Source: Saccharothrix sp. HUAS TT1
GTDB taxonomy: Bacteria > Actinomycetota > Actinomycetes > Mycobacteriales > Pseudonocardiaceae
NCBI RefSeq assembly: GCF_040744945.1
Contig: NZ_CP160453.1
Span: forward strand, 558,001-622,000
Reading direction: 5' to 3'
DNA: 64,000 nucleotides
The position numbers and the translations under genes are program-made. Positions 1-64,000 of this stretch are shown here, in pieces (positions within the stretch are counted from its first letter, which is position 1; every line of letters begins with the position of its first letter). The notes beneath the pieces are model-generated. The model worked only from the letters and a program-made list of their open reading frames with translations, was not told where the DNA came from and did not search any database.

Positions 1-454
1 GCGAGGCGGTGGCGATCGCGTTGACGTTGATCAGGCCCAGGGCGTTCTCGATCTGCGCCTCGATGCCGATGCGGCCGACCTCGTAGCCCATGGTCTTCTC
101 GATCTGGGTGAGCAGCAGGTCCAGCGCGTGCACCTGCTCCGCGGTCTGCACCTTCGGCAGCATGACGCAGTCCAGGTTCGCACCCGCCCCCTCGACGACC
201 TCGGTGACGTCGCGGTAGGTCCACTCGGTCGTCCAGTCGTTGACCCGGACCACCCGCGTCCGCGAACCCCAGTCGCCCTCGTTCAACGAGGCCACGATGG
301 TCTTGCGCGCGCCCGGCTTGGCCAGCGGCGCGCACGCGTCCTCCAGGTCGAGGAACACCTGGTCCGCGGGCAGCGTGCGAGCCTTGTCGATCATCTTCTG
401 GCTCGATCCGGGCACGGCCAGGCACGAGCGACGGGGGCGCTGCTGGTCGACCAC
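1..454 (-). CDS. CoA ester lyase, HpcH/HpaI/CitE family (5' part only)
   Basis: The first 151 codons are present; the gene runs off the left edge. The translation begins near VVDQQRPRRSCLAVPGSSQ and continues with DQVFLDLEDACAP, SLNEGDWG, RVNDWTT, VMLPKVQ and GIEAQIENALGL. These are typical of the TIM-barrel citrate-lyase-beta/malyl-CoA lyase family, where the DLED acidic pair helps bind Mg2+ and conserved Glu/Arg residues hold the CoA ester. The GTG start at 454 is chosen because a strong GAGGAGG lies a few bases upstream. The exact substrate (malyl-CoA, citramalyl-CoA or HMG-CoA) cannot be told from this half. A perfect 12-bp palindrome lies just upstream at 470-481. Confidence 0.85.
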   Translation of the reverse strand, partial: MVDQQRPRRSCLAVPGSSQKMIDKARTLPADQVFLDLEDACAPLAKPGARKTIVASLNEGDWGSRTRVVRVNDWTTEWTYRDVTEVVEGAGANLDCVMLPKVQTAEQVHALDLLLTQIEKTMGYEVGRIGIEAQIENALGLINVNAIATAS

Positions 455-469
455 TGGGGTACCTCCTCG

Positions 470-481
470 TACCGGCCGGTA
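470..481. promoter_or_regulatory. Palindrome TACCGGCCGGTA, possible TetR-type operator
   Basis: This perfect 12-bp palindrome sits between the SD of the CitE-like lyase and its presumed promoter. Read on the minus strand it extends to TTACCGGCCGGTAC, close to the two palindromes before the secreted hydrolase at 28.1 kb. No regulator gene adjoins it, so the binding protein is unknown. Confidence 0.35.
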
Positions 482-567
482 ACTACTGACGTGCGAAGGG
501 TGGCACGCACGGGTGCCGCCCGCTATTTCGTGAGTCCCGATTCACAGGTCCGTGGCAGGCTGAACCG

Positions 568-903
568 GTGGAGATCGAGCAGGTGCTGGACAACGCGTTG
601 CGCAAGGCCGCCGCGATCTGGGTGGCTCCCGCCGGCCACGGGCCGCGGCTGGTGTGGGCGCTGTGGCGCGACGGCGCGGTGCTGGTGGCGGTCGGCGGCG
701 CGGAGCAACCGGTGCCCGGCCTGGCCGACGGCGTCGCCTGCACGGTCACCGTCCGCTCGCCCACCACCCACTCGCACCTGCTCGACGCGCCCGCGACGGC
801 CCGGCTGGTCGAACCGGACGACGCCGTGGCGGCGGCCCTGCGGGCGGCCCGGCTCAACGGCGGGTCGGAGTGGGAATCGGTCTACCGCCTGGAGTTCGCG
901 TGA
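568..903 (+). CDS. Small protein of unknown function
   Basis: This 111-aa reading frame starts with GTG and overlaps the next gene's GTG start by 4 bp (GTGA), which suggests translational coupling. The protein has an alternating hydrophobic/charged pattern (VWALWRDGAVLVAVGG) but no motif I recognise, no signal peptide and no membrane segment. Its codon use matches its neighbours, so it is probably a real cytoplasmic protein co-expressed with the kinase-like gene. Function is not assigned. Confidence 0.6.
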   Translation: MEIEQVLDNALRKAAAIWVAPAGHGPRLVWALWRDGAVLVAVGGAEQPVPGLADGVACTVTVRSPTTHSHLLDAPATARLVEPDDAVAAALRAARLNGGSEWESVYRLEFA

Positions 904-1757
904 TCACCGTCCCGGCCGGCTTCGGCTCGATCCTGGGCGACGAGGCGCTGCCGTGGCGGGCCACCCTGCCGTCGCTGGCCACGCACTTCTGCGCCCGGTG
1001 GCGCCTCACCCCGGACGGCGACCCGCTGCACGGCAACATCGCCGTCGTCCTGCCGGTGCGCCGCGCCGACGGCCACCCGGCCGCGCTCAAGCTGACCTGG
1101 CTGGACGTGGAGACCCGGCAGGAGCCCCTGGCCCTGCGGGCGTGGCGCGGGCAGGGCGTGGTGGAGCTGCTGGAGCACGACGACCAGCGGGGCGCGCTGC
1201 TGCTGGAACGCCTCGACCACACCCGGTCGCTGGAGGACGCGCCGATCGAGGAGGCGCTGGCTGTCGCCGGCGGGCTGCTGCGCCGGCTGCGCGTCCCGGC
1301 GGACCCGGAGTTCCGCCGGCACGAGGCGTCCGACCTGGTCGCGCGCAACGCCGCGCTGGGCGACCCGCTGCCCGCCGCGCTGCTCGGGCACGCCGACGAG
1401 CTGGGCCGCGACCTCGCGTCGAGCGCCGGGCACACCCTGGTCAACCAGGACCTGCACTACGGGAACGTGCTGCGCGGCGACCGCGAGCCGTGGCTGCTGA
1501 TCGACCCGAAACCGCTGTCCGGCGACCCCGAGTTCGGCGTGATCCCGTTGCTGTGGAACAGGTTCGACGAGCTGGACGGCGCGCGCGGGCTGCGCGACCG
1601 GTTCGCCGCGCTGTGCGACGTCGGCGAGCTGGACGCCGAACGGGCCCGCGCCTGGACGTTCTGCCGCGCGGTCGACAACTGGCTGTGGTGCCTGGAGGAG
1701 GAGCTGGACCGGATGGCCGTGTCGGTCGAGGCCATCGCCGACGCCCTGCGGCCGTGA
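900..1757 (+). CDS. Aminoglycoside/hydroxyurea-type phosphotransferase family kinase
   Basis: The 285-aa product resembles the streptomycin 6-kinase/hydroxyurea antibiotic phosphotransferase branch of the APH fold. An AALKLTW lysine strand lies near residue 63, the catalytic loop LVNQDLHYGNVL near 180-191 (His-Asp context H-x-D-x-x-x-x-N with the Asp moved as NQD), and the metal-binding IDPKPL near 200. The GTG start at 900 overlaps the upstream stop. Real substrates of chromosomal copies are usually unknown; it may phosphorylate a small alcohol or an antibiotic. Resistance is not shown by sequence. Confidence 0.75.
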   Translation: MITVPAGFGSILGDEALPWRATLPSLATHFCARWRLTPDGDPLHGNIAVVLPVRRADGHPAALKLTWLDVETRQEPLALRAWRGQGVVELLEHDDQRGALLLERLDHTRSLEDAPIEEALAVAGGLLRRLRVPADPEFRRHEASDLVARNAALGDPLPAALLGHADELGRDLASSAGHTLVNQDLHYGNVLRGDREPWLLIDPKPLSGDPEFGVIPLLWNRFDELDGARGLRDRFAALCDVGELDAERARAWTFCRAVDNWLWCLEEELDRMAVSVEAIADALRP

Positions 1758-1802
1758 GCACCCCGTCCACTGTGGAGCGCAGCGGCGGCCCGGCCGGCGG
1801 AC

Positions 1803-1808
1803 TAACCT
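1803..1808 (+). promoter_or_regulatory. -10 hexamer TAACCT of a leaderless promoter
   Basis: TAACCT lies exactly 6 nt before the GTG of the next gene, and no SD is present. This is the TANNNT-to-start spacing expected for a leaderless actinobacterial transcript. Confidence 0.5.
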
Positions 1809-1814
1809 GATCAC

Positions 1815-3068
1815 GTGGTCGCCGCCAACCGGGTCTTCGCCGCTCAGCTCGCGGGCCTGCCCGTGTTCGGACCGGACGGCGAGTCCATCGGCAAGGTCCG
1901 TGACCTGGTCATCGGCCTGCGGGTGGACCGCCAACCGCCGCGCGTCCTCGGCCTGGTGCTGGAACTGGCCACCCGGCGGCGCATCTTCGTGCCGATGCTG
2001 CGGGTCACCTCGATCGAGCCGAACGCCGTGGGCCTCGCCACCGGCTCGGTCAACCTGCGCCAGTTCCACCAGCGCAGCAACGAGGTGCTGGTCGTCGGCG
2101 AACTGCTCGACGCCCGCGTCACGCTCGGCTCGGGCGCGCAGGCCGTGCTGGTCGACGCCGCGATGGAGCCCAGCCGCACCCGCGACTGGCGGATGACGCG
2201 GGTCGCGGTGCGGGAGCGCACCGGCCGGCTGGCCCGGCGCGGCCCGGTGCAGGTGCTGCGCTGGGAGGAGCTGACCGGGCTGTCGGTGACCGAGCTGGCG
2301 GGCCAGCCGCAGGGCGCGCAGCACCTGGTCGCGGTGTTCGAGACGATGCGCGCCGCCGACGTGGCGCTGGCCCTGCACAGCCTGCCGTTCAAGCGCCGCT
2401 ACGAGGTGGCCGAGGCGCTGGACGACGAACGGCTCGCCGACGTCATCGAGGAGATGGCCGAGGAGGACCAGAAGGACCTGCTGGCGCACCTGGACGACGA
2501 GCGCGCCGCGGACGTCCTGGAGGCCATGAACCCCGACGACGCCGCCGACCTGCTGGCCGAGCTGCCCCAGGTGGAGCAGGACCGGCTGCTCGGGTTGATG
2601 GAGCCGGAGGAGTCCGCGCCGGTGCGGCGGCTGCTGGAGTACAGCTACGACACCGCGGGCGGCCTGATGACGCCGGAGCCGGTGGTGCTCGCCCCGGACT
2701 CGACGGTGGCCGAGGCGCTGGCGCACGTGCGCAACCCCGACCTGACGCCCGCACTGGCCAGCATGGTGTTCGTCTGCCGACCGCCGACGGCCACGCCCAC
2801 CGGCCGCTACCTGGGCTGCGTGCACATCCAGCGGCTGCTGCGGGAACCGCCGTCCGGCCTGGTCGCGGGCGTGCTGGACACGGACCTGGCGACGTTGTCG
2901 CCGACCGCGTCGCTCGGCGACGTGACCCGCTACTTCGCCACCTACAACCTGGTGTGCGGGCCGGTGGTGGACGAGAGCGACCACCTGCTCGGCGCGGTCA
3001 CCGTGGACGACGTGCTGGACCACCTGCTGCCCGCCAACTGGCGCGAGACGGGGCTGTCCCATGCCTGA
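1815..3068 (+). CDS. PRC-barrel/MgtE-N/CBS domain protein without membrane domain
   Basis: The 417-aa protein has a PRC-barrel-like N-terminus (about residues 10-80, with GLPVFGPDGESIGKVRDLV). An MgtE intracellular superhelix follows (about 180-270, with acidic repeats such as LADVIEEMAEEDQKDLLAHL). The C-terminal part (about 275-410) is a CBS pair with GGLMTPEPVVL and GAVTVDDVLDHLL. In MgtE channels the N and CBS domains sense cytosolic Mg2+; here the transmembrane domain is missing. The next gene overlaps by 8 bp and supplies a membrane protein, so the two may act as a split Mg2+-sensing pair (inference). M. tuberculosis has the same pair near mrp. The start is GTG with a leaderless -10. 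Confidence 0.8.
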   Translation: MVAANRVFAAQLAGLPVFGPDGESIGKVRDLVIGLRVDRQPPRVLGLVLELATRRRIFVPMLRVTSIEPNAVGLATGSVNLRQFHQRSNEVLVVGELLDARVTLGSGAQAVLVDAAMEPSRTRDWRMTRVAVRERTGRLARRGPVQVLRWEELTGLSVTELAGQPQGAQHLVAVFETMRAADVALALHSLPFKRRYEVAEALDDERLADVIEEMAEEDQKDLLAHLDDERAADVLEAMNPDDAADLLAELPQVEQDRLLGLMEPEESAPVRRLLEYSYDTAGGLMTPEPVVLAPDSTVAEALAHVRNPDLTPALASMVFVCRPPTATPTGRYLGCVHIQRLLREPPSGLVAGVLDTDLATLSPTASLGDVTRYFATYNLVCGPVVDESDHLLGAVTVDDVLDHLLPANWRETGLSHA

Positions 3069-3615
3069 GCTGCTGCCGCGCCGACGGCTCGACCAGCCGC
3101 GCACCGAGGGCCGGTTCCGGCTGTCGCTCGACCCGGACACGTTCGGCCGGTTCTCCGAGCGGCTGGCCCGGTTCCTGGGCACCGGCAAGTTCCTGTTCTG
3201 GCAGACGCTGACCGTGATCGCGTGGATCACCACCAACCTGGTCGCGGTGTCGCTGCGCTGGGACCCGTACCCGTTCATCCTGCTCAACCTGGCCTTCTCC
3301 ACCCAGGCCGCGTACGCCGCGCCGCTGATCCTGCTCGCGCAGAACCGGCAGGACGACCGCGACCGGGTGTCGCTGGAGGAGGACCGGGCGCGGGCCGCGC
3401 AGACCAAGGCCGACACCGAGTACCTGGCGCGCGAGCTGGCGGCGCTGCGGCTCGCCGTCGGCGAGGTGGTGACCCGCGACTACCTGCGCAGCGAGCTGGA
3501 GCGGGTGTTCCGCGAGCGCAAGCGCCCCAACAAGGAGGCCAAGGGCGCCAAGGACGCCGTCAAGGACACCAGGGACGCCAAGGACGCCGTCAAGGACGAC
3601 GTGCCGTCACCGTGA
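3061..3615 (+). CDS. DUF1003 family membrane protein
   Basis: The 184-aa protein starts with ATG 8 bp inside the upstream gene. Two hydrophobic helices (FWQTLTVIAWITTNLVAVSL and PFILLNLAFSTQAAYAAPLI) surround the conserved DUF1003 loop with RWDPYPF. A charged coiled-coil-like stretch follows (residues about 95-150). The C-terminus is a lysine/aspartate repeat (KDAVKD, twice) coded by short DNA repeats. The molecular function of DUF1003 is not established. Overlap with the MgtE-N/CBS gene suggests they work together. Confidence 0.85.
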   Translation: MPELLPRRRLDQPRTEGRFRLSLDPDTFGRFSERLARFLGTGKFLFWQTLTVIAWITTNLVAVSLRWDPYPFILLNLAFSTQAAYAAPLILLAQNRQDDRDRVSLEEDRARAAQTKADTEYLARELAALRLAVGEVVTRDYLRSELERVFRERKRPNKEAKGAKDAVKDTRDAKDAVKDDVPSP

Positions 3616-3621
3616 GCCCGC

Positions 3622-4083
3622 TCAGGGCTCATCGGCGCCCAGCCGGTCGCACGTGCGGCCGAACGCCTCCAGCTCGGCGTGCCCGAACGCCTCGGCGAAG
3701 TGCCGCACCACGCCCGCGAGGTGCGTGCCCGACGCGACGCGCAGCCGTTCCAGGCCCTGCGACGTGAGGACCGCCACCACGCCGCGGCCGTCGCCGTCGG
3801 CGCGTTCCCGCAGCACGAGGCCCGCGCGCTCCAGCCGGTCCACGAGCCTGGTGACGCCGGAGCGGGACAGCAGCACCGCGTCGGCCAGCTCCGTCATCCG
3901 GAGTCGGTGCTGCGGCGCCTCGGCCAGCTGCACCAGGACGTCGTAGGCCGCGAGCGACAGGCGTTGCTCGCCGATCAGTTCGGCTTCCAGGACCCGGGTG
4001 AGCCTCGCGTGCGCCCGGAGGAAGGATCGCCACACCCCCAGCTCGGTACGGGTGGGCAACCGGGCAGATCCGGTTTCCGGCAC
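3622..4083 (-). CDS. MarR family transcriptional regulator
   Basis: The 153-aa winged-helix protein has the usual MarR layout: an N-terminal dimerisation helix (VWRSFLRAHARLTRVLEAEL), then RMTELADAVLLSRSGVTRLVDRLERAGLV as the recognition region, then the wing with ERADGDGRG. It faces away from mrp. The GTG at 4083 is preferred over 4107 because a -10-like TAACAT lies 8 nt upstream, giving a leaderless start. The target and ligand are unknown; the 130-bp divergent region before mrp is the obvious place for its operator. Confidence 0.85.
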   Translation of the reverse strand: MPETGSARLPTRTELGVWRSFLRAHARLTRVLEAELIGEQRLSLAAYDVLVQLAEAPQHRLRMTELADAVLLSRSGVTRLVDRLERAGLVLRERADGDGRGVVAVLTSQGLERLRVASGTHLAGVVRHFAEAFGHAELEAFGRTCDRLGADEP

Positions 4084-4091
4084 GGATACCG

Positions 4092-4097
4092 ATGTTA
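4092..4097 (-). promoter_or_regulatory. -10 hexamer TAACAT of a leaderless promoter (MarR gene)
   Basis: Read on the minus strand, TAACAT is followed by 8 nt and then the GTG start. There is no SD. Confidence 0.5.
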
Positions 4098-4215
4098 CGG
4101 AAAGCACGCGACCGGGTGCGCGCTGCCCCCGGATCGGGGGTGACCAACCGGTAGCTTGGAGGTGCACGGCCCGCCGTAGCATGGCGGTCCCACCACCTCT
4201 CCCGAAGGCGTTCCC

Positions 4216-5349
4216 GTGACTCTTCCCTCCGTTGACGACGTGCAGAAGGCGTTGGCCGGTGTGCAGGACCCGGAGATCCGGCGTCCCATCACCGACCTGG
4301 GCATGGTCAAGGGCGTCGTGGTCGGTGACGACGGGGTGGTCGACGTGGCGGTGTACCTCACCGTGGCCGGCTGCCCGCTGCGCGACAAGATCACCGCCGA
4401 CGTGACGGCCGCGGTGTCGGCGCTGGGCGGCGTGACCGGCGTCCGGGTCGAGCTGGACGTGATGAGCGACGCCCAGCGCACCGACCTGCGCAAGTCGCTG
4501 CGCGGCGGCGTCGAGGAGCCGGTGATCCCGTTCGCCCAGCCCGGCTCGCTGACCAGGGTGTACTGCGTGGCGTCCGGCAAGGGCGGGGTCGGCAAGTCGT
4601 CGGTGACGGTGAACCTGGCCGTCGCGATGGCCGCGCGCGGCCTGTCGGTCGGCGTCGTGGACGCCGACATCTACGGCCACTCCATCCCGCGCATGCTGGG
4701 CACGGAGGCCAGGCCGACCCAGGTGGAGAAGATGATCATGCCGCCGCAGTCGCACGGCGTGAAGCTCATCTCGATCGGCATGTTCACGCCGGGCAACACC
4801 CCGGTGGTGTGGCGCGGGCCCATGCTGCACCGGGCGTTGCAGCAGTTCCTGGCCGACGTGTTCTGGGGCGACCTGGACGTGCTGCTGCTGGACCTGCCGC
4901 CGGGCACCGGCGACATCGCCATCTCGGTCGCGCAGCTGGTGCCGAACGCCGAGATCCTGGTCGTGACGACCCCGCAGCAGGCGGCGGCCGAGGTGGCCGA
5001 GCGGGCCGGTTCGATCGCGCTGCAGACCCGCCAGCGCATCGCCGGCGTCATCGAGAACATGTCGTGGCTGGAGCTGCCGGACGGCACCCGGATGGACGTG
5101 TTCGGCTCGGGCGGCGGCCAGGCCGTCGCCGACTCCCTGACCCAGGCCGTCGGCGCCGACGTGCCGCTGCTGGGCCAGGTCCCCCTCGACCCGCGGCTGC
5201 GCGAGCAGGGCGACGCGGGCACCCCGATCGTCCTGACCCACCCGGACTCGGTGGCGGGGCAGTCGCTGACGGCCGTGGCCGGCAAGCTCTCCACCCGCTC
5301 CCGCGGCCTGGCCGGCCGCCTGCTGAGCGTCTCCCCCGCCGGCCGCTGA
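4216..5349 (+). CDS. mrp: Iron-sulfur cluster carrier protein Mrp/ApbC
   Basis: The 377-aa protein has an N-terminal MIP18/DUF59 domain (about 5-85, with the active Cys in TVAGCPLRD). The P-loop NTPase domain carries the deviant Walker A SGKGGVGKSS near residue 120, the switch DADIYGHSIPRML, and DLPPGTGD. Mrp proteins bind and transfer Fe-S clusters using ATP. The CxxC often present near the C-terminus of Mrp/NBP35 proteins is not visible here: the region reads ENMSWLELPDGTRMDVFGSGGG, as is usual for the actinobacterial form. The start is GTG. M. tuberculosis keeps mrp close to sigE/tatB too. Confidence 0.93.
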   Translation: MTLPSVDDVQKALAGVQDPEIRRPITDLGMVKGVVVGDDGVVDVAVYLTVAGCPLRDKITADVTAAVSALGGVTGVRVELDVMSDAQRTDLRKSLRGGVEEPVIPFAQPGSLTRVYCVASGKGGVGKSSVTVNLAVAMAARGLSVGVVDADIYGHSIPRMLGTEARPTQVEKMIMPPQSHGVKLISIGMFTPGNTPVVWRGPMLHRALQQFLADVFWGDLDVLLLDLPPGTGDIAISVAQLVPNAEILVVTTPQQAAAEVAERAGSIALQTRQRIAGVIENMSWLELPDGTRMDVFGSGGGQAVADSLTQAVGADVPLLGQVPLDPRLREQGDAGTPIVLTHPDSVAGQSLTAVAGKLSTRSRGLAGRLLSVSPAGR

Positions 5350-5367
5350 CGGCGGGGCGCCGGAGCC

Positions 5368-6000
5368 CTACTCGCTGCGGAGCGTGATGTGCTCGTCGGC
5401 TTCGCCGGCGGCGATCGCCGCGCCGTAGATCGCCAGGCCGTTGGGCAGCGCCGCGCTCTCCTCGACGGCGAACTCGACGGTGTTCTGGCCGCGTCGGAGC
5501 ACCGAGGCGTCGAACCACCACCGGTAGCGCGTGCCGCGCCCGTCGTCGGGCGCCACGCTCCGGACCGGCAGCCGCACGCCGTTCACGATCACCGTGACGT
5601 CCGTGTGCCGGTTCTCGGGGTCGTGGTAGCCGTGGGTGTCGGCGGACAGGCGGGCCCCCAGCTCGACCCGCTCGCCGGCGAACTCGCCGAGGGTCACCCG
5701 GTACACGAAGCGACCGACGGCGTTGCCGTAGGCGTGGGCGTGGGTCACCCCGTAGTCGGAGTGCAGCCCGCTGTCGGCCTCGTAGATGGGCCCGTGGTTG
5801 TGCCACCACGAGGCCGTGACGTCGTAGGACGACGGCGGGACGCGCACGTCGAGCCGGTCGGTGGACGACCCGGTCGACTGCGACGCGGCGGGCTGCCGCG
5901 GGAGCGTCCAGGCCAGCACCGCGACCACCAGCGCCAGCACGCCCACCAGGAAGGCCCCCACACCCGCGAGCGCCCCGGTCCTGGTCCAGGGTCCCTCCAT
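5368..6000 (-). CDS. Membrane-anchored protein with a predicted beta-sandwich ectodomain
   Basis: The 210-aa protein has one N-terminal membrane helix (about residues 10-33, LAGVGAFLVGVLALVVAVLAW). An extracellular part rich in aromatic residues and histidine follows (DVTASWWHNHGPIYEADSG, DTHGYHDPENRHTDVTV). It ends in a segment with strands like VIVNGVRLP and RRGQNTVEFAV, reminiscent of carbohydrate-binding-module or galactose-binding-like folds. I do not recognise the family. It converges on mrp with an 18-bp gap and is downstream of tatB on the same strand. Confidence 0.6.
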   Translation of the reverse strand: MEGPWTRTGALAGVGAFLVGVLALVVAVLAWTLPRQPAASQSTGSSTDRLDVRVPPSSYDVTASWWHNHGPIYEADSGLHSDYGVTHAHAYGNAVGRFVYRVTLGEFAGERVELGARLSADTHGYHDPENRHTDVTVIVNGVRLPVRSVAPDDGRGTRYRWWFDASVLRRGQNTVEFAVEESAALPNGLAIYGAAIAAGEADEHITLRSE

Positions 6001-6108
6001 GCGCCACCTCCGCGCTCAACGTGGCCGGGCGGCGGCTCCCGCACAACGACCGGCCGCGACGTTCACCCCAACGGGGGCGCGGCGGGACGGGTCGGGCGGC
6101 GGGACGGG

Positions 6109-6489
6109 TCAGGTGGCGTCGGGGTCGTACGGCGGGCGCTCGCCCTGCTGCAGGGGGCGGTCCCGGCTGACCGCGTCGCGGGCCGGCGGGACCGCCGGGT
6201 GGCCGTTCGGCTTCTCCGCCGGGTCGTCGTCCCACAGGTGCTTCGTGATCGCGCGCTTCGGGTCGAAGTTGCGCAGCTCCCGCAGGTCCTCCAGCGGCTT
6301 GCGCAGCTGCTCGAACTCCGGGCCCATCTCCTGCTTCAGCTGGTCCCGCGCGCCGGTCGCGTACTCGCGGACCTGGCGGATGGTCTTGCCGACCCAGGCC
6401 GCCGCCGAGGGCAGTCGTTCCGGACCGAGGATGAACAGCCCCGCCACCACGATGACGAGGATTTCAAGCCACCCGATGCTGTCGAACAC
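6109..6489 (-). CDS. tatB: Sec-independent protein translocase subunit TatB
   Basis: The 126-aa protein begins with the typical membrane helix [20 protein letters not shown] and the conserved LGPERLP hinge. A long amphipathic helix ([19 protein letters not shown]) and a disordered Pro/Asp-rich tail follow. TatB binds twin-arginine precursors together with TatC in the cytoplasmic membrane. The start is GTG with AGGTGGGG upstream. The order sigE-rseA-htrA-tatB is the mycobacterial arrangement, so this is the SigE-linked tatB. Confidence 0.93.
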
Positions 6490-6538
6490 CCGCGTGCCCC
6501 ACCTTCCGCGCCCCGGCCCCTGACCGCCAGCCTAGCCG

Positions 6539-8065
<1,527 letters not shown>

Positions 8066-8146
8066 CGCTCCCCGCACGTCGTCACACCATGGTCGTCGCG
8101 GGGCAATCGTGCCCGGCCACCGGTGAAGTTGCCGTCAGCGGGCCGG

Positions 8147-8755
8147 TCAGCGACCCAGGCGGGTGTCGGACACGGGCTGGAGCACGTCCATCCGGTCGTG
8201 CGGCGCGTCGGTCAGCGACGGCGCGACGGCGGGCGTGGGCTGCGGGGTGTTGCCCTGCGCGGGGCGCGGCGCGGGGTCGTCGCCGCCGGGCGCGACGAGG
8301 GCGAGGGCGCCGAGCATGAGGCCGGAGACGACGACGCCGGCGCCCTGCCTGGCCCGCTTACCGCCGAAGCGGCTTGCGCCGCCGGTGCCGAAAGGGCGGC
8401 TGGACCCCAGCACGGGACCGCTGCCGAACGCGGCCCGGTCGGGTCGCTGCACGGTGACGAGCTGGCCGTCCTCGGTGACCGCGAGGCCGTCCGGCGCGCT
8501 GGGCAGCTCGACCTCCTGCGGGATCGCGCCGAGCCTGGCCAGCAGGCTCGCGGGCGCGCAGGGCGCGTCGGCGGCGCGCACGGCGGAGCGCGCCTGCTGC
8601 TGCGAGTACGCCTCGGCCGCGCAGAACGGGCAGCGCGCGAGGTGCGCGGACGCCCGGCCGTGCGCCGACGCGGACAGCTCGCCGTCGACGAAGGCGACGA
8701 CCGCGTCGGGCAGCAGGTGCTGCTCGGGCAGTTGCCAACCTCGCAGGTCGGTCAT
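8147..8755 (-). CDS. rseA: Anti-sigma-E factor, zinc-associated (RseA-like)
   Basis: The 202-aa protein starts at an ATG that overlaps the sigE stop (ATGA), the usual coupling of sigma and anti-sigma factor. The zinc-finger motif HLARCPFC (HxxxCxxC, near residues 38-45) and the preceding [19 protein letters not shown] are the ZAS/anti-sigma domain that holds SigE inactive and releases it on thiol oxidation. A hydrophobic stretch ([20 protein letters not shown]) near residue 145 may be a single membrane helix. The C-terminal Pro-rich tail has no motif. The position corresponds to M. tuberculosis Rv1222. Confidence 0.9.
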
Positions 8756-9327
8756 GCAGAGTCCTCCTGGGCGAGACCCCGACGGCGTTCCAGTGCGACC
8801 CTCAGGGCCTGGCGGCCCCGGTGGATCCTGCTCCTCACGGTACCCAGTTTGACGCCGAGGGTGGCGCCGATCTCCTCGTAGGAGAGACCCTCCACGTCGC
8901 AGAGCACCACGGCGGCGCGGAACTCGGGCGGCAGCTCGTCCAGCGCGGCCTGCAGCTCCGGGTCCAGGTGCGTGTCGTCGTAGACCTCTTCGGGGGTCGG
9001 GTCGTCGCCGGGGATGCGGTCGGTCTCCTCGGGCAGGGCCTCCATCCGCACGCGCGAGCGGCGGCGGGCCATGTCGAGGAACAGGTTGGTGGTGATGCGG
9101 TGCAGCCAGCCCTCGAAGGTGCCGGGCTTGTAGGACGCGAGGGAGCGGAACACCCGGATGAAGGTCTCCTGGGTCAGGTCCTCGGCGTCGTGCTGGTTGC
9201 CGGTCAAGCGGTAGGCCAGCCGGTACACCCGGTCGGCGTGCTCGCGCACGACTTCGTCCCACGTGGGCGGGATCCACTCCACGTCGTCGATGGGCGCCGT
9301 CAGTGCGGCGGTCGGCTGCTTTGGCAT
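8752..9327 (-). CDS. sigE: ECF RNA polymerase sigma factor SigE
   Basis: The 191-aa form (ATG at 9327) contains region 2 ([25 protein letters not shown]) and region 4 ([31 protein letters not shown], then [14 protein letters not shown]). The segment THFx[24 protein letters not shown], seen here as [19 protein letters not shown], matches mycobacterial SigE closely. The frame is open back to a TTG at 9420 and other starts are possible; mycobacterial sigE also has several starts. A promoter with three 11-bp-spaced TCTCA(G/C) boxes lies upstream. It directs the envelope-stress response with rseA, htrA and tatB. Confidence 0.92.
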
Positions 9328-9446
9328 CGGGCGGTTAAGCACCTCCAGTGGGCTGGCTGCCCTGCTGCACGGGTCAACGCCCGGGTCTCCCCACGTGTTC
9401 CCGTTGATCAAGCTCGTCAAGCGTTGAGACCAGAGTGACGTCCTCC

Positions 9447-9486
9447 CTTATAACCATCGTGAGAGGCGGCTGAGAGCACGCTGAGA
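9447..9486 (-). promoter_or_regulatory. sigE promoter with three 11-bp-spaced TCTCA(G/C) boxes
   Basis: On the minus strand, TCTCAG (9481-9486), TCTCAG (9470-9475) and TCTCAC (9459-9464) recur at exactly 11-bp steps, followed by a -10-like TATAAG (9447-9452). The middle box covers the -35 position, as expected for an OmpR-family activator. The spacing (8-bp subunits with 3-bp gaps) is that described for the MprA box, and the same word appears before the MprA-like regulator at 53.9 kb. Confidence 0.65.
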
Positions 9487-9586
9487 ATCCGGGATTCGGC
9501 GGGTTGCGCCCCGGGGCGCGGTCGGTCGCGCTCCGGATGCGGCGGGATTCGCCCGAACCGCCGTCGGCGGCGTTAGCCTTCGTGCT

Positions 9587-10213
9587 GTGGATGCGCCGAC
9601 GCGCGAGTACGTGGAGCGCTACCTGCCCGAGGACGCGGTGATCAAGGCCGCCCGGGCTCGTGGCGCCGAGTTGGGGTGCGTGCCGATCGGGTCCGGCGGC
9701 GGGGCGGCGCTGCGGTTCCTCGCCGCGGCGCTGCAGGCCAGGGCCGTGGTGGAGATCGGCACCGGCGCCGGGGTCGGCGCGCTGTACCTGCTCGGCGGGA
9801 TGCCCGCGGCGGGGGTGCTGACCTCGATCGACGTGGAGCCGGAGCACCAGCGGGCGGCGCGGGTGGCGTTCGCCGAGGCGGGGATCGCGGTGTCGCGGAC
9901 CAGGCTCATCATGGGCCGGGCGCTGGAGGTGCTGCCCCGGTTGACCGACGGCGCGTACGACCTGGTGTTCGTGGACGCGGCGAAGTCCGAGTACCCGCGG
10001 TACCTGGCGGAGGGCGTGCGGCTGCTGCGCCCCGGCGGGGTGATCGCGTTCGACAACGTGCTGTGGCACGGGCGGGTGGTCGACCCGTCCCACCGGGACC
10101 CGGACACGACCGCGATGCGGGACGTGGCCCGGGCGGTGCGGGAGGACGACCGCCTGGTGCCGGTGATCCTGCCGCTGGGCGACGGCCTGCTGGTGGCCGC
10201 CAAGGCGGGCTGA
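9587..10213 (+). CDS. Class I SAM-dependent O-methyltransferase
   Basis: The 208-aa product has the CCoAMT-like O-methyltransferase fold: VVEIGTGAGVGALYLL (SAM motif I, near residue 54), TSIDVEPEHQRAARVAF (acidic ribose-binding Asp), DLVFVDAAKSEYPRYL (metal/catalytic Asp) and PGGVIAFDNVLWHGRV. It is divergent from sigE, matching the position of Rv1220c in M. tuberculosis. The acceptor substrate is unknown. TAGCCT sits 7 nt before the GTG with no SD, so the transcript is probably leaderless. A bidirectional terminator follows. Confidence 0.88.
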   Translation: MDAPTREYVERYLPEDAVIKAARARGAELGCVPIGSGGGAALRFLAAALQARAVVEIGTGAGVGALYLLGGMPAAGVLTSIDVEPEHQRAARVAFAEAGIAVSRTRLIMGRALEVLPRLTDGAYDLVFVDAAKSEYPRYLAEGVRLLRPGGVIAFDNVLWHGRVVDPSHRDPDTTAMRDVARAVREDDRLVPVILPLGDGLLVAAKAG

Positions 10214-10214
10214 G

Positions 10215-10240
10215 GGGTCGGGGACCGAGGTCCCCGACCC
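10215..10240. terminator. Bidirectional intrinsic terminator hairpin
   Basis: A perfect 11-bp stem (GGGTCGGGGAC / GTCCCCGACCC) with a 4-nt loop lies between the converging 3' ends of the O-methyltransferase and glgC. No strong T tract follows, as is common in actinomycetes. Confidence 0.75.
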
Positions 10241-10255
10241 TCGTCACCAGGGCTT

Positions 10256-11470
10256 TCAGTGAGCCGTGACGCCCTTGCCGAGCACCGTCACACCCGCGGC
10301 CGACACGGTGTAGCGCTGCCGGTCCGTCGCCGGGTCGACGCCGATCAGCGCGCCGTCGGGCACCACGACGTTCTTGTCCAGGATCGCCCGCCGCACGACC
10401 GCGCCGCGCCCGATCCGCACGCCGGGCAGCAGCACGCTGCCCTGCACCACCGACCCGGACTCCACGATCACGTCCGAGCTGATCACCGACCCGTGGACGG
10501 TGCCGGAGATGATCGAACCCGGCCCCACCATCGAGTCCTCGGCGCTGCCGCCCGCGATGAACTTCGCCGGCGGCAGCGGCGGGGTCGCGGTCCGGATCGG
10601 CCACGCCTGGTTGTAGAGGTTGAACACCGGCCGCACCGACACCAGGTCCATGTGCGCCTCGTAGTAGGCGTCGATGGTCCCCACGTCGCGCCAGTAGCCG
10701 CGGTCGCGGTCGGTCTCGCCCGGCACCTTGTTGTCGGCGAAGTCGTAGACGTGCGCCTGCCCCTGGTCGACGAGCATCGGGATGATGTCGCCGCCCATGT
10801 CGTGGTCGGAGTCGGGGTTGGCGGCGTCCGCGCGCAACGCCTCGATCAGCGCCTCCGTGGTGAACACGTAGTTGCCCATCGACGCGAAGGTGACCTCGGG
10901 GTCGCCCGGCACGTGCGGCGGCTCGGACGGCTTCTCCAGGAACCGGGTGATCAGCCCGGTCTCGTCGGAGTCGATGCAGCCGAACGCCTTGGCCTCGGCC
11001 CGCGGCACCCGGATGCCGGCGACGGTCACGCCCGCGCCGGCCGCCACGTGCTGCTCCACCATCTGGCCCGGGTCCATCCGGTAGACGTGGTCGGCGCCGA
11101 AGATGATCACGTGCTCCGGCTTCTCGTCGTTGACCAGGTTCAGCGACTGGAAGATGGCGTCGGCGCTGCCGGTGTACCAGCGCGGCCCGAGCCGCTGCTG
11201 CGCCGGCACCGGCGTGACGTACTGGCCGAGCACATTGGACAGGCGCCAGGTCGTCGAGATGTGCCGGTCCAGGGAATGGGATTTGTACTGGGTGAGCACG
11301 CAGAGCTTGACGAAACCCGCGTTCACCAGGTTGGACAGGACGAAGTCCACCAGCCGGTAGTTACCGCCGAAGGGCACCGCCGGCTTTGCCCGGTCGGCGG
11401 TCAACGGCCACAACCGTTTGCCTTCGCCACCGGCGAGGACAATTCCTAGAACGTGCGGTTGCCCTTTCAC
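10256..11470 (-). CDS. glgC: Glucose-1-phosphate adenylyltransferase
   Basis: The 404-aa enzyme makes ADP-glucose from ATP and glucose-1-phosphate for alpha-glucan synthesis. It has the nucleotidyltransferase signature [34 protein letters not shown], the substrate loop ADHVYRMD and the ending FLEKPSEP, plus a C-terminal left-handed beta-helix (about 290-400, with [19 protein letters not shown]). The GTG at 11470 is chosen because TAGGGT lies 7 nt upstream with no SD and because the conserved part starts right after it. It is divergent from glgA, giving a compact glycogen/maltose-1-phosphate control region. Confidence 0.95.
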
Positions 11471-11477
11471 AGCAACG

Positions 11478-11567
11478 ACCCTAACCGGGTGAGCACCGGC
11501 CCACCAACGGCGAAGTAACGCAAACTCCACTCGTTCACCCGGCTGCCCCCGACCTCGGGGTTACGGT
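11478..11567. promoter_or_regulatory. Divergent glgC/glgA promoter region
   Basis: A minus-strand TAGGGT at 11478-11483 is 7 nt from the glgC GTG. A plus-strand TACGGT at 11562-11567 is 6 nt from the glgA GTG. Both genes appear leaderless. No clear operator is visible between them. Confidence 0.5.
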
Positions 11568-11573
11568 GAGCCC

Positions 11574-12737
11574 GTGCGAATTGGACTGCTGACAAGGGAG
11601 TACCCGCCGGAGGTCTACGGCGGAGCCGGGGTTCACGTGGGTTTCCTCGTGCCGAGGTTGCGCGAACTGGTGGACGTGGACGTGCACGCCTTCGGCGGAC
11701 CGCGCGCGGACGCCAGGGCGCACAACCCGGCGCACGGCCTGGAGCAGGCGAACGCCGCCCTGGCCACGCTGTCGGTCGACCTGGAGATGGCCGCCGCGCT
11801 GGGTGACGTGCAGCTCGCGCACTCCCACACCTGGTACGCGAACATGGCCGGTCACCTGGCCAAACTGCTGCACGGCGTGCCGCACGTGGTGACCGCGCAC
11901 TCGCTGGAGCCGCGCCGGCCGTGGAAGGCCGAGCAGCTCGGCGGCGGCTACCGGATCTCCTCCTGGGTGGAGCGGACGGCGTACGAGGCGGCGGACGCGG
12001 TGATCGCGGTCAGCGAGGGCATGCGGGCCGACGTGCTCGACTGCTACCCCTCGCTGGACCCGGCGCGGGTGCACGTGGTCCGCAACGGCATCGACACCAC
12101 CGCGTACCACCCCGTCACCGAGACCGACGCGCTGACCAGGCACGGGATCGACCCGCACCGGCCGATCGCGACGTTCGTGGGGCGGATCACCCGGCAGAAG
12201 GGCGTCGGCCACCTGGTCGCCGCCGCGCACCGGATCTCGCCGGACGCGCAGGTCGTACTGTGCGCGGGCGCCCCGGACACGCCGGAGATCGCCGAGGAGA
12301 CGCGGCTGGCGGTGGCGGAGCTGGCGGCGTCGCGGCCGGGGGTGTTCTGGATCCAGCAGATGCTCCAGCCGGCCGAGGTGCGGCAGATCCTGAGCCGGTC
12401 GACGGTGTTCGTGTGCCCATCGGTGTACGAGCCGCTCGGCATCGTGAACCTGGAGGCGATGGCGTGCGGCACGGCCGTGGTGGCCTCCGACGTCGGCGGC
12501 ATCCCCGAGGTGGTCGACCACGGCCGCACCGGGCTGCTGGTGCACTACGACGAGAAGGACGTCGAGGCGTACCGGGTGGCGCTGGCCGACGCCGTCAACG
12601 AGGTGCTGGGCGACCCGGAGCGGGCAGCGGCGTTCGGCGCGGCGGGGCGGCAGCGGGCCGTCGAGGAGTTCTCGTGGGCGACGGTCGCCGAGCAGACGGT
12701 GGCCGTGTACGAGACGGCGCTGAACAGCGTCAGGTGA
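11574..12737 (+). CDS. glgA: GT4 glycogen synthase / maltose-1-phosphate synthase
   Basis: The 387-aa GT-B glycosyltransferase has the N-terminal loop TREYPPEVYGGAGVHV and the C-terminal donor site with FVGRITRQKGVGHLVAAA, FVCPSVYEPLGIVNLEAMACGTAVVASDVGG. This is the actinobacterial GlgA/GlgM subgroup. In M. tuberculosis the orthologue joins glucose from ADP-glucose to glucose-1-phosphate to form maltose-1-phosphate for GlgE. Pairing with glgC supplies ADP-glucose. Whether this copy makes glycogen primers or maltose-1-phosphate cannot be decided from sequence. Confidence 0.92.
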   Translation: MRIGLLTREYPPEVYGGAGVHVGFLVPRLRELVDVDVHAFGGPRADARAHNPAHGLEQANAALATLSVDLEMAAALGDVQLAHSHTWYANMAGHLAKLLHGVPHVVTAHSLEPRRPWKAEQLGGGYRISSWVERTAYEAADAVIAVSEGMRADVLDCYPSLDPARVHVVRNGIDTTAYHPVTETDALTRHGIDPHRPIATFVGRITRQKGVGHLVAAAHRISPDAQVVLCAGAPDTPEIAEETRLAVAELAASRPGVFWIQQMLQPAEVRQILSRSTVFVCPSVYEPLGIVNLEAMACGTAVVASDVGGIPEVVDHGRTGLLVHYDEKDVEAYRVALADAVNEVLGDPERAAAFGAAGRQRAVEEFSWATVAEQTVAVYETALNSVR

Positions 12738-12809
12738 TCGTTCGGCGCCGCACTGTGACGGTCGCCACTCGAACGTGATGCAACGCCTCGGCACGACGAC
12801 CGCCTTTAA

Positions 12810-12828
12810 CCAGTAGGGCGACTACTGG
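12810..12828. promoter_or_regulatory. Inverted repeat before the lipoprotein gene
   Basis: CCAGTAG and CTACTGG are separated by 5 nt and end 11 bp before the ATG of the lipoprotein gene. The position fits a repressor operator or a 5'-UTR hairpin that hides the SD. Confidence 0.4.
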
Positions 12829-12839
12829 GTGGGGGTTGC

Positions 12840-14192
12840 ATGCGGTGGCTTGTGCTCCTGCTCGCGCTGGTGGCCGGTGGGTGTGCCACGCCCGCGTTCA
12901 GCGCGGAGCAGGTCAGGTTGACCATCGGGGGGAAGGCGGTGCTGGACGCGCCCGGCCTGCAGTCGCGGGCCGAGGCCGAGCTGAGCTACACGTTGTCGTT
13001 CGGGTACGTCGCCCGGACCGGTCGGGACGCGGTGAGCTGCTGGTTCGCCCGGACCGGCGAGGCGTTCGAGATCGACACCCGGCTGTGGTGCGGCCCCGTG
13101 CAGGTGCCCGGCACCGCGGCGACCACCGACTGGGTGCCGGTGCCGTTGAAGGAGGTCGGGCACGACGGCCCCGGCGTCCGGTTGGAGGTGCAGCCGCCGC
13201 AGGTGCCCGCGCAGGGCGCCCGCAGCACACCGGTGGGGAAGCTGGTGCGCACCGACGGCCGGGAGACCGAGGCCGACCAGGGCGTCGGCGCGGCCGGGCC
13301 CGACTTCCTCGCCGTGCTGCCCGACGACGGGCAGGTGCTCGACCCGGCGTTCGCGATGGTGCGCGACGACCAGCTCGAAGTGCACGCCACCGGGTACGCG
13401 TCGCCGACGTCGTGGCCGACCGCCGAGGGCGAGCTGCGGGCCGAGCACGGGGTCGCGCTGCGGGTGCTGCGGGTGCGGGTGACGCGGCACAGCGAGGTCG
13501 ACTCCGCGTTCGGGCAGACGCCGTGGCGCGGCTGGCTGCCGCAGCGGCCGGAGCTGGCGCTGGACGTGCCGGGCCGGCGGCACCGGCTGCCCGCCGACCG
13601 GCTGCCGGACGACGGGTCGGCGCTGATCGTCTACACGGTGCCGGCGGCCGGCGGCCCGGAGGCGCTGGTGCTCGACACGGTGGGGACGAAGTCGCTGCAA
13701 CAGCGGGTCGAGGTGCCGTCCGGGCAGGTCGTCGGCGAGGCGCCGGCGGTGCTGCGGCGCGCGCCCGGACCGGAGTCGGTGGCGCTGTCGACGCCGGTGA
13801 CCGTCGGCACGGCCGCCGGGACGCTGGAGGTCGTGCGCGCCCGGCTGGGGCGGCAGCGGCCGGTGTCGAAGCAGGGGCAGTACGAGCTGGCCACGGCGTC
13901 GCCCGGGACGGCGTTGCTGGAGCTGCGGATGGTCGGGCACGGGGTGCCGAGCGCGCTCGGGGCCGGGCACACCGCGCGGCTGGCGAGCGTCACGCTGCCG
14001 GACGGGCGGCCCGCGCAGCAGGTCGGCGCGCGCTACGGCGGTGACATGTTCCCGGCGGTGGTCGTGTTCGAGGTGCCGGAGGACGTGCGGGCGGTGACGT
14101 TCTCGGTGGCGGCGGGGACGGTGACGGTGCCGCAGCTGGGCACGGTCGGGGTGGCCGGCGGGGCGGGGGTCGAGGTGCCGCTGGACTTCTGA
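12840..14192 (+). CDS. Putative lipoprotein of unknown function
   Basis: The 450-aa protein starts with a lipoprotein signal peptide (MRWLVLLLALVAGGCATP, lipobox Cys15). The mature part is rich in beta-strand-like, charged sequence with no motif I recognise. Several segments repeat a theme of roughly VRxGR..VLELRM and TLPDGRPAQQ, suggesting tandem beta domains. The ATG is preceded by GTGGGGG. It stands alone on its strand after glgA, with an inverted repeat just upstream. The downstream LysR relic is in the same frame after the stop, so no fusion is made. Confidence 0.65.
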   Translation: MRWLVLLLALVAGGCATPAFSAEQVRLTIGGKAVLDAPGLQSRAEAELSYTLSFGYVARTGRDAVSCWFARTGEAFEIDTRLWCGPVQVPGTAATTDWVPVPLKEVGHDGPGVRLEVQPPQVPAQGARSTPVGKLVRTDGRETEADQGVGAAGPDFLAVLPDDGQVLDPAFAMVRDDQLEVHATGYASPTSWPTAEGELRAEHGVALRVLRVRVTRHSEVDSAFGQTPWRGWLPQRPELALDVPGRRHRLPADRLPDDGSALIVYTVPAAGGPEALVLDTVGTKSLQQRVEVPSGQVVGEAPAVLRRAPGPESVALSTPVTVGTAAGTLEVVRARLGRQRPVSKQGQYELATASPGTALLELRMVGHGVPSALGAGHTARLASVTLPDGRPAQQVGARYGGDMFPAVVVFEVPEDVRAVTFSVAAGTVTVPQLGTVGVAGGAGVEVPLDF

Positions 14193-14216
14193 AGCCGGTG
14201 CGCGGCGACGGCCGGC

Positions 14217-14744
14217 GTGCGGGAGGAGGAACTGGTCCTCGGCGTCCCGCCGGGCCACTGCCTGGACGGGCGCGCGGCGGTGCGGGTGGCGGTGCGGGTG
14301 GCGGTGCGGGTGGCGGTGCGGGTGGCGGTGCGGGTGGCGGTGCGGGTGGCGGTGCGGGTGGCGGTGCGGGTGGCGGTGCGGGTGGCGGTGCGGGTGGCGG
14401 TGCGGGTGGCGGTGCGGGTGGCGGTGCGGGTGGCGGAGCTGGCGGGCGAGGAGTTCGTGGGGCTGGAGCCGGGGTACGGGCTGCGGCAGATCACCGACGA
14501 CCTGTGCGCGGCGGCCGGTTTCGTGCCCGTGCCGGCGTTCGAGGGGCAGGAGACGGAGACCGTCCGGGGTTTGGTGGCGGCCGGCCTGGGCGTCGCCCTG
14601 CTGCCGCGCGCCGAGTCGCCGTCGGGCCTGCCGGAGATCCCCCTCACGCCGCGCGCGGCGCGGGAGATCGCCCTGGTCTGGCGGACCGACACCCCACTAC
14701 CGCCCGCCGTGCGCGCTTTCCGCGACCACGCGCTGGCTCACTGA
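14217..14744 (+). pseudogene. Decayed LysR-type regulator fragment (effector-binding half)
   Basis: Only the C-terminal part of a LysR substrate-binding domain is present. VREEELVLGVPPGHCL and later EFVGLEPGYGLRQITDDL, GFVPVPAFEGQETETVRGLVAAGLGVALLP match that domain's usual order. The N-terminal helix-turn-helix and about half of the effector domain are missing; the stop of the upstream lipoprotein gene lies in frame 24 nt before. Inside the remnant a 12-bp unit is repeated 13 times, adding a run of Ala-Val-Arg-Val. A possible GTG start at 14217 lacks a clear SD. This is most likely a relic. Confidence 0.7.
14277..14432. repeat. 12-bp minisatellite, 13 perfect copies
   Basis: The unit GCGGTGCGGGTG is repeated 13 times without a single mismatch and encodes AVRV in frame. 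One copy fits the normal LysR sequence between GRA and AELAG, so the array looks like an expansion of one ancestral codon quartet. Perfect identity means it is recent or kept uniform by slippage. Confidence 0.95.
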
Positions 14745-15006
14745 CCCCGCGACCCACCGGCCGCACAGCCCGCCGATCCCGCCGACCCGCCGGCCGCACG
14801 CCCCGCGAGCCCGCCGGCCCCGCAGCCCGCCGATCCTGCGGCCTGCCGGTCGCGTAGTCCGCTCGACTCCCCTGTTCGCCGGCTGGCTGGGTCAGGCGGG
14901 CCGGGCCGGGTCAGGTGGGCTGGGGTTGGAGGGGTGGTTGGGGGTTGCGGTTCCTCGATTCAACCGAGGTGGCGTAACAGCGTTTCCGTACACATTCGGC
15001 CGATGA
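14745..15006. other. Gene-free C-rich spacer
   Basis: The spacer between the LysR relic and pepA has imperfect short repeats of GCCCGCCGAT/CCGGCCGCAC type and then a G-rich stretch (near 14880-14945). I see no gene, terminator-grade hairpin or promoter in it. It probably consists of decayed sequence and slippage repeats. Confidence 0.5.
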
Positions 15007-16458
15007 TCACCCGATCGTGTCAGCCAGTTCGATCAACGTGCGGGCCGCGAAGCCCGTCGCACCGGCCACCACCTCGTCGTACACCCGATCAGCCCGCGCC
15101 GGTCCGGCGATGTCCAGGTGCGCCCACGGCACGTCACCGACGAACTCCCGCAGGAACAGCGCCGCCGTGATCCCGCCCGGCCCCGGCGGGCACTGGCGGA
15201 CGTCCGCGATGTCGCTCCGCACGTCCTCCACCAGGTCCGCCGGCAGCGGCATGCGCCACCAGGACTCCCCGACCCGGGCGCCGGCCTCGGCGATCTGCCC
15301 GGCCAGGTCGTCCGAGGTCGCGAAGAGGCCGCCGGTCCGCAGGCCCAGGGTGATCTTCATCGCCCCCGTCAGGGTCGCCACGTCGACCAGCACGTCCGGC
15401 CCGAGGTTGCGGACGGCGTAGGCCAGGGCGTCGGCCAGGACCAGCCTGCCCTCGGCGTCCGTGTTGGTCACCTCGGTGGTCGTGCCCCCGTAGTGGGTGA
15501 TCACGTCACCCGGCCGGTACGCCGAGCCCGACACGTGGTTCTCGGCCGCCGGCACCAGGCCGGTCACCCGGACCGGCAGGCCCTGCCGCGCGATCCCGAC
15601 CAGGGCCGCGATGACCGCCGCGCCACCCGACATGTCGGTGCGCATCAGGTGCATGCCGTCGGCGGGCTTGATCGAGATGCCGCCGGTGTCGAACGTGATC
15701 CCCTTGCCGACCAGCACCAGGTGTGGCCGGCCGGCAGCGGTTCCGGGCCAGGTCAGCTCGATGAACCGGGGCGGGCGGGACGAGCCGCCGCCGACCGCCA
15801 GCACGCCGCCGAAGCCCTGCTCGGCCAGCCACCCCTCGTCCCTGACCGCCACCTCCAGCCCCGGCACGTCGCGGGCCGCCTTCACGGCCGCGGCGGCCAG
15901 CCAGGCCGGGTCCTTCACGTTCGACGGCGCGTTGGCCAGGTCACGCCCCAGCGACGTCGCCGCTGCCAGCACGTTCGCCTTCCGCACGGCATCGGCCACC
16001 GAAGCCGCCGAAGCCGCCGAACCCGGGGCGCCGACCAGGCGCAGGGACTTGACCCGCTTCGGCGGCTCCTCCCCAGTCACCTTGAACCGGTACCCGCCGA
16101 CCGCCGCACCCAGCGTGAACGCCGCCACCGCCGCCACCGGCACGTCCGCCGGCAACCGCACGTCGAACGTCGTCCCGCCGCTCTTCTCCGCGTCCGCGTG
16201 CAGGGCCCGGACCAGCGCCGCACCGGCCTTGCGCCAGTCGCCCGGCCCGCCCTCGCCGACCCCGACGACCCAGGTCCGCCCGTGCCTGGACGTCGAGCCG
16301 GCCTGGCCGGTCACCTCGCCGAGGTCGTCCACCTGCTCGCCACCCGGCCCGAGCCGCACCGGCTCGCCGGGGAACGCCACCAGCACCGCGGGCACACCTC
16401 GCCGGAGGGTGTCGGCCACCTCGACGGCGACCAGCGGGGTGGGCAGGGGTGCTCGCAC
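15007..16458 (-). CDS. pepA: Leucyl aminopeptidase (M17)
   Basis: The 483-aa protein has an N-terminal macro-like domain and a C-terminal M17 catalytic domain. Visible motifs are VGKGITFDTGGISIKP (Lys and Asp metal ligands), MRTDMSGGAAV, and the family signature NTDAEGRLVLADAL (residues about 335-348) with the Asp/Glu metal ligands. It removes N-terminal amino acids in the cytosol and is usually hexameric with two divalent metal ions. The GTG at 16458 is chosen because GGAGG sits 5 nt before it. Confidence 0.93.
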   Translation of the reverse strand: MRAPLPTPLVAVEVADTLRRGVPAVLVAFPGEPVRLGPGGEQVDDLGEVTGQAGSTSRHGRTWVVGVGEGGPGDWRKAGAALVRALHADAEKSGGTTFDVRLPADVPVAAVAAFTLGAAVGGYRFKVTGEEPPKRVKSLRLVGAPGSAASAASVADAVRKANVLAAATSLGRDLANAPSNVKDPAWLAAAAVKAARDVPGLEVAVRDEGWLAEQGFGGVLAVGGGSSRPPRFIELTWPGTAAGRPHLVLVGKGITFDTGGISIKPADGMHLMRTDMSGGAAVIAALVGIARQGLPVRVTGLVPAAENHVSGSAYRPGDVITHYGGTTTEVTNTDAEGRLVLADALAYAVRNLGPDVLVDVATLTGAMKITLGLRTGGLFATSDDLAGQIAEAGARVGESWWRMPLPADLVEDVRSDIADVRQCPPGPGGITAALFLREFVGDVPWAHLDIAGPARADRVYDEVVAGATGFAARTLIELADTIG

Positions 16459-16588
16459 GGGAACCTCCAACGAGAGGGGTGGGTCAGGTCACACCGGGCG
16501 GACCAGCCGCAGGTGGGGGGTGCGGGCGTAGCGATGCCCCGGTTCCACAGTGGAAACCGGGGCCTCGACGCTTACTCGGTCCGGCCGG

Positions 16589-16756
16589 TCAGCCGGCGGC
16601 TGCCTTGAGGGCGTCGCCCAGGGCGTTGGCCTCGTCCGCCGACATCTCGACGACGAGGCGCCCACCACCCTCGAGCGGAACGCGCATCACGATGCCGCGC
16701 CCCTCCTTGGTCACCTCGAGGGGACCGTCGCCGGTCCGGGGCTTCATGGCCGCCAT
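16589..16756 (-). CDS. DUF3117 small conserved protein
   Basis: The 55-aa protein begins MAAMKPRTGDGPLEVTKEGR and continues GIVMRVPLEGGGRLVVEMS, a highly conserved actinobacterial small protein (Rv1211-like). It has a good SD (GGAGGGAG) before the ATG. The function is unknown. Its position between the glgA and tag regions is the same as in M. tuberculosis. The sequence suggests a single small beta-rich domain with no cysteine and no membrane segment. Confidence 0.9.
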   Translation of the reverse strand: MAAMKPRTGDGPLEVTKEGRGIVMRVPLEGGGRLVVEMSADEANALGDALKAAAG

Positions 16757-17018
16757 CGCGTGCTCCCTCCGTCAACATCTTCCCCGTCCGACCAGGGCCG
16801 GATACTCGGCCCATTCTCCCCTATGCGGACTCGGCAGCGAAACCGAACCGATCTTTCCGGCCCGCCGGCGGCCGATTGGCGATCTTCACCAAGCCGCAGA
16901 TCAGGGCCAGGATGGCCGTGTCCCAACGACTTCCGCGCCGACCGCCGACCGTCACCTGGTCGTGACCGTTGACGGCGCTGTGGCGTGTCGCGGGGTCCCC
17001 CTGACAGACTCGGATCTC

Positions 17019-17798
17019 GTGCGAGCCCGTTCCGCGCTCTTCGACGTCTACGGCGGCCACCTCCGCGAGCGGGGTGGCGCGGCGACGATCGCCGCGCTGG
17101 TCCGGTTGCTGGAGCCGCTGGACTTCGCCGCGCCCGCCGTGCGCACCGCCGTGTCGCGGACGGTGCGGCAGGGCTGGCTGGAGCCCGTCCGGCTGCCGGG
17201 CGGCCCCGGCTACGCGATGACACCTCGCGCGGAACGGCGGCTGGACGAGGCCGCGGCCCGCATCTACCGCACCCGGCCGTCCACGTGGGACGGACGGTGG
17301 CACGTGGTGGTGCTGGAGGAGCTGCCCGCCCGGGAGGCGCGGGAGCGGCTGGCCTCCTCGCTCCAGCTGCTCGGCTACGGGGCGCTCGGCCCGGTGACGT
17401 GGATCGCACCGCGGCCGTCGCCGGAGCTGGCGGACGTGCTCGCGGGCGAGGGCGTGCTGGGCAGCACGTTCCACGGCGAGCACGAGGGCGATCCGGCGGA
17501 GCTGGCGGCGCGGGCGTGGGACCTGGCGACGCTGGGTCGCGACTACGCGCGGTTCGTGGCCGAGCAGGAGCCGGTGATGTCCGCTGTGGACGGTACGTCG
17601 CCCGCGGCGGCGTTCGCGGCTTCGCAGCGGTTCCTGCACGCCTGGCGCAAGTTCCTGTTCCGCGATCCCGGGCTGCCGCGGGAGCTGCTGCCCGCCGACT
17701 GGCCGGGCGCGGACGCGGCCGGGTTCTTCGACCGGCACACGAACCGCCTCGCGCCCGCGGTGGCCCGGTTCGTCGACGACTCCCTCGCCCACCACTGA
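17019..17798 (+). CDS. PaaX family transcriptional regulator
   Basis: The 259-aa protein has the PaaX N-terminal winged helix (RARSALFDVYGGHLRERGG near the start, then VRTAVSRTVRQGWLEPVRL as the recognition region). The middle domain has WDGRWHVVVLEE, and a C-terminal domain follows. PaaX proteins repress phenylacetate catabolism genes and respond to phenylacetyl-CoA. Here the partner is the enoyl-CoA hydratase 13 bp downstream, which suggests control by an acyl-CoA. The GTG start is inferred from family alignment; the frame is open further upstream and no SD is visible. Confidence 0.85.
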   Translation: MRARSALFDVYGGHLRERGGAATIAALVRLLEPLDFAAPAVRTAVSRTVRQGWLEPVRLPGGPGYAMTPRAERRLDEAAARIYRTRPSTWDGRWHVVVLEELPAREARERLASSLQLLGYGALGPVTWIAPRPSPELADVLAGEGVLGSTFHGEHEGDPAELAARAWDLATLGRDYARFVAEQEPVMSAVDGTSPAAAFAASQRFLHAWRKFLFRDPGLPRELLPADWPGADAAGFFDRHTNRLAPAVARFVDDSLAHH

Positions 17799-17811
17799 TC
17801 CGGAGGTACCC

Positions 17812-18591
17812 GTGTCCGAACTCCTCGTCGACGACGCTGACGGCGTTCGCACCTTCACGCTGAACCGGCCCGAGTCGTTCAACTCGTTCACGGTGGCGTT
17901 GAAGGAGCGGCTGCTGGCGGCGGTGGTGGAGACCGCAGCGGACGACGCCGTGCGCGCGGTGGTCATCACCGGCGCGGGGAGGGCGTTCTGCGCGGGTCAG
18001 GACCTGAAGGAGCACGTCGCGCTGCTGGAGGCGGGTGACCCGGCGCCGCTGCGGACCGTGGAGGACCACTACAACCCGCTGGTCAGGGCCATCGTCGGGA
18101 TGCCGAAGCCGGTGATCGCGGCGGTGAACGGGATGGCGGCGGGCGCGGGGGCGTCGCTGGCGTTCGCGAGCGACCTGCGGATCGCCGGGGAGGGCGCGAA
18201 GTTCCTGATGGCGTTCGCGAACGTGGGGCTGACCGCGGACTCGGGCGCGTCGTGGACGCTGCCGCGGCTGATCGGGCACGGCCGGGCGATGGAGATGATG
18301 CTGCTCGCGCAGCCGGTGGGCGCGGCGGAGGCGCTGCGGATCGGCCTGGTGGGCCAGGTGGTGCCGGACGGCGAGGTGCTGTCGACGGCGCAGGCGCTGG
18401 CCCGCGAGCTGGCCTCCGGGCCGACCACGGCCTACGCCAAGATCAAGGAGGCGATGGCGTTCTCCGGTGAGCTGGCGGCGGCGCTGGAGGTGGAGGCGCG
18501 AACGCAGGCGGAGGCGGGCGCGACGGCGGACCACCGGGAGGCGGTGGCCGCGTTCGTGGCGAAGCGGAAGCCGACGTTCACCGGTCGGTAG
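17812..18591 (+). CDS. Enoyl-CoA hydratase/isomerase (crotonase family)
   Basis: The 259-aa crotonase has the CoA-binding/oxyanion-hole motifs GAGRAFCAGQDLKE (near residue 53) and GMAAGAGASLAFASDLRIA (near 105). At the usual position of the catalytic Glu pair, the sequence NVGLTADSGASWTLPRLIG has Asp instead, as in PaaG-type 1,2-epoxyphenylacetyl-CoA isomerases. With a PaaX-type repressor immediately upstream it may belong to an aromatic or fatty acyl-CoA route. The GTG start has GGAGG 5 nt upstream. It overlaps the convergent tag gene by 14 bp. Confidence 0.88.
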   Translation: MSELLVDDADGVRTFTLNRPESFNSFTVALKERLLAAVVETAADDAVRAVVITGAGRAFCAGQDLKEHVALLEAGDPAPLRTVEDHYNPLVRAIVGMPKPVIAAVNGMAAGAGASLAFASDLRIAGEGAKFLMAFANVGLTADSGASWTLPRLIGHGRAMEMMLLAQPVGAAEALRIGLVGQVVPDGEVLSTAQALARELASGPTTAYAKIKEAMAFSGELAAALEVEARTQAEAGATADHREAVAAFVAKRKPTFTGR

Positions 18592-19129
18592 CGCGGAAGC
18601 AGGTCGCGATGTGGTCGTCGACCATGCCCGTGGCCTGCATCAGCGCGTAGCAGGTGGTGGGGCCGAGGAACACGAAGCCGCGGCGCTTCAGCTCCTTGGC
18701 CATCGCCTTCGACTCGGGGGTGACGGCGGGCACGTCGGCGATCGTGGCGGGTCGTTCGTGCCGTTCGGGCGCGAACGACCAGAGCAGGTCGTCCAGCGGC
18801 ACCTCCAGCTCGGCGACGGCGCGGGCGTTGCCGATGGTGGCGTTGATCTTGGCCCGGTTGCGGACGATGCCCGCGTCGGCCATCAGCCGGTCGAAGTCGT
18901 CGGGGCCGAACTCGGCGACGAGCTTCGGCTCGAAGCCCGCGAACGCGGTCCGGAAGTTCTCCCGCTTGCGCAGGATGGTGATCCAGGACAGGCCGGACTG
19001 GAACGACTCCAGCGCCATCCGCTCGAACATGGCCGACTCGCCGCGCAGCTCCACTCCCCACTCGGTGTCGTGGTAGTCGACGTAGTCGGGGGTGCTGTCG
19101 CCCCACGGGCAGCGGACGAGGTCGGTCAC
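18578..19129 (-). CDS. tag: DNA-3-methyladenine glycosylase I
   Basis: The 183-aa enzyme has the TagA signature: RCPWGDSTPDYVDYHDTEWG at the start (zinc-binding Cys, and Glu of the active site in the TEWG segment), FQSGLSWITILRKRENFR, and the C-terminal GFVFLGPTTCYALMQATGMVDDH with zinc-binding Cys/His. It removes 3-methyladenine from alkylated DNA. The GTG start overlaps the stop of the SRPBCC gene by 4 bp, so the two are coupled. The M. tuberculosis counterpart is Rv1210. Confidence 0.93.
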   Translation of the reverse strand: MTDLVRCPWGDSTPDYVDYHDTEWGVELRGESAMFERMALESFQSGLSWITILRKRENFRTAFAGFEPKLVAEFGPDDFDRLMADAGIVRNRAKINATIGNARAVAELEVPLDDLLWSFAPERHERPATIADVPAVTPESKAMAKELKRRGFVFLGPTTCYALMQATGMVDDHIATCFRATDR

Positions 19130-19539
19130 TGGGGGTACTCCCGGGCGAAGGCGGCGAACCGGCGCAGCGACCACAGCACGCCCGGCGCGAAGGCCAGGTT
19201 GAGCGGCAGCGCGATGTCCTCGGACCAGACCAGCTCGCTGCGGTCGTCGCCGTGCGGGACGACCACGAACTCGCCGGTGCCGCGCACCAGCTTGCCGGTG
19301 TGCTCGACGGCGCAGCGCACCGGGGGTTCCCAGGCGGTGATGCGCATGGTGTCGGTGAAGCCGAGGGGGCCGACGCCGGTGAACGCGGACAGCCCGCTGC
19401 CCTCGCTCACCCCGTCACCGCTGGTGACGCGGACGGTGGTGCCGAGCATCCACTCGCCCTGCCTGGCCCAGTCGGTCAGCGCCGCCCAGGTGGTCGCGGC
19501 GGGTGCTTCGACCTGGACGCGCAGGTCAAGCCGGGTCAC
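19126..19539 (-). CDS. SRPBCC (polyketide-cyclase-like) family protein
   Basis: The 137-aa protein has the START-like helix-grip pattern: LRVQVEAPAATTWAALTDWARQGEW near the start, a glycine-rich loop, and the C-terminal helix FAPGVLWSLRRFAAFAREYPQ. Such proteins bind hydrophobic ligands; the ligand here is unknown. The GTG start overlaps the DivIVA-like gene by 14 bp, and its end overlaps tag by 4 bp, so all three form one operon. Confidence 0.8.
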   Translation of the reverse strand: MTRLDLRVQVEAPAATTWAALTDWARQGEWMLGTTVRVTSGDGVSEGSGLSAFTGVGPLGFTDTMRITAWEPPVRCAVEHTGKLVRGTGEFVVVPHGDDRSELVWSEDIALPLNLAFAPGVLWSLRRFAAFAREYPQ

Positions 19540-20041
19540 GTTCGGGCTCCCGCTCGGTGCCGGCCGGGGTCTTGGTCCCGGCCTCGGTCGCGGTTCCGGC
19601 GGCGGTCGCGGGCGCGGTGGCGGTTCCGGTCGCCGCCTCGGGCGCGGTTCCGGTCGTGGGCGCGGTGGCGGTGCCGGGCGCGGTGGCGGTGCCGGGCGGG
19701 GCTTCGGTGGTGGCTTCGGGGGCGGGGCGGGTGGTGGTCGACGGGTCGATGCCCAGTTCGGCCTCCAGCTCGACCACCCGGCCGCGCAGCCGCTCGACCT
19801 CGCCGGCCAGGCGGTCCAGCGCCCAGTCCACCTCGGTCATCTTGTAACCGCGCAGGACCTGCTGGAACTTCAGGTCGCGCACGTCCTCCGGGGTGACGTC
19901 GTCGGCGGGCAGGCGGGTCGGCGACGCGCCGGGCGGCAGCGGCGCCAGCTCCTCGCCACGCCCGAACACCAGTGCGGCCAGCAGGAACACCACAGCCGCG
20001 ACGAGCGCCATGACGACGATGTAGATGAGCGCTGAGGTCAC
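19526..20041 (-). CDS. DivIVA-domain membrane protein (Rv1209-like)
   Basis: The 171-aa protein has one N-terminal membrane helix (SALIYIVVMALVAAVVFLL). A DivIVA-type segment (LPADDVTPEDVRDLKFQQVLRGYKM, then EVDWALDRLAGEVERLRGRV) forms a short coiled coil. The last 60 residues are a low-complexity Ala/Gly/Thr/Pro tail made of variants of GTATAP, encoded by imperfect DNA repeats. The DivIVA motif suggests a role at curved membrane or the growing pole, but this is inference. The GTG at 20041 is chosen because CACGAT lies 6 nt upstream; an ATG at 20059 is an alternative. Confidence 0.75.
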   Translation of the reverse strand: MTSALIYIVVMALVAAVVFLLAALVFGRGEELAPLPPGASPTRLPADDVTPEDVRDLKFQQVLRGYKMTEVDWALDRLAGEVERLRGRVVELEAELGIDPSTTTRPAPEATTEAPPGTATAPGTATAPTTGTAPEAATGTATAPATAAGTATEAGTKTPAGTEREPERDPA

Positions 20042-20069
20042 GGGACGATCGTGGCACATGCCGGGCCGA

Positions 20070-20732
20070 TCACACCGACGAGAACACCAGACACCGCCGC
20101 GCCAGGACGGCGAGCCTCAGCGCGACGGCGAACGAGACGACGGTCGCCGCGATCACCGGGGGCGACGCGAGCAGCCGCGCCACGTCCAGGTAGGCGGTGG
20201 CGGCCAGGATGGCGACGTTGCCCAGCAGGGTGACGCCCACCGCGCCGACGGCGACCACGCCCGCCGCCCTGGCCAGGGTGGTCGTGCTGACCGACGTGCG
20301 CGCCAACCGGCGCCCGGCCAGCAGCGCGAGCACGGCGGCGCCCGCCGCGAACCACGCCGAGGAGTCGTTGAACCGGGCGACGGCGAGGTACCAGCCGGGC
20401 GGCGGCGCGTCGAAGTCGGCCCAGGAGCCGATCCAGAACAGCCGGTTCAGCTCCCACATCACGTAGGCCAGCGGCACGACCAGCAGCACCGAGCGCAGCG
20501 TGCGGGCGCCGTGGGCGAGGCCGAGCAGGCCCTGGTACTCGCGGGCGATGGCGGCGACCGGGCCGAACTCGGCGACGGCGCGGCGTTGCGCGTCCTCCTC
20601 GGTGAGCCCGTCGTCGCGGTGCGCGGCGGCGGCGTCGCGCAGGCTGTCGCGCGCTTCGGCGAGCAGGTCGTCCTTGACCGGCTCAGGGCCGCGCAGCCGT
20701 CGGTCCAGCGCGGCCACGTAGTCGTCGATCAC
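20070..20732 (-). CDS. PadR-coupled multi-pass membrane protein (permease-prefix domain type)
   Basis: The 220-aa protein starts with a helical soluble domain (VIDDYVAALDRRLRGPEPVKDDL and GLTEEDAQRRAVAEFG), of the kind often found in front of DUF1700/permease proteins. About four membrane helices follow. The GTG overlaps the PadR stop by 4 bp. PadR-membrane protein pairs are common, and the membrane protein is usually the regulated partner. No transport motif is visible. Confidence 0.75.
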   Translation of the reverse strand: MIDDYVAALDRRLRGPEPVKDDLLAEARDSLRDAAAAHRDDGLTEEDAQRRAVAEFGPVAAIAREYQGLLGLAHGARTLRSVLLVVPLAYVMWELNRLFWIGSWADFDAPPPGWYLAVARFNDSSAWFAAGAAVLALLAGRRLARTSVSTTTLARAAGVVAVGAVGVTLLGNVAILAATAYLDVARLLASPPVIAATVVSFAVALRLAVLARRCLVFSSV

Positions 20733-21067
20733 GCCTGCGCCGGCCACGGCCCGCCCCCCAGCACGCCCTCGATCGCGGTGGTGAACTCGCGCCACGCGGT
20801 GCGCTCGTCGGCCAGGGCGCGCTGACCGGCCTTGGTGAGCCGGTAGGTGCGGCGCTGCCGGCCGCCGACGGTGCTCCACTCGCTGGCCACCAGGCCGGCG
20901 GTCTCCAGCCGGCGCAGGGCCGGGTAGACGGTGCCGGTGGGCAGGTCGAGGGCTCCCCCGCTGCGCCGCTGCAACGCCTCGATGATGGCGTAGCCGTGCA
21001 GTTGGCCGCCGTCGAGCGTGGCCAGCAGGAGCGCGTCGAGATGACCCCGCAACGCGTCGGACTTCAT
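20729..21067 (-). CDS. PadR family transcriptional regulator
   Basis: The 112-aa PadR protein starts MKSDALRGHLDALLLATL, followed by GGQLHGYAIIEAL and the recognition region TGTVYPALRRLETAGLVASEW, then a short C-terminal dimerisation helix. TAGAGT is 8 nt before the ATG with no SD, so the gene is probably leaderless. It is divergent from cydA across 88 bp. It probably controls its own operon; control of cydA is possible from position only. Confidence 0.88.
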   Translation of the reverse strand: MKSDALRGHLDALLLATLDGGQLHGYAIIEALQRRSGGALDLPTGTVYPALRRLETAGLVASEWSTVGGRQRRTYRLTKAGQRALADERTAWREFTTAIEGVLGGGPWPAQA

Positions 21068-21139
21068 GGGTAGCCACTCTACGGATCGGGACGGGGGTCG
21101 GTATCCGGGACATCCCCGATGTTGCGTAGCGGCACTACA

Positions 21140-21145
21140 TATAAT
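21140..21145 (+). promoter_or_regulatory. cydA -10 TATAAT inside an ACAT/ATGT dyad
   Basis: A perfect TATAAT lies 10 nt before the cydA ATG, and there is no SD. It overlaps ACAT-ATA-ATGT (21137-21147), an arm pair of the type bound by PadR proteins, and lies within GGCAC...GTGCC (21131-21150). Repression by the divergent PadR protein is possible. Confidence 0.5.
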
Positions 21146-21155
21146 GTGCCTACCT

Positions 21156-22322
21156 ATGGATGCTCTCGAACTGGCCCGGCTCCAGTTCGCCACCACCACG
21201 TCGTTCCACTTCCTGTTCGTGCTGCTCACGCTCGGACTGGTGACCGCGGTGGCGGTGGCGCAGACCCGGGCGGCGTTCTCCGCCGACCCCGTGCACGCGC
21301 GGATGGCGCGCTTCTGGGGCCGGCTCTACGTGGTGAACTACGCGCTCGGCATCGCGACCGGCATCGTCATGGAGTTCCAGTTCGGGCTGAACTGGTCGGG
21401 CCTGTCGACGTTCGCGGGCGACGTGTTCGGCGCGCCGCTGGCGCTGGAGACGCTGGTCGCGTTCTTCCTGGAGTCGACGTTCCTCGGCCTGTGGATCTTC
21501 GGCTGGGACCGGCTGAACAAGTGGGCGCACCTGGCGCTGATCTGGCTGGTCGCGCTGACCGCGTTCGCCTCGGCGTTCTGGATCATGGTGGCGAACGCGT
21601 TCCTGCACAACCCCGCCGGGCACGAGTCGCGCGACGGCGTGCTGCGGCTGGTCGACTTCTCCGCGCTGCTGACCAACCCGACGTTCGGCACGGCGTTCCT
21701 GCACGTGTGCTTCGCGTCGCTGACCGTCGGCGGCGTGTTCCTGACCGGCGTCAGCGCCTACCACTTCCTCCGGCGCACCACCGAGGTCGACTTCTTCCGC
21801 CGGTCGCTGCGGCTGGGCGTGGTGCTGACCGCTTTGGCCACGCCGCCGCTGGTCGGGTTCGGGTTCGGGCAGTTCCCGATCGTGCGGCAGTACCAGCCGG
21901 ACAAGTTCGACACGGTCGGCGCGCTGGACGGCACGGGCCTCGGGTTCATGATCCAGATCGGGTTCGTGCTGCTGCTGGTGAGCTGGGCGGCGGTGCCGCT
22001 GCTGTTCCGCGACTGGGTCATCCGGCTGCGCTTCCCGCTCTACCTGATGGTGGTCGGCATCCCGCTGCCGTTCGTCGCGGCGATCGGCGGGTGGCTGTTC
22101 CGCGAGGTCGGGCGGCAGCCGTGGCTGGTGCAGGGGGTGCTGACCACGCGGGACGCCATGTCGCACGTCAGCCGGGACCAGGTGCTCGTGTCGTTCATCG
22201 CGTTCACGGCCGTGTTCGCGGTGCTCGCGGTCGCGGACTGGGTGCTGATCGCCCGGCTGGCGCGGCGCGGGCCGGTGTCGTCCGACGAGGCGCCCGTGTC
22301 GCCGCTCGTCCCGGCTCTGTAG
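21156..22322 (+). CDS. cydA: Cytochrome bd oxidase subunit I, short form
   Basis: The 388-aa subunit is much shorter than usual CydA (about 440-520 aa). The haem-ligand region is present: RLQFATTTSFHFLFV (His of haem b595), the acidic ALETLVAFFLEST, FGWDRLNKWAHL, and the second His near NAFLHNPAG. The quinol-binding Q-loop is nearly absent: after RQYQPDKF the chain goes almost directly into GLGFMIQIGFVLL (Met ligand position), then REVGRQPWLVQG. Quinol oxidation may therefore differ. It heads cydABDC. Confidence 0.85.
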   Translation: MDALELARLQFATTTSFHFLFVLLTLGLVTAVAVAQTRAAFSADPVHARMARFWGRLYVVNYALGIATGIVMEFQFGLNWSGLSTFAGDVFGAPLALETLVAFFLESTFLGLWIFGWDRLNKWAHLALIWLVALTAFASAFWIMVANAFLHNPAGHESRDGVLRLVDFSALLTNPTFGTAFLHVCFASLTVGGVFLTGVSAYHFLRRTTEVDFFRRSLRLGVVLTALATPPLVGFGFGQFPIVRQYQPDKFDTVGALDGTGLGFMIQIGFVLLLVSWAAVPLLFRDWVIRLRFPLYLMVVGIPLPFVAAIGGWLFREVGRQPWLVQGVLTTRDAMSHVSRDQVLVSFIAFTAVFAVLAVADWVLIARLARRGPVSSDEAPVSPLVPAL

Positions 22323-22336
22323 CGGGGGTGCACGTC

Positions 22337-23182
22337 GTGGAAGGTGTCTGGGTTGCCATGCTCGCGTTCCTGACCTGCGGTTACTTCGCGCTGGCCGGGT
22401 TCGACTACGGGGTCGGGGTGTTGTTGCGGCTGGTCGGGCGGGACGAGCGGGAGCGGCGGCTGGTGCTGCGGGCCGTCGCGCCGTTCTTCCTCGGCAACGA
22501 GGTGTGGCTGGTCGCGGCGGTGGGCGTGCTGTTCGGCGCGTTCCCCCGGTTGGAGGGCGAGCTGCTGTCGTCGCAGCACACGGTGTTCTCGGTGCTGCTG
22601 GCCGGGCTGGTGTGCTTCACGGTCGCGGTGCAGCTGCGGTCGCCCGGGTGGGACTTCCCGCTCGTCGGCGGGGCGCTCGTGGTCGCGGTCGGCTGGGGCG
22701 TGCTGCTGGGGCGGGTGCTCGGCGGGCCGCCGGTGCTGTGGGGCGCGGGGCTGTTGGCGTTGTTCACGTTGCACGGCGCGGTGTTCCTGGCCTGGCGGTT
22801 ACCCGGTGAGCTGCGGGAACGGGCGACGCGGATCGCGGTCGCGCTCGTGCTGCCGGGCGCCGGTTTCGCGGTGGCGGCGGTGGTGACGGCCGGGTCCGTG
22901 CCCGAGCCCGCGTTCGGGGTGACGGCGGTGGGCGCGCTGGGGTTGCTGGGCGGGGTCTGGGCGGCGTTGCGGGCGGGTCGGCACGCGGTGGCCTTCGCGT
23001 GCAGCGCCCTGCTGTGCGCGTTGCCGGTGGTGGGCGTGTTCGGCGCGGCGGCGGTGGTGTCCGTCCCGGTGATGGCCGACCTGCCGACGTTGCGGGTGCT
23101 GACGTGGGCGGCGGTCGTGGTGGTGCCGCTGGTGCTGGTGTTCCAGTGGGCGACGTGGCGGATGTCCCGTGCGGCACGTTGA
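22337..23182 (+). CDS. cydB: Cytochrome bd oxidase subunit II
   Basis: The 281-aa protein has the CydB N-terminus (VWVAMLAFLTCGYFALAGFDYGVG) and about eight membrane helices. It lacks the longer C-terminal part seen in many CydB proteins (usually 330-380 aa). The conserved FDYGVG and NEVWLVAAVG segments, near the CydA interface, are present. The GTG at 22337 is 14 nt after cydA; a GTG at 22328 is possible. It overlaps cydD by 14 bp. Confidence 0.87.
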   Translation: MEGVWVAMLAFLTCGYFALAGFDYGVGVLLRLVGRDERERRLVLRAVAPFFLGNEVWLVAAVGVLFGAFPRLEGELLSSQHTVFSVLLAGLVCFTVAVQLRSPGWDFPLVGGALVVAVGWGVLLGRVLGGPPVLWGAGLLALFTLHGAVFLAWRLPGELRERATRIAVALVLPGAGFAVAAVVTAGSVPEPAFGVTAVGALGLLGGVWAALRAGRHAVAFACSALLCALPVVGVFGAAAVVSVPVMADLPTLRVLTWAAVVVVPLVLVFQWATWRMSRAAR

Positions 23183-24683
23183 CCGGTGGTACGTGGCAGT
23201 GCTGACGGCGCTGGCGGTCGTCACGGCGGTGGTCGTGGTGGCGCAGGCGGAGGTGCTGGCAGCGGTGCTGACCGGCGCGTGGTCGGCCTGGTGGCTGGTG
23301 GCGGTCGTCGGCGCGCGCGGGCTCGTGGTGTGGGGCGGGCGGGTCGTGGCGCAGCGGTTCGCGGCCTCGGCGAAGGCCGCGCTGCGCAAGCGGGCGCTGC
23401 GGGACTCGTGCGGGTCGTCGGGGCGGGCCGGGTCGGTGGCGACGCTGGTGGTGAAGGGGCTGGACGCGGTCGAGCCGTACTTCGCCGGGTACCTGCCGCA
23501 GCTCGTGGTGGCGGCGGTCGTGCCGGTGGCGGTGGTGGTGCGGCTGTCGTTCGCCGACCTGGCGTCGGCCGTGGTGGTGCTGCTGACCCTGCCGCTGGTG
23601 CCGGTGTTCGCCGCGCTGGTCGGCGCGCACGCGCGGGACCGGACGCGGGCGCAGTGGGCGGGGCTGGCCGTGGTGGGCGGGCACTTCCTGGACGTGGTGC
23701 GCGGGCTGGGGACGTTGAAGGTGTTCGGGCGGGCGGCGGCGCAGGCGGTGACCGTGCGGGAGGTGGCCGGGGCGCACGCGGCGGCGACGATGCGGACGTT
23801 GCGGGTGGCGTTCCTGTCGGCGCTGGTGCTGGAGCTGGTGGCGACGCTGTCGGTGGCGCTGGTGGCCGTGCCGGTGGGGCTGCGGCTGCTGGACGGCGGG
23901 GTGACGTTGTCGGTGGCGCTGCTGGTGCTGCTGCTGGCGCCGGAGGCGTACCTGCCGCTGCGGGCCGCCGGCGCGCAGTTCCACGCCTCGGCCGAGGGGC
24001 TGGCGGTGCTGGAGGCGGTGCGGGCCAGTGAGCGGACCGGTGGGCAGGCCGCGGTGTCGGTCGGCCGGGTGGTCGCGCCGGACCTGCGGACGGCCGAGGT
24101 CGTGGTGGACCGGGTCGTGGTCCGCTACCCGGGGCGGGCCGCGCTGGCGGGCGTGTCGTTGCGGGTCGCGCCCGGTGAGCGGGTGGCGCTGGTCGGGCCG
24201 AGCGGGGTCGGGAAGAGCACGTTGCTGGCGGTGCTGCTGGGGTTCGTGACGCCGGTGTCGGGGCGGGTGCTGGTGGGCGGGGTGGACCTGCGGGAGGTCG
24301 ACCGGGAGTCGTGGCTGCGGCAGCTCGCCTGGGTGCCGCAGCGGCCGACGCTGTTCCCGGGGACGGTCGGGGCGAACATCGCGCTGGGGTCCTCGGGCGG
24401 TGACGCGCGGGCGGCGGCGGTCGAGGTGGGGTTGGGGCACCTGGTGGACGCCGAGCACCCGCTGTCGTCCGGCGAGCGGCAGCGGGTCGCGCTGGCCAGG
24501 GCGTTGGTGCGGGAGGACGCGCGGATGCTGCTGCTGGACGAGCCGACGTCCCGGCTGGACGGCGGGACCGAGGAGGTGGTGCTGCGGGCCGCGCGCCGGC
24601 TGGCGGCCGGGCGGACGGCGCTGGTGGTCGCCCACCGGCCGGTGGTGCTCGGCGAGGTGGACCGGGTGGTGGTGCTCCGGTGA
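23169..24683 (+). CDS. cydD: ABC exporter CydD (haem/thiol exporter subunit)
   Basis: The 504-aa half-transporter has about six membrane helices (residues 1-280) followed by an ATPase domain: Walker A GPSGVGKST, ABC signature LSSGERQRVALARAL (a variant of LSGGQ), Walker B MLLLDEPTS, and H-loop VAHRP. CydDC exports thiols and haem-related compounds and is needed to assemble cytochrome bd. The ATG overlaps cydB by 14 bp. Partial copies of its 3' end follow it. Confidence 0.9.
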   Translation: MRHVDRWYVAVLTALAVVTAVVVVAQAEVLAAVLTGAWSAWWLVAVVGARGLVVWGGRVVAQRFAASAKAALRKRALRDSCGSSGRAGSVATLVVKGLDAVEPYFAGYLPQLVVAAVVPVAVVVRLSFADLASAVVVLLTLPLVPVFAALVGAHARDRTRAQWAGLAVVGGHFLDVVRGLGTLKVFGRAAAQAVTVREVAGAHAAATMRTLRVAFLSALVLELVATLSVALVAVPVGLRLLDGGVTLSVALLVLLLAPEAYLPLRAAGAQFHASAEGLAVLEAVRASERTGGQAAVSVGRVVAPDLRTAEVVVDRVVVRYPGRAALAGVSLRVAPGERVALVGPSGVGKSTLLAVLLGFVTPVSGRVLVGGVDLREVDRESWLRQLAWVPQRPTLFPGTVGANIALGSSGGDARAAAVEVGLGHLVDAEHPLSSGERQRVALARALVREDARMLLLDEPTSRLDGGTEEVVLRAARRLAAGRTALVVAHRPVVLGEVDRVVVLR

Positions 24684-24826
24684 GACGGCGGGGACTGGGG
24701 CGAGGCGGACTGGGGCTGGGCGGACTGGACGACGGCGGGCTGGGCGGTGGTGTTCGGGTGAGACGGCTGGGGCTGGGCGCGGCGGACTCGACGGTGGCGG
24801 GCTGGACGGTGGTGTTCCGGTGAAGT
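24669..24826 (+). repeat. Three imperfect copies of the cydD 3' end
   Basis: GGTGGTGCTCCGGTGAGACGG at the cydD stop recurs as related sequences with their TGA at 24759 and 24821. They sit in a Gly/Trp-coding rich stretch of CTGGG(C/G)CGGACT type words. The 215-bp gap before cydC therefore seems to have grown by duplication. Copy distances (78 and 62 bp) are unequal. Confidence 0.55.
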
Positions 24827-24897
24827 GGCTGGGAGCGGGCGGCAGTGGATTGGGCAGCGGCGGACTCGGCGGCGGCGGGCTGGGCGGTGGCGCCTCG

Positions 24898-26442
24898 ATG
24901 AGGCGGCTGGTGCTCGCGGTGGTGGCCGGGGTGGCCGCCGAGCTGGCCGGGATCGGGCTGCTGACCACGGCCGTCTGGCTCGTCGTGCGGGCCGCCGATC
25001 AGCCGCCGCTGTCGGCGTTGGCGGTGGCGATCGTGGCCGTGCGGGCGCTGGCCGTGGCGCGCGGCGGCCTGCGGTACGCCGAGCGGTTGGCCGGGCACTC
25101 CGCGGTCCTCCGGCACCTGGCGGAGGTGCGCGGCCGGGTCTACGACGCCCTGCTGCGGCGACCGCTGACCGGCGGGGACGCCCTGGCCCGGCTCGTGTCC
25201 GACGTGGACTCCGTGCAGGACGCGCTGCTGCGCTGCCTGCTGCCCGCAGTGGTGGTGGCGGTCGTCGGCGTGGTCGCGGTGGCGGCCACCGGGTTCGCGG
25301 CGCCCCTGGCGGTGGGGTTCCTGCTCGTCGCGTGCGTCCTCCCGGCCATCGCCCACCGGCTGGCGGTCCGGCACCTGGGCCGGCTCGCGCCGTTGCGGGC
25401 GGCGTTGGCGGAGCGGACCGTCGTGCTGCTGGACGGCGCGGCGGAGCTGACGGCGTTCGGCGCGCTGGACCGCGAGCTGGCCGCCACCGGCCGGGTGGTC
25501 GACGACCTGGCCGGGCACGAGCGGCGCGGCGGGTCGGGCGCGGCGGTGGTGGCGGCGCTGGCCGTGGTCGTGCAGTTCGGCGTGGCGCTGGCGCTCCTGC
25601 GGTCCGGCGCGCCCGCGCACGTCGTGCTCGGCTCGGTCGCCGTCCTGGAAGTGGCGCTGCCGCTGACGCCCGCCGCCCAGCGCTGGGCGGAGGTCCGGCC
25701 TTCGGTCCGGCGCGTGCGCGAAGCGCTGGCCACCCCGCCCGCCCCCGAACCGGCCCGCCTCGACCTGCCCGCCGGCCGCGTCGGCGTCGTGGGTCCGAGC
25801 GGCGCGGGCAAGAGCACGTTCCTGCGCGCCCTGGCCGCCAACCACCCCGGCGTCGCCAAGGGCGTCCTGGACGACGCGCACGTCTTCCACGCCACCGCGG
25901 CCGCCAACGTCCGCCTGGCCCGCCCCGAAGCCCCGTCGGAGGACCTGGACCGGGTGGCCGCCCTGGTCGACCTGGACGTCCCGTGGGACACCGTCGTCGG
26001 CGAGGACGGCGACGCGCTGTCCGGCGGCCAGCGCCAACGCCTCCTGCTGGCCCGCGCCCTGCTCGCCGACCCGGACGTCCTGCTGCTGGACGAGCCGGTG
26101 GAGGGCCTGGCCGTCGAGCACGGCGACGCCGTCCTGCGCCGCGTCCTCGACCACGCCCGCGGCGCCGTCGTCCTGGTCACCCACCGCCTCGCGCCGCTGG
26201 TCGACTTCGACCGGGTCCTGGTGTTCGAGGACGGCCGGATCACCCAGGAGGGCACTCACGCCGAGCTGCTGGCGATCCCCGGCCACTACCGCGACCGCTG
26301 GAGCACCGAGCGCATGGCGGGCCGGTCCTCGGCGGGCACGTCCACCGGCGACGGCAGCCACTCGCCGTCGAACGGCACGAACTGCGTCAACGACGACGAC
26401 ACCGGCACGCCGCAGCGGCGCAGCGCCGTCACCGCGACCTGA
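24898..26442 (+). CDS. cydC: ABC exporter CydC, with antisense-derived C-terminal tail
   Basis: The 514-aa partner of CydD starts MRRLVLAVVAGVAAELAGIG. It has six membrane helices, then Walker A GPSGAGKST, the signature LSGGQRQRLLLARAL, Walker B VLLLDEPVEGL and the H-loop VTHRL. The conserved part ends near HYRDRWSTER. The reading frame then continues about 50 codons through the antisense strand of gpgS to the stop at 26442. This hydrophilic tail (SSAGTSTGDGSHSPSNGT) looks like read-through after loss of the original stop. The ATG start has a weak SD; a longer start at GTG near 24819 is possible. Confidence 0.88.
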   Translation: MRRLVLAVVAGVAAELAGIGLLTTAVWLVVRAADQPPLSALAVAIVAVRALAVARGGLRYAERLAGHSAVLRHLAEVRGRVYDALLRRPLTGGDALARLVSDVDSVQDALLRCLLPAVVVAVVGVVAVAATGFAAPLAVGFLLVACVLPAIAHRLAVRHLGRLAPLRAALAERTVVLLDGAAELTAFGALDRELAATGRVVDDLAGHERRGGSGAAVVAALAVVVQFGVALALLRSGAPAHVVLGSVAVLEVALPLTPAAQRWAEVRPSVRRVREALATPPAPEPARLDLPAGRVGVVGPSGAGKSTFLRALAANHPGVAKGVLDDAHVFHATAAANVRLARPEAPSEDLDRVAALVDLDVPWDTVVGEDGDALSGGQRQRLLLARALLADPDVLLLDEPVEGLAVEHGDAVLRRVLDHARGAVVLVTHRLAPLVDFDRVLVFEDGRITQEGTHAELLAIPGHYRDRWSTERMAGRSSAGTSTGDGSHSPSNGTNCVNDDDTGTPQRRSAVTAT

Positions 26443-27182
26443 GCCGCCATCGGCCCCAGCTGGTGCAGGTCCCGGTTGCGGTGCTTGCGCACGCCCAGGT
26501 TGACCTGCGCGATCCCGTCCAGCCCGTAGCGGGCGTGCGCGTCGAGGAGCAGGCCGATCTCCACCCCGTACCCCGGCGCGAACGGCACCGACTCCAGGAA
26601 CTCGCGGGTGCCCGCGTACTCGCCGCCCAGCGGCTGCACGACGCCCGCCAGCTCCGGCCGCAGCGCGTTCAGCAGCGGCCGGGCGGCCAGCTCGGTGACC
26701 CGGCCGCCGCCGGTGCCCTCCAGCCGCAGCGGACGCCGGTAGAAGCCCTTCACCAGGTGCACGTCCCGGGTCAGCAGCGGGCCGAGCAGCGCGGGCACGA
26801 AGTCCGGCTCCGGTTCGACCAGGTCGGAGTCCAGGAACACCAGCAGGTCGCCGGTCGTGGCCGCCAGCGACCGCCACAGCACCTCGCCCTTGCCCGGTCG
26901 CGGCGCCAGTTCCGGCAGCACGTCGGTCCGGTGCACGACCCGCGCGCCGGCCGCCGCCGCCCGCGCCACTGTGCGGTCGGTGGAACCCGAGTCCACCACC
27001 ACCAGCTCGTCCACGAGACCGCCGAGCAGCGGGCGCACCACGCCGACCACGTCGCCGACCGTGGCCTCCTCGTCCAACGCGGGCAGCACCACGCTGACCG
27101 TGCGGCCGCCCTTGCGCGCCAACAGCTCCTCGACCGTCCACGAAGGACTCTGCCAGGTGTTGGCGGCGAACCAGTCCGACAT
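26286..27182 (-). CDS. gpgS: Glucosyl-3-phosphoglycerate synthase
   Basis: The 298-aa GT81 enzyme starts MSDWFAANTWQSPSWTVEEL, a typical N-terminus. It has VVLPALDEEATVGDVV (nucleotide binding), DELVVVDSGSTDRT, FLDSDLVEPEPDF (DxD metal motif), and the acceptor region PLGGEYAGTREFLESVPF with NLGVRKHRNRDL. It makes glucosyl-3-phosphoglycerate from NDP-glucose and 3-phosphoglycerate, the first step of methylglucose lipopolysaccharide synthesis (M. tuberculosis Rv1208). The ATG follows the folP2 stop directly with no gap. Confidence 0.94.
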   Translation of the reverse strand: MSDWFAANTWQSPSWTVEELLARKGGRTVSVVLPALDEEATVGDVVGVVRPLLGGLVDELVVVDSGSTDRTVARAAAAGARVVHRTDVLPELAPRPGKGEVLWRSLAATTGDLLVFLDSDLVEPEPDFVPALLGPLLTRDVHLVKGFYRRPLRLEGTGGGRVTELAARPLLNALRPELAGVVQPLGGEYAGTREFLESVPFAPGYGVEIGLLLDAHARYGLDGIAQVNLGVRKHRNRDLHQLGPMAAQVAVTALRRCGVPVSSSLTQFVPFDGEWLPSPVDVPAEDRPAMRSVLQRSR

Positions 27183-28043
27183 CTACGCCAACGCCCTGAG
27201 CGCCCGCGCGGGCGGCCGGGCGCCGGCGATGCTCGCCACCATCTCCACCACCCGCCGGGTCTGCCGCACCTGGTGCGCCCGGAACACCCTCGCGCCCGCC
27301 CACGCGGCCACCGACGTCGCCGCGAGCGTGCCGTCCACCCGGTCGGCCACCTCCGCGCCCAGGGTCTCGCCGACGAAGTCCTTGTTGGACAACGCCATCA
27401 GCACCGGCCACCCGGTGGCGACCAGCTCGTCCAGCCGGCGCAGCAGCTCCAGGCCGTGCCAGGTGTTCTTGCCGAAGTCGTGCGTCGGGTCGATCAGCAC
27501 GCCCGCCGCGGGCACGCCCAGCGCCACCATCCGCTCGGCCCGCTCCACCAGCTCCGCCGCCACGGCCGCCACCACGTCGGCGTACCGGACGCGGTGCGGG
27601 TCGGTGCGCGGCGGCAGGCCGCCGGTGTGCGAGCAGACGATGCCGACGCCGAACTCGGCCGCCACCTCCGCCAGCGCCGGGTCCGCGCCCGCCCACGTGT
27701 CGTTGATCAGGTCCGCGCCCGCCTCGCACACCGCGCGGCCCACCTCGTGCCGCCACGTGTCGACGCTGATCACCAGGTCCGGGTGCCGCTCGCGGACGGC
27801 CGCGACGAACGGCACGACCCGGCGCGCCTCCTCGGCGGCGTCCACCACCTCGCCCTTGGCGCCCGCCTTGACCCCGCCGATGTCGACGATGTCCGCGCCG
27901 TCGGCGACCGCCCGGTCCACCGCGGTCATCGCCGCCTCGTCGGAGAAGGTCGCGCCGCGGTCGTAGAACGAGTCGCGCGTCCGGTTGACGATCGCCATCA
28001 CCAGCGCGCGATCCCCGGCGACCTCTCGTGACCCGAACCGCAT
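27183..28043 (-). CDS. folP2: Dihydropteroate synthase homologue FolP2
   Basis: The 286-aa TIM-barrel protein resembles DHPS but has altered active-site loops: MAIVNRTRDSFYDRG instead of a canonical MGIVNVTPDSFSDGG, and GGVKAGAKGE in place of the GGESTRPG loop. In M. tuberculosis the paralogue Rv1207 (FolP2) lacks DHPS activity and neighbours gpgS, as here. It is unlikely to be the main folate enzyme. CACGAT lies 6 nt before the ATG at 28043. A GTG at 28064 would add seven residues. Confidence 0.88.
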   Translation of the reverse strand: MRFGSREVAGDRALVMAIVNRTRDSFYDRGATFSDEAAMTAVDRAVADGADIVDIGGVKAGAKGEVVDAAEEARRVVPFVAAVRERHPDLVISVDTWRHEVGRAVCEAGADLINDTWAGADPALAEVAAEFGVGIVCSHTGGLPPRTDPHRVRYADVVAAVAAELVERAERMVALGVPAAGVLIDPTHDFGKNTWHGLELLRRLDELVATGWPVLMALSNKDFVGETLGAEVADRVDGTLAATSVAAWAGARVFRAHQVRQTRRVVEMVASIAGARPPARALRALA

Positions 28044-28094
28044 GACCGCATCGTGCCACGTCACCCGGGCCGGTGAGCTGCGTCACAGACGATG

Positions 28095-28131
28095 CTACCC
28101 GCCAGTAGAGATCCGCTTTACTCGCCGGTAA
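28095..28131. promoter_or_regulatory. Two TetR-like operator palindromes
   Basis: Two 14-bp dyads, CTACCCGCCAGTAG (28095-28108) and TTACTCGCCGGTAA (28118-28131), are 23 bp apart centre to centre between folP2 and the secreted hydrolase gene. Both have TAC...GTA arms and a GCC centre, as in many TetR-family operators. No TetR gene is adjacent. Confidence 0.5.
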
Positions 28132-28169
28132 CACCCTGCGTGATCCCGGTCACGGTCAAGGAGGACCCT

Positions 28170-29660
28170 GTGCGCCGATCACCCGCCCTGCTCCTCGCCG
28201 CCCTCGTGGCGCTCGTCCTGGCGCCGCCCGCCCAGGCCGCACCCGGCTTCGCGGTGTCCTACGAGACCATCCCCGGCCAGGGCGGCACCCCGCTCCGGGC
28301 CTTCGTCGTCACCCCGACCGGCCAGGGCAGCGGACCGTTCCCGCTGCTCGTGCTGCCGTCCAGCTGGGGCGTCAACAACATCGAGTACGTCGGCGCGGCG
28401 GCCAAGCTCGCCTACCAGTCCGGCTACTCGGTGATCAGCTACACCTCCCGGGGCTTTCACGACTCGGGCGGCGAGATCGACGTCGCCGGGCCGGACACCG
28501 TGGCCGACGTCAGCCGGGTGATCGACTGGGGCGTCGCGCACGCGGCCGGCGACCCGGCGCGGGTCGGCGTCGGCGGCATCTCCTACGGCGCGGGCCAGTC
28601 CCTGCTGGCCGCCGCGGCCGACCCGCGGGTCAAGGCCGTGGCGGCGCTGAGCACGTGGACCGACCTGGCCCGCTCGCTCTACCCGAACGAGACGGTCAGC
28701 GCCCAGGCCGTCGAGCTGCTGATGGCCGCCGGGCACCTGACCGGCCGGCCCGGACCGGTGCTGCGCGAGGCGGAGGCCGCCTACCGGGAGGACCGGTTCG
28801 CCGACGTGCTGCCCATCTCGCCGCCCCGCTCCCCCGCGTCGAAGGTGTCCTCCATCAAGGCCGCCGTGATGATCGGCAACGCGTGGAACGACGGGCTGTT
28901 CGCGCCGAGCCAGGTCACCGACTTCTTCGGCGCGCTGACCGGCCCGAAGCGGCTCATGCTCTCGCCCGGCGACCACGCCACCGCCGAGCTGTTCGGCGCG
29001 GCCGGGCTGCCGAACGAGATCTGGGCGTCGGTCGGCCGCTGGTTCGACCACCACCTCAAGGGCGTGGCCAACGGCATCGACCGCGAGCACCCCGTGCAGG
29101 TCAAGCCGAACAACGGCGGCGGCTGGCGCTCGTTCCCGACCTGGGCGGCGGCCACCACCGGGACCGACACCGTGCCGCTGGCCGCGGACCGGATCGGCGC
29201 CGGGTGGCCGACCATCGCCGAGAGCGGCGCGGTCCTGGTGACCGGCGCGCTCCAGGCCTTCCTGAACGTCCCGGTCGGCGTGTCGACGCCGTTCATCGAC
29301 CGCGGCGCGGCGGCCGTGTGGCGCGGACCCGTGCGGTGGACCGCCACCACGGTCAGCGGCACGCCGCGCGCCCACCTGACCGTGACGCCCAGCGCCGCGC
29401 GGACCACGCTCTACGCCTACCTCTACGAGGTGAACGCGCTCGGCCTGGGCGCGCTGGTCACGCACAAGCCGGTGACGCTCACCGGCACCGCGACCAGGAC
29501 CGTCGACCTCGACCTGGAGCCGGTGGTCTGGAACGTGGCCGCGGGCAACCGGCTGGTGCTGGTCGTCGACACCGTGGACGCCCGCTACCGGGGGTCCAGC
29601 GCGCTGGGCTCGTCGGTGGCGTTCGGCGCGGACTCGTGGCTGGCGGTGCCGCGAGGCTGA
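28170..29660 (+). CDS. Secreted CocE/NonD-type (S15) alpha/beta hydrolase
   Basis: The 496-aa protein has a cleavable signal peptide (ALLLAALVALVLAPPAQA). The hydrolase domain has the nucleophile elbow GGISYGAGQS (Ser near 138), LPSSWGVNN as oxyanion loop, AWNDGLF with the Asp, and SPGDHAT with the His. A C-terminal jelly-roll like that of X-Pro dipeptidyl-peptidases follows. It probably cleaves esters or peptide-like bonds outside the cell. The GTG has AAGGAGG 7 nt upstream. Two operator-like palindromes are close to its promoter. Confidence 0.85.
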   Translation: MRRSPALLLAALVALVLAPPAQAAPGFAVSYETIPGQGGTPLRAFVVTPTGQGSGPFPLLVLPSSWGVNNIEYVGAAAKLAYQSGYSVISYTSRGFHDSGGEIDVAGPDTVADVSRVIDWGVAHAAGDPARVGVGGISYGAGQSLLAAAADPRVKAVAALSTWTDLARSLYPNETVSAQAVELLMAAGHLTGRPGPVLREAEAAYREDRFADVLPISPPRSPASKVSSIKAAVMIGNAWNDGLFAPSQVTDFFGALTGPKRLMLSPGDHATAELFGAAGLPNEIWASVGRWFDHHLKGVANGIDREHPVQVKPNNGGGWRSFPTWAAATTGTDTVPLAADRIGAGWPTIAESGAVLVTGALQAFLNVPVGVSTPFIDRGAAAVWRGPVRWTATTVSGTPRAHLTVTPSAARTTLYAYLYEVNALGLGALVTHKPVTLTGTATRTVDLDLEPVVWNVAAGNRLVLVVDTVDARYRGSSALGSSVAFGADSWLAVPRG

Positions 29661-29726
29661 CCACACCTCACGGAGCCCGACCGCGCCTGACGGCACCGGG
29701 CGCGAACAGGTGCCAGGATGCCCCGC

Positions 29727-30098
29727 ATGGAATCGAAGTCGACGTTCAAGATCACCCGGTGGGACCAGACCGTCTACGACGAGGCGGAGCCGCAACTGGG
29801 CCGGGCGCTCGTGGACAAGGTCTACAGCGGGGCGCTGGAGGGCACGAGCACCGCCGAGCTGACGATGTGCCAACCGTCGGACGGCTCGGCGGGCTACGTG
29901 GGCACCGAGCGGTTCGTCGGCACGCTGGACGGCCGGTCGGGGACGTTCGTGCTGCAGCACGGCGCGATCATGTCCGCGGCCGGCGAGCGGTTCTGGGGCC
30001 ACGTCGTGCCGGGGTCCGGCACCGGCGAGCTGGCCGGCATCTCCGGCACCGCCCGGCTGGAGCACGAGCTGATCACCCTGGACCACGACCTTGGCTGA
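29727..30098 (+). CDS. DUF3224 domain protein
   Basis: The 123-aa protein begins MESKSTFKITRWDQTVYDE and contains ERFVGTLDGRSGTFVLQHG and GTGELAGISGTARLE. These are typical of the DUF3224 beta-barrel family, related to allene-oxide-cyclase-like folds. No catalytic role is established. An ATG three codons earlier (29718) is also possible. It overlaps the next gene by 8 bp. Confidence 0.82.
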   Translation: MESKSTFKITRWDQTVYDEAEPQLGRALVDKVYSGALEGTSTAELTMCQPSDGSAGYVGTERFVGTLDGRSGTFVLQHGAIMSAAGERFWGHVVPGSGTGELAGISGTARLEHELITLDHDLG

Positions 30099-31137
30099 CC
30101 GGGAACGGGTGATCGCCTACCGGGTCGCCGCGCACCAGTTCGACCGGACCGCCGCCGGCCCGGCCGACCTGCGGGTGTTCGACCTCGGGCTGCAGGACTC
30201 CGAGCGGTCGGCCGTGCCCGCGCTGGCCGCGCGGCTGGACTCGCCACCGCCCGACCTGGACGCGTTCACCCTCACGTGGAGCGTGCGGGGCGCGCCGCAC
30301 TGGCACCGCACGGCCGACGTGCCGGCGCTGGCGGCCCGGCTGTGGCCGTTGAGCGACGCCGACGCGGTGACCCGGATGGGCCGGCCCCCGGTCGAGGACG
30401 GGCTGGCCGCGCTGCACGAGGTCGCGTCGGCGTTGCGCGAGGTGGTGACCGGGCCGATGACGAAGGGCGAGGCGTCGTCCCGGCTCACGCCCCTGGTGCG
30501 GCCCGAGCTGACCGGCTGGTGCCGGGGCTGCGACGCCACGCACGTGCTGGACCCGGTCTTCCGGCTCGCCGCGCTGCCCGCCGGGCTGCGGTTCGACCCG
30601 GCCGCGAGGACCGTCACGTTCGTGCCGCTGGAGGGGCGCGCGGACGTGCCGCGGACGTCCAGCGGGTTCGGGGCGCTGATCGGCGACTACCTGCGGCTGC
30701 ACGGCCCGGCCGGGCCGTCGGAGGTGGCGGCCTACTTCGGCGCGCCGGTGCGCGAGGTGAAGGACGCGTGGCCGGACGACCTGGTCGCGCTCTCCAAGCG
30801 GGCGTGGCTGCCCGCCGACCGGGTGGCGGCGTTCGAGGACCCGCCGGAGCCCGAGCTGGTGCGCCTGCTGCCGCCGCTCGACCCGTACCTCAACGCCCGC
30901 GACCGCGACCTGCTCGTGCCCGACAAGGCGCACCAGAAGCAGGTGTGGCGCGTCCTCGGCCGGCGCGGCGCGCTGCTCGTCGACGGCGACGTGCTGGGCA
31001 CCTGGCAGGCCAGGGCGGTCGGCCCCCGGCTGGAGGTGAAGGTCTCGCCCTTCGTGCCGCTGGACGTCGGCATGTTCGCCGAGGAAGCCGCCCGGCTGGC
31101 CGCGGCCCGGGGCTTCGCGGGGGCCGGGGTCAGCTAG
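30091..31137 (+). CDS. AlkZ-like winged-helix DNA-binding/glycosylase family protein
   Basis: The 348-aa protein belongs to the HTH_42/AlkZ-related family of DNA-binding and possible interstrand-crosslink glycosylase proteins. The family signatures RVAAHQFDR near the start, FTLTWSVRGAPHWHRTADVP, and DPYLNARDRDLLVPD near the C-terminus are present. The QxQ motif of AlkZ glycosylases is not clear; AHQFDR occupies a similar place. DNA-repair activity is plausible but not shown. The TTG start overlaps the DUF3224 stop; a GTG at 30109 is an alternative. Confidence 0.72.
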   Translation: MADRERVIAYRVAAHQFDRTAAGPADLRVFDLGLQDSERSAVPALAARLDSPPPDLDAFTLTWSVRGAPHWHRTADVPALAARLWPLSDADAVTRMGRPPVEDGLAALHEVASALREVVTGPMTKGEASSRLTPLVRPELTGWCRGCDATHVLDPVFRLAALPAGLRFDPAARTVTFVPLEGRADVPRTSSGFGALIGDYLRLHGPAGPSEVAAYFGAPVREVKDAWPDDLVALSKRAWLPADRVAAFEDPPEPELVRLLPPLDPYLNARDRDLLVPDKAHQKQVWRVLGRRGALLVDGDVLGTWQARAVGPRLEVKVSPFVPLDVGMFAEEAARLAAARGFAGAGVS

Positions 31138-31657
31138 CGCACGCGTCGAGCGCGGCTTCGACGTCGTCGGTGACGACCAGCGAGTCCATCGCGAACCGGG
31201 ACACGAAGCCGCGTTCCCGCAGCTCGTCCAGCCACGCGACCAGACCCTGGTAGTGGCCGTCCACGTCCAGCACCACCACCGGCTTGGCGTGCACGGACAG
31301 CACCCGCGACGTCCACACCTCGAACAGCTCCTCGCAGGTGCCGATGCCGCCGGGCAGCGCCAGGAACGCGTCGCCGTGCGCCTCCATCAACGCCTTGCGG
31401 TCGCGCATCGTCTCGACCACCAGCAGGTCGTCGGCGTCGGAGTCGGCCAGCTCGCGGTCCACCAGGCCGCGCGGGATCACGCCGGTGGTGCGGGCGCCGC
31501 CCTCGCGGGCCGCCCGCGCCACCTCGCCCATCATCGACGTGCGGCCACCGCCCCACGTCAGCGACCAGCCGCGGGCCGCGATGCGCGCGCCGACGTCGGC
31601 CGCCAGGTCCAGGTAGCTCCGCGGGACCGTCTTCAACGACCCGCAGTACACGGTCAC
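31130..31657 (-). CDS. LOG family protein (short form)
   Basis: The 175-aa protein has LTWGGGRTSMMGEVARAA and the LOG/lysine-decarboxylase-like motif PGGIGTCEELFEVWT. Such proteins hydrolyse nucleoside 5'-monophosphates, including cytokinin precursors, with the Arg/Glu of this motif. The GTG at 31657 is used; a TTG at 31666 would overlap the upstream LOG stop. Two LOG genes in tandem suggest a duplication or two substrate ranges. Confidence 0.85.
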   Translation of the reverse strand: MTVYCGSLKTVPRSYLDLAADVGARIAARGWSLTWGGGRTSMMGEVARAAREGGARTTGVIPRGLVDRELADSDADDLLVVETMRDRKALMEAHGDAFLALPGGIGTCEELFEVWTSRVLSVHAKPVVVLDVDGHYQGLVAWLDELRERGFVSRFAMDSLVVTDDVEAALDACAS

Positions 31658-31662
31658 TGTGA

Positions 31663-32427
31663 TCAATGCGCGTCCGCCCACGCCTTGTGCGCCTCGTTGA
31701 CCACGCGCACCGCGTCGTCGATGTCGTCGGTCAGGTGGAGCAGGTCGAGGTCCTTCTCGCTGACCTTGCCGCTCTCCAGCACCGAGTCGCGCACCCAGTC
31801 GTACAGGCCCTGCCAGTAGGACTTGCCGAACAGCACCACCGGGAACTTGGTGACCTTCTTCGTCTGCACCAGGGTCAGCGCCTCGAACAGCTCGTCCAGC
31901 GTGCCGAACCCGCCCGGCAGGCAGATGAACGCCTGCGAGTACTTGATGAACATGGTCTTGCGCACGAAGAAGTAGCGGAAGTTCACGCCCAGGTCGACCC
32001 ATGGGTTCAGGCCCTGCTCGAACGGCAGCTCGATGCCGAGCCCCACCGAGAACCCGCCCGCCTCCGAGCAGCCCCGGTTGACCGCCTCCATCACGCCCGG
32101 ACCGCCGCCGGTGATCACCGCGAACCCGGCCTCGGCCAGCGCGCCGCCCAGCTTGCGGCCGATCTCGTACTCGGGGTGGTCGCGGCCGGTGCGGGCGGAC
32201 CCGAACACGGTCACCGCGCTCGGCACCTCGGCCAGCGCGCCGAAGCCCTCCACGAACTCCGCCTGGATCCGCAGCACCCGCCACGGGTCGGTGTGCACCC
32301 AGTCGCTGTGGCCGCGCGAGTCCAGCAACCGCTGGTCCGTCGTGGTCAGCTCGTCGCGACGCCCGCGCCGCAGGACGACCGGCCCGCGCTGCTTCTCCCT
32401 GGGGTGCTCGTCCACGCCATCCGTCAT
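31663..32427 (-). CDS. LOG family protein, TIGR00730 type
   Basis: The 254-aa protein has an N-terminal extension with VHTDPWRVLRIQAEFVEGF, then VTVFGSARTGRDHPEY, GGGPGVMEAVNRG and PGGFGTLDELFEALTL. It is the long LOG type present in M. tuberculosis between dapE and folP2 (Rv1205-like), where it makes cytokinins and proteasome-linked phenotypes are known. TAGACT lies 7 nt before the ATG, so transcription may be leaderless. Confidence 0.88.
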   Translation of the reverse strand: MTDGVDEHPREKQRGPVVLRRGRRDELTTTDQRLLDSRGHSDWVHTDPWRVLRIQAEFVEGFGALAEVPSAVTVFGSARTGRDHPEYEIGRKLGGALAEAGFAVITGGGPGVMEAVNRGCSEAGGFSVGLGIELPFEQGLNPWVDLGVNFRYFFVRKTMFIKYSQAFICLPGGFGTLDELFEALTLVQTKKVTKFPVVLFGKSYWQGLYDWVRDSVLESGKVSEKDLDLLHLTDDIDDAVRVVNEAHKAWADAH

Positions 32428-32454
32428 TGCCGGGAGTCTAGCCGCGGCGCGCGC

Positions 32455-33516
32455 TCAGCCCAGGAAGCGGCGCAGGACTTCGACGCACCGACCGATGTCG
32501 TTCACCGGGACGTGTTCCCGCTGGGTGTGCGCCAGCGTCGGGTCGCCGGGGCCGAAGTTCACCGCGGGCATGCCGAGGGCGGCGAACCGGGCCACGTCCG
32601 TCCAGCCCAGCTTGGCGACCGGGGCGCCGCCGGCGGCCTCGACCAGTTCCCGGGTGGTCGGCGCGGTCAAGCCGGGCAGCGCGCCCGCGGACGAGTCGGT
32701 GACCGTGACGTCGTAGCCGTCGAACAGCTCGCGCAGGTGCCGCTCGGCCTGCTCGGGGGTGCGGTCGGGCGCGAAGCGGTGGTTGACCGCGAGCACGGCC
32801 TCGTCCGGCACGACGTTGCCCGCGACGCCGCCGCCGATCCGCACCGCCTGCAGGCCCTCCCGGTAGCGGCAGCCGTCGATCTCGACCTCGCGCGCCTCGT
32901 ACGCCTCCAGCCGGCGCAGCGCCTCGCCGAGGGCGTGGATCGCGTTCACGCCCATCCAGCCGCGGGCGGTGTGGGCGCGGACGCCCGACGTGCGCACGTC
33001 GACCCGCATGGTGCCCTGGCAGCCCGCCTCGACCACGGCGTTGGACGGCTCGCACACGATCGCCAGGTCGCCCGCCAGCCACTCCGGCAGCTCGCGCTCG
33101 ACGCGCCCCAGGCCGTTGCGGACGGCTTCGACCTCCTCGCAGTCGTAGAAGACGAAGGTGAGGTCGTGGCGCGGTTCGGCGACGGTGGCGGCGACGTGCA
33201 GCATCACCGCGTCACCGCCCTTCATGTCGACCGTGCCGCAGCCGTGCAGGACGCCGTCCTCCAGCCGGGACGGCAGGTTGTCGTTGATCGGCACGGTGTC
33301 CAGGTGGCCCGCCAGCACCACGCGGGACGGGCGGCCGAGGTTCGTGCGGGCCAGCACCGCGTTGCCGTTGCGCACGACTTCGAGGGCGGTCTGCTCGCGC
33401 AGCGCGCGCTCGACCAGGTCGGCGATGCGCTCCTCGTCGCCGGAGACGCTGGGGACGTCGACCAGCGCGGCGGTCAGCGCGACGGGATCGGCGGCGAGGT
33501 GCAGGGTGTCGGCCAC
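32455..33516 (-). CDS. dapE: Succinyl-diaminopimelate desuccinylase
   Basis: The 353-aa M20 peptidase-family enzyme has the metal sites LAGHLDTVP (His/Asp) and the Asp in [19 protein letters not shown] (Glu base and ligand), AIVCEPS, and the dimerisation domain. It removes succinate from N-succinyl-LL-DAP in lysine and peptidoglycan synthesis. The GTG at 33516 is preferred because TAACGT is 7 nt upstream. Its start is only 25 bp from dapD's, on the other strand. Confidence 0.93.
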
Positions 33517-33523
33517 TCGGAGC

Positions 33524-33533
33524 ACGTTACCGT
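33524..33533. promoter_or_regulatory. Overlapping divergent -10 elements of dapE and dapD
   Basis: Within ACGTTACCGT (33524-33533), TAACGT reads toward dapE (7 nt from its GTG) and TACCGT reads toward dapD (8 nt from its GTG). The hexamers share 2 bp, so polymerase cannot occupy both at once. Confidence 0.6.
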
Positions 33534-33541
33534 TGGCACCC

Positions 33542-34513
33542 GTGAGCACCGCAAATCCCACCGGCGCGTACGGCGTCGGACTCGCCACCGTCACCCCCAC
33601 CGGCGCTGTGCTGGACACGTGGTTCCCGTCGCCGTCGCTCGGTGACGCGGAGGCCGGCGTGGCGCTGCTGTCGTCCGCGGAGGTGTCGGCGGCGCTCGGC
33701 GAGGCCGCCGCCAAGCAGCTCGGCGCGGACGCCGAGCGCGACGTCGAGGTCATCGGCGTCCGGGTCGGCATCGGGTCGCTGGCCGACGCGCCCACCTCGA
33801 CCTACGACGTGTGGCTGCGGCTGCACCTGCTGTCGTCCCGGCTGGTCCGGCCGCACGGCGCGAACATGGACGGCGTGTTCGGGCTGCTGAACAACGTGGT
33901 GTGGACGAACTTCGGGCCGTGCGCGGTGGACGGGTTCGAGCAGACGCGGCTGCGGTTGCGCTCGCGCGGGCCGGTGTCGGTGCACGGCGTGGACAAGTTC
34001 CCCCGGATGGTGGACTACGTGCTGCCGACGGGCGTGCGGATCGCGGACGCGGACCGCGTGCGGCTGGGCGCGCACCTGGCGTCCGGCACGACCGTGATGC
34101 ACGAGGGCTTCGTGAACTTCAACGCCGGGACGCTGGGCGCGTCGATGGTGGAGGGCCGCATCTCGGCCGGTGTGGTCGTGGGCGACGGCTCCGACGTCGG
34201 CGGCGGGGCGTCCATCATGGGCACGCTGTCCGGTGGCGGGAAGCAGGTCATCTCGATCGGCGAGCGGTGCCTGATCGGGGCGAACGGCGGCGTGGGCATC
34301 TCGCTGGGTGACGACTGCGTGGTCGAGGCGGGCCTGTACGTCACCGCGGGCACCAAGGTCACCGGCGCCGACGGCGCGGTCGTCAAGGCGGGTGAGCTGT
34401 CCGGCATGTCCGGCCTGCTGTTCCTGCGCGACTCCACCACCGGCGCCGTCAAGGTCCTCCCCCGCAAGGGCTCCGGCGTCGCCCTGAACACCGCCCTCCA
34501 CTCCAACGACTAA
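33542..34513 (+). CDS. dapD: Tetrahydrodipicolinate N-succinyltransferase
   Basis: The 323-aa enzyme is the long actinobacterial DapD. After an N-terminal alpha/beta domain comes a left-handed beta-helix of hexapeptide repeats ([39 protein letters not shown]). It adds succinyl from succinyl-CoA to tetrahydrodipicolinate in DAP synthesis. It is divergent from dapE and followed by dapC on the opposite strand, so the three acyl-DAP pathway genes are together. The GTG start appears leaderless. Confidence 0.93.
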
Positions 34514-34518
34514 CCCGC

Positions 34519-34679
34519 GAGAGTCCAACGCTCAACGCACGAGAGTCCAACGTTCAGAGCACGAGAGTCCAACGCTCAGCGCACCTGAGTTCAACATTCG
34601 GCAGACCGAGCGGTCGGTCCGAGCGTTGAACTCAGGGGTCGCGAACGTTGGACTCTCGCGGCTTGAGCGTTGGACTCTC
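34519..34679. repeat. Palindromic array A: 22-bp-spaced GAGAGTCCAACG words
   Basis: Four left words start at 34519, 34541, 34563 and 34585 (GAGAGTCCAACG three times, then CTGAGTTCAACA). Three right words, their inverse, start at 34624, 34646 and 34668. All steps are exactly 22 bp. The centre (34604-34619) is itself a GACCGA/TCGGTC hairpin. The array fills the gap between the convergent stops of dapD and dapC. It can fold into one long interrupted hairpin on either strand. Confidence 0.9.
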
Positions 34680-34682
34680 GGG

Positions 34683-35780
34683 TCAGGGGGTGAGGCGGGT
34701 GGTGGCGGTGGTGATGGCGGAGTCGGTGGCGGTCAGGGCGATGCGGACGTGGCGGTCGCCGGTCGGGCCGTAGAACGTGCCCGGCGCCGCCAGGATGCCG
34801 CGCTCGGCCAGCCAGGCGACGGTGTCCCAGGCGTCCTCGCCCCGGGTCGACCACAGGTACAGGCCCGCCTCGGAGTGGTCGACGGTGAACCCCGCCGCGG
34901 TCAACGCGGGCAGCAGCAGGTCACGCCGCGCCCGGTAGCGCTCGCGCTGCACGGCCACGTGCGCGTCGTCGTCCAGCGCCGCCGTCATCGCCGCCTGCAC
35001 GGGCCGCGGCACGATCATCCCGGCGTGCTTGCGCACCTCCAGCAACGACGCCACCAGCGCCGGGTCGCCGGTCACGAACCCCGCCCGGTACCCGGCCAGG
35101 CTGGACGACTTCGACAGCGAGTGCACCGCCAGCAGCCCCTCCGGCGACCCCCCGCTGACCGACGGCGCCAGCACGGACACCGGCGACGCCGTCCACGCCA
35201 GCGCCAGGTAGCACTCGTCGGACGCGACGACCGCGCCCACCGCGCGAGCGTCGGCCACGGCCTGAGCCAGCCGTGCCGCCGACAGCACCCGACCGGTCGG
35301 GTTGGACGGCGAGTTCAGCCACACCAGCGACGTGCCGGGCGGCGGCGGCTCGCCGTCGGCCAGCCGCACCACCGAGGCGCCGGCCAGCCGCGCGCCCACC
35401 TCGTACGTCGGGTACGACAGCGCCGGGATGGCCACCACGTCGCCCGGTCCGAGGCCGAGCAGCGTCGGCAGCCACGCCACCAGCTCCTTGGACCCGATGG
35501 TCGGCAGCACCGCCGCCGGGTCGAGGCCGGTGACGCCGTGCCGCCGCGCCAGCGCGCCGACGACGGCCTCCCGCAGCGCGGGCGTGCCGTGCGTGGTCGG
35601 GTAGCCGGGCACGTCGGCGACCGAGCCGAGGGCGTCCCGGATCAGCTCGGGGACGGGGTCGACCGGGGTGCCGATGGACAGGTCGACCACGCCGCCGGGG
35701 TGCGTGCGCGCCTTGGCGGCGTGGTCGGCCAGCGAGTCCCAGGGGAAGTCCGGGAGCCGCCGCGTGGTGCGAGAGGTCAC
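34683..35780 (-). CDS. dapC: Succinyldiaminopimelate aminotransferase
   Basis: The 365-aa PLP enzyme (class I/II aminotransferase) has [14 protein letters not shown] at its start, [37 protein letters not shown] (Asp binding pyridine N), [15 protein letters not shown] (Schiff-base Lys), and a C-terminal Arg in RHVRIAL. It transaminates N-succinyl-2-amino-6-ketopimelate. The GTG overlaps the ferredoxin stop by 4 bp, as in M. tuberculosis (fdxC-dapC). Confidence 0.92.
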
Positions 35781-36103
35781 TCGTGCGACGCCTGCGGGGG
35801 GAGGGCCTTGATGAACGGCGGGTCCGCGCTGACCTTGCCGACCTTGGACGCGCCACCGGGGGAGCCCAGCTCGTTGAAGAAGTCCACGTTCGCCTTCGTG
35901 TACTCCTTCCACTCGTCCGGCACGTCGTCCTCGTAGTAGATGGCCTCCACGGGGCACACCGGCTCGCAAGCACCGCAGTCGACGCACTCATCCGGGTGGA
36001 TGTAGAGCATCCGGTCGCCTTCGTAGATGCAGTCGACGGGGCACTCTTCGATGCACGCCTTGTCGAGCACGTCCACGCACGGCTGGGCGATCACATAGGT
36101 CAC
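35777..36103 (-). CDS. fdxA: 7Fe ferredoxin
   Basis: The 108-aa protein carries [20 protein letters not shown] and [19 protein letters not shown]: one cysteine motif lacks a residue at the second position, as in [3Fe-4S][4Fe-4S] ferredoxins. The C-terminal extension is typical of FdxA/FdxC. It transfers electrons to oxidoreductases such as P450s. The GTG start has AGGAGAG 5 nt upstream. It is co-transcribed with dapC. Confidence 0.92.
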
Positions 36104-36148
36104 TGCGCTCTCCTGCTCTTGTTCTGGTCCACACCGCGCAAGCCGGAG

Positions 36149-36176
36149 AGTACGCGGCGGATTCGATTGTCCAACG
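36149..36176 (-). promoter_or_regulatory. fdxA-dapC promoter
   Basis: On the minus strand, TTGGAC (36171-36176) and TACTCT (36149-36154) are 16 nt apart. They lie 46 bp before the fdxA GTG. Confidence 0.5.
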
Positions 36177-36249
36177 GTCAGGCTCGCCTTATCAGCACCG
36201 TGCCGCAGCTCACAGACCGCCACCCACCTGCGCCGGGCACGATGCGGGG

Positions 36250-36993
36250 GTGCGGGCGGTGGTCGAGTTGGAGCAGCGGTGCGCGGACGCGTGGCCGGCG
36301 CTGGTCGACCGGCCGCTCGGCCAGTGGCGGCTGCGGGCCGCGGGCGGGTTCACCGGGCGCGCGAACAGCGCCCTGACCACGGGAGACCCCGGTCTGCCGG
36401 TTGCCGACGCGCTCGCCGAGGTGATCGACTTCGCCACCGCCACCGCCAACGGCATCGCGCCGACCGCGCACGTGGTGGTCGGGGCGCCCGTCGAGAGCCG
36501 GGTCGGGGCGGCCGGTTGGCGGGTCGACGTGGACCACCCGGGCGGCGTCGAGTCGCTGGTGATGACCGGCCGGCCGGCTGGGTTCGCCACCCCGAAGTCG
36601 GCCGAGGTGAGCATCCTCGGAGCACCGGTTCCCGGATGGTGGGAGCTGACCGCGCGACCGGACCCCACGCCCGCGCAGCGGCACGTGCTGGCGTCCGGCC
36701 CGGTGGTGGGGTTCGGCGTGGTCGAGCGGGACGGGGTGGTGCTGGCCGCCGTGCGCGGCGCCGTGGTCGGCGACCTGCTGCACGTGGCGCGGCTCGCGGT
36801 GCGGCCCGGGGCGCGCCGGCTCGGCCTGGCCCGCGAGCTGATGGGCGGTCTGGCGGCGTGGGGGCTGGAACGCGGCGCGACGACGTGCGCCCTGCAGGTG
36901 GCCGAGCACAACAAGCCCGCGATCTCGCTCTACGAGTCGCTGGGCTGCGTCGAGCACCACCGCTACCGCTACTGGGTGGCGAACCACTCGTAG
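36250..36993 (+). CDS. GNAT family N-acetyltransferase
   Basis: The 247-aa protein has a variable N-terminal half ([20 protein letters not shown]) and a C-terminal GNAT domain: [26 protein letters not shown] (acetyl-CoA pyrophosphate loop variant [10 protein letters not shown]) and [14 protein letters not shown] (motif B). Its substrate is unknown. CACGAT lies 6 nt before the GTG and no SD is visible. It overlaps the convergent gene by 25 bp. Confidence 0.8.
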
Positions 36994-37697
36994 GCGACCT
37001 TGCGGACCCGCTTCAACGCCGACCGCTCGCCGAAGTAGTCGCCGACCACGCCCACCACGGGCAGCATGCCGAGCGCCTGGTGGTAGAGCTTGCCCTGCGG
37101 GCGCTTGTCCAGCTCGTCCTCCAGCTTCCAGAGGACCTTGGCGAGCTTCCAGATCGTCGCGCCGATCGCCCGGAACGTGGACCGCTCCCGCAGCTCCTCG
37201 GTCAGCTCGGCGGTCTGCTCGTCCTCCTTGTCCCGGTCGACCGGCAGCCCGTCGACCTCGCGCTGGAACAGCACGTGCGCGAGCAGCCGCACCCGGTCCT
37301 CGGTGGAGGTGAACCCGTGCTCGCCCGCGATCGCCGACAGCAGCAGCCCCTGCCCCGCCGCACCCAGCGCGGACTGGATGGGCAGCCGGTCGGCGAGCGC
37401 GCCGCCGATGCCGGGGATCGCGGCGATCAGCGACACCAGCCTGCCGACCCGGTTGAGCCAGAACTCGTCGCGCTGCCGCACGTCCATCCGGGCCCACGCG
37501 GCCGTGCCGGGCACGGGCACCGAGGCCAGCTGGTCCCACAGCTTGTCCACGAGCTTGCGGTCGGCGTCCCGCTCCACCTCGCGGTCGCGCAGGCCGAGCA
37601 GGTTGGCGTCGCGCAGGGTGTCGAGCAGCGGCCCGGTCGCGCGGACGAACGGCCGCAGCGCCCGCACCACGTCCCGGTCAGTGATCGTCTCGGGCAC
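36969..37697 (-). CDS. Conserved protein of unknown function
   Basis: The 242-aa protein is largely helical. Its central stretch (GRLVSLIAAIPGIGGALADRLPIQ, then SALGAAGQGLLLSAIAGEHG) is hydrophobic and may touch the membrane. A later ELDKRPQGKLYHQALGMLPVVGVVGDYFGERSAL segment resembles EcsC-like proteins only weakly, and I do not assign a family. The GTG is chosen for the GGGAGGAGGG just upstream. It overlaps the upstream membrane gene by 20 bp and so belongs to the mshB operon. Confidence 0.65.
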   Translation of the reverse strand: MPETITDRDVVRALRPFVRATGPLLDTLRDANLLGLRDREVERDADRKLVDKLWDQLASVPVPGTAAWARMDVRQRDEFWLNRVGRLVSLIAAIPGIGGALADRLPIQSALGAAGQGLLLSAIAGEHGFTSTEDRVRLLAHVLFQREVDGLPVDRDKEDEQTAELTEELRERSTFRAIGATIWKLAKVLWKLEDELDKRPQGKLYHQALGMLPVVGVVGDYFGERSALKRVRKVAYEWFATQ

Positions 37698-38070
37698 CAA
37701 CCCTCCTCCCCAGGAAGGCGCCCACCGCGATGGCGCCCGGCAACGCGCCGCCCGCGAACAGCACGAGCGTGCGCCAGTCGTTGAGGAGTACCACGTCGCC
37801 GCCCGGTCCGAACGCCCCGAACAGCAGCAGCGTGCCCGCCCACACCAGCAGCGGCGACACCGCGGCCACCGTGCGGCGCGCGTGCTCCGACGCGGCACGC
37901 ACCAGCAGCGGCGTGGTCAGGGCCGCGACCAGCACCGTGATCGGGAACGGCAGGTCGTCCACCCGGGGCAGCAGCGTGCCGTCGAACCGCAGCGGCAGGA
38001 AGAACAGCTCCAGCACCGCGAGCACGAACGCCGCCGCCGCGATCCCGGCGAGAGCCAGGCGATCGATCAA
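37678..38070 (-). CDS. Small membrane protein downstream of mshB
   Basis: The 130-aa protein has about four membrane helices (ALAGIAAAAFVLAVLELFFL; FPITVLVAALTTPLLV; VSPLLVWAGTLLLFGAF; LVLFAGGALPGAIAVGAFLG). The TTG start overlaps the mshB stop. M. tuberculosis has a similar small membrane protein at this place (Rv1171). The function is unknown; close coupling hints at mycothiol or cell-envelope physiology. Confidence 0.72.
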   Translation of the reverse strand: MIDRLALAGIAAAAFVLAVLELFFLPLRFDGTLLPRVDDLPFPITVLVAALTTPLLVRAASEHARRTVAAVSPLLVWAGTLLLFGAFGPGGDVVLLNDWRTLVLFAGGALPGAIAVGAFLGRRVGARDDH

Positions 38071-38906
38071 TCGAGCCCCCCGAACAGGTCGGCCTCGGCG
38101 CCGGCCGCCGGGCCCTTGGCCAGCACGTAGTGCTCGGCCTGCACGACGGGCTGCGCGATGCCGTTGGACAGCGCGTAGGCGGCCCGGCCGGAGCCGTCCT
38201 GCCACACGCTGATCTGGGTGGAGTGCGCGCGCAGCGCCCGCAGCTTGGCGACCAGGTGCTCGGAGATGTCGATCTCGGTGGTGATGGCGGCGTCGTCGGT
38301 GACCGGCAGCTCGCCCGGCTCGGGCAGCCGCCACGGCAGGTCGGCGATCTCCGCCAGCGCCGCCGCGCCCGCCTCGGTGGCCGCGCGGGACGTCACCGCG
38401 TGGAACACCCGGTCGACGTCGACGGCCGCCGCGGCGGTGATCTGGTGCGCCCTGATGTGGTCGGGGTGGCCGTAGCCGCCGAACGCGTCGTAGGTGACGA
38501 CGACCTGCGGCTTCACCGACGTGATGATGTCCGACAGCGCGGCGACCTGCTCGTCGAGCGAGCCGTTGACGAACGCGCGCGGGTGCTGGTTGGCCTCGAC
38601 GCCCGCCATCCCGGAGTCCCGCCAGCGGCCGATGCCGCCGAGGAACCGGTGGTCGGTCACGCCCAGCGCGGCGCACGCCGACCGCAGTTCCGCGACCCGG
38701 TACCCGCCCAGCTGGTCGGCGGCGTCCGCGGTCAGCTCCCGCAGCGCGGGCGGGATGATCTCGCCCTCCTCGCCGAGGGTGCAGGTGACCACGGTGACGT
38801 GCACGCCCATCGCCGAGTAGTGGGCGATGGTGCCCCCCGTCCACAGGCTTTCGTCGTCGGGGTGTGCGTGTACCAGCAGCAACCGTGGTGGAGCAGTGAG
38901 CGTCAC
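38067..38906 (-). CDS. mshB: GlcNAc-Ins deacetylase of mycothiol synthesis
   Basis: The 279-aa LmbE-like zinc hydrolase starts with RLLLVHAHPDDESLWTGG (zinc-binding His and the catalytic Asp in HPDDE), and has GGYGHPDHIRAH with the third zinc His. It deacetylates GlcNAc-inositol, the second step of mycothiol synthesis. This distinguishes it from Mca by length and by position (Rv1170-like). TACTCT lies 6 nt before the GTG, so transcription is probably leaderless. Confidence 0.92.
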   Translation of the reverse strand: MTLTAPPRLLLVHAHPDDESLWTGGTIAHYSAMGVHVTVVTCTLGEEGEIIPPALRELTADAADQLGGYRVAELRSACAALGVTDHRFLGGIGRWRDSGMAGVEANQHPRAFVNGSLDEQVAALSDIITSVKPQVVVTYDAFGGYGHPDHIRAHQITAAAAVDVDRVFHAVTSRAATEAGAAALAEIADLPWRLPEPGELPVTDDAAITTEIDISEHLVAKLRALRAHSTQISVWQDGSGRAAYALSNGIAQPVVQAEHYVLAKGPAAGAEADLFGGLD

Positions 38907-38912
38907 CGGATC

Positions 38913-38918
38913 AGAGTA
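38913..38918 (-). promoter_or_regulatory. mshB leaderless -10 (TACTCT)
   Basis: TACTCT on the minus strand is separated from the mshB GTG by GATCCG (6 nt). There is no SD. Confidence 0.5.
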
Positions 38919-38942
38919 AATGGCCGCCGCTTCGCTGTGTTC

Positions 38943-39128
38943 GATGGCCGCTGCTTCGCAGGCGGCGGCGAGGTCGCCCGGAAGTCGGCAGGTCGCGACC
39001 GACCCCGCGAGGTCGCGTCGACCGTTCGCGCCCCGTTCCCGGCGATCACGCTCTTCGATCGCCGGGAACGGGGCGCGAACGGTCGACTTTCAGGCGACCG
39101 AGCCTGCCGTCTGCGGAGCAGCGGCCAT

Positions 39129-39129
<1 letters not shown>
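38943..39129. repeat. 187-nt nested fold-back between oppF and mshB
   Basis: Outer 19-nt arms (38943-38961 and 39111-39129) match with one mismatch. A 7-nt pair CGGCAGG/CCTGCCG lies at 38986-38992 and 39103-39109. The inner arms 39017-39047 and 39057-39087 are a perfect 31-bp inverted repeat around a 9-nt loop. The right edge touches the oppF stop codon. A copy of the outer arm's start (ATGGCCGC(C/T)GCTTCGC) also lies at 38920, giving a direct repeat. Confidence 0.9.
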
Positions 39130-40186
<1,057 letters not shown>

Positions 40187-40190
<4 letters not shown>

Positions 40191-41368
40191 GACGTCGGCT
40201 TCTCCTCTTCGTGCAGCCGCGCTTCCACCACGTCGACGTCCTCGCTCACCGGCATGCCCGGGTTCGCCATGGTCAGCGCCGCCGGGTTCTCCACCACGCC
40301 GATCTCGTCGTGGGCGAACAGCCGCTGCGGGTTCTCGATCGTGGCCAGGTGCGCGGAGCGGTGGCACCGCGCGAAGTGGCCTGCCCGGTCGGTCTCCAGC
40401 AGCAGCGGCTCGGTCTCGCGGCACTCGTCGATGGCCAGCGGGCAGCGGGGCGAGAACGAGCAGCCCCGCGGCAGGTTCATCAGCGAGGGCGGCGCGCCCT
40501 TGATCGGGGTGAGCCGCTTGCCCAGCATCTCCGGGTTCGGGATGGAACCCAGCAGGCCGACCGTGTACGGCATCCGCTGCGCCTCGAAGACCTCGTCCAC
40601 GGTGCCCTGCTCGACCACCGTGCCGCCGTACATCACCTGCACGCGGTCGACCATGCCCGCCACCACGCCCAGGTCGTGCGTGATGACCATGATCCCGGCG
40701 CTCGTCTCGTCCCGGATGCGCAGCAGCGTGTCCAGGATCTGCGCCTGCACCGTCACGTCCAGCGCCGTGGTCGGCTCGTCCGCGATGATCACGTCCGGGT
40801 CGTTGATGATCGCCATGGCGATCATCGCGCGCTGCCGCATGCCGCCGGAGAACTCGTGCGGGTACTGCGCCGCACGGCGGTCCGGCTGCGGGATGCCGAC
40901 CAGCTCCAGCGCCTCGACGGCCTTGGCCCAGGCCGCCTTCTTCGACACGTCGTGGTGCGCCTGGTGCGCCTCGGCGAGCTGCCAGCCCACCGTGTACACC
41001 GGGTTCAGCGACGTCATCGGGTCCTGGAAGATCATCGACACGCCGTTGCCGCGCACCGGCTGCATCTGCTTGTAGTTCAGGCCGACCAGCTCGCGGTCCC
41101 TGAACTTGATCGAGCCGCCGATCCGCGCGGTCTTGGGCAGCAGGCCCATGATCGCCATCGACGACACCGACTTGCCCGACCCCGACTCGCCCACGATGCC
41201 CAGCACCTCGCCGGGGCCGAGGGTGAACGACACGTCGCGCACCGCGTGCACGGTGCCGTCGTCGGTCGGGAAGTCCACCGACAGGTTCTCGACCCGCAGC
41301 AGCTTCTCGCCGGTCGTGTTGCCCCACGCCGACGACTCGGGCGCGCCCATCACGTCCACCTCACTCAT
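40187..41368 (-). CDS. oppD: Peptide ABC transporter ATPase OppD
   Basis: The 393-aa ATPase has Walker [24 protein letters not shown], signature [15 protein letters not shown], Walker [14 protein letters not shown]-loop ITHDLG and the C-terminal cysteine motif [16 protein letters not shown]. The ATG overlaps the oppC stop by 4 bp. It has an unusually long C-terminal acidic tail (about 45 residues ending [13 protein letters not shown]). Confidence 0.93.
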
Positions 41369-42321
41369 GCCTTCACCCTCTTCTGCCGCGGGTCGAAGGC
41401 GTCCCGGAGACCGTCGCCGATGAAGTTCACCGCGAGCGAGATCAGCACGATGAACACGAACGGGGTGAGGAACAACCACGGGTGCAGCGTCAGCTCGTTC
41501 TTGTTCAGGCTGATCATCAGGCCCAGCGACGTGTCCGGGCTCTGCACGCCGAGGCCGATGAACGACAGCGCGGCCTCCAGCAGCACCGCCTGCGCGATCG
41601 CCAGCGTGGCGTTCACGATGATCACGTCGATGGTGTTGGGCAGGATGTGCCGGAACACGATCCGGAACGTGGACGCGCCCAGCGCGCGGGCGGCCTCCAC
41701 GAACTCCTTCTCGCGCAGCGACAGCACCATGCCGCGGATCACCCGGGCGATCGACAGCCAGCCGATGAGGCCCAGGTACAGCGCGACGATCAGCCAGTTG
41801 CTGCCGCCGCTGCCGCCCGCCACCGACACCACGAAGCTGTTGCGCACCAGCACGGCCGCGATGATCAGGCTGGGGATGACCAGCAGCAGGTCGATGAAGC
41901 GGCTGATCAGGGTGTCGACCCAGCCCTTCATGTACCCGGCCAGCGCGCCGAGCACCACGCCGATGACGGTGGACAGCACGGCCACCACGATCGCGATCTG
42001 GAGCGAGAACTGCGTGCCGCGGATGATCAGGGCGACCATGTCGCCGCCCAGCCGGTCCGTGCCGAACGGGTGGTCGGCGCTGGGCGGCAGGTACCGCTTG
42101 AAGCCGAGGTCCGTGTAGGGGTACTTCCAGAACAGGCCGCCGAAGAACGCGAACAGGACCAGGATCACGAACAGGATCAGGCCGAACAGCGCGGCCTTGT
42201 GCCGGGCGAACCGGCGCAGGATGACCTGCCACTGCTTGCGCGCCGTGGTCGTGTCGAACGTGCTCGCCTCGCCCGGCGGGGGCGCGGGCGCCTGCGCCAC
42301 GGGGGAACCGATCTCAGTCAA
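41365..42321 (-). CDS. oppC: Peptide ABC transporter permease OppC
   Basis: The 318-aa permease has a long Pro-rich cytoplasmic N-terminus, six membrane helices, and the EAA loop VEAARALGASTFRIVFRHILPN that docks to the ATPase. The TTG start overlaps the oppB stop; a different start inside the disordered N-terminus is possible. It forms the channel with OppB. Confidence 0.92.
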   Translation of the reverse strand: MTEIGSPVAQAPAPPPGEASTFDTTTARKQWQVILRRFARHKAALFGLILFVILVLFAFFGGLFWKYPYTDLGFKRYLPPSADHPFGTDRLGGDMVALIIRGTQFSLQIAIVVAVLSTVIGVVLGALAGYMKGWVDTLISRFIDLLLVIPSLIIAAVLVRNSFVVSVAGGSGGSNWLIVALYLGLIGWLSIARVIRGMVLSLREKEFVEAARALGASTFRIVFRHILPNTIDVIIVNATLAIAQAVLLEAALSFIGLGVQSPDTSLGLMISLNKNELTLHPWLFLTPFVFIVLISLAVNFIGDGLRDAFDPRQKRVKA

Positions 42322-43312
42322 GGCGAATCCTCGGGTCCAGGAACGCGTACAGGATGTCCGCGATCAGGTTGAACGCGATGATGAACACGGCGGTGAGCAT
42401 CATGAAGCCCAGGACCTGGTAGGGCTCCTTCATCTCGATCGCCTCGACGATGAACTTGCCCATGCCCGACCAGCTGAAGACCGTCTCGGTGATGACCGCG
42501 CCGCCGAAGCCGGCGCCGATGTTCAGCGAGGACACCGTGATGATCGGGATGAGGGCGTTGCGGAACGCGTGCCGGAAGATGGACCGCCCCTGCGAAATGC
42601 CCTTCGCCTGCGCCGTGCGCACGTAGTCGGCGTTCAGCGTCTCCAGCATCGAGGCCCGCTGGAAACGGCTGTACAGCGCGAACTGGATGACCACCAGCGA
42701 GATCGTCGGCAGGATGTACGCGCCGCTGTACTGGAACAGCTGCTCGCCGAAGCCGCCGCTGAAGCCGTCACCCGGCGGACCCGCCGTGATGATCCACCGG
42801 TCGGCGCCGAGGGATTCCAGCCAGTCGTTCAGCTTGATGCCGCCGGCCTTGAGCACCAGGGCCACGCAGAACAGCGGCATCGAGAACATCGCGAACGATA
42901 TTCCGGTCGCGGTGTAGTCGAATATCGAATACTGTCTGACCGCGCCGATGACGCCGACCGCGATGCCGAGCAGCAGCGCGATCAACTCGGCGCCGAGGAT
43001 CAGCCGCAGCGTCACGCCGAACGCCTTGACCAGCTCGTCCTTGACGGGCTTGCCGGCGTTGCCGGGAACGACGGACTCGCCCCAGTCGCCGGTCACGAAG
43101 TTGCCGGCCCAGTCGACGTAGCGTTCCGCGAACGGCTTGTCGTAGCCGGTCCGCTCGTAAGCGGCGGTGATCTCCGCCGGAGTTCTCGGCTTCGCGAGCT
43201 TCCACTCACCAAGGGGATCGCCCATGGCGTTCACTAGTCCGAAGCAGAGGATTGAAGCGACGATCAACAGCGGAATTGAGATCAACAACCGCCGGATTAT
43301 GTAACGGAACAT
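42314..43312 (-). CDS. oppB: Peptide ABC transporter permease OppB
   Basis: The 332-aa permease starts MFRYIIRRLLISIPLLIVAS, typical for OppB/DppB, with six membrane helices and the EAA loop VRTAQAKGISQGRSIFRHAFRN. The large periplasmic loop after helix 1 carries PRTPAEITAAYERTGYDKP. Its start lies 149 bp after the oppA stop, with a strong hairpin between. Confidence 0.93.
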   Translation of the reverse strand: MFRYIIRRLLISIPLLIVASILCFGLVNAMGDPLGEWKLAKPRTPAEITAAYERTGYDKPFAERYVDWAGNFVTGDWGESVVPGNAGKPVKDELVKAFGVTLRLILGAELIALLLGIAVGVIGAVRQYSIFDYTATGISFAMFSMPLFCVALVLKAGGIKLNDWLESLGADRWIITAGPPGDGFSGGFGEQLFQYSGAYILPTISLVVIQFALYSRFQRASMLETLNADYVRTAQAKGISQGRSIFRHAFRNALIPIITVSSLNIGAGFGGAVITETVFSWSGMGKFIVEAIEMKEPYQVLGFMMLTAVFIIAFNLIADILYAFLDPRIRLD

Positions 43313-43380
43313 GACGAGTCTCTAGTCTCCCTAGGCACCCCCGCGTGCGAGCGTGGGAGCCTACCGGACGCGGACACCGT

Positions 43381-43415
43381 CCGGGGGGCCGGTGCTTGTG
43401 GCACCGGCCCCCCGG
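43381..43415 (-). terminator. Hairpin between oppA and oppB
   Basis: A perfect 15-bp stem (CCGGGGGGCCGGTGC and its inverse) with a TTGTG loop lies just downstream of the oppA stop. It may be a partial terminator that lowers oppBCDF expression below oppA, or a stabiliser of the oppA mRNA end. Confidence 0.75.
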
Positions 43416-43461
43416 CGGTTGGGTATTGCTCTACCTACCCGGACTCAATCCCGGCGGTTCA

Positions 43462-45288
43462 CTACTTCTGCTTCTGCCAGGCGTAGACGTTCCAGGTGAC
43501 ACCGCCGCCGACACCGATGTAGGAGATCGGGCCGATGTCCGCGCTCGACGCGGCGAAGTCGGTCAGCTGGAACAGCGGGACGCTGTGCAGGTCCTCCCGC
43601 ATGATCTTGTCCGCTTCGTTCATCATGGTGATGCGCTTCTGGTAGTCCAGCTCGGCGTTCGCGGCGGACCACTTCTCCGTCAGCGCGGCGGAGTCGTAGT
43701 TGTTGTAGTTGCCGGAGCCGCCCTTGTCCTTCTGGGCGTAGTTGCCGTAGGCGCCGGCCTTCAGCGGCTGGCCGACCCACGCGAACAGCGCGGCGTCGAA
43801 CTCGCTGGCCGGGAGGCGCTTGTCGTTGAAGTCGGCGGCCTGGTCGGCGACGATCTCGATGCCGGCCTGCTTGCACTTGTCCTGCAGGATGCGGGCCGTG
43901 TCGGCACGACGCTGCACGATCTTGTGGCCGAGCTTGAACGAGGCGCGGAACTCGCCCTTGGTGTAGATGCCGTCGGCGCCCTGCTTCCAGCCGGCGTCGT
44001 CGAGCGTCTTCTTGGCCGCCGCGACGTCACCGTTGCCGACGTCGCCGTAGTGGTCCTCGTAGCCGACCTCGTTGGGCTGGAAGGTCAGGCTGCCGAGCGG
44101 CTTGGCGTTCGGGTCCACGTCCGACACCAGCTTCTCGACCAGGGCTTCGCGGTCGAAGCACTGGGCGATCGCCAGGCGCAGCTCCTTGTTCTCCTTGAAC
44201 AGCGGCAGCGCCATGTTGAAGTCGACGTGCTCGTAGGTCTGGCCACCGGCCGCGTAGACCTTGAACGCGCTGTCGTCGCGCAGCTGCTGCGCGACGGCCG
44301 GGTCGGCCTGCGGGGCGATGACCGCGACTTCCTTGTTCTGCAGCTGCTGGGCCGCGGACTGGGCGTCGGTGTTCGTCTTCAGGATGACCTTGGCCGGGCC
44401 ACCGGGGTTGCCCCACCACTTCGGGTTGCGCTCCAGGACCGTCTGGTCCTTGAGGTCCGAGGAGGTGATCTGGTAGGGGCCGCCGGACAGCGCGACGGAC
44501 GCGTCGAAGCCCAGCCAGCCGGTGGTGTAGAACGTCGCGACGGTCTTGATCGTCTCGTCGTTCTGGCTCGGCAGCACCTTGGTGATGTCCGCGACGCCGG
44601 TCTTCTGCTCCAGGACGTGCGCCGGCAGCAGGCTGTCGCTACCGGGCTGCGAGAACAGGCCGCGGTAGTCCGCGAACGGCTGGTCCTTGAAGAACGTCGT
44701 GGTGATGGTCTTGCCGTCTTCGGAGCACTCGAGCTTCTCGATGTTCTCGTAGCCCGTGGGCGACGAGTCGAAGAGCGAAGCCTCTTCGCCGTCCTCGCTC
44801 TTGGTGGTGGCCTTGCTGGTGGCGGCCAGCCACTTGAGGTGGAAGTCGTCGCAGTCGATGGCCTCGCCGTCGGACCAGACGGCGGCCTTCTGGACCTTCC
44901 ACTCGATCGTCTGCGGGTCGTTCGACGTGACCTTGATGGACTCCATCAGGTCACCGTCGATCTTGATGACGACCTTGCCGTCGACCAGCTCGGTGATGTA
45001 CGGCGAAGGCTGCACGTTCGACAGCGCGATGGTGCTGGAGAAGTTGTTCGTCGCGCCGATGTTGTTGTTGTAGTTGTGGAAGCCCTCCTCCACGGCGACC
45101 GCGATCTCGCCGATGTCCTCCACCTTCGGACGCTTGAACAGCTCGTCCTGACCGCCGATCGCACCGGGGTCGAGGTCCTGCGGCCCGCTCTGGTCGCCGC
45201 CGCTCGAGCCGCCGCCACCACACGCGCTCAGCACCAGCGCGGCTCCGGTCAACAGCGCAAGCGCCGAGACAGCCTTTGATCTCCTCAT
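43462..45288 (-). CDS. oppA: Peptide-binding lipoprotein OppA
   Basis: The 608-aa SBP_bac_5 lipoprotein has a signal peptide ending in LVLSACGGG (lipobox Cys). The first-lobe pattern is VKAAVWSDGEAIDCDDFHL, and the second lobe ends with DIGPISYIGVGGG. It captures peptides outside the membrane for OppBCDF. The ATG at 45288 follows AGGAGGG by about 10 nt; a GTG at 45294 is closer to the SD and may be used. Confidence 0.92.
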   Translation of the reverse strand: MRRSKAVSALALLTGAALVLSACGGGGSSGGDQSGPQDLDPGAIGGQDELFKRPKVEDIGEIAVAVEEGFHNYNNNIGATNNFSSTIALSNVQPSPYITELVDGKVVIKIDGDLMESIKVTSNDPQTIEWKVQKAAVWSDGEAIDCDDFHLKWLAATSKATTKSEDGEEASLFDSSPTGYENIEKLECSEDGKTITTTFFKDQPFADYRGLFSQPGSDSLLPAHVLEQKTGVADITKVLPSQNDETIKTVATFYTTGWLGFDASVALSGGPYQITSSDLKDQTVLERNPKWWGNPGGPAKVILKTNTDAQSAAQQLQNKEVAVIAPQADPAVAQQLRDDSAFKVYAAGGQTYEHVDFNMALPLFKENKELRLAIAQCFDREALVEKLVSDVDPNAKPLGSLTFQPNEVGYEDHYGDVGNGDVAAAKKTLDDAGWKQGADGIYTKGEFRASFKLGHKIVQRRADTARILQDKCKQAGIEIVADQAADFNDKRLPASEFDAALFAWVGQPLKAGAYGNYAQKDKGGSGNYNNYDSAALTEKWSAANAELDYQKRITMMNEADKIMREDLHSVPLFQLTDFAASSADIGPISYIGVGGGVTWNVYAWQKQK

Positions 45289-45500
45289 CGACACGTGCCC
45301 TCCTAGCACTGGGTTGGAGCGACCGTTTGGGCCGACTTCCACCCATAACCGTGATGTGCCAAACGCGCCCCGAACCGACACACCGTTGCAGCACGATAAG
45401 AAGCTGTGCGCGGCACGGTCACTGCCCATCGGCCGATCGTGACCAAAGGGTGACACGTTGGTCGCAGCACGCGACTCCGTCGTTACCGGGCGGGAGCGTT

Positions 45501-45529
45501 CGTTAACCGGACGACGAGAATACTGTCAA
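45501..45529 (-). promoter_or_regulatory. oppA promoter
   Basis: Consensus TTGACA (45524-45529) and TTAACG (45501-45506) are 17 nt apart, reading to oppA with a leader of roughly 200 nt. A repeated CAGTATT flanks the -35. The remainder of the gap 45289-45579 shows no gene. Confidence 0.55.
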
Positions 45530-45579
45530 TACTGCACCACGAGCGCATCTTGAAGCCAGTGTTACGTCCGGGTCAACGG

Positions 45580-47250
45580 TCAACGATCTTCGCGGCGCCA
45601 GGTGCGGGCAGTGCTCAGCGGGCCGGCGAACGGAGCACCGGCGGTCACGTCGACGGCGTCCGGTAGGACCACCATCAGGTCCGCTACCTGGAACAACGGC
45701 ATCGCGACGGCCTGCTGCCAGAGCAGCGGCTCGATCGTCTCCAGGGCGTCGGCGAGCAGCACCTCGCCGCGCAGCGCCTGTTCGACCACCGGCTGGACCG
45801 CCTGGTCGCAGAAACCGGACAGATTCGCCGGAAAGGGTGTACCGCCGTCCTCCGGTGACGGCCGGCAGCCGAATGCGGATGCCAGAACGGCCGCGGAATC
45901 GCCGGTGTCGACCAGCGGCACCACGGCAATGTCCACCGGCTCATTGGCCGCGTCGGTATCCGACAGATCTTGGCCGAACAACTGATTGGGCTGCGTTGTC
46001 AGGACGCGTGCGGCGATTCCGGACAATGACAGTTGACTCTGAACGCGGTTCGCGATGGTCACGTACGGCTCGATGCCGGCCGGTGCGGCGATGGTCAGCT
46101 CCAGGGGCTTGTCCTCCCTCCCCCACTGGCCTCCCGCCGGCCGGGTGTAACCCGCCTCGGTGAGCAGTTGCACCGGGTCACCGGCCTCCGGGGGCATCGT
46201 CGGGGTGTGGCCGCGCTTGCTCGGCGGGATCACCTGGGCGTCCGCGCGCAGCGCCGAACTGGGCCCGCCGCGGGTGCCGGTGGCGATCAGGTCGTCGCGG
46301 TCGAGCGCGTTCATCACGGCGGTGCGGACGCGGATGTCCTGCATCCGGGGCGACGCGGGGCGGAACAGGAGCTGGACGACCTCCGGACGGGGGACCACCA
46401 CCGTGGTGAGGGGGTTCGCCTTGGCCAACTCCTCGACGTCCTTGGTCGCGATGGCGTCCGCGCGCAGGAGGGCGACCTGGTCGTCGCCGGTCTCCAGCGC
46501 CTCGATCGTGTCGTGCTGGCTCGCCCGGCGCAGCACCAGCCGGTCCAGCGCGGGCGGCGCCTCCCAGAACCGGTCGCTGCGCTCCAGCACGATCTCGCCG
46601 CGCGGCTGGTCGAGCGTGCGGACCGCGAACGGCCCGGCGGTCGCCGGGAAGCTGTCCGCCAGCGCCGCCGCCCACCCGCCGGGCGCGTCCTTGAGCAGGT
46701 GGGCGGGCAGCAGGTCGTGGAACAGGCTCCGCCAGCCGGGGTACGGCTCGCTGAACACGACCTCGACCACCTTGCCGCCCTCGCGGCTGGTGATGTCGTC
46801 GATCAGCCGGTAGCCGGCCGGGTCGATCACGCCCGGCTCCTGCCGCATCCGCTGCCACAGGTAGACGAAGTCCTCGGCCGCGATGGGCGCCGAGTCCGAC
46901 CAGCTGGCGTCCCGTCGCAGCGCGTAGGTGACCGTGTACGGCTCGGCGCTGGTGACCTCGGCGCTGACCACCAGGTCCAGGTCGAGCCGCGGGCTGCCGT
47001 CGGCGTCGGTGCGGAAGGTCGACGGGAGCAGCAGCGAGGCCAGCGCCGTGGTGACCGTGCTCTGCCCGGCCAGCGTGTGCGGGTTGTAGCCGCCCTTGAT
47101 GTCGTCCAGGCCGACGACGACCTCGTTCTGCTTCTCCTTCGGGACCACGGTCATGCCCGGCGTCGAGGGCACCAGGGGCGGCGGCGGTGTCGCCGTGCAA
47201 CCCGCCAGCACGAGCGCAGCCAGCACCGCCAGGACCTTTCGCTTCCCCAT
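45580..47250 (-). CDS. lpqW: LpqW-like lipoprotein, family 5 solute-binding fold
   Basis: The 556-aa protein has a lipoprotein signal (VLAALVLAGCTATP) and the SBP_bac_5 fold, with KGGYNPHTLAGQ and DASWSDSAPIAAEDFVYLWQRM. In mycobacteria LpqW affects PIM/lipoarabinomannan synthesis and its gene neighbours typA, as here. It is not expected to bind peptides for uptake. It lies directly upstream of oppA on the same strand, so a paralogous pair of similar folds is adjacent. Confidence 0.82.
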   Translation of the reverse strand: MGKRKVLAVLAALVLAGCTATPPPPLVPSTPGMTVVPKEKQNEVVVGLDDIKGGYNPHTLAGQSTVTTALASLLLPSTFRTDADGSPRLDLDLVVSAEVTSAEPYTVTYALRRDASWSDSAPIAAEDFVYLWQRMRQEPGVIDPAGYRLIDDITSREGGKVVEVVFSEPYPGWRSLFHDLLPAHLLKDAPGGWAAALADSFPATAGPFAVRTLDQPRGEIVLERSDRFWEAPPALDRLVLRRASQHDTIEALETGDDQVALLRADAIATKDVEELAKANPLTTVVVPRPEVVQLLFRPASPRMQDIRVRTAVMNALDRDDLIATGTRGGPSSALRADAQVIPPSKRGHTPTMPPEAGDPVQLLTEAGYTRPAGGQWGREDKPLELTIAAPAGIEPYVTIANRVQSQLSLSGIAARVLTTQPNQLFGQDLSDTDAANEPVDIAVVPLVDTGDSAAVLASAFGCRPSPEDGGTPFPANLSGFCDQAVQPVVEQALRGEVLLADALETIEPLLWQQAVAMPLFQVADLMVVLPDAVDVTAGAPFAGPLSTARTWRREDR

Positions 47251-47305
47251 GGGTACGAGCGTGCCAGACGGCGCCGGCGGTCGACGCTCAGGTCCCACCA
47301 AGCGA

Positions 47306-47337
47306 ACGGCGCCCCGGGCCGGAGCCCGGGGCGCCGT
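47306..47337 (-). terminator. typA terminator
   Basis: A perfect 14-bp stem (ACGGCGCCCCGGGC and its inverse) with a 4-nt loop lies between the typA stop and lpqW. An A/T run CCTATATATAAGG (47346-47358) precedes it. Confidence 0.75.
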
Positions 47338-47366
47338 CAGCGCACCCTATATATAAGGAACGGGTG

Positions 47367-49268
<1,902 letters not shown>

Positions 49269-49375
49269 GCGGAACTCCTAGAGCTGTCTGTGCGAGGGAA
49301 GCCAGGCGCCGGACGTGGATCGCGCGCAGCCTGAGTACAGCTTACCGGGCGTGGCGCCCTTACCACACACGGACG

Positions 49376-49399
49376 GTAGGTGAGGTCAGCCTCACCTAC
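49376..49399. promoter_or_regulatory. DtxR/IdeR-like iron box
   Basis: GTAGGTGAGG and CCTCACCTAC form perfect 10-bp arms around TCAG. The 19-mer at 49381-49399 agrees with the IdeR consensus TTAGGTTAGGCTCACCTAA at 15 of 19 positions. It is 16 bp before the small Cys/Lys protein and about 108 bp before typA on the other strand. Confidence 0.65.
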
Positions 49400-49414
49400 T
49401 CTGAGGACACCTGG

Positions 49415-49588
49415 ATGAGTGGAGCACGCCGCGTGGGCAAGGTCAAGGTGAAGAAGAAGTGCTGCCGTTCGACACCGCGCTGCAAGAGCTGCCCGGTGGT
49501 GGCCCTGCTCAAGGCGAAGAAGAAGGCGGCGAAGAAGGCCGCCAAGCAGGAGCGCAAGGGCAAGAAGGGCCGTGACCTGGCCGCGTGA
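49415..49588 (+). CDS. Small Lys/Cys-rich protein behind an iron box
   Basis: The 57-aa protein begins MSGARRVGKVKVKKKCC and has four cysteines (16, 17, 23, 26) spaced CC-x5-C-x2-C. A basic helix with VVALLKAKKKAAKKAAKQ follows, and it ends GRDLAA. It has no signal peptide. The cysteines could hold a metal or Fe-S cluster, and the basic tail could bind nucleic acid. The start is ATG at 49415 with GAGGAC 8 nt upstream. An IdeR-like box overlaps its promoter region. It is not in any pathway I know. Confidence 0.8.
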   Translation: MSGARRVGKVKVKKKCCRSTPRCKSCPVVALLKAKKKAAKKAAKQERKGKKGRDLAA

Positions 49589-49712
49589 GGCCCACCGCCC
49601 GGCCGGGCGCCGGGTGGGGCGCGGGCGGCGCTACCGGCCCGGCACCGCTTCGCCGACCCTGGCCTGCTCGGGCGCGGTCCGGGAGGGCTCCCCGGCGGCC
49701 GGGGTGACCCGC

Positions 49713-49820
49713 TAGAATCGCCGGCGTGCGCACTCTTCACACGTTCTGGTGGTCCGCCTTCCGGCGGCCTTGAGAACTGCGCGCAACCACACGCAGGCCG
49801 CCCGCTCGGGGCGGCCTTCT
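49713..49820 (+). promoter_or_regulatory. Trp attenuator of trpS
   Basis: TAGAAT (49713-49718) is 7 nt before the leader-peptide GTG. Segment CCGCC (49754-49758) pairs with GGCGG (49763-49767) as the pause hairpin. GGCGGCCT (49763-49770) can instead pair with AGGCCGCC (49795-49802) as antiterminator. AGGCCGCCC (49795-49803) pairs with GGGCGGCCT (49809-49817) to form the terminator, followed by TCTT. This is ribosome-mediated attenuation: stalling at two Trp codons frees the antiterminator. Confidence 0.85.
49726..49773 (+). CDS. Trp leader peptide
   Basis: The 15-codon reading frame MRTLHTFWWSAFRRP has two consecutive Trp codons at positions 8-9 and ends at 49773 inside the pairing region. 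It is leaderless (TAGAAT 7 nt upstream). Stalling at TGG TGG when charged tRNA-Trp is low would allow transcription into trpS. Confidence 0.88.
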   Translation: MRTLHTFWWSAFRRP

Positions 49821-49868
49821 TGCGTTCGGGGGCATCGCATCGGGTGGGTGACACCCGAAGGGATGACG

Positions 49869-50834
49869 ATGATCAGGCTTTCCGCCATCACCCCGTCCGG
49901 CCACGTCCAGCTGGGCAACTACCTCGGCGCGATGCGGCGGTGGGCGGCCGAGGGGACCGAAGAGGACGTCTACTTCATCAGCGACCTGCACGCGATGACG
50001 ACGTCGCACAACCCTGCGCGGTTGCGGTCGTTGACGCGGGAGCAGCTGGCGGTGCTCGTCGCCACCGGCGTCGACCCGCGCTCGGTGGCCGTGCAGTCCG
50101 ACCTGGTCCGCGAGCTGGGGGCGTTGACGTGGGTGCTGGAGTGCACCTGCACGTACGGCGAGGCGGCCCGGATGATCCAGTTCAAGGAGAAGTCGGGCGG
50201 TCGGGCGTCGGTCCGGTTGAGCCTGCTCACCTACCCGGTGCTGATGGCGGCCGACATCCTGCTGCAGGGCGCGCAGGAGGTGCCGGTCGGCGACGACCAG
50301 CGGCAGCACGTGGAGCTGGCGCGGGTGCTGGCGCGGCGGTTCAACGGCACGTACGGCGAGGTGTTCGCGGTGCCGGAGGCCGTGGTGCCGCCGACCGCGG
50401 CGCGGGTGCGCGACCTGGCCGACCCGTCGCGGAAGATGGCCAAGTCGGCGGCGGACGCGGCGGGCACGGTGTTCGTGCTCGACCCGCCCGACCTCGTGCG
50501 GCGGAAGGTGCGGCGCGCGGTGACCGACGACCGGGGTGAGGTGCGCTACGCGCCGGACGAGCAGCCCGGCGTGGCGAACCTGCTGGAGATCCTGGCGGCG
50601 TGCACGGGCAAGGCCGCCGAGGAGCTGGCCGGCACCGTGCGCGACTACTCCTCGCTGAAGGAGCTGACCGCCGAGGCGGTCGTCGAGGAGCTGCGCCCGG
50701 TCCGCGAGCGCACCCGGCAGCTGCTGGACGACCCCGCCGAGCTGGACCGCGCCCGCGCCCGCGGCGCCACCCGCTCCCGCGAGCGCTGCACCCACCGCCT
50801 CGACGCCGCCCTCCGCCTCTCCGGCCTGACCTGA
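49869..50834 (+). CDS. trpS: Auxiliary tryptophanyl-tRNA synthetase
   Basis: The 321-aa class Ic synthetase has a HIGH-like SGHVQLGNYLGA, a central GDDQRQHVELAR and the KMSKS-like DPSRKMAKS. It charges tRNA-Trp. Attenuator-controlled auxiliary TrpRS genes in Streptomyces give resistance to indolmycin-type inhibitors; this copy has the same type of leader, so the same role is likely. A housekeeping trpS should exist elsewhere. ATG 49869 is chosen because GAAGG lies 7 nt upstream; ATG 49863 is an alternative. Confidence 0.92.
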   Translation: MIRLSAITPSGHVQLGNYLGAMRRWAAEGTEEDVYFISDLHAMTTSHNPARLRSLTREQLAVLVATGVDPRSVAVQSDLVRELGALTWVLECTCTYGEAARMIQFKEKSGGRASVRLSLLTYPVLMAADILLQGAQEVPVGDDQRQHVELARVLARRFNGTYGEVFAVPEAVVPPTAARVRDLADPSRKMAKSAADAAGTVFVLDPPDLVRRKVRRAVTDDRGEVRYAPDEQPGVANLLEILAACTGKAAEELAGTVRDYSSLKELTAEAVVEELRPVRERTRQLLDDPAELDRARARGATRSRERCTHRLDAALRLSGLT

Positions 50835-50838
50835 ACCC

Positions 50839-50977
50839 GAGAGTCCAACCTCCAAGCCGCGAGAGTCCTACGTCCAGCGCCCCTGAGTTCAACGCTCAGC
50901 CCTAACGCCGTTAGCCGCGAGCGTTGAACTCGGGGTGCGTGAACGTAGGACTCTCGCGTGCTGAACGTTGGACTCTC
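50839..50977. repeat. Palindromic array B: 22-bp-spaced GAGAGTCCAACG words
   Basis: Left words start at 50839, 50861 and 50883; right words at 50922, 50944 and 50966, all 22 bp apart. The innermost pair is CTGAGTTCAACG with CGTTGAACTCGG, as in array A. The middle pair has TCCTACG on the left and CGTAGGA on the right, a matching two-sided change that keeps pairing. The centre (50902-50914) is the palindrome CTAACGCCGTTAG. The array fills the gap between the trpS and nudix stops. Confidence 0.9.
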
Positions 50978-50984
50978 GCGGGGG

Positions 50985-51800
50985 TTAGGTGAGGAGGGGG
51001 TGGAGGGTGGGGAGGAGGACGCGGTCGGCGGGGAGCCAGTCGACGGTGGTCAGGGTGTCGGCGGTCAGCCAGCGCAGGGCGCGGTGCTCGACGGGGGTCG
51101 GGGCGCCGGTGGCGAGGTCGGCGAGGTAGACGCGCAGCAGCAGGTCGGGGCGCAGGGGGATGTCCGGGCCCAGCTGGGCGCCCGGGGTGACGGTGACGGC
51201 CAGCTCCTCGGCGCACTCGCGGACGACGGCGGCGTGGTCCGCTTCGCCCGGTTCCACCCGGCCGCCGGGCAGTTCCCACTTGCCGGCGGCTTCCGGCGGG
51301 TAGGAGCGCTGTTGGGCCAGGAGTCGGCCATCGCGGATGATCGCGGCCCCTACTACTACGCGCGCGTGCAGGAGTTCGACGCTCCGAGCCGAAACGGCGG
51401 CAGCACGGGCTTCCAGCACCTTCAGGGCCAGGCCGCGGCCCACGACGACGTCGGCGAGGCGGCCGAACGGCCCGCCGGGGCTGGTCCACTCCACCGAGTC
51501 GACCACCATCGTGCCGCCGCCGGTGTGCAGCAGGTCCGTGACCAGCGTGAACCGCGGCAGCGGCCCGCCGACCAGCTCCGCCGACACACCGGTGGTGTCG
51601 GCCCGCGTCACGACCAGCCGCCCGGTCACCGGCCCGACGGACCCCGCCAGCGACGCGCCCGCGAACAGCACCGGCCCGACACCGGAGATCCGCACGCCCA
51701 GCCCCCGCACGGCCCGCGCCAGCAGTCGGGCGTCCAGCAACGCGGCGGCGACGGTCCGCAGCGGCGCGTCGACCAGGGTGGTGGTTCTCAGCTCGGGCAC
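50985..51800 (-). CDS. SRPBCC-Nudix fusion hydrolase
   Basis: The 271-aa protein has an N-terminal SRPBCC-like ligand-binding domain (about 1-140, TTTLVDAPLRTVAAALLDARLL). A C-terminal Nudix hydrolase of MutT/CTP-pyrophosphohydrolase type follows, with VVVGAAIIRDGRLLAQQRS and the Nudix box GGRVEPGEADHAAVVRECAEEL. The box has AEELAV where the canonical form has REUxEExGU with Gly, a mild change. The substrate is unknown. It lies 26 bp after the sensor kinase gene and may be in the same operon. Confidence 0.82.
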   Translation of the reverse strand: MPELRTTTLVDAPLRTVAAALLDARLLARAVRGLGVRISGVGPVLFAGASLAGSVGPVTGRLVVTRADTTGVSAELVGGPLPRFTLVTDLLHTGGGTMVVDSVEWTSPGGPFGRLADVVVGRGLALKVLEARAAAVSARSVELLHARVVVGAAIIRDGRLLAQQRSYPPEAAGKWELPGGRVEPGEADHAAVVRECAEELAVTVTPGAQLGPDIPLRPDLLLRVYLADLATGAPTPVEHRALRWLTADTLTTVDWLPADRVLLPTLHPLLT

Positions 51801-51826
51801 GGTCGCCGATCCTGCCACCCCCGCGC

Positions 51827-53110
51827 TCACCGGTAGAGCGGCCAGCGCACCTCCAGCCGGGCGCCGCCCTCCGGCGACTCGCCCGCGCGGATCGTGCCGC
51901 GACGCCGCCGCACGAGGTGCGCGACCAGCGCCAACCCGAGCCCGAACCCGCCGGTCGCCCGGCCGCGGTCGGAGTCGACCCGGTAGAACCGGTCGAACAC
52001 CTTCTCCCGGTGCTCCTCGGGGATGCCGCGCCCGTCGTCGTCCACCAGCAGCCGCACCTCGCGCGCGGCGGGCAGCACCGAGATCCGGATGAACGTGCGC
52101 GCGTACCTGGCCGCGTTGCGCAGCAGGTTGTCCAGCACCAGCTCCACCTCGGTCCCGGCGGCGGAGATCAGGCACGCGCTCATCGGCGCGGCCAGCCGCA
52201 CCAGCAGCTCCGTCTCGCCGAGCCGGTCCACCGCGGCCTGCGCCTGGAGCACCAGGTCGACCGGTTCGGCGCGCGGCAGCTCGCCGGTGTCCGCGCGGGC
52301 CAGGATCAGCAGCGCGTCGACCAGCGCGGACAGCCGCTCGGACTCCTCCACCACCGATTCCAGCACCTCGATGGAGAAGTCCGGGTCGGGGTGCGCCACC
52401 GCCACCTCGGCCTGCGCCCGCACGGACGTCACCGGCGAGCGCAGCTCGTGCGCCGCGTCGCCGGTGAACCGGCGCAGCCGCTCGGTGGCCTCGTCGCGCC
52501 GGGCGAGCAGGGCGTTCAACGCCTCCGCAAGCGCTTGCAGCTCGTCCCGTGCGGCCGGCACCGGCAGCCGCTGACCGCGCGGCAGCTCGGCCGCCGCCAC
52601 CCGCATCCGCTCCACCGGCCGCAACGACGACCGCACGGCCAGCCACGTGGCGATCCCGACCAGCCCGGCGACCAGCACCGCGGCCACCGCGAGCCACCGC
52701 GTGCCCAGCCGGTTCGCCTCGCGGTAGCCGACCAGCGTGTCGCCGGCGACGTGCAGCTCGGGGGTGCCGTCGGCGGCGAACACCACCCGCCCGGTCCACC
52801 GGTGCGCGCTCGGCCCGTCGATCCGCAGCACGGGTTCGCCCGCCTTGAGCCGGCGCACGTCGGCGGCGGTCAGGTCGGGCCGCGGACCGCCGTCCAGCGG
52901 GTTGCCCGCGGTGTCGAGCACCCGCGCGTTCTCCGCCTTGGCCAGCTCCCGGTCCACCGCCTTGACCTGCACCATCCCGATCAGCTGGGGCGCCAGCAGG
53001 GTGAACGCGAGCAGGCACAGCAGGGCGACGCCGGTCGCGACGACGGTGATCCGGAACCGCAGGGTGCGGCGCAGCCACCACCGCCGCAGCCACCACCGCC
53101 GCGGGTTCAC
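51827..53110 (-). CDS. Sensor histidine kinase, MprB-like
   Basis: The 427-aa kinase has two membrane helices (near 20-42 and about 145-165) around a periplasmic sensor of about 100 residues, then HAMP. The H-box is FTGDAAHELRSPVTSVRAQA, the N-box DNLLRNAARYA and the G boxes DDDGRGIPEEHREKVFDRFY and GGFGLGLALV. It probably senses envelope stress and phosphorylates the upstream regulator. Start GTG overlaps the regulator stop by 4 bp. It matches MprB/CseC-type kinases in layout. Confidence 0.9.
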   Translation of the reverse strand: MNPRRWWLRRWWLRRTLRFRITVVATGVALLCLLAFTLLAPQLIGMVQVKAVDRELAKAENARVLDTAGNPLDGGPRPDLTAADVRRLKAGEPVLRIDGPSAHRWTGRVVFAADGTPELHVAGDTLVGYREANRLGTRWLAVAAVLVAGLVGIATWLAVRSSLRPVERMRVAAAELPRGQRLPVPAARDELQALAEALNALLARRDEATERLRRFTGDAAHELRSPVTSVRAQAEVAVAHPDPDFSIEVLESVVEESERLSALVDALLILARADTGELPRAEPVDLVLQAQAAVDRLGETELLVRLAAPMSACLISAAGTEVELVLDNLLRNAARYARTFIRISVLPAAREVRLLVDDDGRGIPEEHREKVFDRFYRVDSDRGRATGGFGLGLALVAHLVRRRRGTIRAGESPEGGARLEVRWPLYR

Positions 53111-53841
53111 CTGCGCCTGGTCCCCGCCGCACCCAGCGCCGCGTCCAGGTCGGGCGTGGACGCCAGGTAGCCGTGGCCGCGCACGGTCCGCACGACCTCG
53201 CCCGCGCCCGTCGCGTCCAGCTTGCGCCGCAGGTAGCCGACGTAGACCTCCACCGCGTTGCGGGTCGCCGCCTGCTCGTCGCCCCACACCGCGCGCAGCA
53301 GCTCGTCCTTGGTCACCACCGACCCGGCCCGGCTGGCCAGCACGTCCAGCACCGCGTACTCGCGCGGCGACAGCGACACCGGCTCGCCGGCCCAGCTCAC
53401 CTCGCGCAGCGCGCGGTCCACCACCAGCTCGCCCAGCTTGAGCCGCCGCCGCGCCAGGTCGGCGGAGTTGCGCCGCAGCAGCGCCCGCACCTGCGCCACC
53501 AGCACCACGAACGAGAACGGCTTGACCAGGTAGCCGTCCGCGCCGAGGTCGAGGCCGTCGGCCTGGTCGACCTCGCCGTCCTTGGCCGAGACCATCAGCA
53601 CCGGCGTGCGCACGCCCTCGGCGCGCATCCGCTGCAGCACCCGGTAGCCGGACAGGCCGGGCAGCATGATGTCCAGCAGCACCACGTCGAACGCGCCGGT
53701 CAACGCCACCCGCAGGGCGTTGGGGCCGTCGGCGGCGGTGACCACCTCCATGCCCTCCGCGGACAGGCCGCGCTCCAACGCGCGCCGCACGCCGATCTCG
53801 TCGTCCACAACCAGCACCCGTGGTCTCACGCCCCACAGCAT
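53107..53841 (-). CDS. OmpR-family response regulator, MprA-like
   Basis: The 244-aa regulator has a receiver domain (VLVVDDEIGVRRALERGL; phospho-Asp in DVVLLDIMLPGLSG; Lys in YLVKPFSFVVL) and a winged-helix domain (SLSPREYAVLDVLASRAG, then EVYVGYLRRKLDATG and RTVRGHGYLA). Four TCTCAG boxes lie upstream. The sigE promoter has the same boxes, so it is likely autoregulated and an activator of sigE, as MprA is in M. tuberculosis. ATG 53841 is used; TTG 53859 is possible. Confidence 0.92.
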   Translation of the reverse strand: MLWGVRPRVLVVDDEIGVRRALERGLSAEGMEVVTAADGPNALRVALTGAFDVVLLDIMLPGLSGYRVLQRMRAEGVRTPVLMVSAKDGEVDQADGLDLGADGYLVKPFSFVVLVAQVRALLRRNSADLARRRLKLGELVVDRALREVSWAGEPVSLSPREYAVLDVLASRAGSVVTKDELLRAVWGDEQAATRNAVEVYVGYLRRKLDATGAGEVVRTVRGHGYLASTPDLDAALGAAGTRRR

Positions 53842-53871
53842 GCCCCGCGAGGAGGACAATCGGCGCGGGAG

Positions 53872-53917
53872 TCTCAGTGCGCTCTCAGGCTCCAGAACGC
53901 TCTCAGCGCGATCTCAG
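53872..53917. promoter_or_regulatory. Four TCTCAG boxes between the regulator and LolA-like genes
   Basis: TCTCAG starts at 53872, 53883, 53901 and 53912. Each pair is separated by exactly 11 bp, and the pairs by 18 bp. They lie 31 bp before the regulator ATG and 63 bp before the LolA-like ATG. This is the same repeat word and spacing as in the sigE promoter. Confidence 0.75.
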
Positions 53918-53979
53918 GGCCGCCGGAGGAGTGTCTGCGTCGTCGGGTCGCAAGGGGCTGCCCGGTAGGAGGAGGGGAC

Positions 53980-55116
53980 ATGAACCGCAGAAGGGTGACC
54001 GTCGCGGCGGCGGCGGTCGGCGTGATCGCCGGCGCGACCGGGCTCGGGGTGCTCGCGATGCCCGCCGGCGCCGGGCCCGCGCCGGTGCTGCCGGACGTCA
54101 CCGCCGAGGCGCTGGTGGAGTCCGTGCTGAACGCGAAGCCGGCCGCGTTCGGCGGTTCGGTCGCGGTGAACAACGACCTGGGCATCCCGGCGATCGCCGG
54201 CGTGCCGCAGCTGTCGGACGGTCCGAGCACGCTGCGGATGTGGACCGACGGCCAGGGCAAGCTGCGGGTCCAGCTGCCCGCCGGCGACTCCGAGCGCACG
54301 CTCGTCGACGACGGCGAGACGGCGTGGCTGTGGGACTCGGCCGAGCAGACCGTGCGGAAGATGCCGCACGGCTCGTTCGAGCAGGAGGGGCGCAAGCCGG
54401 GGCTGGGCGTGGACCAGGACGCCGCGCCGACCGACCCGGTGACGCTGTCGCGGCAGGTGGTGGCCGCGATCCAGGAGTTCAGCGACGTCACCGTCGACGG
54501 CACCGCGCGGGTGGCCAACCGGCCGGTGTACGAGCTGGTGCTGACCCCGAAGCCGACCGAGAAGACGGTGCTGCGCGAGGTGCGCGTCGCGGTCGACGCG
54601 GAGCTGCGGGCGCCGCTGCGGGTGGCCGTGCTGACCAACGGCACGGACGCGCCCGCCGTGCAGGTCGGGTTTTCCGAGCTGAACGTGGGCCCGCAGGACG
54701 CGTCGCTGTTCACCTTCACCCCGCCCGCCGGGGCCGAGGTGGTCGTGCCGGACCTGGACGAGCCGTCGGCGGAGCGGAAGGCCGCCGCCGAGCAGGCGTT
54801 CAGCGAGGCGAACCCCCAGGTCATCGGCGAGGGCTGGGACGTCGTGCTGGCGGCGCGCGTGCCGGGCAACGCGCTGGGCGACCTGATGCGGCAGCAGCCG
54901 GAGCGGGGCGAGCGCGGCGGTGAGCGGCCGGAGTTCGGTCAGCAGGACGTGCGGGGCCTGCTCCAGCAGCTGGGCAAGCAGGTCAGCGGCGACTGGGGCT
55001 CGGGCACGCTCATCACGACCCGGGTCGGCGGCCTGCTGATCGCCGACGACGGCCGGGTGGCCGCGGGCGCGGTGCCGGAGCAGGTGCTGGTGGACGCGAT
55101 CGGCCAGGTCAAGTGA
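53980..55116 (+). CDS. Secreted LolA-like lipid-binding protein
   Basis: The 378-aa protein has a signal/anchor (VTVAAAAVGVIAGATGLGVLAM). The LolA/RseB-like fold follows: FGGSVAVNNDLGIP, TLVDDGETAWLWDSAEQTVRKM, and NRPVYELVLTPKPTEKTVLREVRVAVD. It likely carries or senses lipid in the envelope. GGAGGAGGGG precedes the ATG. It is divergent from the MprA-like regulator and is probably one of its targets. The next gene overlaps by 4 bp. Confidence 0.8.
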   Translation: MNRRRVTVAAAAVGVIAGATGLGVLAMPAGAGPAPVLPDVTAEALVESVLNAKPAAFGGSVAVNNDLGIPAIAGVPQLSDGPSTLRMWTDGQGKLRVQLPAGDSERTLVDDGETAWLWDSAEQTVRKMPHGSFEQEGRKPGLGVDQDAAPTDPVTLSRQVVAAIQEFSDVTVDGTARVANRPVYELVLTPKPTEKTVLREVRVAVDAELRAPLRVAVLTNGTDAPAVQVGFSELNVGPQDASLFTFTPPAGAEVVVPDLDEPSAERKAAAEQAFSEANPQVIGEGWDVVLAARVPGNALGDLMRQQPERGERGGERPEFGQQDVRGLLQQLGKQVSGDWGSGTLITTRVGGLLIADDGRVAAGAVPEQVLVDAIGQVK

Positions 55117-56126
55117 CCACCTCGACCAGCGCGCGGGTGGAGCCGGTGACCGCCGGCTCCACCCCGGTCCTCGCGGCCCGGACGCGGGGGCTGCGCAAGG
55201 TGTACGGGAGCACCGTCGCGGTGGACCGGGTGGACCTGGAGGTGCCGCGAGGTGCGGTGCTCGGGATGCTCGGCCCGAACGGGTCGGGCAAGACCACCAC
55301 GATCCGCATGCTGCTCGGGCTGGTGCGGCCGACCGAGGGGGAGGTCGAGCTGCTGGGCAAGGCCCTGCCCGACGGCGCCGCGGAGGCGTTGCCGCACGTC
55401 GGCGCGCTGGTCGAGGGTCCGGGGTTCCACCCGTTCCTGTCCGGTCGGGAGAACCTGCGGCGGGCGGCGGCGTTCGAGCCGCTGCTCGCCACCGCCGACA
55501 TCCCGCGGGCCGTGGAGGACGCGCTGGAGCGGGTCGGCCTCACCGCCGCCGCGCACCGGCGCTACCGGGGGTACTCGCTGGGCATGAAGCAGCGGCTGGG
55601 GATCGCCTCGGCGCTGCTGGTCCGGCGCGAGCTGATCGTGCTGGACGAGCCGACCAACGGCCTGGACCCGGCGGGCACCCGCGAGGTGCGCAGGGTGATC
55701 GCGGACCTGCACGAGGCGGGCAGCACGGTCGTCGTGTCGTCGCACCTGCTCAGCGAGATCGAGGCGACGTGCACGCACGTGGCCGTGCTGCACCGGGGGA
55801 CCGTCGTGGCGCAGGGGGAGCTGGCCGAGCTGCTGCACGCCGACAGCAGCTCGCTGCTGATCGTCACGCCGGACGTGGACGACGCGCTGAACGCGCTGCG
55901 CGCGGGCCGGATCTCGGCGCGGCCGTTCGAGGGGGGCGTGCGGGTCGAGCTGATCGGCACGACCGCGCCCGCCGTGGTGGAGGCGCTGGTGACCGCGGGC
56001 GTCCCGGTGCACGAGGCGCGCCGGCACCGCACCGGCCTGGAGGAGCTGTTCGCCCGGCTCACCGAGGCCGAGGAGTCCGAGCACAACCTGTCCGCGGTGG
56101 ACACGATCGAGGAGGGGTCCCGATGA
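55113..56126 (+). CDS. ABC transporter ATPase (CcmA/BcrA-like)
   Basis: The 337-aa ATPase has Walker A GPNGSGKTTT, a signature YSLGMKQRLGIASAL, Walker B LIVLDEPTNGLDP and the H-loop SSHLLSEI. A C-terminal domain follows. It forms an exporter with the next permease gene. The GTG overlaps the LolA-like stop by 4 bp (GTGA). Such pairs export lipids or antimicrobial peptides. Confidence 0.9.
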   Translation: MTTSTSARVEPVTAGSTPVLAARTRGLRKVYGSTVAVDRVDLEVPRGAVLGMLGPNGSGKTTTIRMLLGLVRPTEGEVELLGKALPDGAAEALPHVGALVEGPGFHPFLSGRENLRRAAAFEPLLATADIPRAVEDALERVGLTAAAHRRYRGYSLGMKQRLGIASALLVRRELIVLDEPTNGLDPAGTREVRRVIADLHEAGSTVVVSSHLLSEIEATCTHVAVLHRGTVVAQGELAELLHADSSSLLIVTPDVDDALNALRAGRISARPFEGGVRVELIGTTAPAVVEALVTAGVPVHEARRHRTGLEELFARLTEAEESEHNLSAVDTIEEGSR

Positions 56127-56956
56127 GCGCGCTGGTCGCCACGCGCGCTCCGCTGGGCAGGCAACTGCGCTCGGAGCTGCGCTGGATCCTGCGCCGGCCG
56201 CGGACGGTGATCGGACTGGCGTCGCTGTGCCTGGTGCCGGTCCTGGCCGGGATCGGGCTGTGGTTCGCGGTCGACGGCGACGGCCCCGCCGGACCCGGCC
56301 TGGCCGCGATCGTCGCGGGCAACGGCCTGGTGCTGCCGGTGTTCACCCTATTCCTGGCCCTGCCGCTGCTGATGCCGCTGGTCGGCGCCATCTGGGCGGC
56401 CGACGGGCTGGCGGGCGAGGCGCAGCACGGCACGCTGCGCGGGTTGATGATCTCGCCGATCGGGCGGGTCCGACTGCTGGGCGTGAAGGCGTTCGGCGTG
56501 GCCACGATGTCGCTGTTCGCGGTCGTGCTGATCGCGGTCGTCGGCGCGATCACCGGTGTGGTGCTGTTCGGCGGCGGCGGGATGCTCACGCTGTCCGGCA
56601 GCACGCTGTCGCTCGGCGGCGCGCTGGGCCGCATCCTGCTGGCGGTCCTGCTGGTCACCGTGCAGGTGTGGGGCGTGGCGGCGATCGCGCTGGCGATCTC
56701 GGCGTGCACCGAGCACCCGCTGGTGGTGATGGCCGCGACGATGGCCGGTGTGATCGTGTTCCAGGTGCTCGGCGTGTTCAGCGCGCTGGACTGGCTGCAC
56801 CCGTACCTCATCACGTCGGCGTGGAGCGGCCTGATCGACGTCATGCGCGACCCGCTGCCGACCGAGCAGCTGTGGCGCAGCACGGCGCTGGCCGCGTGCT
56901 ACATCGTCATCGGGCTGTCGCTGGCCGCAATGCGGTTGGCGACGAAGGACAGCTAG
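56123..56956 (+). CDS. ABC-2 type permease
   Basis: The 277-aa protein has about six membrane helices (LASLCLVPVLAGIGLWFAV; LFLALPLLMPLVGAIWAA; LFAVVLIAVVGAITGVVLFG; and others) of the ABC-2 type, with the conserved segment DGLAGEAQHGTLRGLMISPI. ATG overlaps the ATPase stop by 4 bp. It completes the LolA-like-ATPase-permease module. Confidence 0.88.
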   Translation: MSALVATRAPLGRQLRSELRWILRRPRTVIGLASLCLVPVLAGIGLWFAVDGDGPAGPGLAAIVAGNGLVLPVFTLFLALPLLMPLVGAIWAADGLAGEAQHGTLRGLMISPIGRVRLLGVKAFGVATMSLFAVVLIAVVGAITGVVLFGGGGMLTLSGSTLSLGGALGRILLAVLLVTVQVWGVAAIALAISACTEHPLVVMAATMAGVIVFQVLGVFSALDWLHPYLITSAWSGLIDVMRDPLPTEQLWRSTALAACYIVIGLSLAAMRLATKDS

Positions 56957-56970
56957 CCGACAATCGGCCG

Positions 56971-57477
56971 GTGCACCTGGAGACCGGCCGGTTGGCGTTG
57001 CGGGGGTTCGTGGAGTCCGATGTGGACTCGTTGGCGTGGTTGCTCGGCGAGCCGCGGGTGATGCGGTTCATCGAGGACGGCAAACCGGTGTCGCGGGCCG
57101 ACGTGGAGCGGGTCGTGCTGCCGAAGGTGCTCGGCGGCGGCTGGTGGGCGGCGCACGAGAAGGCGTCCGGCGCGTTCATCGGCTGGTTCGAGCTGAGCGC
57201 GGCGGGCGCGGGTGCGGCCGAGTTGGGCTATCGGCTGCACCCCGACTTCTGGGGTCGCGGTTACGCCACCGAGGGCGCGTCGGCGTTGGTGGAGCACGCG
57301 CGGGCGACCGGGGTGGAGCGGGTCGTGGGGTACGCGATGGTGGTGAACACCGGGTCGCGGCGGGTGCTGGAGAAGGTGGGGCTGGAGCACGTGCGGACGT
57401 TCCACGAGGAGTGGCCGGAGCACGTCGAGGGCGCCGAACACGGCGACGTGGAATACGCTCTCCAGCTCCGCCCCTGA
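56971..57477 (+). CDS. RimJ/RimL-type GNAT acetyltransferase
   Basis: The 168-aa protein has RLALRGFVESDVDSLAWLL at the start, LGYRLHPDFWGRGYATEGASALVEHA (acetyl-CoA loop RGYATE) and NTGSRRVLEKVGLEHVR. It probably acetylates a ribosomal-protein or other N-terminus, or a small amine. GACAAT is 6 nt before the GTG. It is 14 bp after the permease stop. Confidence 0.82.
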   Translation: MHLETGRLALRGFVESDVDSLAWLLGEPRVMRFIEDGKPVSRADVERVVLPKVLGGGWWAAHEKASGAFIGWFELSAAGAGAAELGYRLHPDFWGRGYATEGASALVEHARATGVERVVGYAMVVNTGSRRVLEKVGLEHVRTFHEEWPEHVEGAEHGDVEYALQLRP

Positions 57478-57537
57478 CCCCGTGCGGATACCCGAAGCCC
57501 GCCGACCGCTGATGTGCGGGTTCGAGCATTTCCTTGT

Positions 57538-57564
57538 GCGCCAACGGAGTTACAACGTTGGCGC
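57538..57564. promoter_or_regulatory. Inverted repeat before the secreted protein gene
   Basis: GCGCCAACG and CGTTGGCGC are perfect 9-bp arms around GAGTTACAA, about 100 bp before the ATG. It may be a repressor operator or a 5'-UTR stem. No other feature was seen in 57478-57663. Confidence 0.45.
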
Positions 57565-57663
57565 GATCGAGTGGCGCGCGGTCTGTCCGGTATCAACCCC
57601 TTTCGCCGCAAATCCTCCTCACGTGCCGCGGGCCCTGCCCCGCGGCGCAGGAGGAGGGAACGC

Positions 57664-59250
57664 ATGTCCACGAGACGACGGGGAGCGACGCTGCTCGCCC
57701 TGTCCGGGATGCTGGGCGCCGCCGCGCTCACCGGCGCCACCGCCGCGACCGCGACCGCGGCCGGCGAACTGCCCATCTACGCCGTCCGCTCCGAGGGCCT
57801 GACCCTGGACCAGGCGACGGCCCTGCAGCGGGCGTTCGGGTTGAAGACCGTCGAACGCACGCGCGAGGGCGTCGTCACGTTCACCGACGAGGCCCGTCAC
57901 CTGCACGTGCCCGGCATCGACCGCGGCGCGGGCGCGCCCGACGAGAGCGGTCGGGCGACCCGGCAGACCCAGCTCGACCTCAACGCGATCCGAGCGCTGC
58001 GGGGCGTGCCCCTGGCCGACGCGACCAAGCGCGTCACGGAAGCCCTGCGCGGCGTCGGGCTGCTGCCCGCCAACGCCACGGCGAGCGCGTCGCACACGGT
58101 GGTCGAGATCCACGACGCCAACGGCAACCCGGTGATCAGCGGCCAGCTGGACACCACGGTGTCGTTCGCGTTCCAGCTCGACGGCATCCCGCTGGAGGGG
58201 CCGGGTTCCAAGGTCCGGGTCTCCCTGGACGGCACGGGCGCGGTCACCCAGCTCACCTACGCCACCCGCACCCTCGCCGCCGTCGGCACGAAGCCGGTGG
58301 TGGACCTCCAGGAGGGCTACCGCAAGTGCGCCGAGGTCCTGGGCGCCAACTCGCTCGGTTCGGTGGAGTACACCTACGCGAACAACATGCTCGGCACCGG
58401 CACCACGCACCTGGAGCCGTACTTCCGCTGCCAGGGCGCGGACACCGCCGAGTCGTCGCCGGTGATCTACCTGCCCGCCCTCGTCGGCAGCACCGCCCCG
58501 CCGCTCGACCCGTCCGTGCCGCCCCGCTCGGCCACCCGTTCCGACGTGGGCGCGCAGTGGACCACCCGGATCGACGTCGGCAGCTCGGGCACCGGGACGT
58601 GCCAGGGCCTGCCGAACGTCCCGGCCGACGTCAACGGCTTCAACAGCCGGTTCACCAGCGCCGGCATCCCGGTGCAGCACAGCTGGACCGGCGGGAACAC
58701 GTGGGAGCAGGACTTCAAGGACCCGGCGTTCCCCGGCGGCCAGGACCACCTGTACGCCGACGACGTCGACCTGAACTACCACCGCGGGCTGGGCGGCGCG
58801 TTCGGCCTGTCGTTCGCCGGGTGCAGCGCCGTCAACGACAGCACGCTGCGCAACACCGAGGCGCGCTGGGGCAACCGGGACGCCGAGTGGATGAGCCTGC
58901 ACACGCCGAACCTCCTCCAGCCGACCGCGAGCGGCCAGGCGTGGTGGCAGCGGTGGGGCCAGGCGTTCCGGGGGCTGCACCAGATCAACAGCTTCGAGAC
59001 CAGCGTGGTGCAGTGCGGCGCGTTCGGCACCAGGTACGCCAACTACCTGCTGACCAACAAGCTGAAGGTGCGCGTGGCGTGGTCCCGCGCGGCGATCGAC
59101 ACCCAGCCGTCGTGGGTGCGGTGGGCGACCATGGGTCCGATCGGCAACTCGTGGATCGCCAACTTCGACGACCACTTCTGGGGCATGGGTCCGGTCGGGC
59201 CGGACACGCTGCCCACGGTGGGGTACTGGAAGATCTCCGGCGCCAGCTGA
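57664..59250 (+). CDS. Secreted protein, DUF6345-like
   Basis: The 528-aa protein has a signal peptide (ATLLALSGMLGAAALTGATA) and two domains. The second (about 300-520) resembles DUF6345 in order: DDVDLNYHRGLGGAFGLSF, EARWGNRDAEWMSLHTPNLL, then WWQRWGQAFRGLHQIN. In that family I expect a HGH motif and a Cys before LL; here YHRGLG and HTPNLL appear, so a peptidase site would be lost. I am not certain of the family. Strong SD GGAGGAGGGA precedes the ATG. Confidence 0.55.
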   Translation: MSTRRRGATLLALSGMLGAAALTGATAATATAAGELPIYAVRSEGLTLDQATALQRAFGLKTVERTREGVVTFTDEARHLHVPGIDRGAGAPDESGRATRQTQLDLNAIRALRGVPLADATKRVTEALRGVGLLPANATASASHTVVEIHDANGNPVISGQLDTTVSFAFQLDGIPLEGPGSKVRVSLDGTGAVTQLTYATRTLAAVGTKPVVDLQEGYRKCAEVLGANSLGSVEYTYANNMLGTGTTHLEPYFRCQGADTAESSPVIYLPALVGSTAPPLDPSVPPRSATRSDVGAQWTTRIDVGSSGTGTCQGLPNVPADVNGFNSRFTSAGIPVQHSWTGGNTWEQDFKDPAFPGGQDHLYADDVDLNYHRGLGGAFGLSFAGCSAVNDSTLRNTEARWGNRDAEWMSLHTPNLLQPTASGQAWWQRWGQAFRGLHQINSFETSVVQCGAFGTRYANYLLTNKLKVRVAWSRAAIDTQPSWVRWATMGPIGNSWIANFDDHFWGMGPVGPDTLPTVGYWKISGAS

Positions 59251-59608
59251 CCGCCTGACCGACTGACGGCTCTGATCACCTGATCACCTGATCACCTGAT
59301 CGTCTTGACCGTCTTGGCCGTCTGACAACGCATCGCAGGGGTCCCCTCCCAGGGGACCCCTGCTTTGATTCTGCCGGCGGGGCAAGACGATTCCCGTAAC
59401 GACGGCCAGGGCTGTGGACAGGTCAGCACAACCCGTGCCTCGGCCCTGGCACACCCGATCCCCGCCGCGGTCGGCCGGTCGGGTCGATCACCGGAATGCG
59501 TTGTCGGAACACCGGAACGCCGCTCGTAGTCGCGGTGGGGCAGAGCCGGGGGGCAGCCGCCCTCGAAGAACTGTGGACAACGGCGGCGGACGACCGTGGC
59601 GGCGCAGG
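59251..59608. other. Gene-free region between the secreted protein and thiQ
   Basis: Three tandem TGATCACC units lie at 59273-59296, then the terminator. The remaining 245 bp (59364-59608) hold no gene or strong hairpin; two CACCGGAA words near 59500 are the only repeats. It is bordered by the 3' ends of both neighbours. Confidence 0.6.
59335..59363 (+). terminator. Intrinsic terminator of the secreted protein gene
   Basis: A perfect 13-bp stem (GCAGGGGTCCCCT and inverse) with a CCC loop is followed by TTTGATT. Confidence 0.85.
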
Positions 59609-60579
<971 letters not shown>

Positions 60580-60580
<1 letters not shown>

Positions 60581-62193
60581 CAGAACTCCCCGCCGCTCGG
60601 CACGCGCAGCCGCTCGATCACCAGCACGGCCGCCGTGGTCACCACCATCAGCACCGCGCACGCCGCGTAGGCCATCTGGCTGTTCAGCTCACCGGGCCGC
60701 GACATCAGCCGGGCGATCACCACCGGCAACGTCGGCGCGTCCGGCCGGGCCAGGAAGCTCGTCGCGCCGAACTCCCCCAGCGCCACCACGAACCCGAACC
60801 CGGCCGCCGCCAGCAGCGACCGCGCCGCCAGCGGGAAGTCCACCTCGCGCCACACCCGCCACGGGCTCGCGCCCAGCGTCGCCGCCGCCTGCCGCAGCCG
60901 CTCGTCCACCGCCCGCAGCACCGGCAGCACGATCCGCACGATCAGCGGCGTCACCACCAGCGCCTGCGCCAGCGGCACCAGCAGCGGTGACGTGCGGAAG
61001 TCGCCGGGCAGCGCGTCCATGGTGACCAGGTAGCCGAAGCCGAGGGTCACCGCGGACACGCCCAGCGGCAGCATCAGCGCCGTGTCCAGGGTCTCGGCGA
61101 ACCACGACCCGTGCCGCCGCAGGCCCACCAGCACGACCGCCGACACCACCCCGACCAGCAGCGCCACCAGCGTCGCGTCGGTCGCGACCCGCACCGAGCG
61201 CACCGCCGCGTCCAGCCCGGACACCGCCAGCGTGCCGCGCTCACCGGTGCCGGCCAGCGCCGCGTACCCGGCGAAGCTCCAGCCGTCCCGGGTGGCCAGC
61301 GACCTCACCACCAGCCCCACCACCGGCGTGAGCAGCGCCGACACCACGAGCCAGGCCGCCACGACCACGGCCCACTCACCGCCCGCGGGCCGCCTGGGAG
61401 GTTCCACCCGCAGCGGCAGCGACTTCTCCCGCCTGCGCCGCGCCAGCCCGCCGACCACCAGCACCGCGATCACCGCCGCGAACTGCACCAGCGACAGCGC
61501 CGCCGCGCCGGACAGGTCGAACAGCTCGACCGTGCGCAGGTAGATCTCGGTCTCCAGGGTGCGGTGCCGCGCGCCGCCGAGCACCAGCACCACGCCGAAG
61601 CTGGTGGCGCAGAACAGGAACACCACCGACGCGGCCGACCCGATCGCCGGCGCCAGCGACGGCAGCACCACGGACGTGAACGCGCGCAGCCGTGACGCGC
61701 CCAGCGCCCGTGCCGCGTCCTCCGCCCGCCGGTCGACCCGCGCCCACAGGCCGCCGACCGTGCGGGCGACCACGGCGACGTTGAAGAACGCGTTGGCCAG
61801 CACGATCGGCAGCACGCCGCCGGAAGGCCACAGCGCCCGGAACGCCAGCCCCACCACCACGGTCGGCAGCACGAACGGCACCATCACCGCCGCCCGCACC
61901 ACCCCCGCGCCGCGGACCCGGCAGCGGGCCAGCAGGAACGCCACCGGCAGGCCGGTGACCAGCGCCAGCGCCGTCGCCGCCGCGGCCTGGCCGAGGGTGA
62001 ACCCGATCAGGTCCCAGGTGTCGGCGCGGGCCAGGACCGGCAGCACGCCGCCCTCGCCGAGGCCGAGCCCGACGATCGCCGCCACCGGCCAGGCGAAGAA
62101 CACGCCCAGGAACGCCAGGGGCAGCAGCGCGGCCAGCGACCAGGCGAGCCTCGGACCCGGTCCCGACCTCAGCCCTGGACCAGCGTGCGCCAC
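60580..62193 (-). CDS. thiP: Thiamine ABC transporter permease (fused two-domain)
   Basis: The 537-aa permease has about twelve membrane helices in two similar halves, each with an EAA loop (EDAARALGASRLRAFTSVVLP and RQAAATLGASPWRVWREVDFP). This is the ThiP/FbpB-type fused permease. No ATG is available; the GTG at 62193 overlaps thiB by 25 bp and is the best in-frame start, but the start is uncertain. Confidence 0.86.
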
Positions 62194-63203
62194 TGCCGCA
62201 CCCACTGCTCGCGGTTCGCGTCGACCTCGGCGGCGGGCAGCGACCGCGCGGTGGCGGGCAGCGGCGCGGCCTTCGCCCACGCCTCGGGCAGCGCGACGCC
62301 CTCGCGGGACGGGTAGACGTACATCTGGCCCGGCACGTCAGCCTGCACTTTCTCGCCGAGCAGGAAGTCGAGGACCTTGCGCGCGTCCTCGGGGTTCTTC
62401 GCGCCCTTCAGCACGCCCGCGTACTCGACCTGGCGGTAGCAGGTGTCCAGCAGCGCCTTGGTGCGCGGCGCGCCGTCGTCGCCGATCTCCGCCGACGGCG
62501 AGGACGCGTAGGACACCACGATCGGCCGCGGCCCCTTGCCGCTGGAGCCGGAGAAGTCCTGGGTGTACGCCTCCTCCCAGCCGCTGACGACCTTCACGCC
62601 GTTGGCCTTGAGCTGACCCCAGTAGTTCGTCCAGTTGTCGCCGAACTGGTCGATCGTGCCGAGCAGGAACGCCAGGCCGGGCGAGGAGGTGGCCGGGTCC
62701 TCGACCACCAGCATGTCCCGGTACTTGGGGTCGGCCAGGTCGGCGTACTGCTCGGGCTCGCCGATGTCCTTGAAGGCGGCGACGTCGATGTTCAGGCACA
62801 CGTCGCCGACGTCCACCGCGTGCAGCCGGTTCGGCGGGTCGAGCTGGTAGCGCTGCGCGCCCTTCTGCGCCTCGGGGCTCGCGTACTCCTCGAACACGTC
62901 CTCCGCCAACGCGCGCGAGGCGAACGTGGAGTCCACGCCGAAGGCGACGTCGCCGATCGGGGCGTCCTTGGTGAGCACCAGCTTGTTGGTGACCTCGCCG
63001 GCGTCACCACTGGCCAGCGGCTTGATCGTGATGCCGGTCCCGGTCTTGAACTCCTCCAGCAGCTCGGGCGTGAGGGCGAACGAGTCGTGCGTCACCAGCG
63101 TGACGACCCGCTCCCCCGGCGCCGGCGCGTCCGAGGTGGTCACCGAACAGGCGGTGAGCAGCGCGAACGCGGTCACTGCGGGCAGCACTCGTCGGAACAT
63201 CAT
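62169..63203 (-). CDS. thiB: Thiamine-binding lipoprotein
   Basis: The 344-aa protein has a lipoprotein signal (LPAVTAFALLTACS) and the ThiB-like start VVTLVTHDSFALTPELLEEF, with DVAFGVDSTFASRAL and YASSPSAEIGDDGAP, typical of the thiamine/iron-type solute-binding family. It captures thiamine or a phosphate ester outside the membrane. Two ATGs in tandem begin it, 3-6 nt after GGGAGAG of the riboswitch end. Confidence 0.88.
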   Translation of the reverse strand: MMFRRVLPAVTAFALLTACSVTTSDAPAPGERVVTLVTHDSFALTPELLEEFKTGTGITIKPLASGDAGEVTNKLVLTKDAPIGDVAFGVDSTFASRALAEDVFEEYASPEAQKGAQRYQLDPPNRLHAVDVGDVCLNIDVAAFKDIGEPEQYADLADPKYRDMLVVEDPATSSPGLAFLLGTIDQFGDNWTNYWGQLKANGVKVVSGWEEAYTQDFSGSSGKGPRPIVVSYASSPSAEIGDDGAPRTKALLDTCYRQVEYAGVLKGAKNPEDARKVLDFLLGEKVQADVPGQMYVYPSREGVALPEAWAKAAPLPATARSLPAAEVDANREQWVRQWRTLVQG

Positions 63204-63205
63204 CT

Positions 63206-63297
63206 CTCCCTACACCGGCATGACCCGGATCAGGTGTGGACGGTCGAAGGCTCGCGCGCCTTCCTCTCAGCCCGGCGCAACACCGGACTCCCGTGGT
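63206..63297 (-). promoter_or_regulatory. TPP riboswitch (THI box)
   Basis: Read on the minus strand the region has GGCTGAGAGG (THI core 1), then ACCTGATCCGGGTCATGCCG and GTAGGGAG (core 2), with the expected variable arm between. The last stem overlaps the thiB SD, so thiamine pyrophosphate would probably block translation of thiB. Confidence 0.93.
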
Positions 63298-63337
63298 GAA
63301 CGCGCAGCCTACCCCGCGCGGTGGCACGATCGGTCCC

Positions 63338-63631
63338 ATGGCCGAACTGCTGACCGACGACCAGGTGACCGCCGCGCTGGGGTCGCTGCCCTCGTGGCGC
63401 GCGCAGGACGCCGCGCTGGTGCGCACGGTGGAGCTGGACAGCTTCGCGCGGGCGTTGCAGGTGGTGAACCGGGTAGCGGAGATCGCCGAGAACGACGACC
63501 ACCACCCGGACATCGACATCCGCTGGCGCACGCTGACGTTCCGCTGCAGCACGCACTCGACCGGCGGGATCACCGCGCTGGACGTGTCCCTAGCGGAGGA
63601 GATCGACGGAGTGCTCGACGTCCTCGGTTGA
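63338..63631 (+). CDS. phhB: Pterin-4a-carbinolamine dehydratase
   Basis: The 97-aa protein has the family core FARALQVVNRVAEIAENDDHHPDIDI, with the His-His pair and the Asp/Trp region RWRTLTF, then LSTHSTGGITALD. It dehydrates 4a-hydroxytetrahydrobiopterin, or acts as a dimerisation partner. CACGAT is 7 nt before the ATG with no SD. M. tuberculosis has it next to pimE (Rv1159A). It overlaps the convergent gene by 42 bp. Confidence 0.9.
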   Translation: MAELLTDDQVTAALGSLPSWRAQDAALVRTVELDSFARALQVVNRVAEIAENDDHHPDIDIRWRTLTFRCSTHSTGGITALDVSLAEEIDGVLDVLG

Positions 63632-64000
63632 CCGCTGCCGCAGGACCACGGCGATCGTGACGAGGGTGAGCACGCCCACCGCCGGGTAGACCCAGCCCAG
63701 CGCCGCGTAGTACCAGGGGCGCGGGATGACCCAGATCGACGGCTGCGCGTTGAGCAGGAACGAGATCAGGTAGCTGCCGATCGCCAGGAGCCACGCCACC
63801 GCCGTGACGGCCGCCAGCCGGTGCTTGGCCGCGTACAGCAGCCACATCAGGGCGGGCGCCGCCCAGACCCAGTGGTGGCTCCAGGAGATCGGCGAGACCA
63901 GCAGGCCGAGGAACTGCACGGCCACGATCATCGCCAGCACGTCCTGGGCCTTGACGGCCGCGTGCAGCGCGAACCCGGCGAGCACCGCCGCGACCACCAC
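63590..64000 (-). CDS. pimE: GT87 mannosyltransferase, PimE-like (C-terminal part)
   Basis: The last 136 codons are present; the N-terminus is beyond the right edge. The segment has at least four membrane helices (VVAAVLAGFALHAAV; MIVAVQFLGLLVSPISWSHHWVW; AVTAVAWLLAIGSYLISFLL; AALGWVYPAVGVLTLVTIAVVL) and the GT87 motif SPISWSHHWVW. With phhB next to it, as in M. tuberculosis, it is most likely PimE, which adds a mannose in phosphatidyl-myo-inositol mannoside synthesis. The gene symbol is inferred from context. Confidence 0.75.
   Translation of the reverse strand: MVVAAVLAGFALHAAVKAQDVLAMIVAVQFLGLLVSPISWSHHWVWAAPALMWLLYAAKHRLAAVTAVAWLLAIGSYLISFLLNAQPSIWVIPRPWYYAALGWVYPAVGVLTLVTIAVVLRQRSTEDVEHSVDLLR

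Follow-up and report, generated by a model that had tools for sequence, protein, structure and literature searches.

Repeats and structured ends at bacterial gene borders

In the excerpts of the literature drawn on here, REPs are described as brief palindromic sequences outside genes that share a consensus, frequently found behind a gene and bearing a GTAG or CGTC tag (PMC12306157, PMC3733652). The REP and BIME elements of enterobacteria and pseudomonads are numerous and dispersed; most lie downstream of genes and where neighbours converge or run in the same direction, and inverted pairs are frequent among them (PMC3733652, PMC12306157). The DNA uptake sequences of the Neisseriaceae come in species dialects and form inverted pairs at terminators (PMC3630211), and Term-seq of Streptomyces clavuligerus has yielded structured 3' ends without a U-tract as well as bidirectional 3' ends (PMC8269248).

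Here we describe an array of 22-bp units between two convergent genes of Saccharothrix, and the family to which it belongs. The subject touches on the question of how convergent genes are kept apart in GC-rich actinobacteria, where U-tract terminators are few. No published description of a 22-bp array family was found among the top-ranked matches in the open-licence literature.

The array between trpS and the nudix gene

The window, the whole stretch of 64,000 nucleotides that was analysed, belongs to the genome called G000 below and contains two arrays of 22-bp units, each between convergent genes (Table 1). The array behind trpS is two-armed and inward-pointing, each arm consisting of two 22-bp units and an inner unit. 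An earlier note on this DNA had already recognized an array with this step; the step is exactly 22 and the bounds have been corrected to those in the table. It had placed the array exactly between the convergent stops of trpS and the nudix gene, which agrees with gaps of 3 and 6 bp. The 'same innermost variant' that it assigned to the array is correct for the left inner word, but the right one, CCGAGTTCAACG, differs from it by one mismatch. The letters that it cited as two separate changes in the middle pair are as it gave them, but together they make up a single base pair, A-T having become T-A.

Table 1. Features of the two array-bearing junctions (positions in the window)
Feature	Position	Strand	Basis or remark
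dapD (THDPS_M, Hexapep_2)	33554..34513	+	domain match; start position provisional
sister array	34518..34680		three + units, inner pair, two - units
aminotransferase class I/II gene	34683..35780	-	domain match; dapC-like by position, name inferred
trpS (tRNA-synt_1b)	49863..50834	+	stop 3 bp ahead of array
two-armed (inward) 22-bp array	50838..50978		unit words; folds on both strands
left outer unit, CCAAC type	50838..50859	+	word CGAGAGTCCAAC at 50838
left middle unit, CCTAC type	50860..50881	+	word CGAGAGTCCTAC at 50860
left inner unit, CTGAGTTCAACGCTCAG	50882..50903	+	inner word CTGAGTTCAACG at 50883
centre, AACGCCGTT	50904..50912		loop type
right inner unit, CCGAGTTCAACG	50913..50934	-	inner word at 50922-50933
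right middle unit, CCTAC type	50935..50956	-	word GTAGGACTCTCG at 50945
right outer unit, CCAAC type	50957..50978	-	word GTTGGACTCTCG at 50967
nudix-domain gene (PF00293, 3.6e-17)	50985..51800	-	convergent; stop 6 bp from array

The two arms match at 51 of 66 positions and are mismatched at 15. In RNA folding, both strands give one long hairpin, with -107.6 kcal/mol (z -12.8) for the top strand and -114.1 kcal/mol (z -14.3) for the bottom strand, and for neither was any of 200 shuffles as good. When five single units of the window were folded alone, only the left inner unit did better than its shuffles. The loop type of the centre is common to one other array of G000 (L024) and, in altered form, to another (L038). 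The sequence CTGAGTTCAACGCTCAG recalls a tRNA T-arm, a likeness that we take to be coincidence. At gathering score, Rfam matched nothing in the window, and around the array (50500-51300) no site resembling a terminator, with a T-tract or U-tract, was found.

A large family in Saccharothrix

From two copies in the window the earlier note had guessed at a genome-wide family, rightly so: CGAGAGTCCAAC has 85 and CGAGAGTCCTAC 94 matches in the 8.7-Mb genome, and the reversed patterns have none. A scan with one-base tolerance, which called for two or more units at a spacing of 22 or 44 bp, detected 60 arrays in 2.06 Mb of sequence from G000, G002 and G014, three species in all; the reversed sequence gave no array and no chained unit. 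G000 contributes 34 arrays in 1.26 Mb, which extrapolates to about 200 in the whole genome. Matches to the word GAGAGTCC are denser in the first half of its contig C1 (0.1-4.3 Mb) than in the second, and the sampled array density was 15 at 0.7-1.1 Mb and 5 at 6.4-6.8 Mb.

The family is large and dispersed, and was observed in Saccharothrix only. A longer two-unit pattern picked out 14 stretches in the genome collection, all from this genus. The array word is present in 13 genomes out of 60, every one of them among the 25 of Saccharothrix, and in none of the 35 genomes outside it; an inner-pair pattern occurs in three of 150 genomes of the taxonomic family, again all Saccharothrix. By eye, 23 dapD loci from beyond Saccharothrix showed no 22-bp array following the gene, though arrays with differing words could escape such inspection.

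The step is the most rigid feature of the arrays. Among spacings between 19 and 25 bp, 238 of 243 neighbouring same-strand units are exactly 22 bp apart, as are all 13 in a stretch of G022 built from another word. The unit consensus, partly fixed by the search pattern itself, is strong over some 16 positions and fades in the spacer, where one position has 0.09 bits. Several words, GAGTCCWAC, GTGTCCTAC, GAGTCGAAC and GAGTTCAAC, are found within one genome, and in some arrays the inner unit is TGAATTC. GTAG occurs only in units of the CCTAC type; those of the CCAAC and TCGAAC types are without it. A slightly wider pattern gives 63 arrays in the same 2.06 Mb, 26 inward, three outward and 34 one-armed, the last being a class defined by the unit pattern in which arms of unrecognized units may be hidden.

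The centre distances of 64 inward arrays fall mainly at 33-35 (45 arrays), with smaller classes at 12, 23 and 43-44, and singles at 67 and 89; values of 14 and 58 are exceptions. By eye, the two entries at 37, those at 45 and 55 and one of those at 14 are probably register errors of the pattern. There is thus a hint of steps of roughly 11 bp, a post hoc impression from a series that includes several such errors. The centres themselves (window 50896-50920, L019, L024, L038, L042) recur as types, CCTAACGCCGTTAGCC-like, ACCGACCGGT-like and CGACGAGCGGCACG-like, at different loci and in different species.

A second palindromic repeat, TCGATTTGACATGG ... CCATGTCAAATCGA, forms 16 inverted pairs in G000 and none in the reversed control. 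Judged from coordinates, about 10 of the 16 lie within about 110 bp of a one-armed 22-bp array, and the repeat is present at the G000 loci L023, L028, L029, L034, L041, L046, L052, L061, L072, L080 and L081.

Position at gene ends and folding

By the gene calls of a purpose-made codon-usage model, in which single junction contexts may be wrong and genes may be missed, 41 of the 60 arrays lie at convergent junctions, 18 at co-directional and one at a divergent junction. The background is 357 convergent among 1914 junctions (binomial 5.7e-17). Counted by sequence length, convergent junctions hold 34,719 of 239,518 intergenic bases (14.5%; binomial 4.6e-21 for the 41 arrays), whereas divergent junctions, with 73,424 bases, hold a single array. 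The arrays are set close to the genes. For the 59 that have a flanking stop codon, the median distance to the nearest one is 7 bp, and 55 are at most 58 bp from it; in some, the TGA stop of the gene is also the first three bases of a unit.

At convergent junctions of 40-330 nt, all 22 two-armed arrays fall below a z of -3 whichever strand is folded, with a median of -13.3. One-armed arrays at such junctions (n = 14) have a median of -3.1, with seven below -3 on both strands, and the 145 usable junctions free of arrays have a median of -2.7, with 48% below -3. Two-armed arrays therefore stand out in folding and one-armed arrays do not; of the marks of a bidirectional terminator, a hairpin that is stable on either strand where genes converge was established for the two-armed form only.

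A directional module of the 3'-UTR, giving a palindrome only where two convergent genes each bring one, was considered and rejected, because outward arrays exist (three of 63, and those at dapD in G007, G019 and G021) and because two-armed arrays are also found, by our own gene calls, at co-directional junctions (five inward, one outward).

The same gene ends in 25 species

Both trpS and dapD were located in all 25 Saccharothrix genomes. An array follows trpS in 14 of them, 13 recognized by pattern and one (G021) by eye with another word, GTGTCATGCGCTC; an array follows dapD in 11, pointing inward in eight and outward in G007, G019 and G021. The words are species dialects, differing from one species to the next. 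In two related species the trpS arrays (L094 in G024, L095 in G006) combine unchanged outer words with a different inner unit, TGAGTTCTTTACTCGCGAGT...; the trpS folds in these two genomes span half the array only, the next gene having been called inside it.

Most of the 14 dapD junctions without an array carry either a short GC-rich hairpin or some other long palindrome. Two of them (L126 in G008, L128 in G023) have a different long palindrome, CCCCGTATGGCCTG ... CAGGCCATACGGGG, with z about -11. At trpS, some array-less junctions have a hairpin and some little structure, the weak cases being G016, where the gap is 5 bp, and G023, G009, G013 and G003, where z is weak.

In a comparison of G002 with G014, nine of 12 testable array loci were occupied in both genomes, whichever of the two was taken as the starting point; sites thus persist as their words are altered. 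The family is in effect a natural experiment, in which repeats stay at the same gene ends while their sequence is rewritten, and the arrays at trpS and dapD, with their differing words, make the question testable in this genus.

Likeness of the arms

The earlier note took the paired change in the middle units to argue that base pairing is selected, or that arms are copied onto each other. Covariation across a larger set, on which it let the argument stand or fall, does not exceed that of shuffles. From 22 arrays chosen for the GAGAGTCC word, the 16 with equal arm distance were aligned as a stem of 66 pairs, leaving out L027, L031, L040, L045, L055 and L067, which have another arm distance or register. 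In this stem 81.6% of positions are paired, against 82.7% when the letters of the 3' side are shuffled among the arrays, 485 of 500 shuffles being as high; pairs altered on both sides number 17, against 18.0 in the shuffles. The true stem does beat slid versions of itself, in which 23-42% is paired, but this is to be expected of every inverted repeat.

Exchanging arms among the 22 members of the GAGTCC class makes little difference. Over 66 positions, own arms agree at 0.758 and swapped arms at 0.744 (876 of 10000 swaps as good), and with four arrays with overlapping inner units removed the values are 0.749 and 0.752; the array at 2520110, with two units per arm, was outside the 66-position tests. 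The inner spacer agrees at 0.530 for own and 0.388 for swapped arms in all arrays, but this excess, too, is gone without the four overlapping-centre arrays (0.438 against 0.395; 1514 of 10000). For unit cores, own arms reach 0.901 and swapped arms 0.888 (493 and 557 of 10000 in two runs), and the whole excess comes from one A/T position; without it the values are 0.901 and 0.897, so that no arm-specific match is left.

That position, in the middle unit, is the only one coupled between the arms. It agrees in 20 of 22 arrays (13 AA, 7 TT, 2 AT; Fisher 2e-4), with one of 10000 swaps as good, and the array behind trpS in the window is one of the seven TT cases. The coupling also links units that do not pair with each other, namely the outer unit of one arm with the middle unit of the opposite arm (5e-4) and the outer with the middle unit of the same arm (0.0066). 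For this reason we read it as array-wide sameness, and the paired change from which the earlier note argued is of this kind.

At a coarser level the arms do resemble each other. Both are of one word class in 27 of 28 arrays of G000 (22 GAGTCC, 4 TCGAAC, 1 GTGTCC; the remaining one mixed), in four of six in G002 and in two of six in G014. When G000 cores are swapped over all classes, own arms are ahead (0.886 against 0.856; 5 of 10000), an excess that vanishes once swaps stay within a class (1887 of 10000). At trpS and dapD, two loci taken irrespective of word, own arms match at 8.75 of 9 (n 24); the value falls to 8.22 (n 20) when an arm is set against the other locus of its own genome, and to 7.86 when it is set against its own locus in a different genome. 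This own-arm excess varies among the ten genomes: G002, G004, G017 and G019 show a large one, G000 a small one and G001, G007, G014 and G020 none, and in G022 it is reversed. The level-by-level order of units, in the 40 heterogeneous arrays of 70, is weakly above shuffled order (789 identities against 778.3, sd 5.6; 771 of 20000).

The compensatory reading thus largely fails. That base pairing is directly selected, the arms being kept complementary by compensation or by arm-to-arm copying, seems to us quite improbable: the common word class, the A/T agreement, the own-arm excess in four genomes and the slight excess of level-by-level order are what it would predict, but the lack of covariation above shuffles already weakens it, the arm-specific match shrinks to one position that is coupled to non-pairing units as well, the spacers are uncoupled, and half of the ten genomes have little or no own-arm difference with another reversed. 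Before matching changes in repeat arms are taken for compensation, they should be put to an arm-swap control.

Copying of whole arrays

Copying does occur, at a different scale from that proposed earlier. Three arrays of G014, located at 8200658, at 8227017 and, at the dapD junction, at 8348482, share 93-95% identity across 167-213 bp; the alignments end where the arrays end, the flanks are unlike, and the three junctions are unrelated. By eye, most other array-bearing species have a different centre at the dapD junction, from which it follows that the G014 array was probably replaced in place by a copy from elsewhere. Arm-to-arm copying, as the earlier note suggested, may also take place, but it is whole arrays that were seen to be copied, and such copying could suffice to explain why arms share a word class. 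The arms would match because they are built of the current words of the genome and because whole arrays are exchanged, rather than through compensation base pair by base pair; arrays may spread to new junctions or replace older ones, the manner of copying being conjectural.

Mobilization by a RAYT-type transposase was also considered and is unsupported. The Y1_Tnp domain (PF01797) is absent from G000 and was found in three of the 14 species with an array at trpS or dapD, and in five of all 25.

Function and origin

Position and fold lead us to favour a REP/BIME-like element, palindromic and dispersed, that would terminate transcription in both directions or stabilize 3' ends; we give this reading a probability of about 0.5. 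The element is intergenic, made of 22-bp units and placed directly behind stop codons in Saccharothrix, and its two-armed form, read from either strand, can yield a hairpin of 60-70 bp right after the stop. The two-armed array would then most likely be a bidirectional terminator without a U-tract, a 3'-end stabilizer, or both, and would keep convergent transcripts apart; RNA polymerase would end at the array and the RNA hairpin would be the active form. The one-armed arrays (34 of 63), the lack of a U-tract and those array-less relatives that have no hairpin tell against termination, and the rigid 22-bp step counts against a role of the hairpin alone, because a hairpin needs no such spacing.

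That step speaks for a reading that we consider possible, if doubtful, in which the units are DNA sites for a sequence-specific protein, or for gyrase, phased at two turns of the helix behind gene ends. Convergent transcription would pile up positive supercoils there, and the hairpin would be a by-product of inverted sites. One-armed arrays, which are as common as two-armed ones and need no hairpin, would be expected, as would species dialects of the word and, with the reservations given above, centre distances in steps of about 11 bp; an excerpt on gyrase in Escherichia coli reports that it prefers BIME-2 (PMC6379681). Several words coexisting in one genome are, however, a wide range for one protein, and descent can also preserve unit spacing. 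Less likely still, in our view, is an end-of-gene code specific to the genus: a rigid 22-bp lattice that would be read by a factor of drifting specificity and would mark and insulate gene 3' ends, its places kept at orthologous junctions for as long as the genus has existed while words are rewritten array by array and whole arrays exchanged. The arrays might also be selfish or neutral repeats, spread by recombination or a mobilizer and surviving where they do no harm, behind stops. Restriction to one genus, quick turnover of words and whole-array copies at new places would suit such repeats, but we regard them as an improbable explanation, given that orthologous loci remain occupied while the sequence turns over and that divergent junctions, with more than twice the bases of convergent ones, are nearly devoid of arrays, a deficit that promoter avoidance could explain in part.

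Comparison with known systems

Compared with a classical intrinsic terminator, the array behind trpS has the hairpin and is without the U-tract. It is closer to the Streptomyces ends, since the Saccharothrix arrays are likewise GC-rich, structured, free of a U-tract and two-directional, in our case as judged from sequence and predicted fold; they differ in having stems of 60-70 bp made of repeated units, whereas the excerpts on Streptomyces do not describe those ends as a repeat family. With REP and BIME elements, as the excerpts present them, the arrays share their number, dispersal, common consensus, extragenic position downstream of genes and frequent inverted pairing (60 in 2.06 Mb). Unlike these, the Saccharothrix units are 22 bp long, phased at 22, often one-armed and, in four of the five tested, non-palindromic alone, and the arrays have no constant GTAG or CGTC end and no Y1 transposase domain accompanying them in G000. 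We know of no link between the arrays and competence. Unlike the uptake sequences of the Neisseriaceae, again as far as the excerpts describe them, the Saccharothrix words stand in tandem 22-bp arrays tied to gene ends; yet in having a short word, species dialects and inverted pairs the two are alike, and for the species words these uptake sequences are the nearest parallel.
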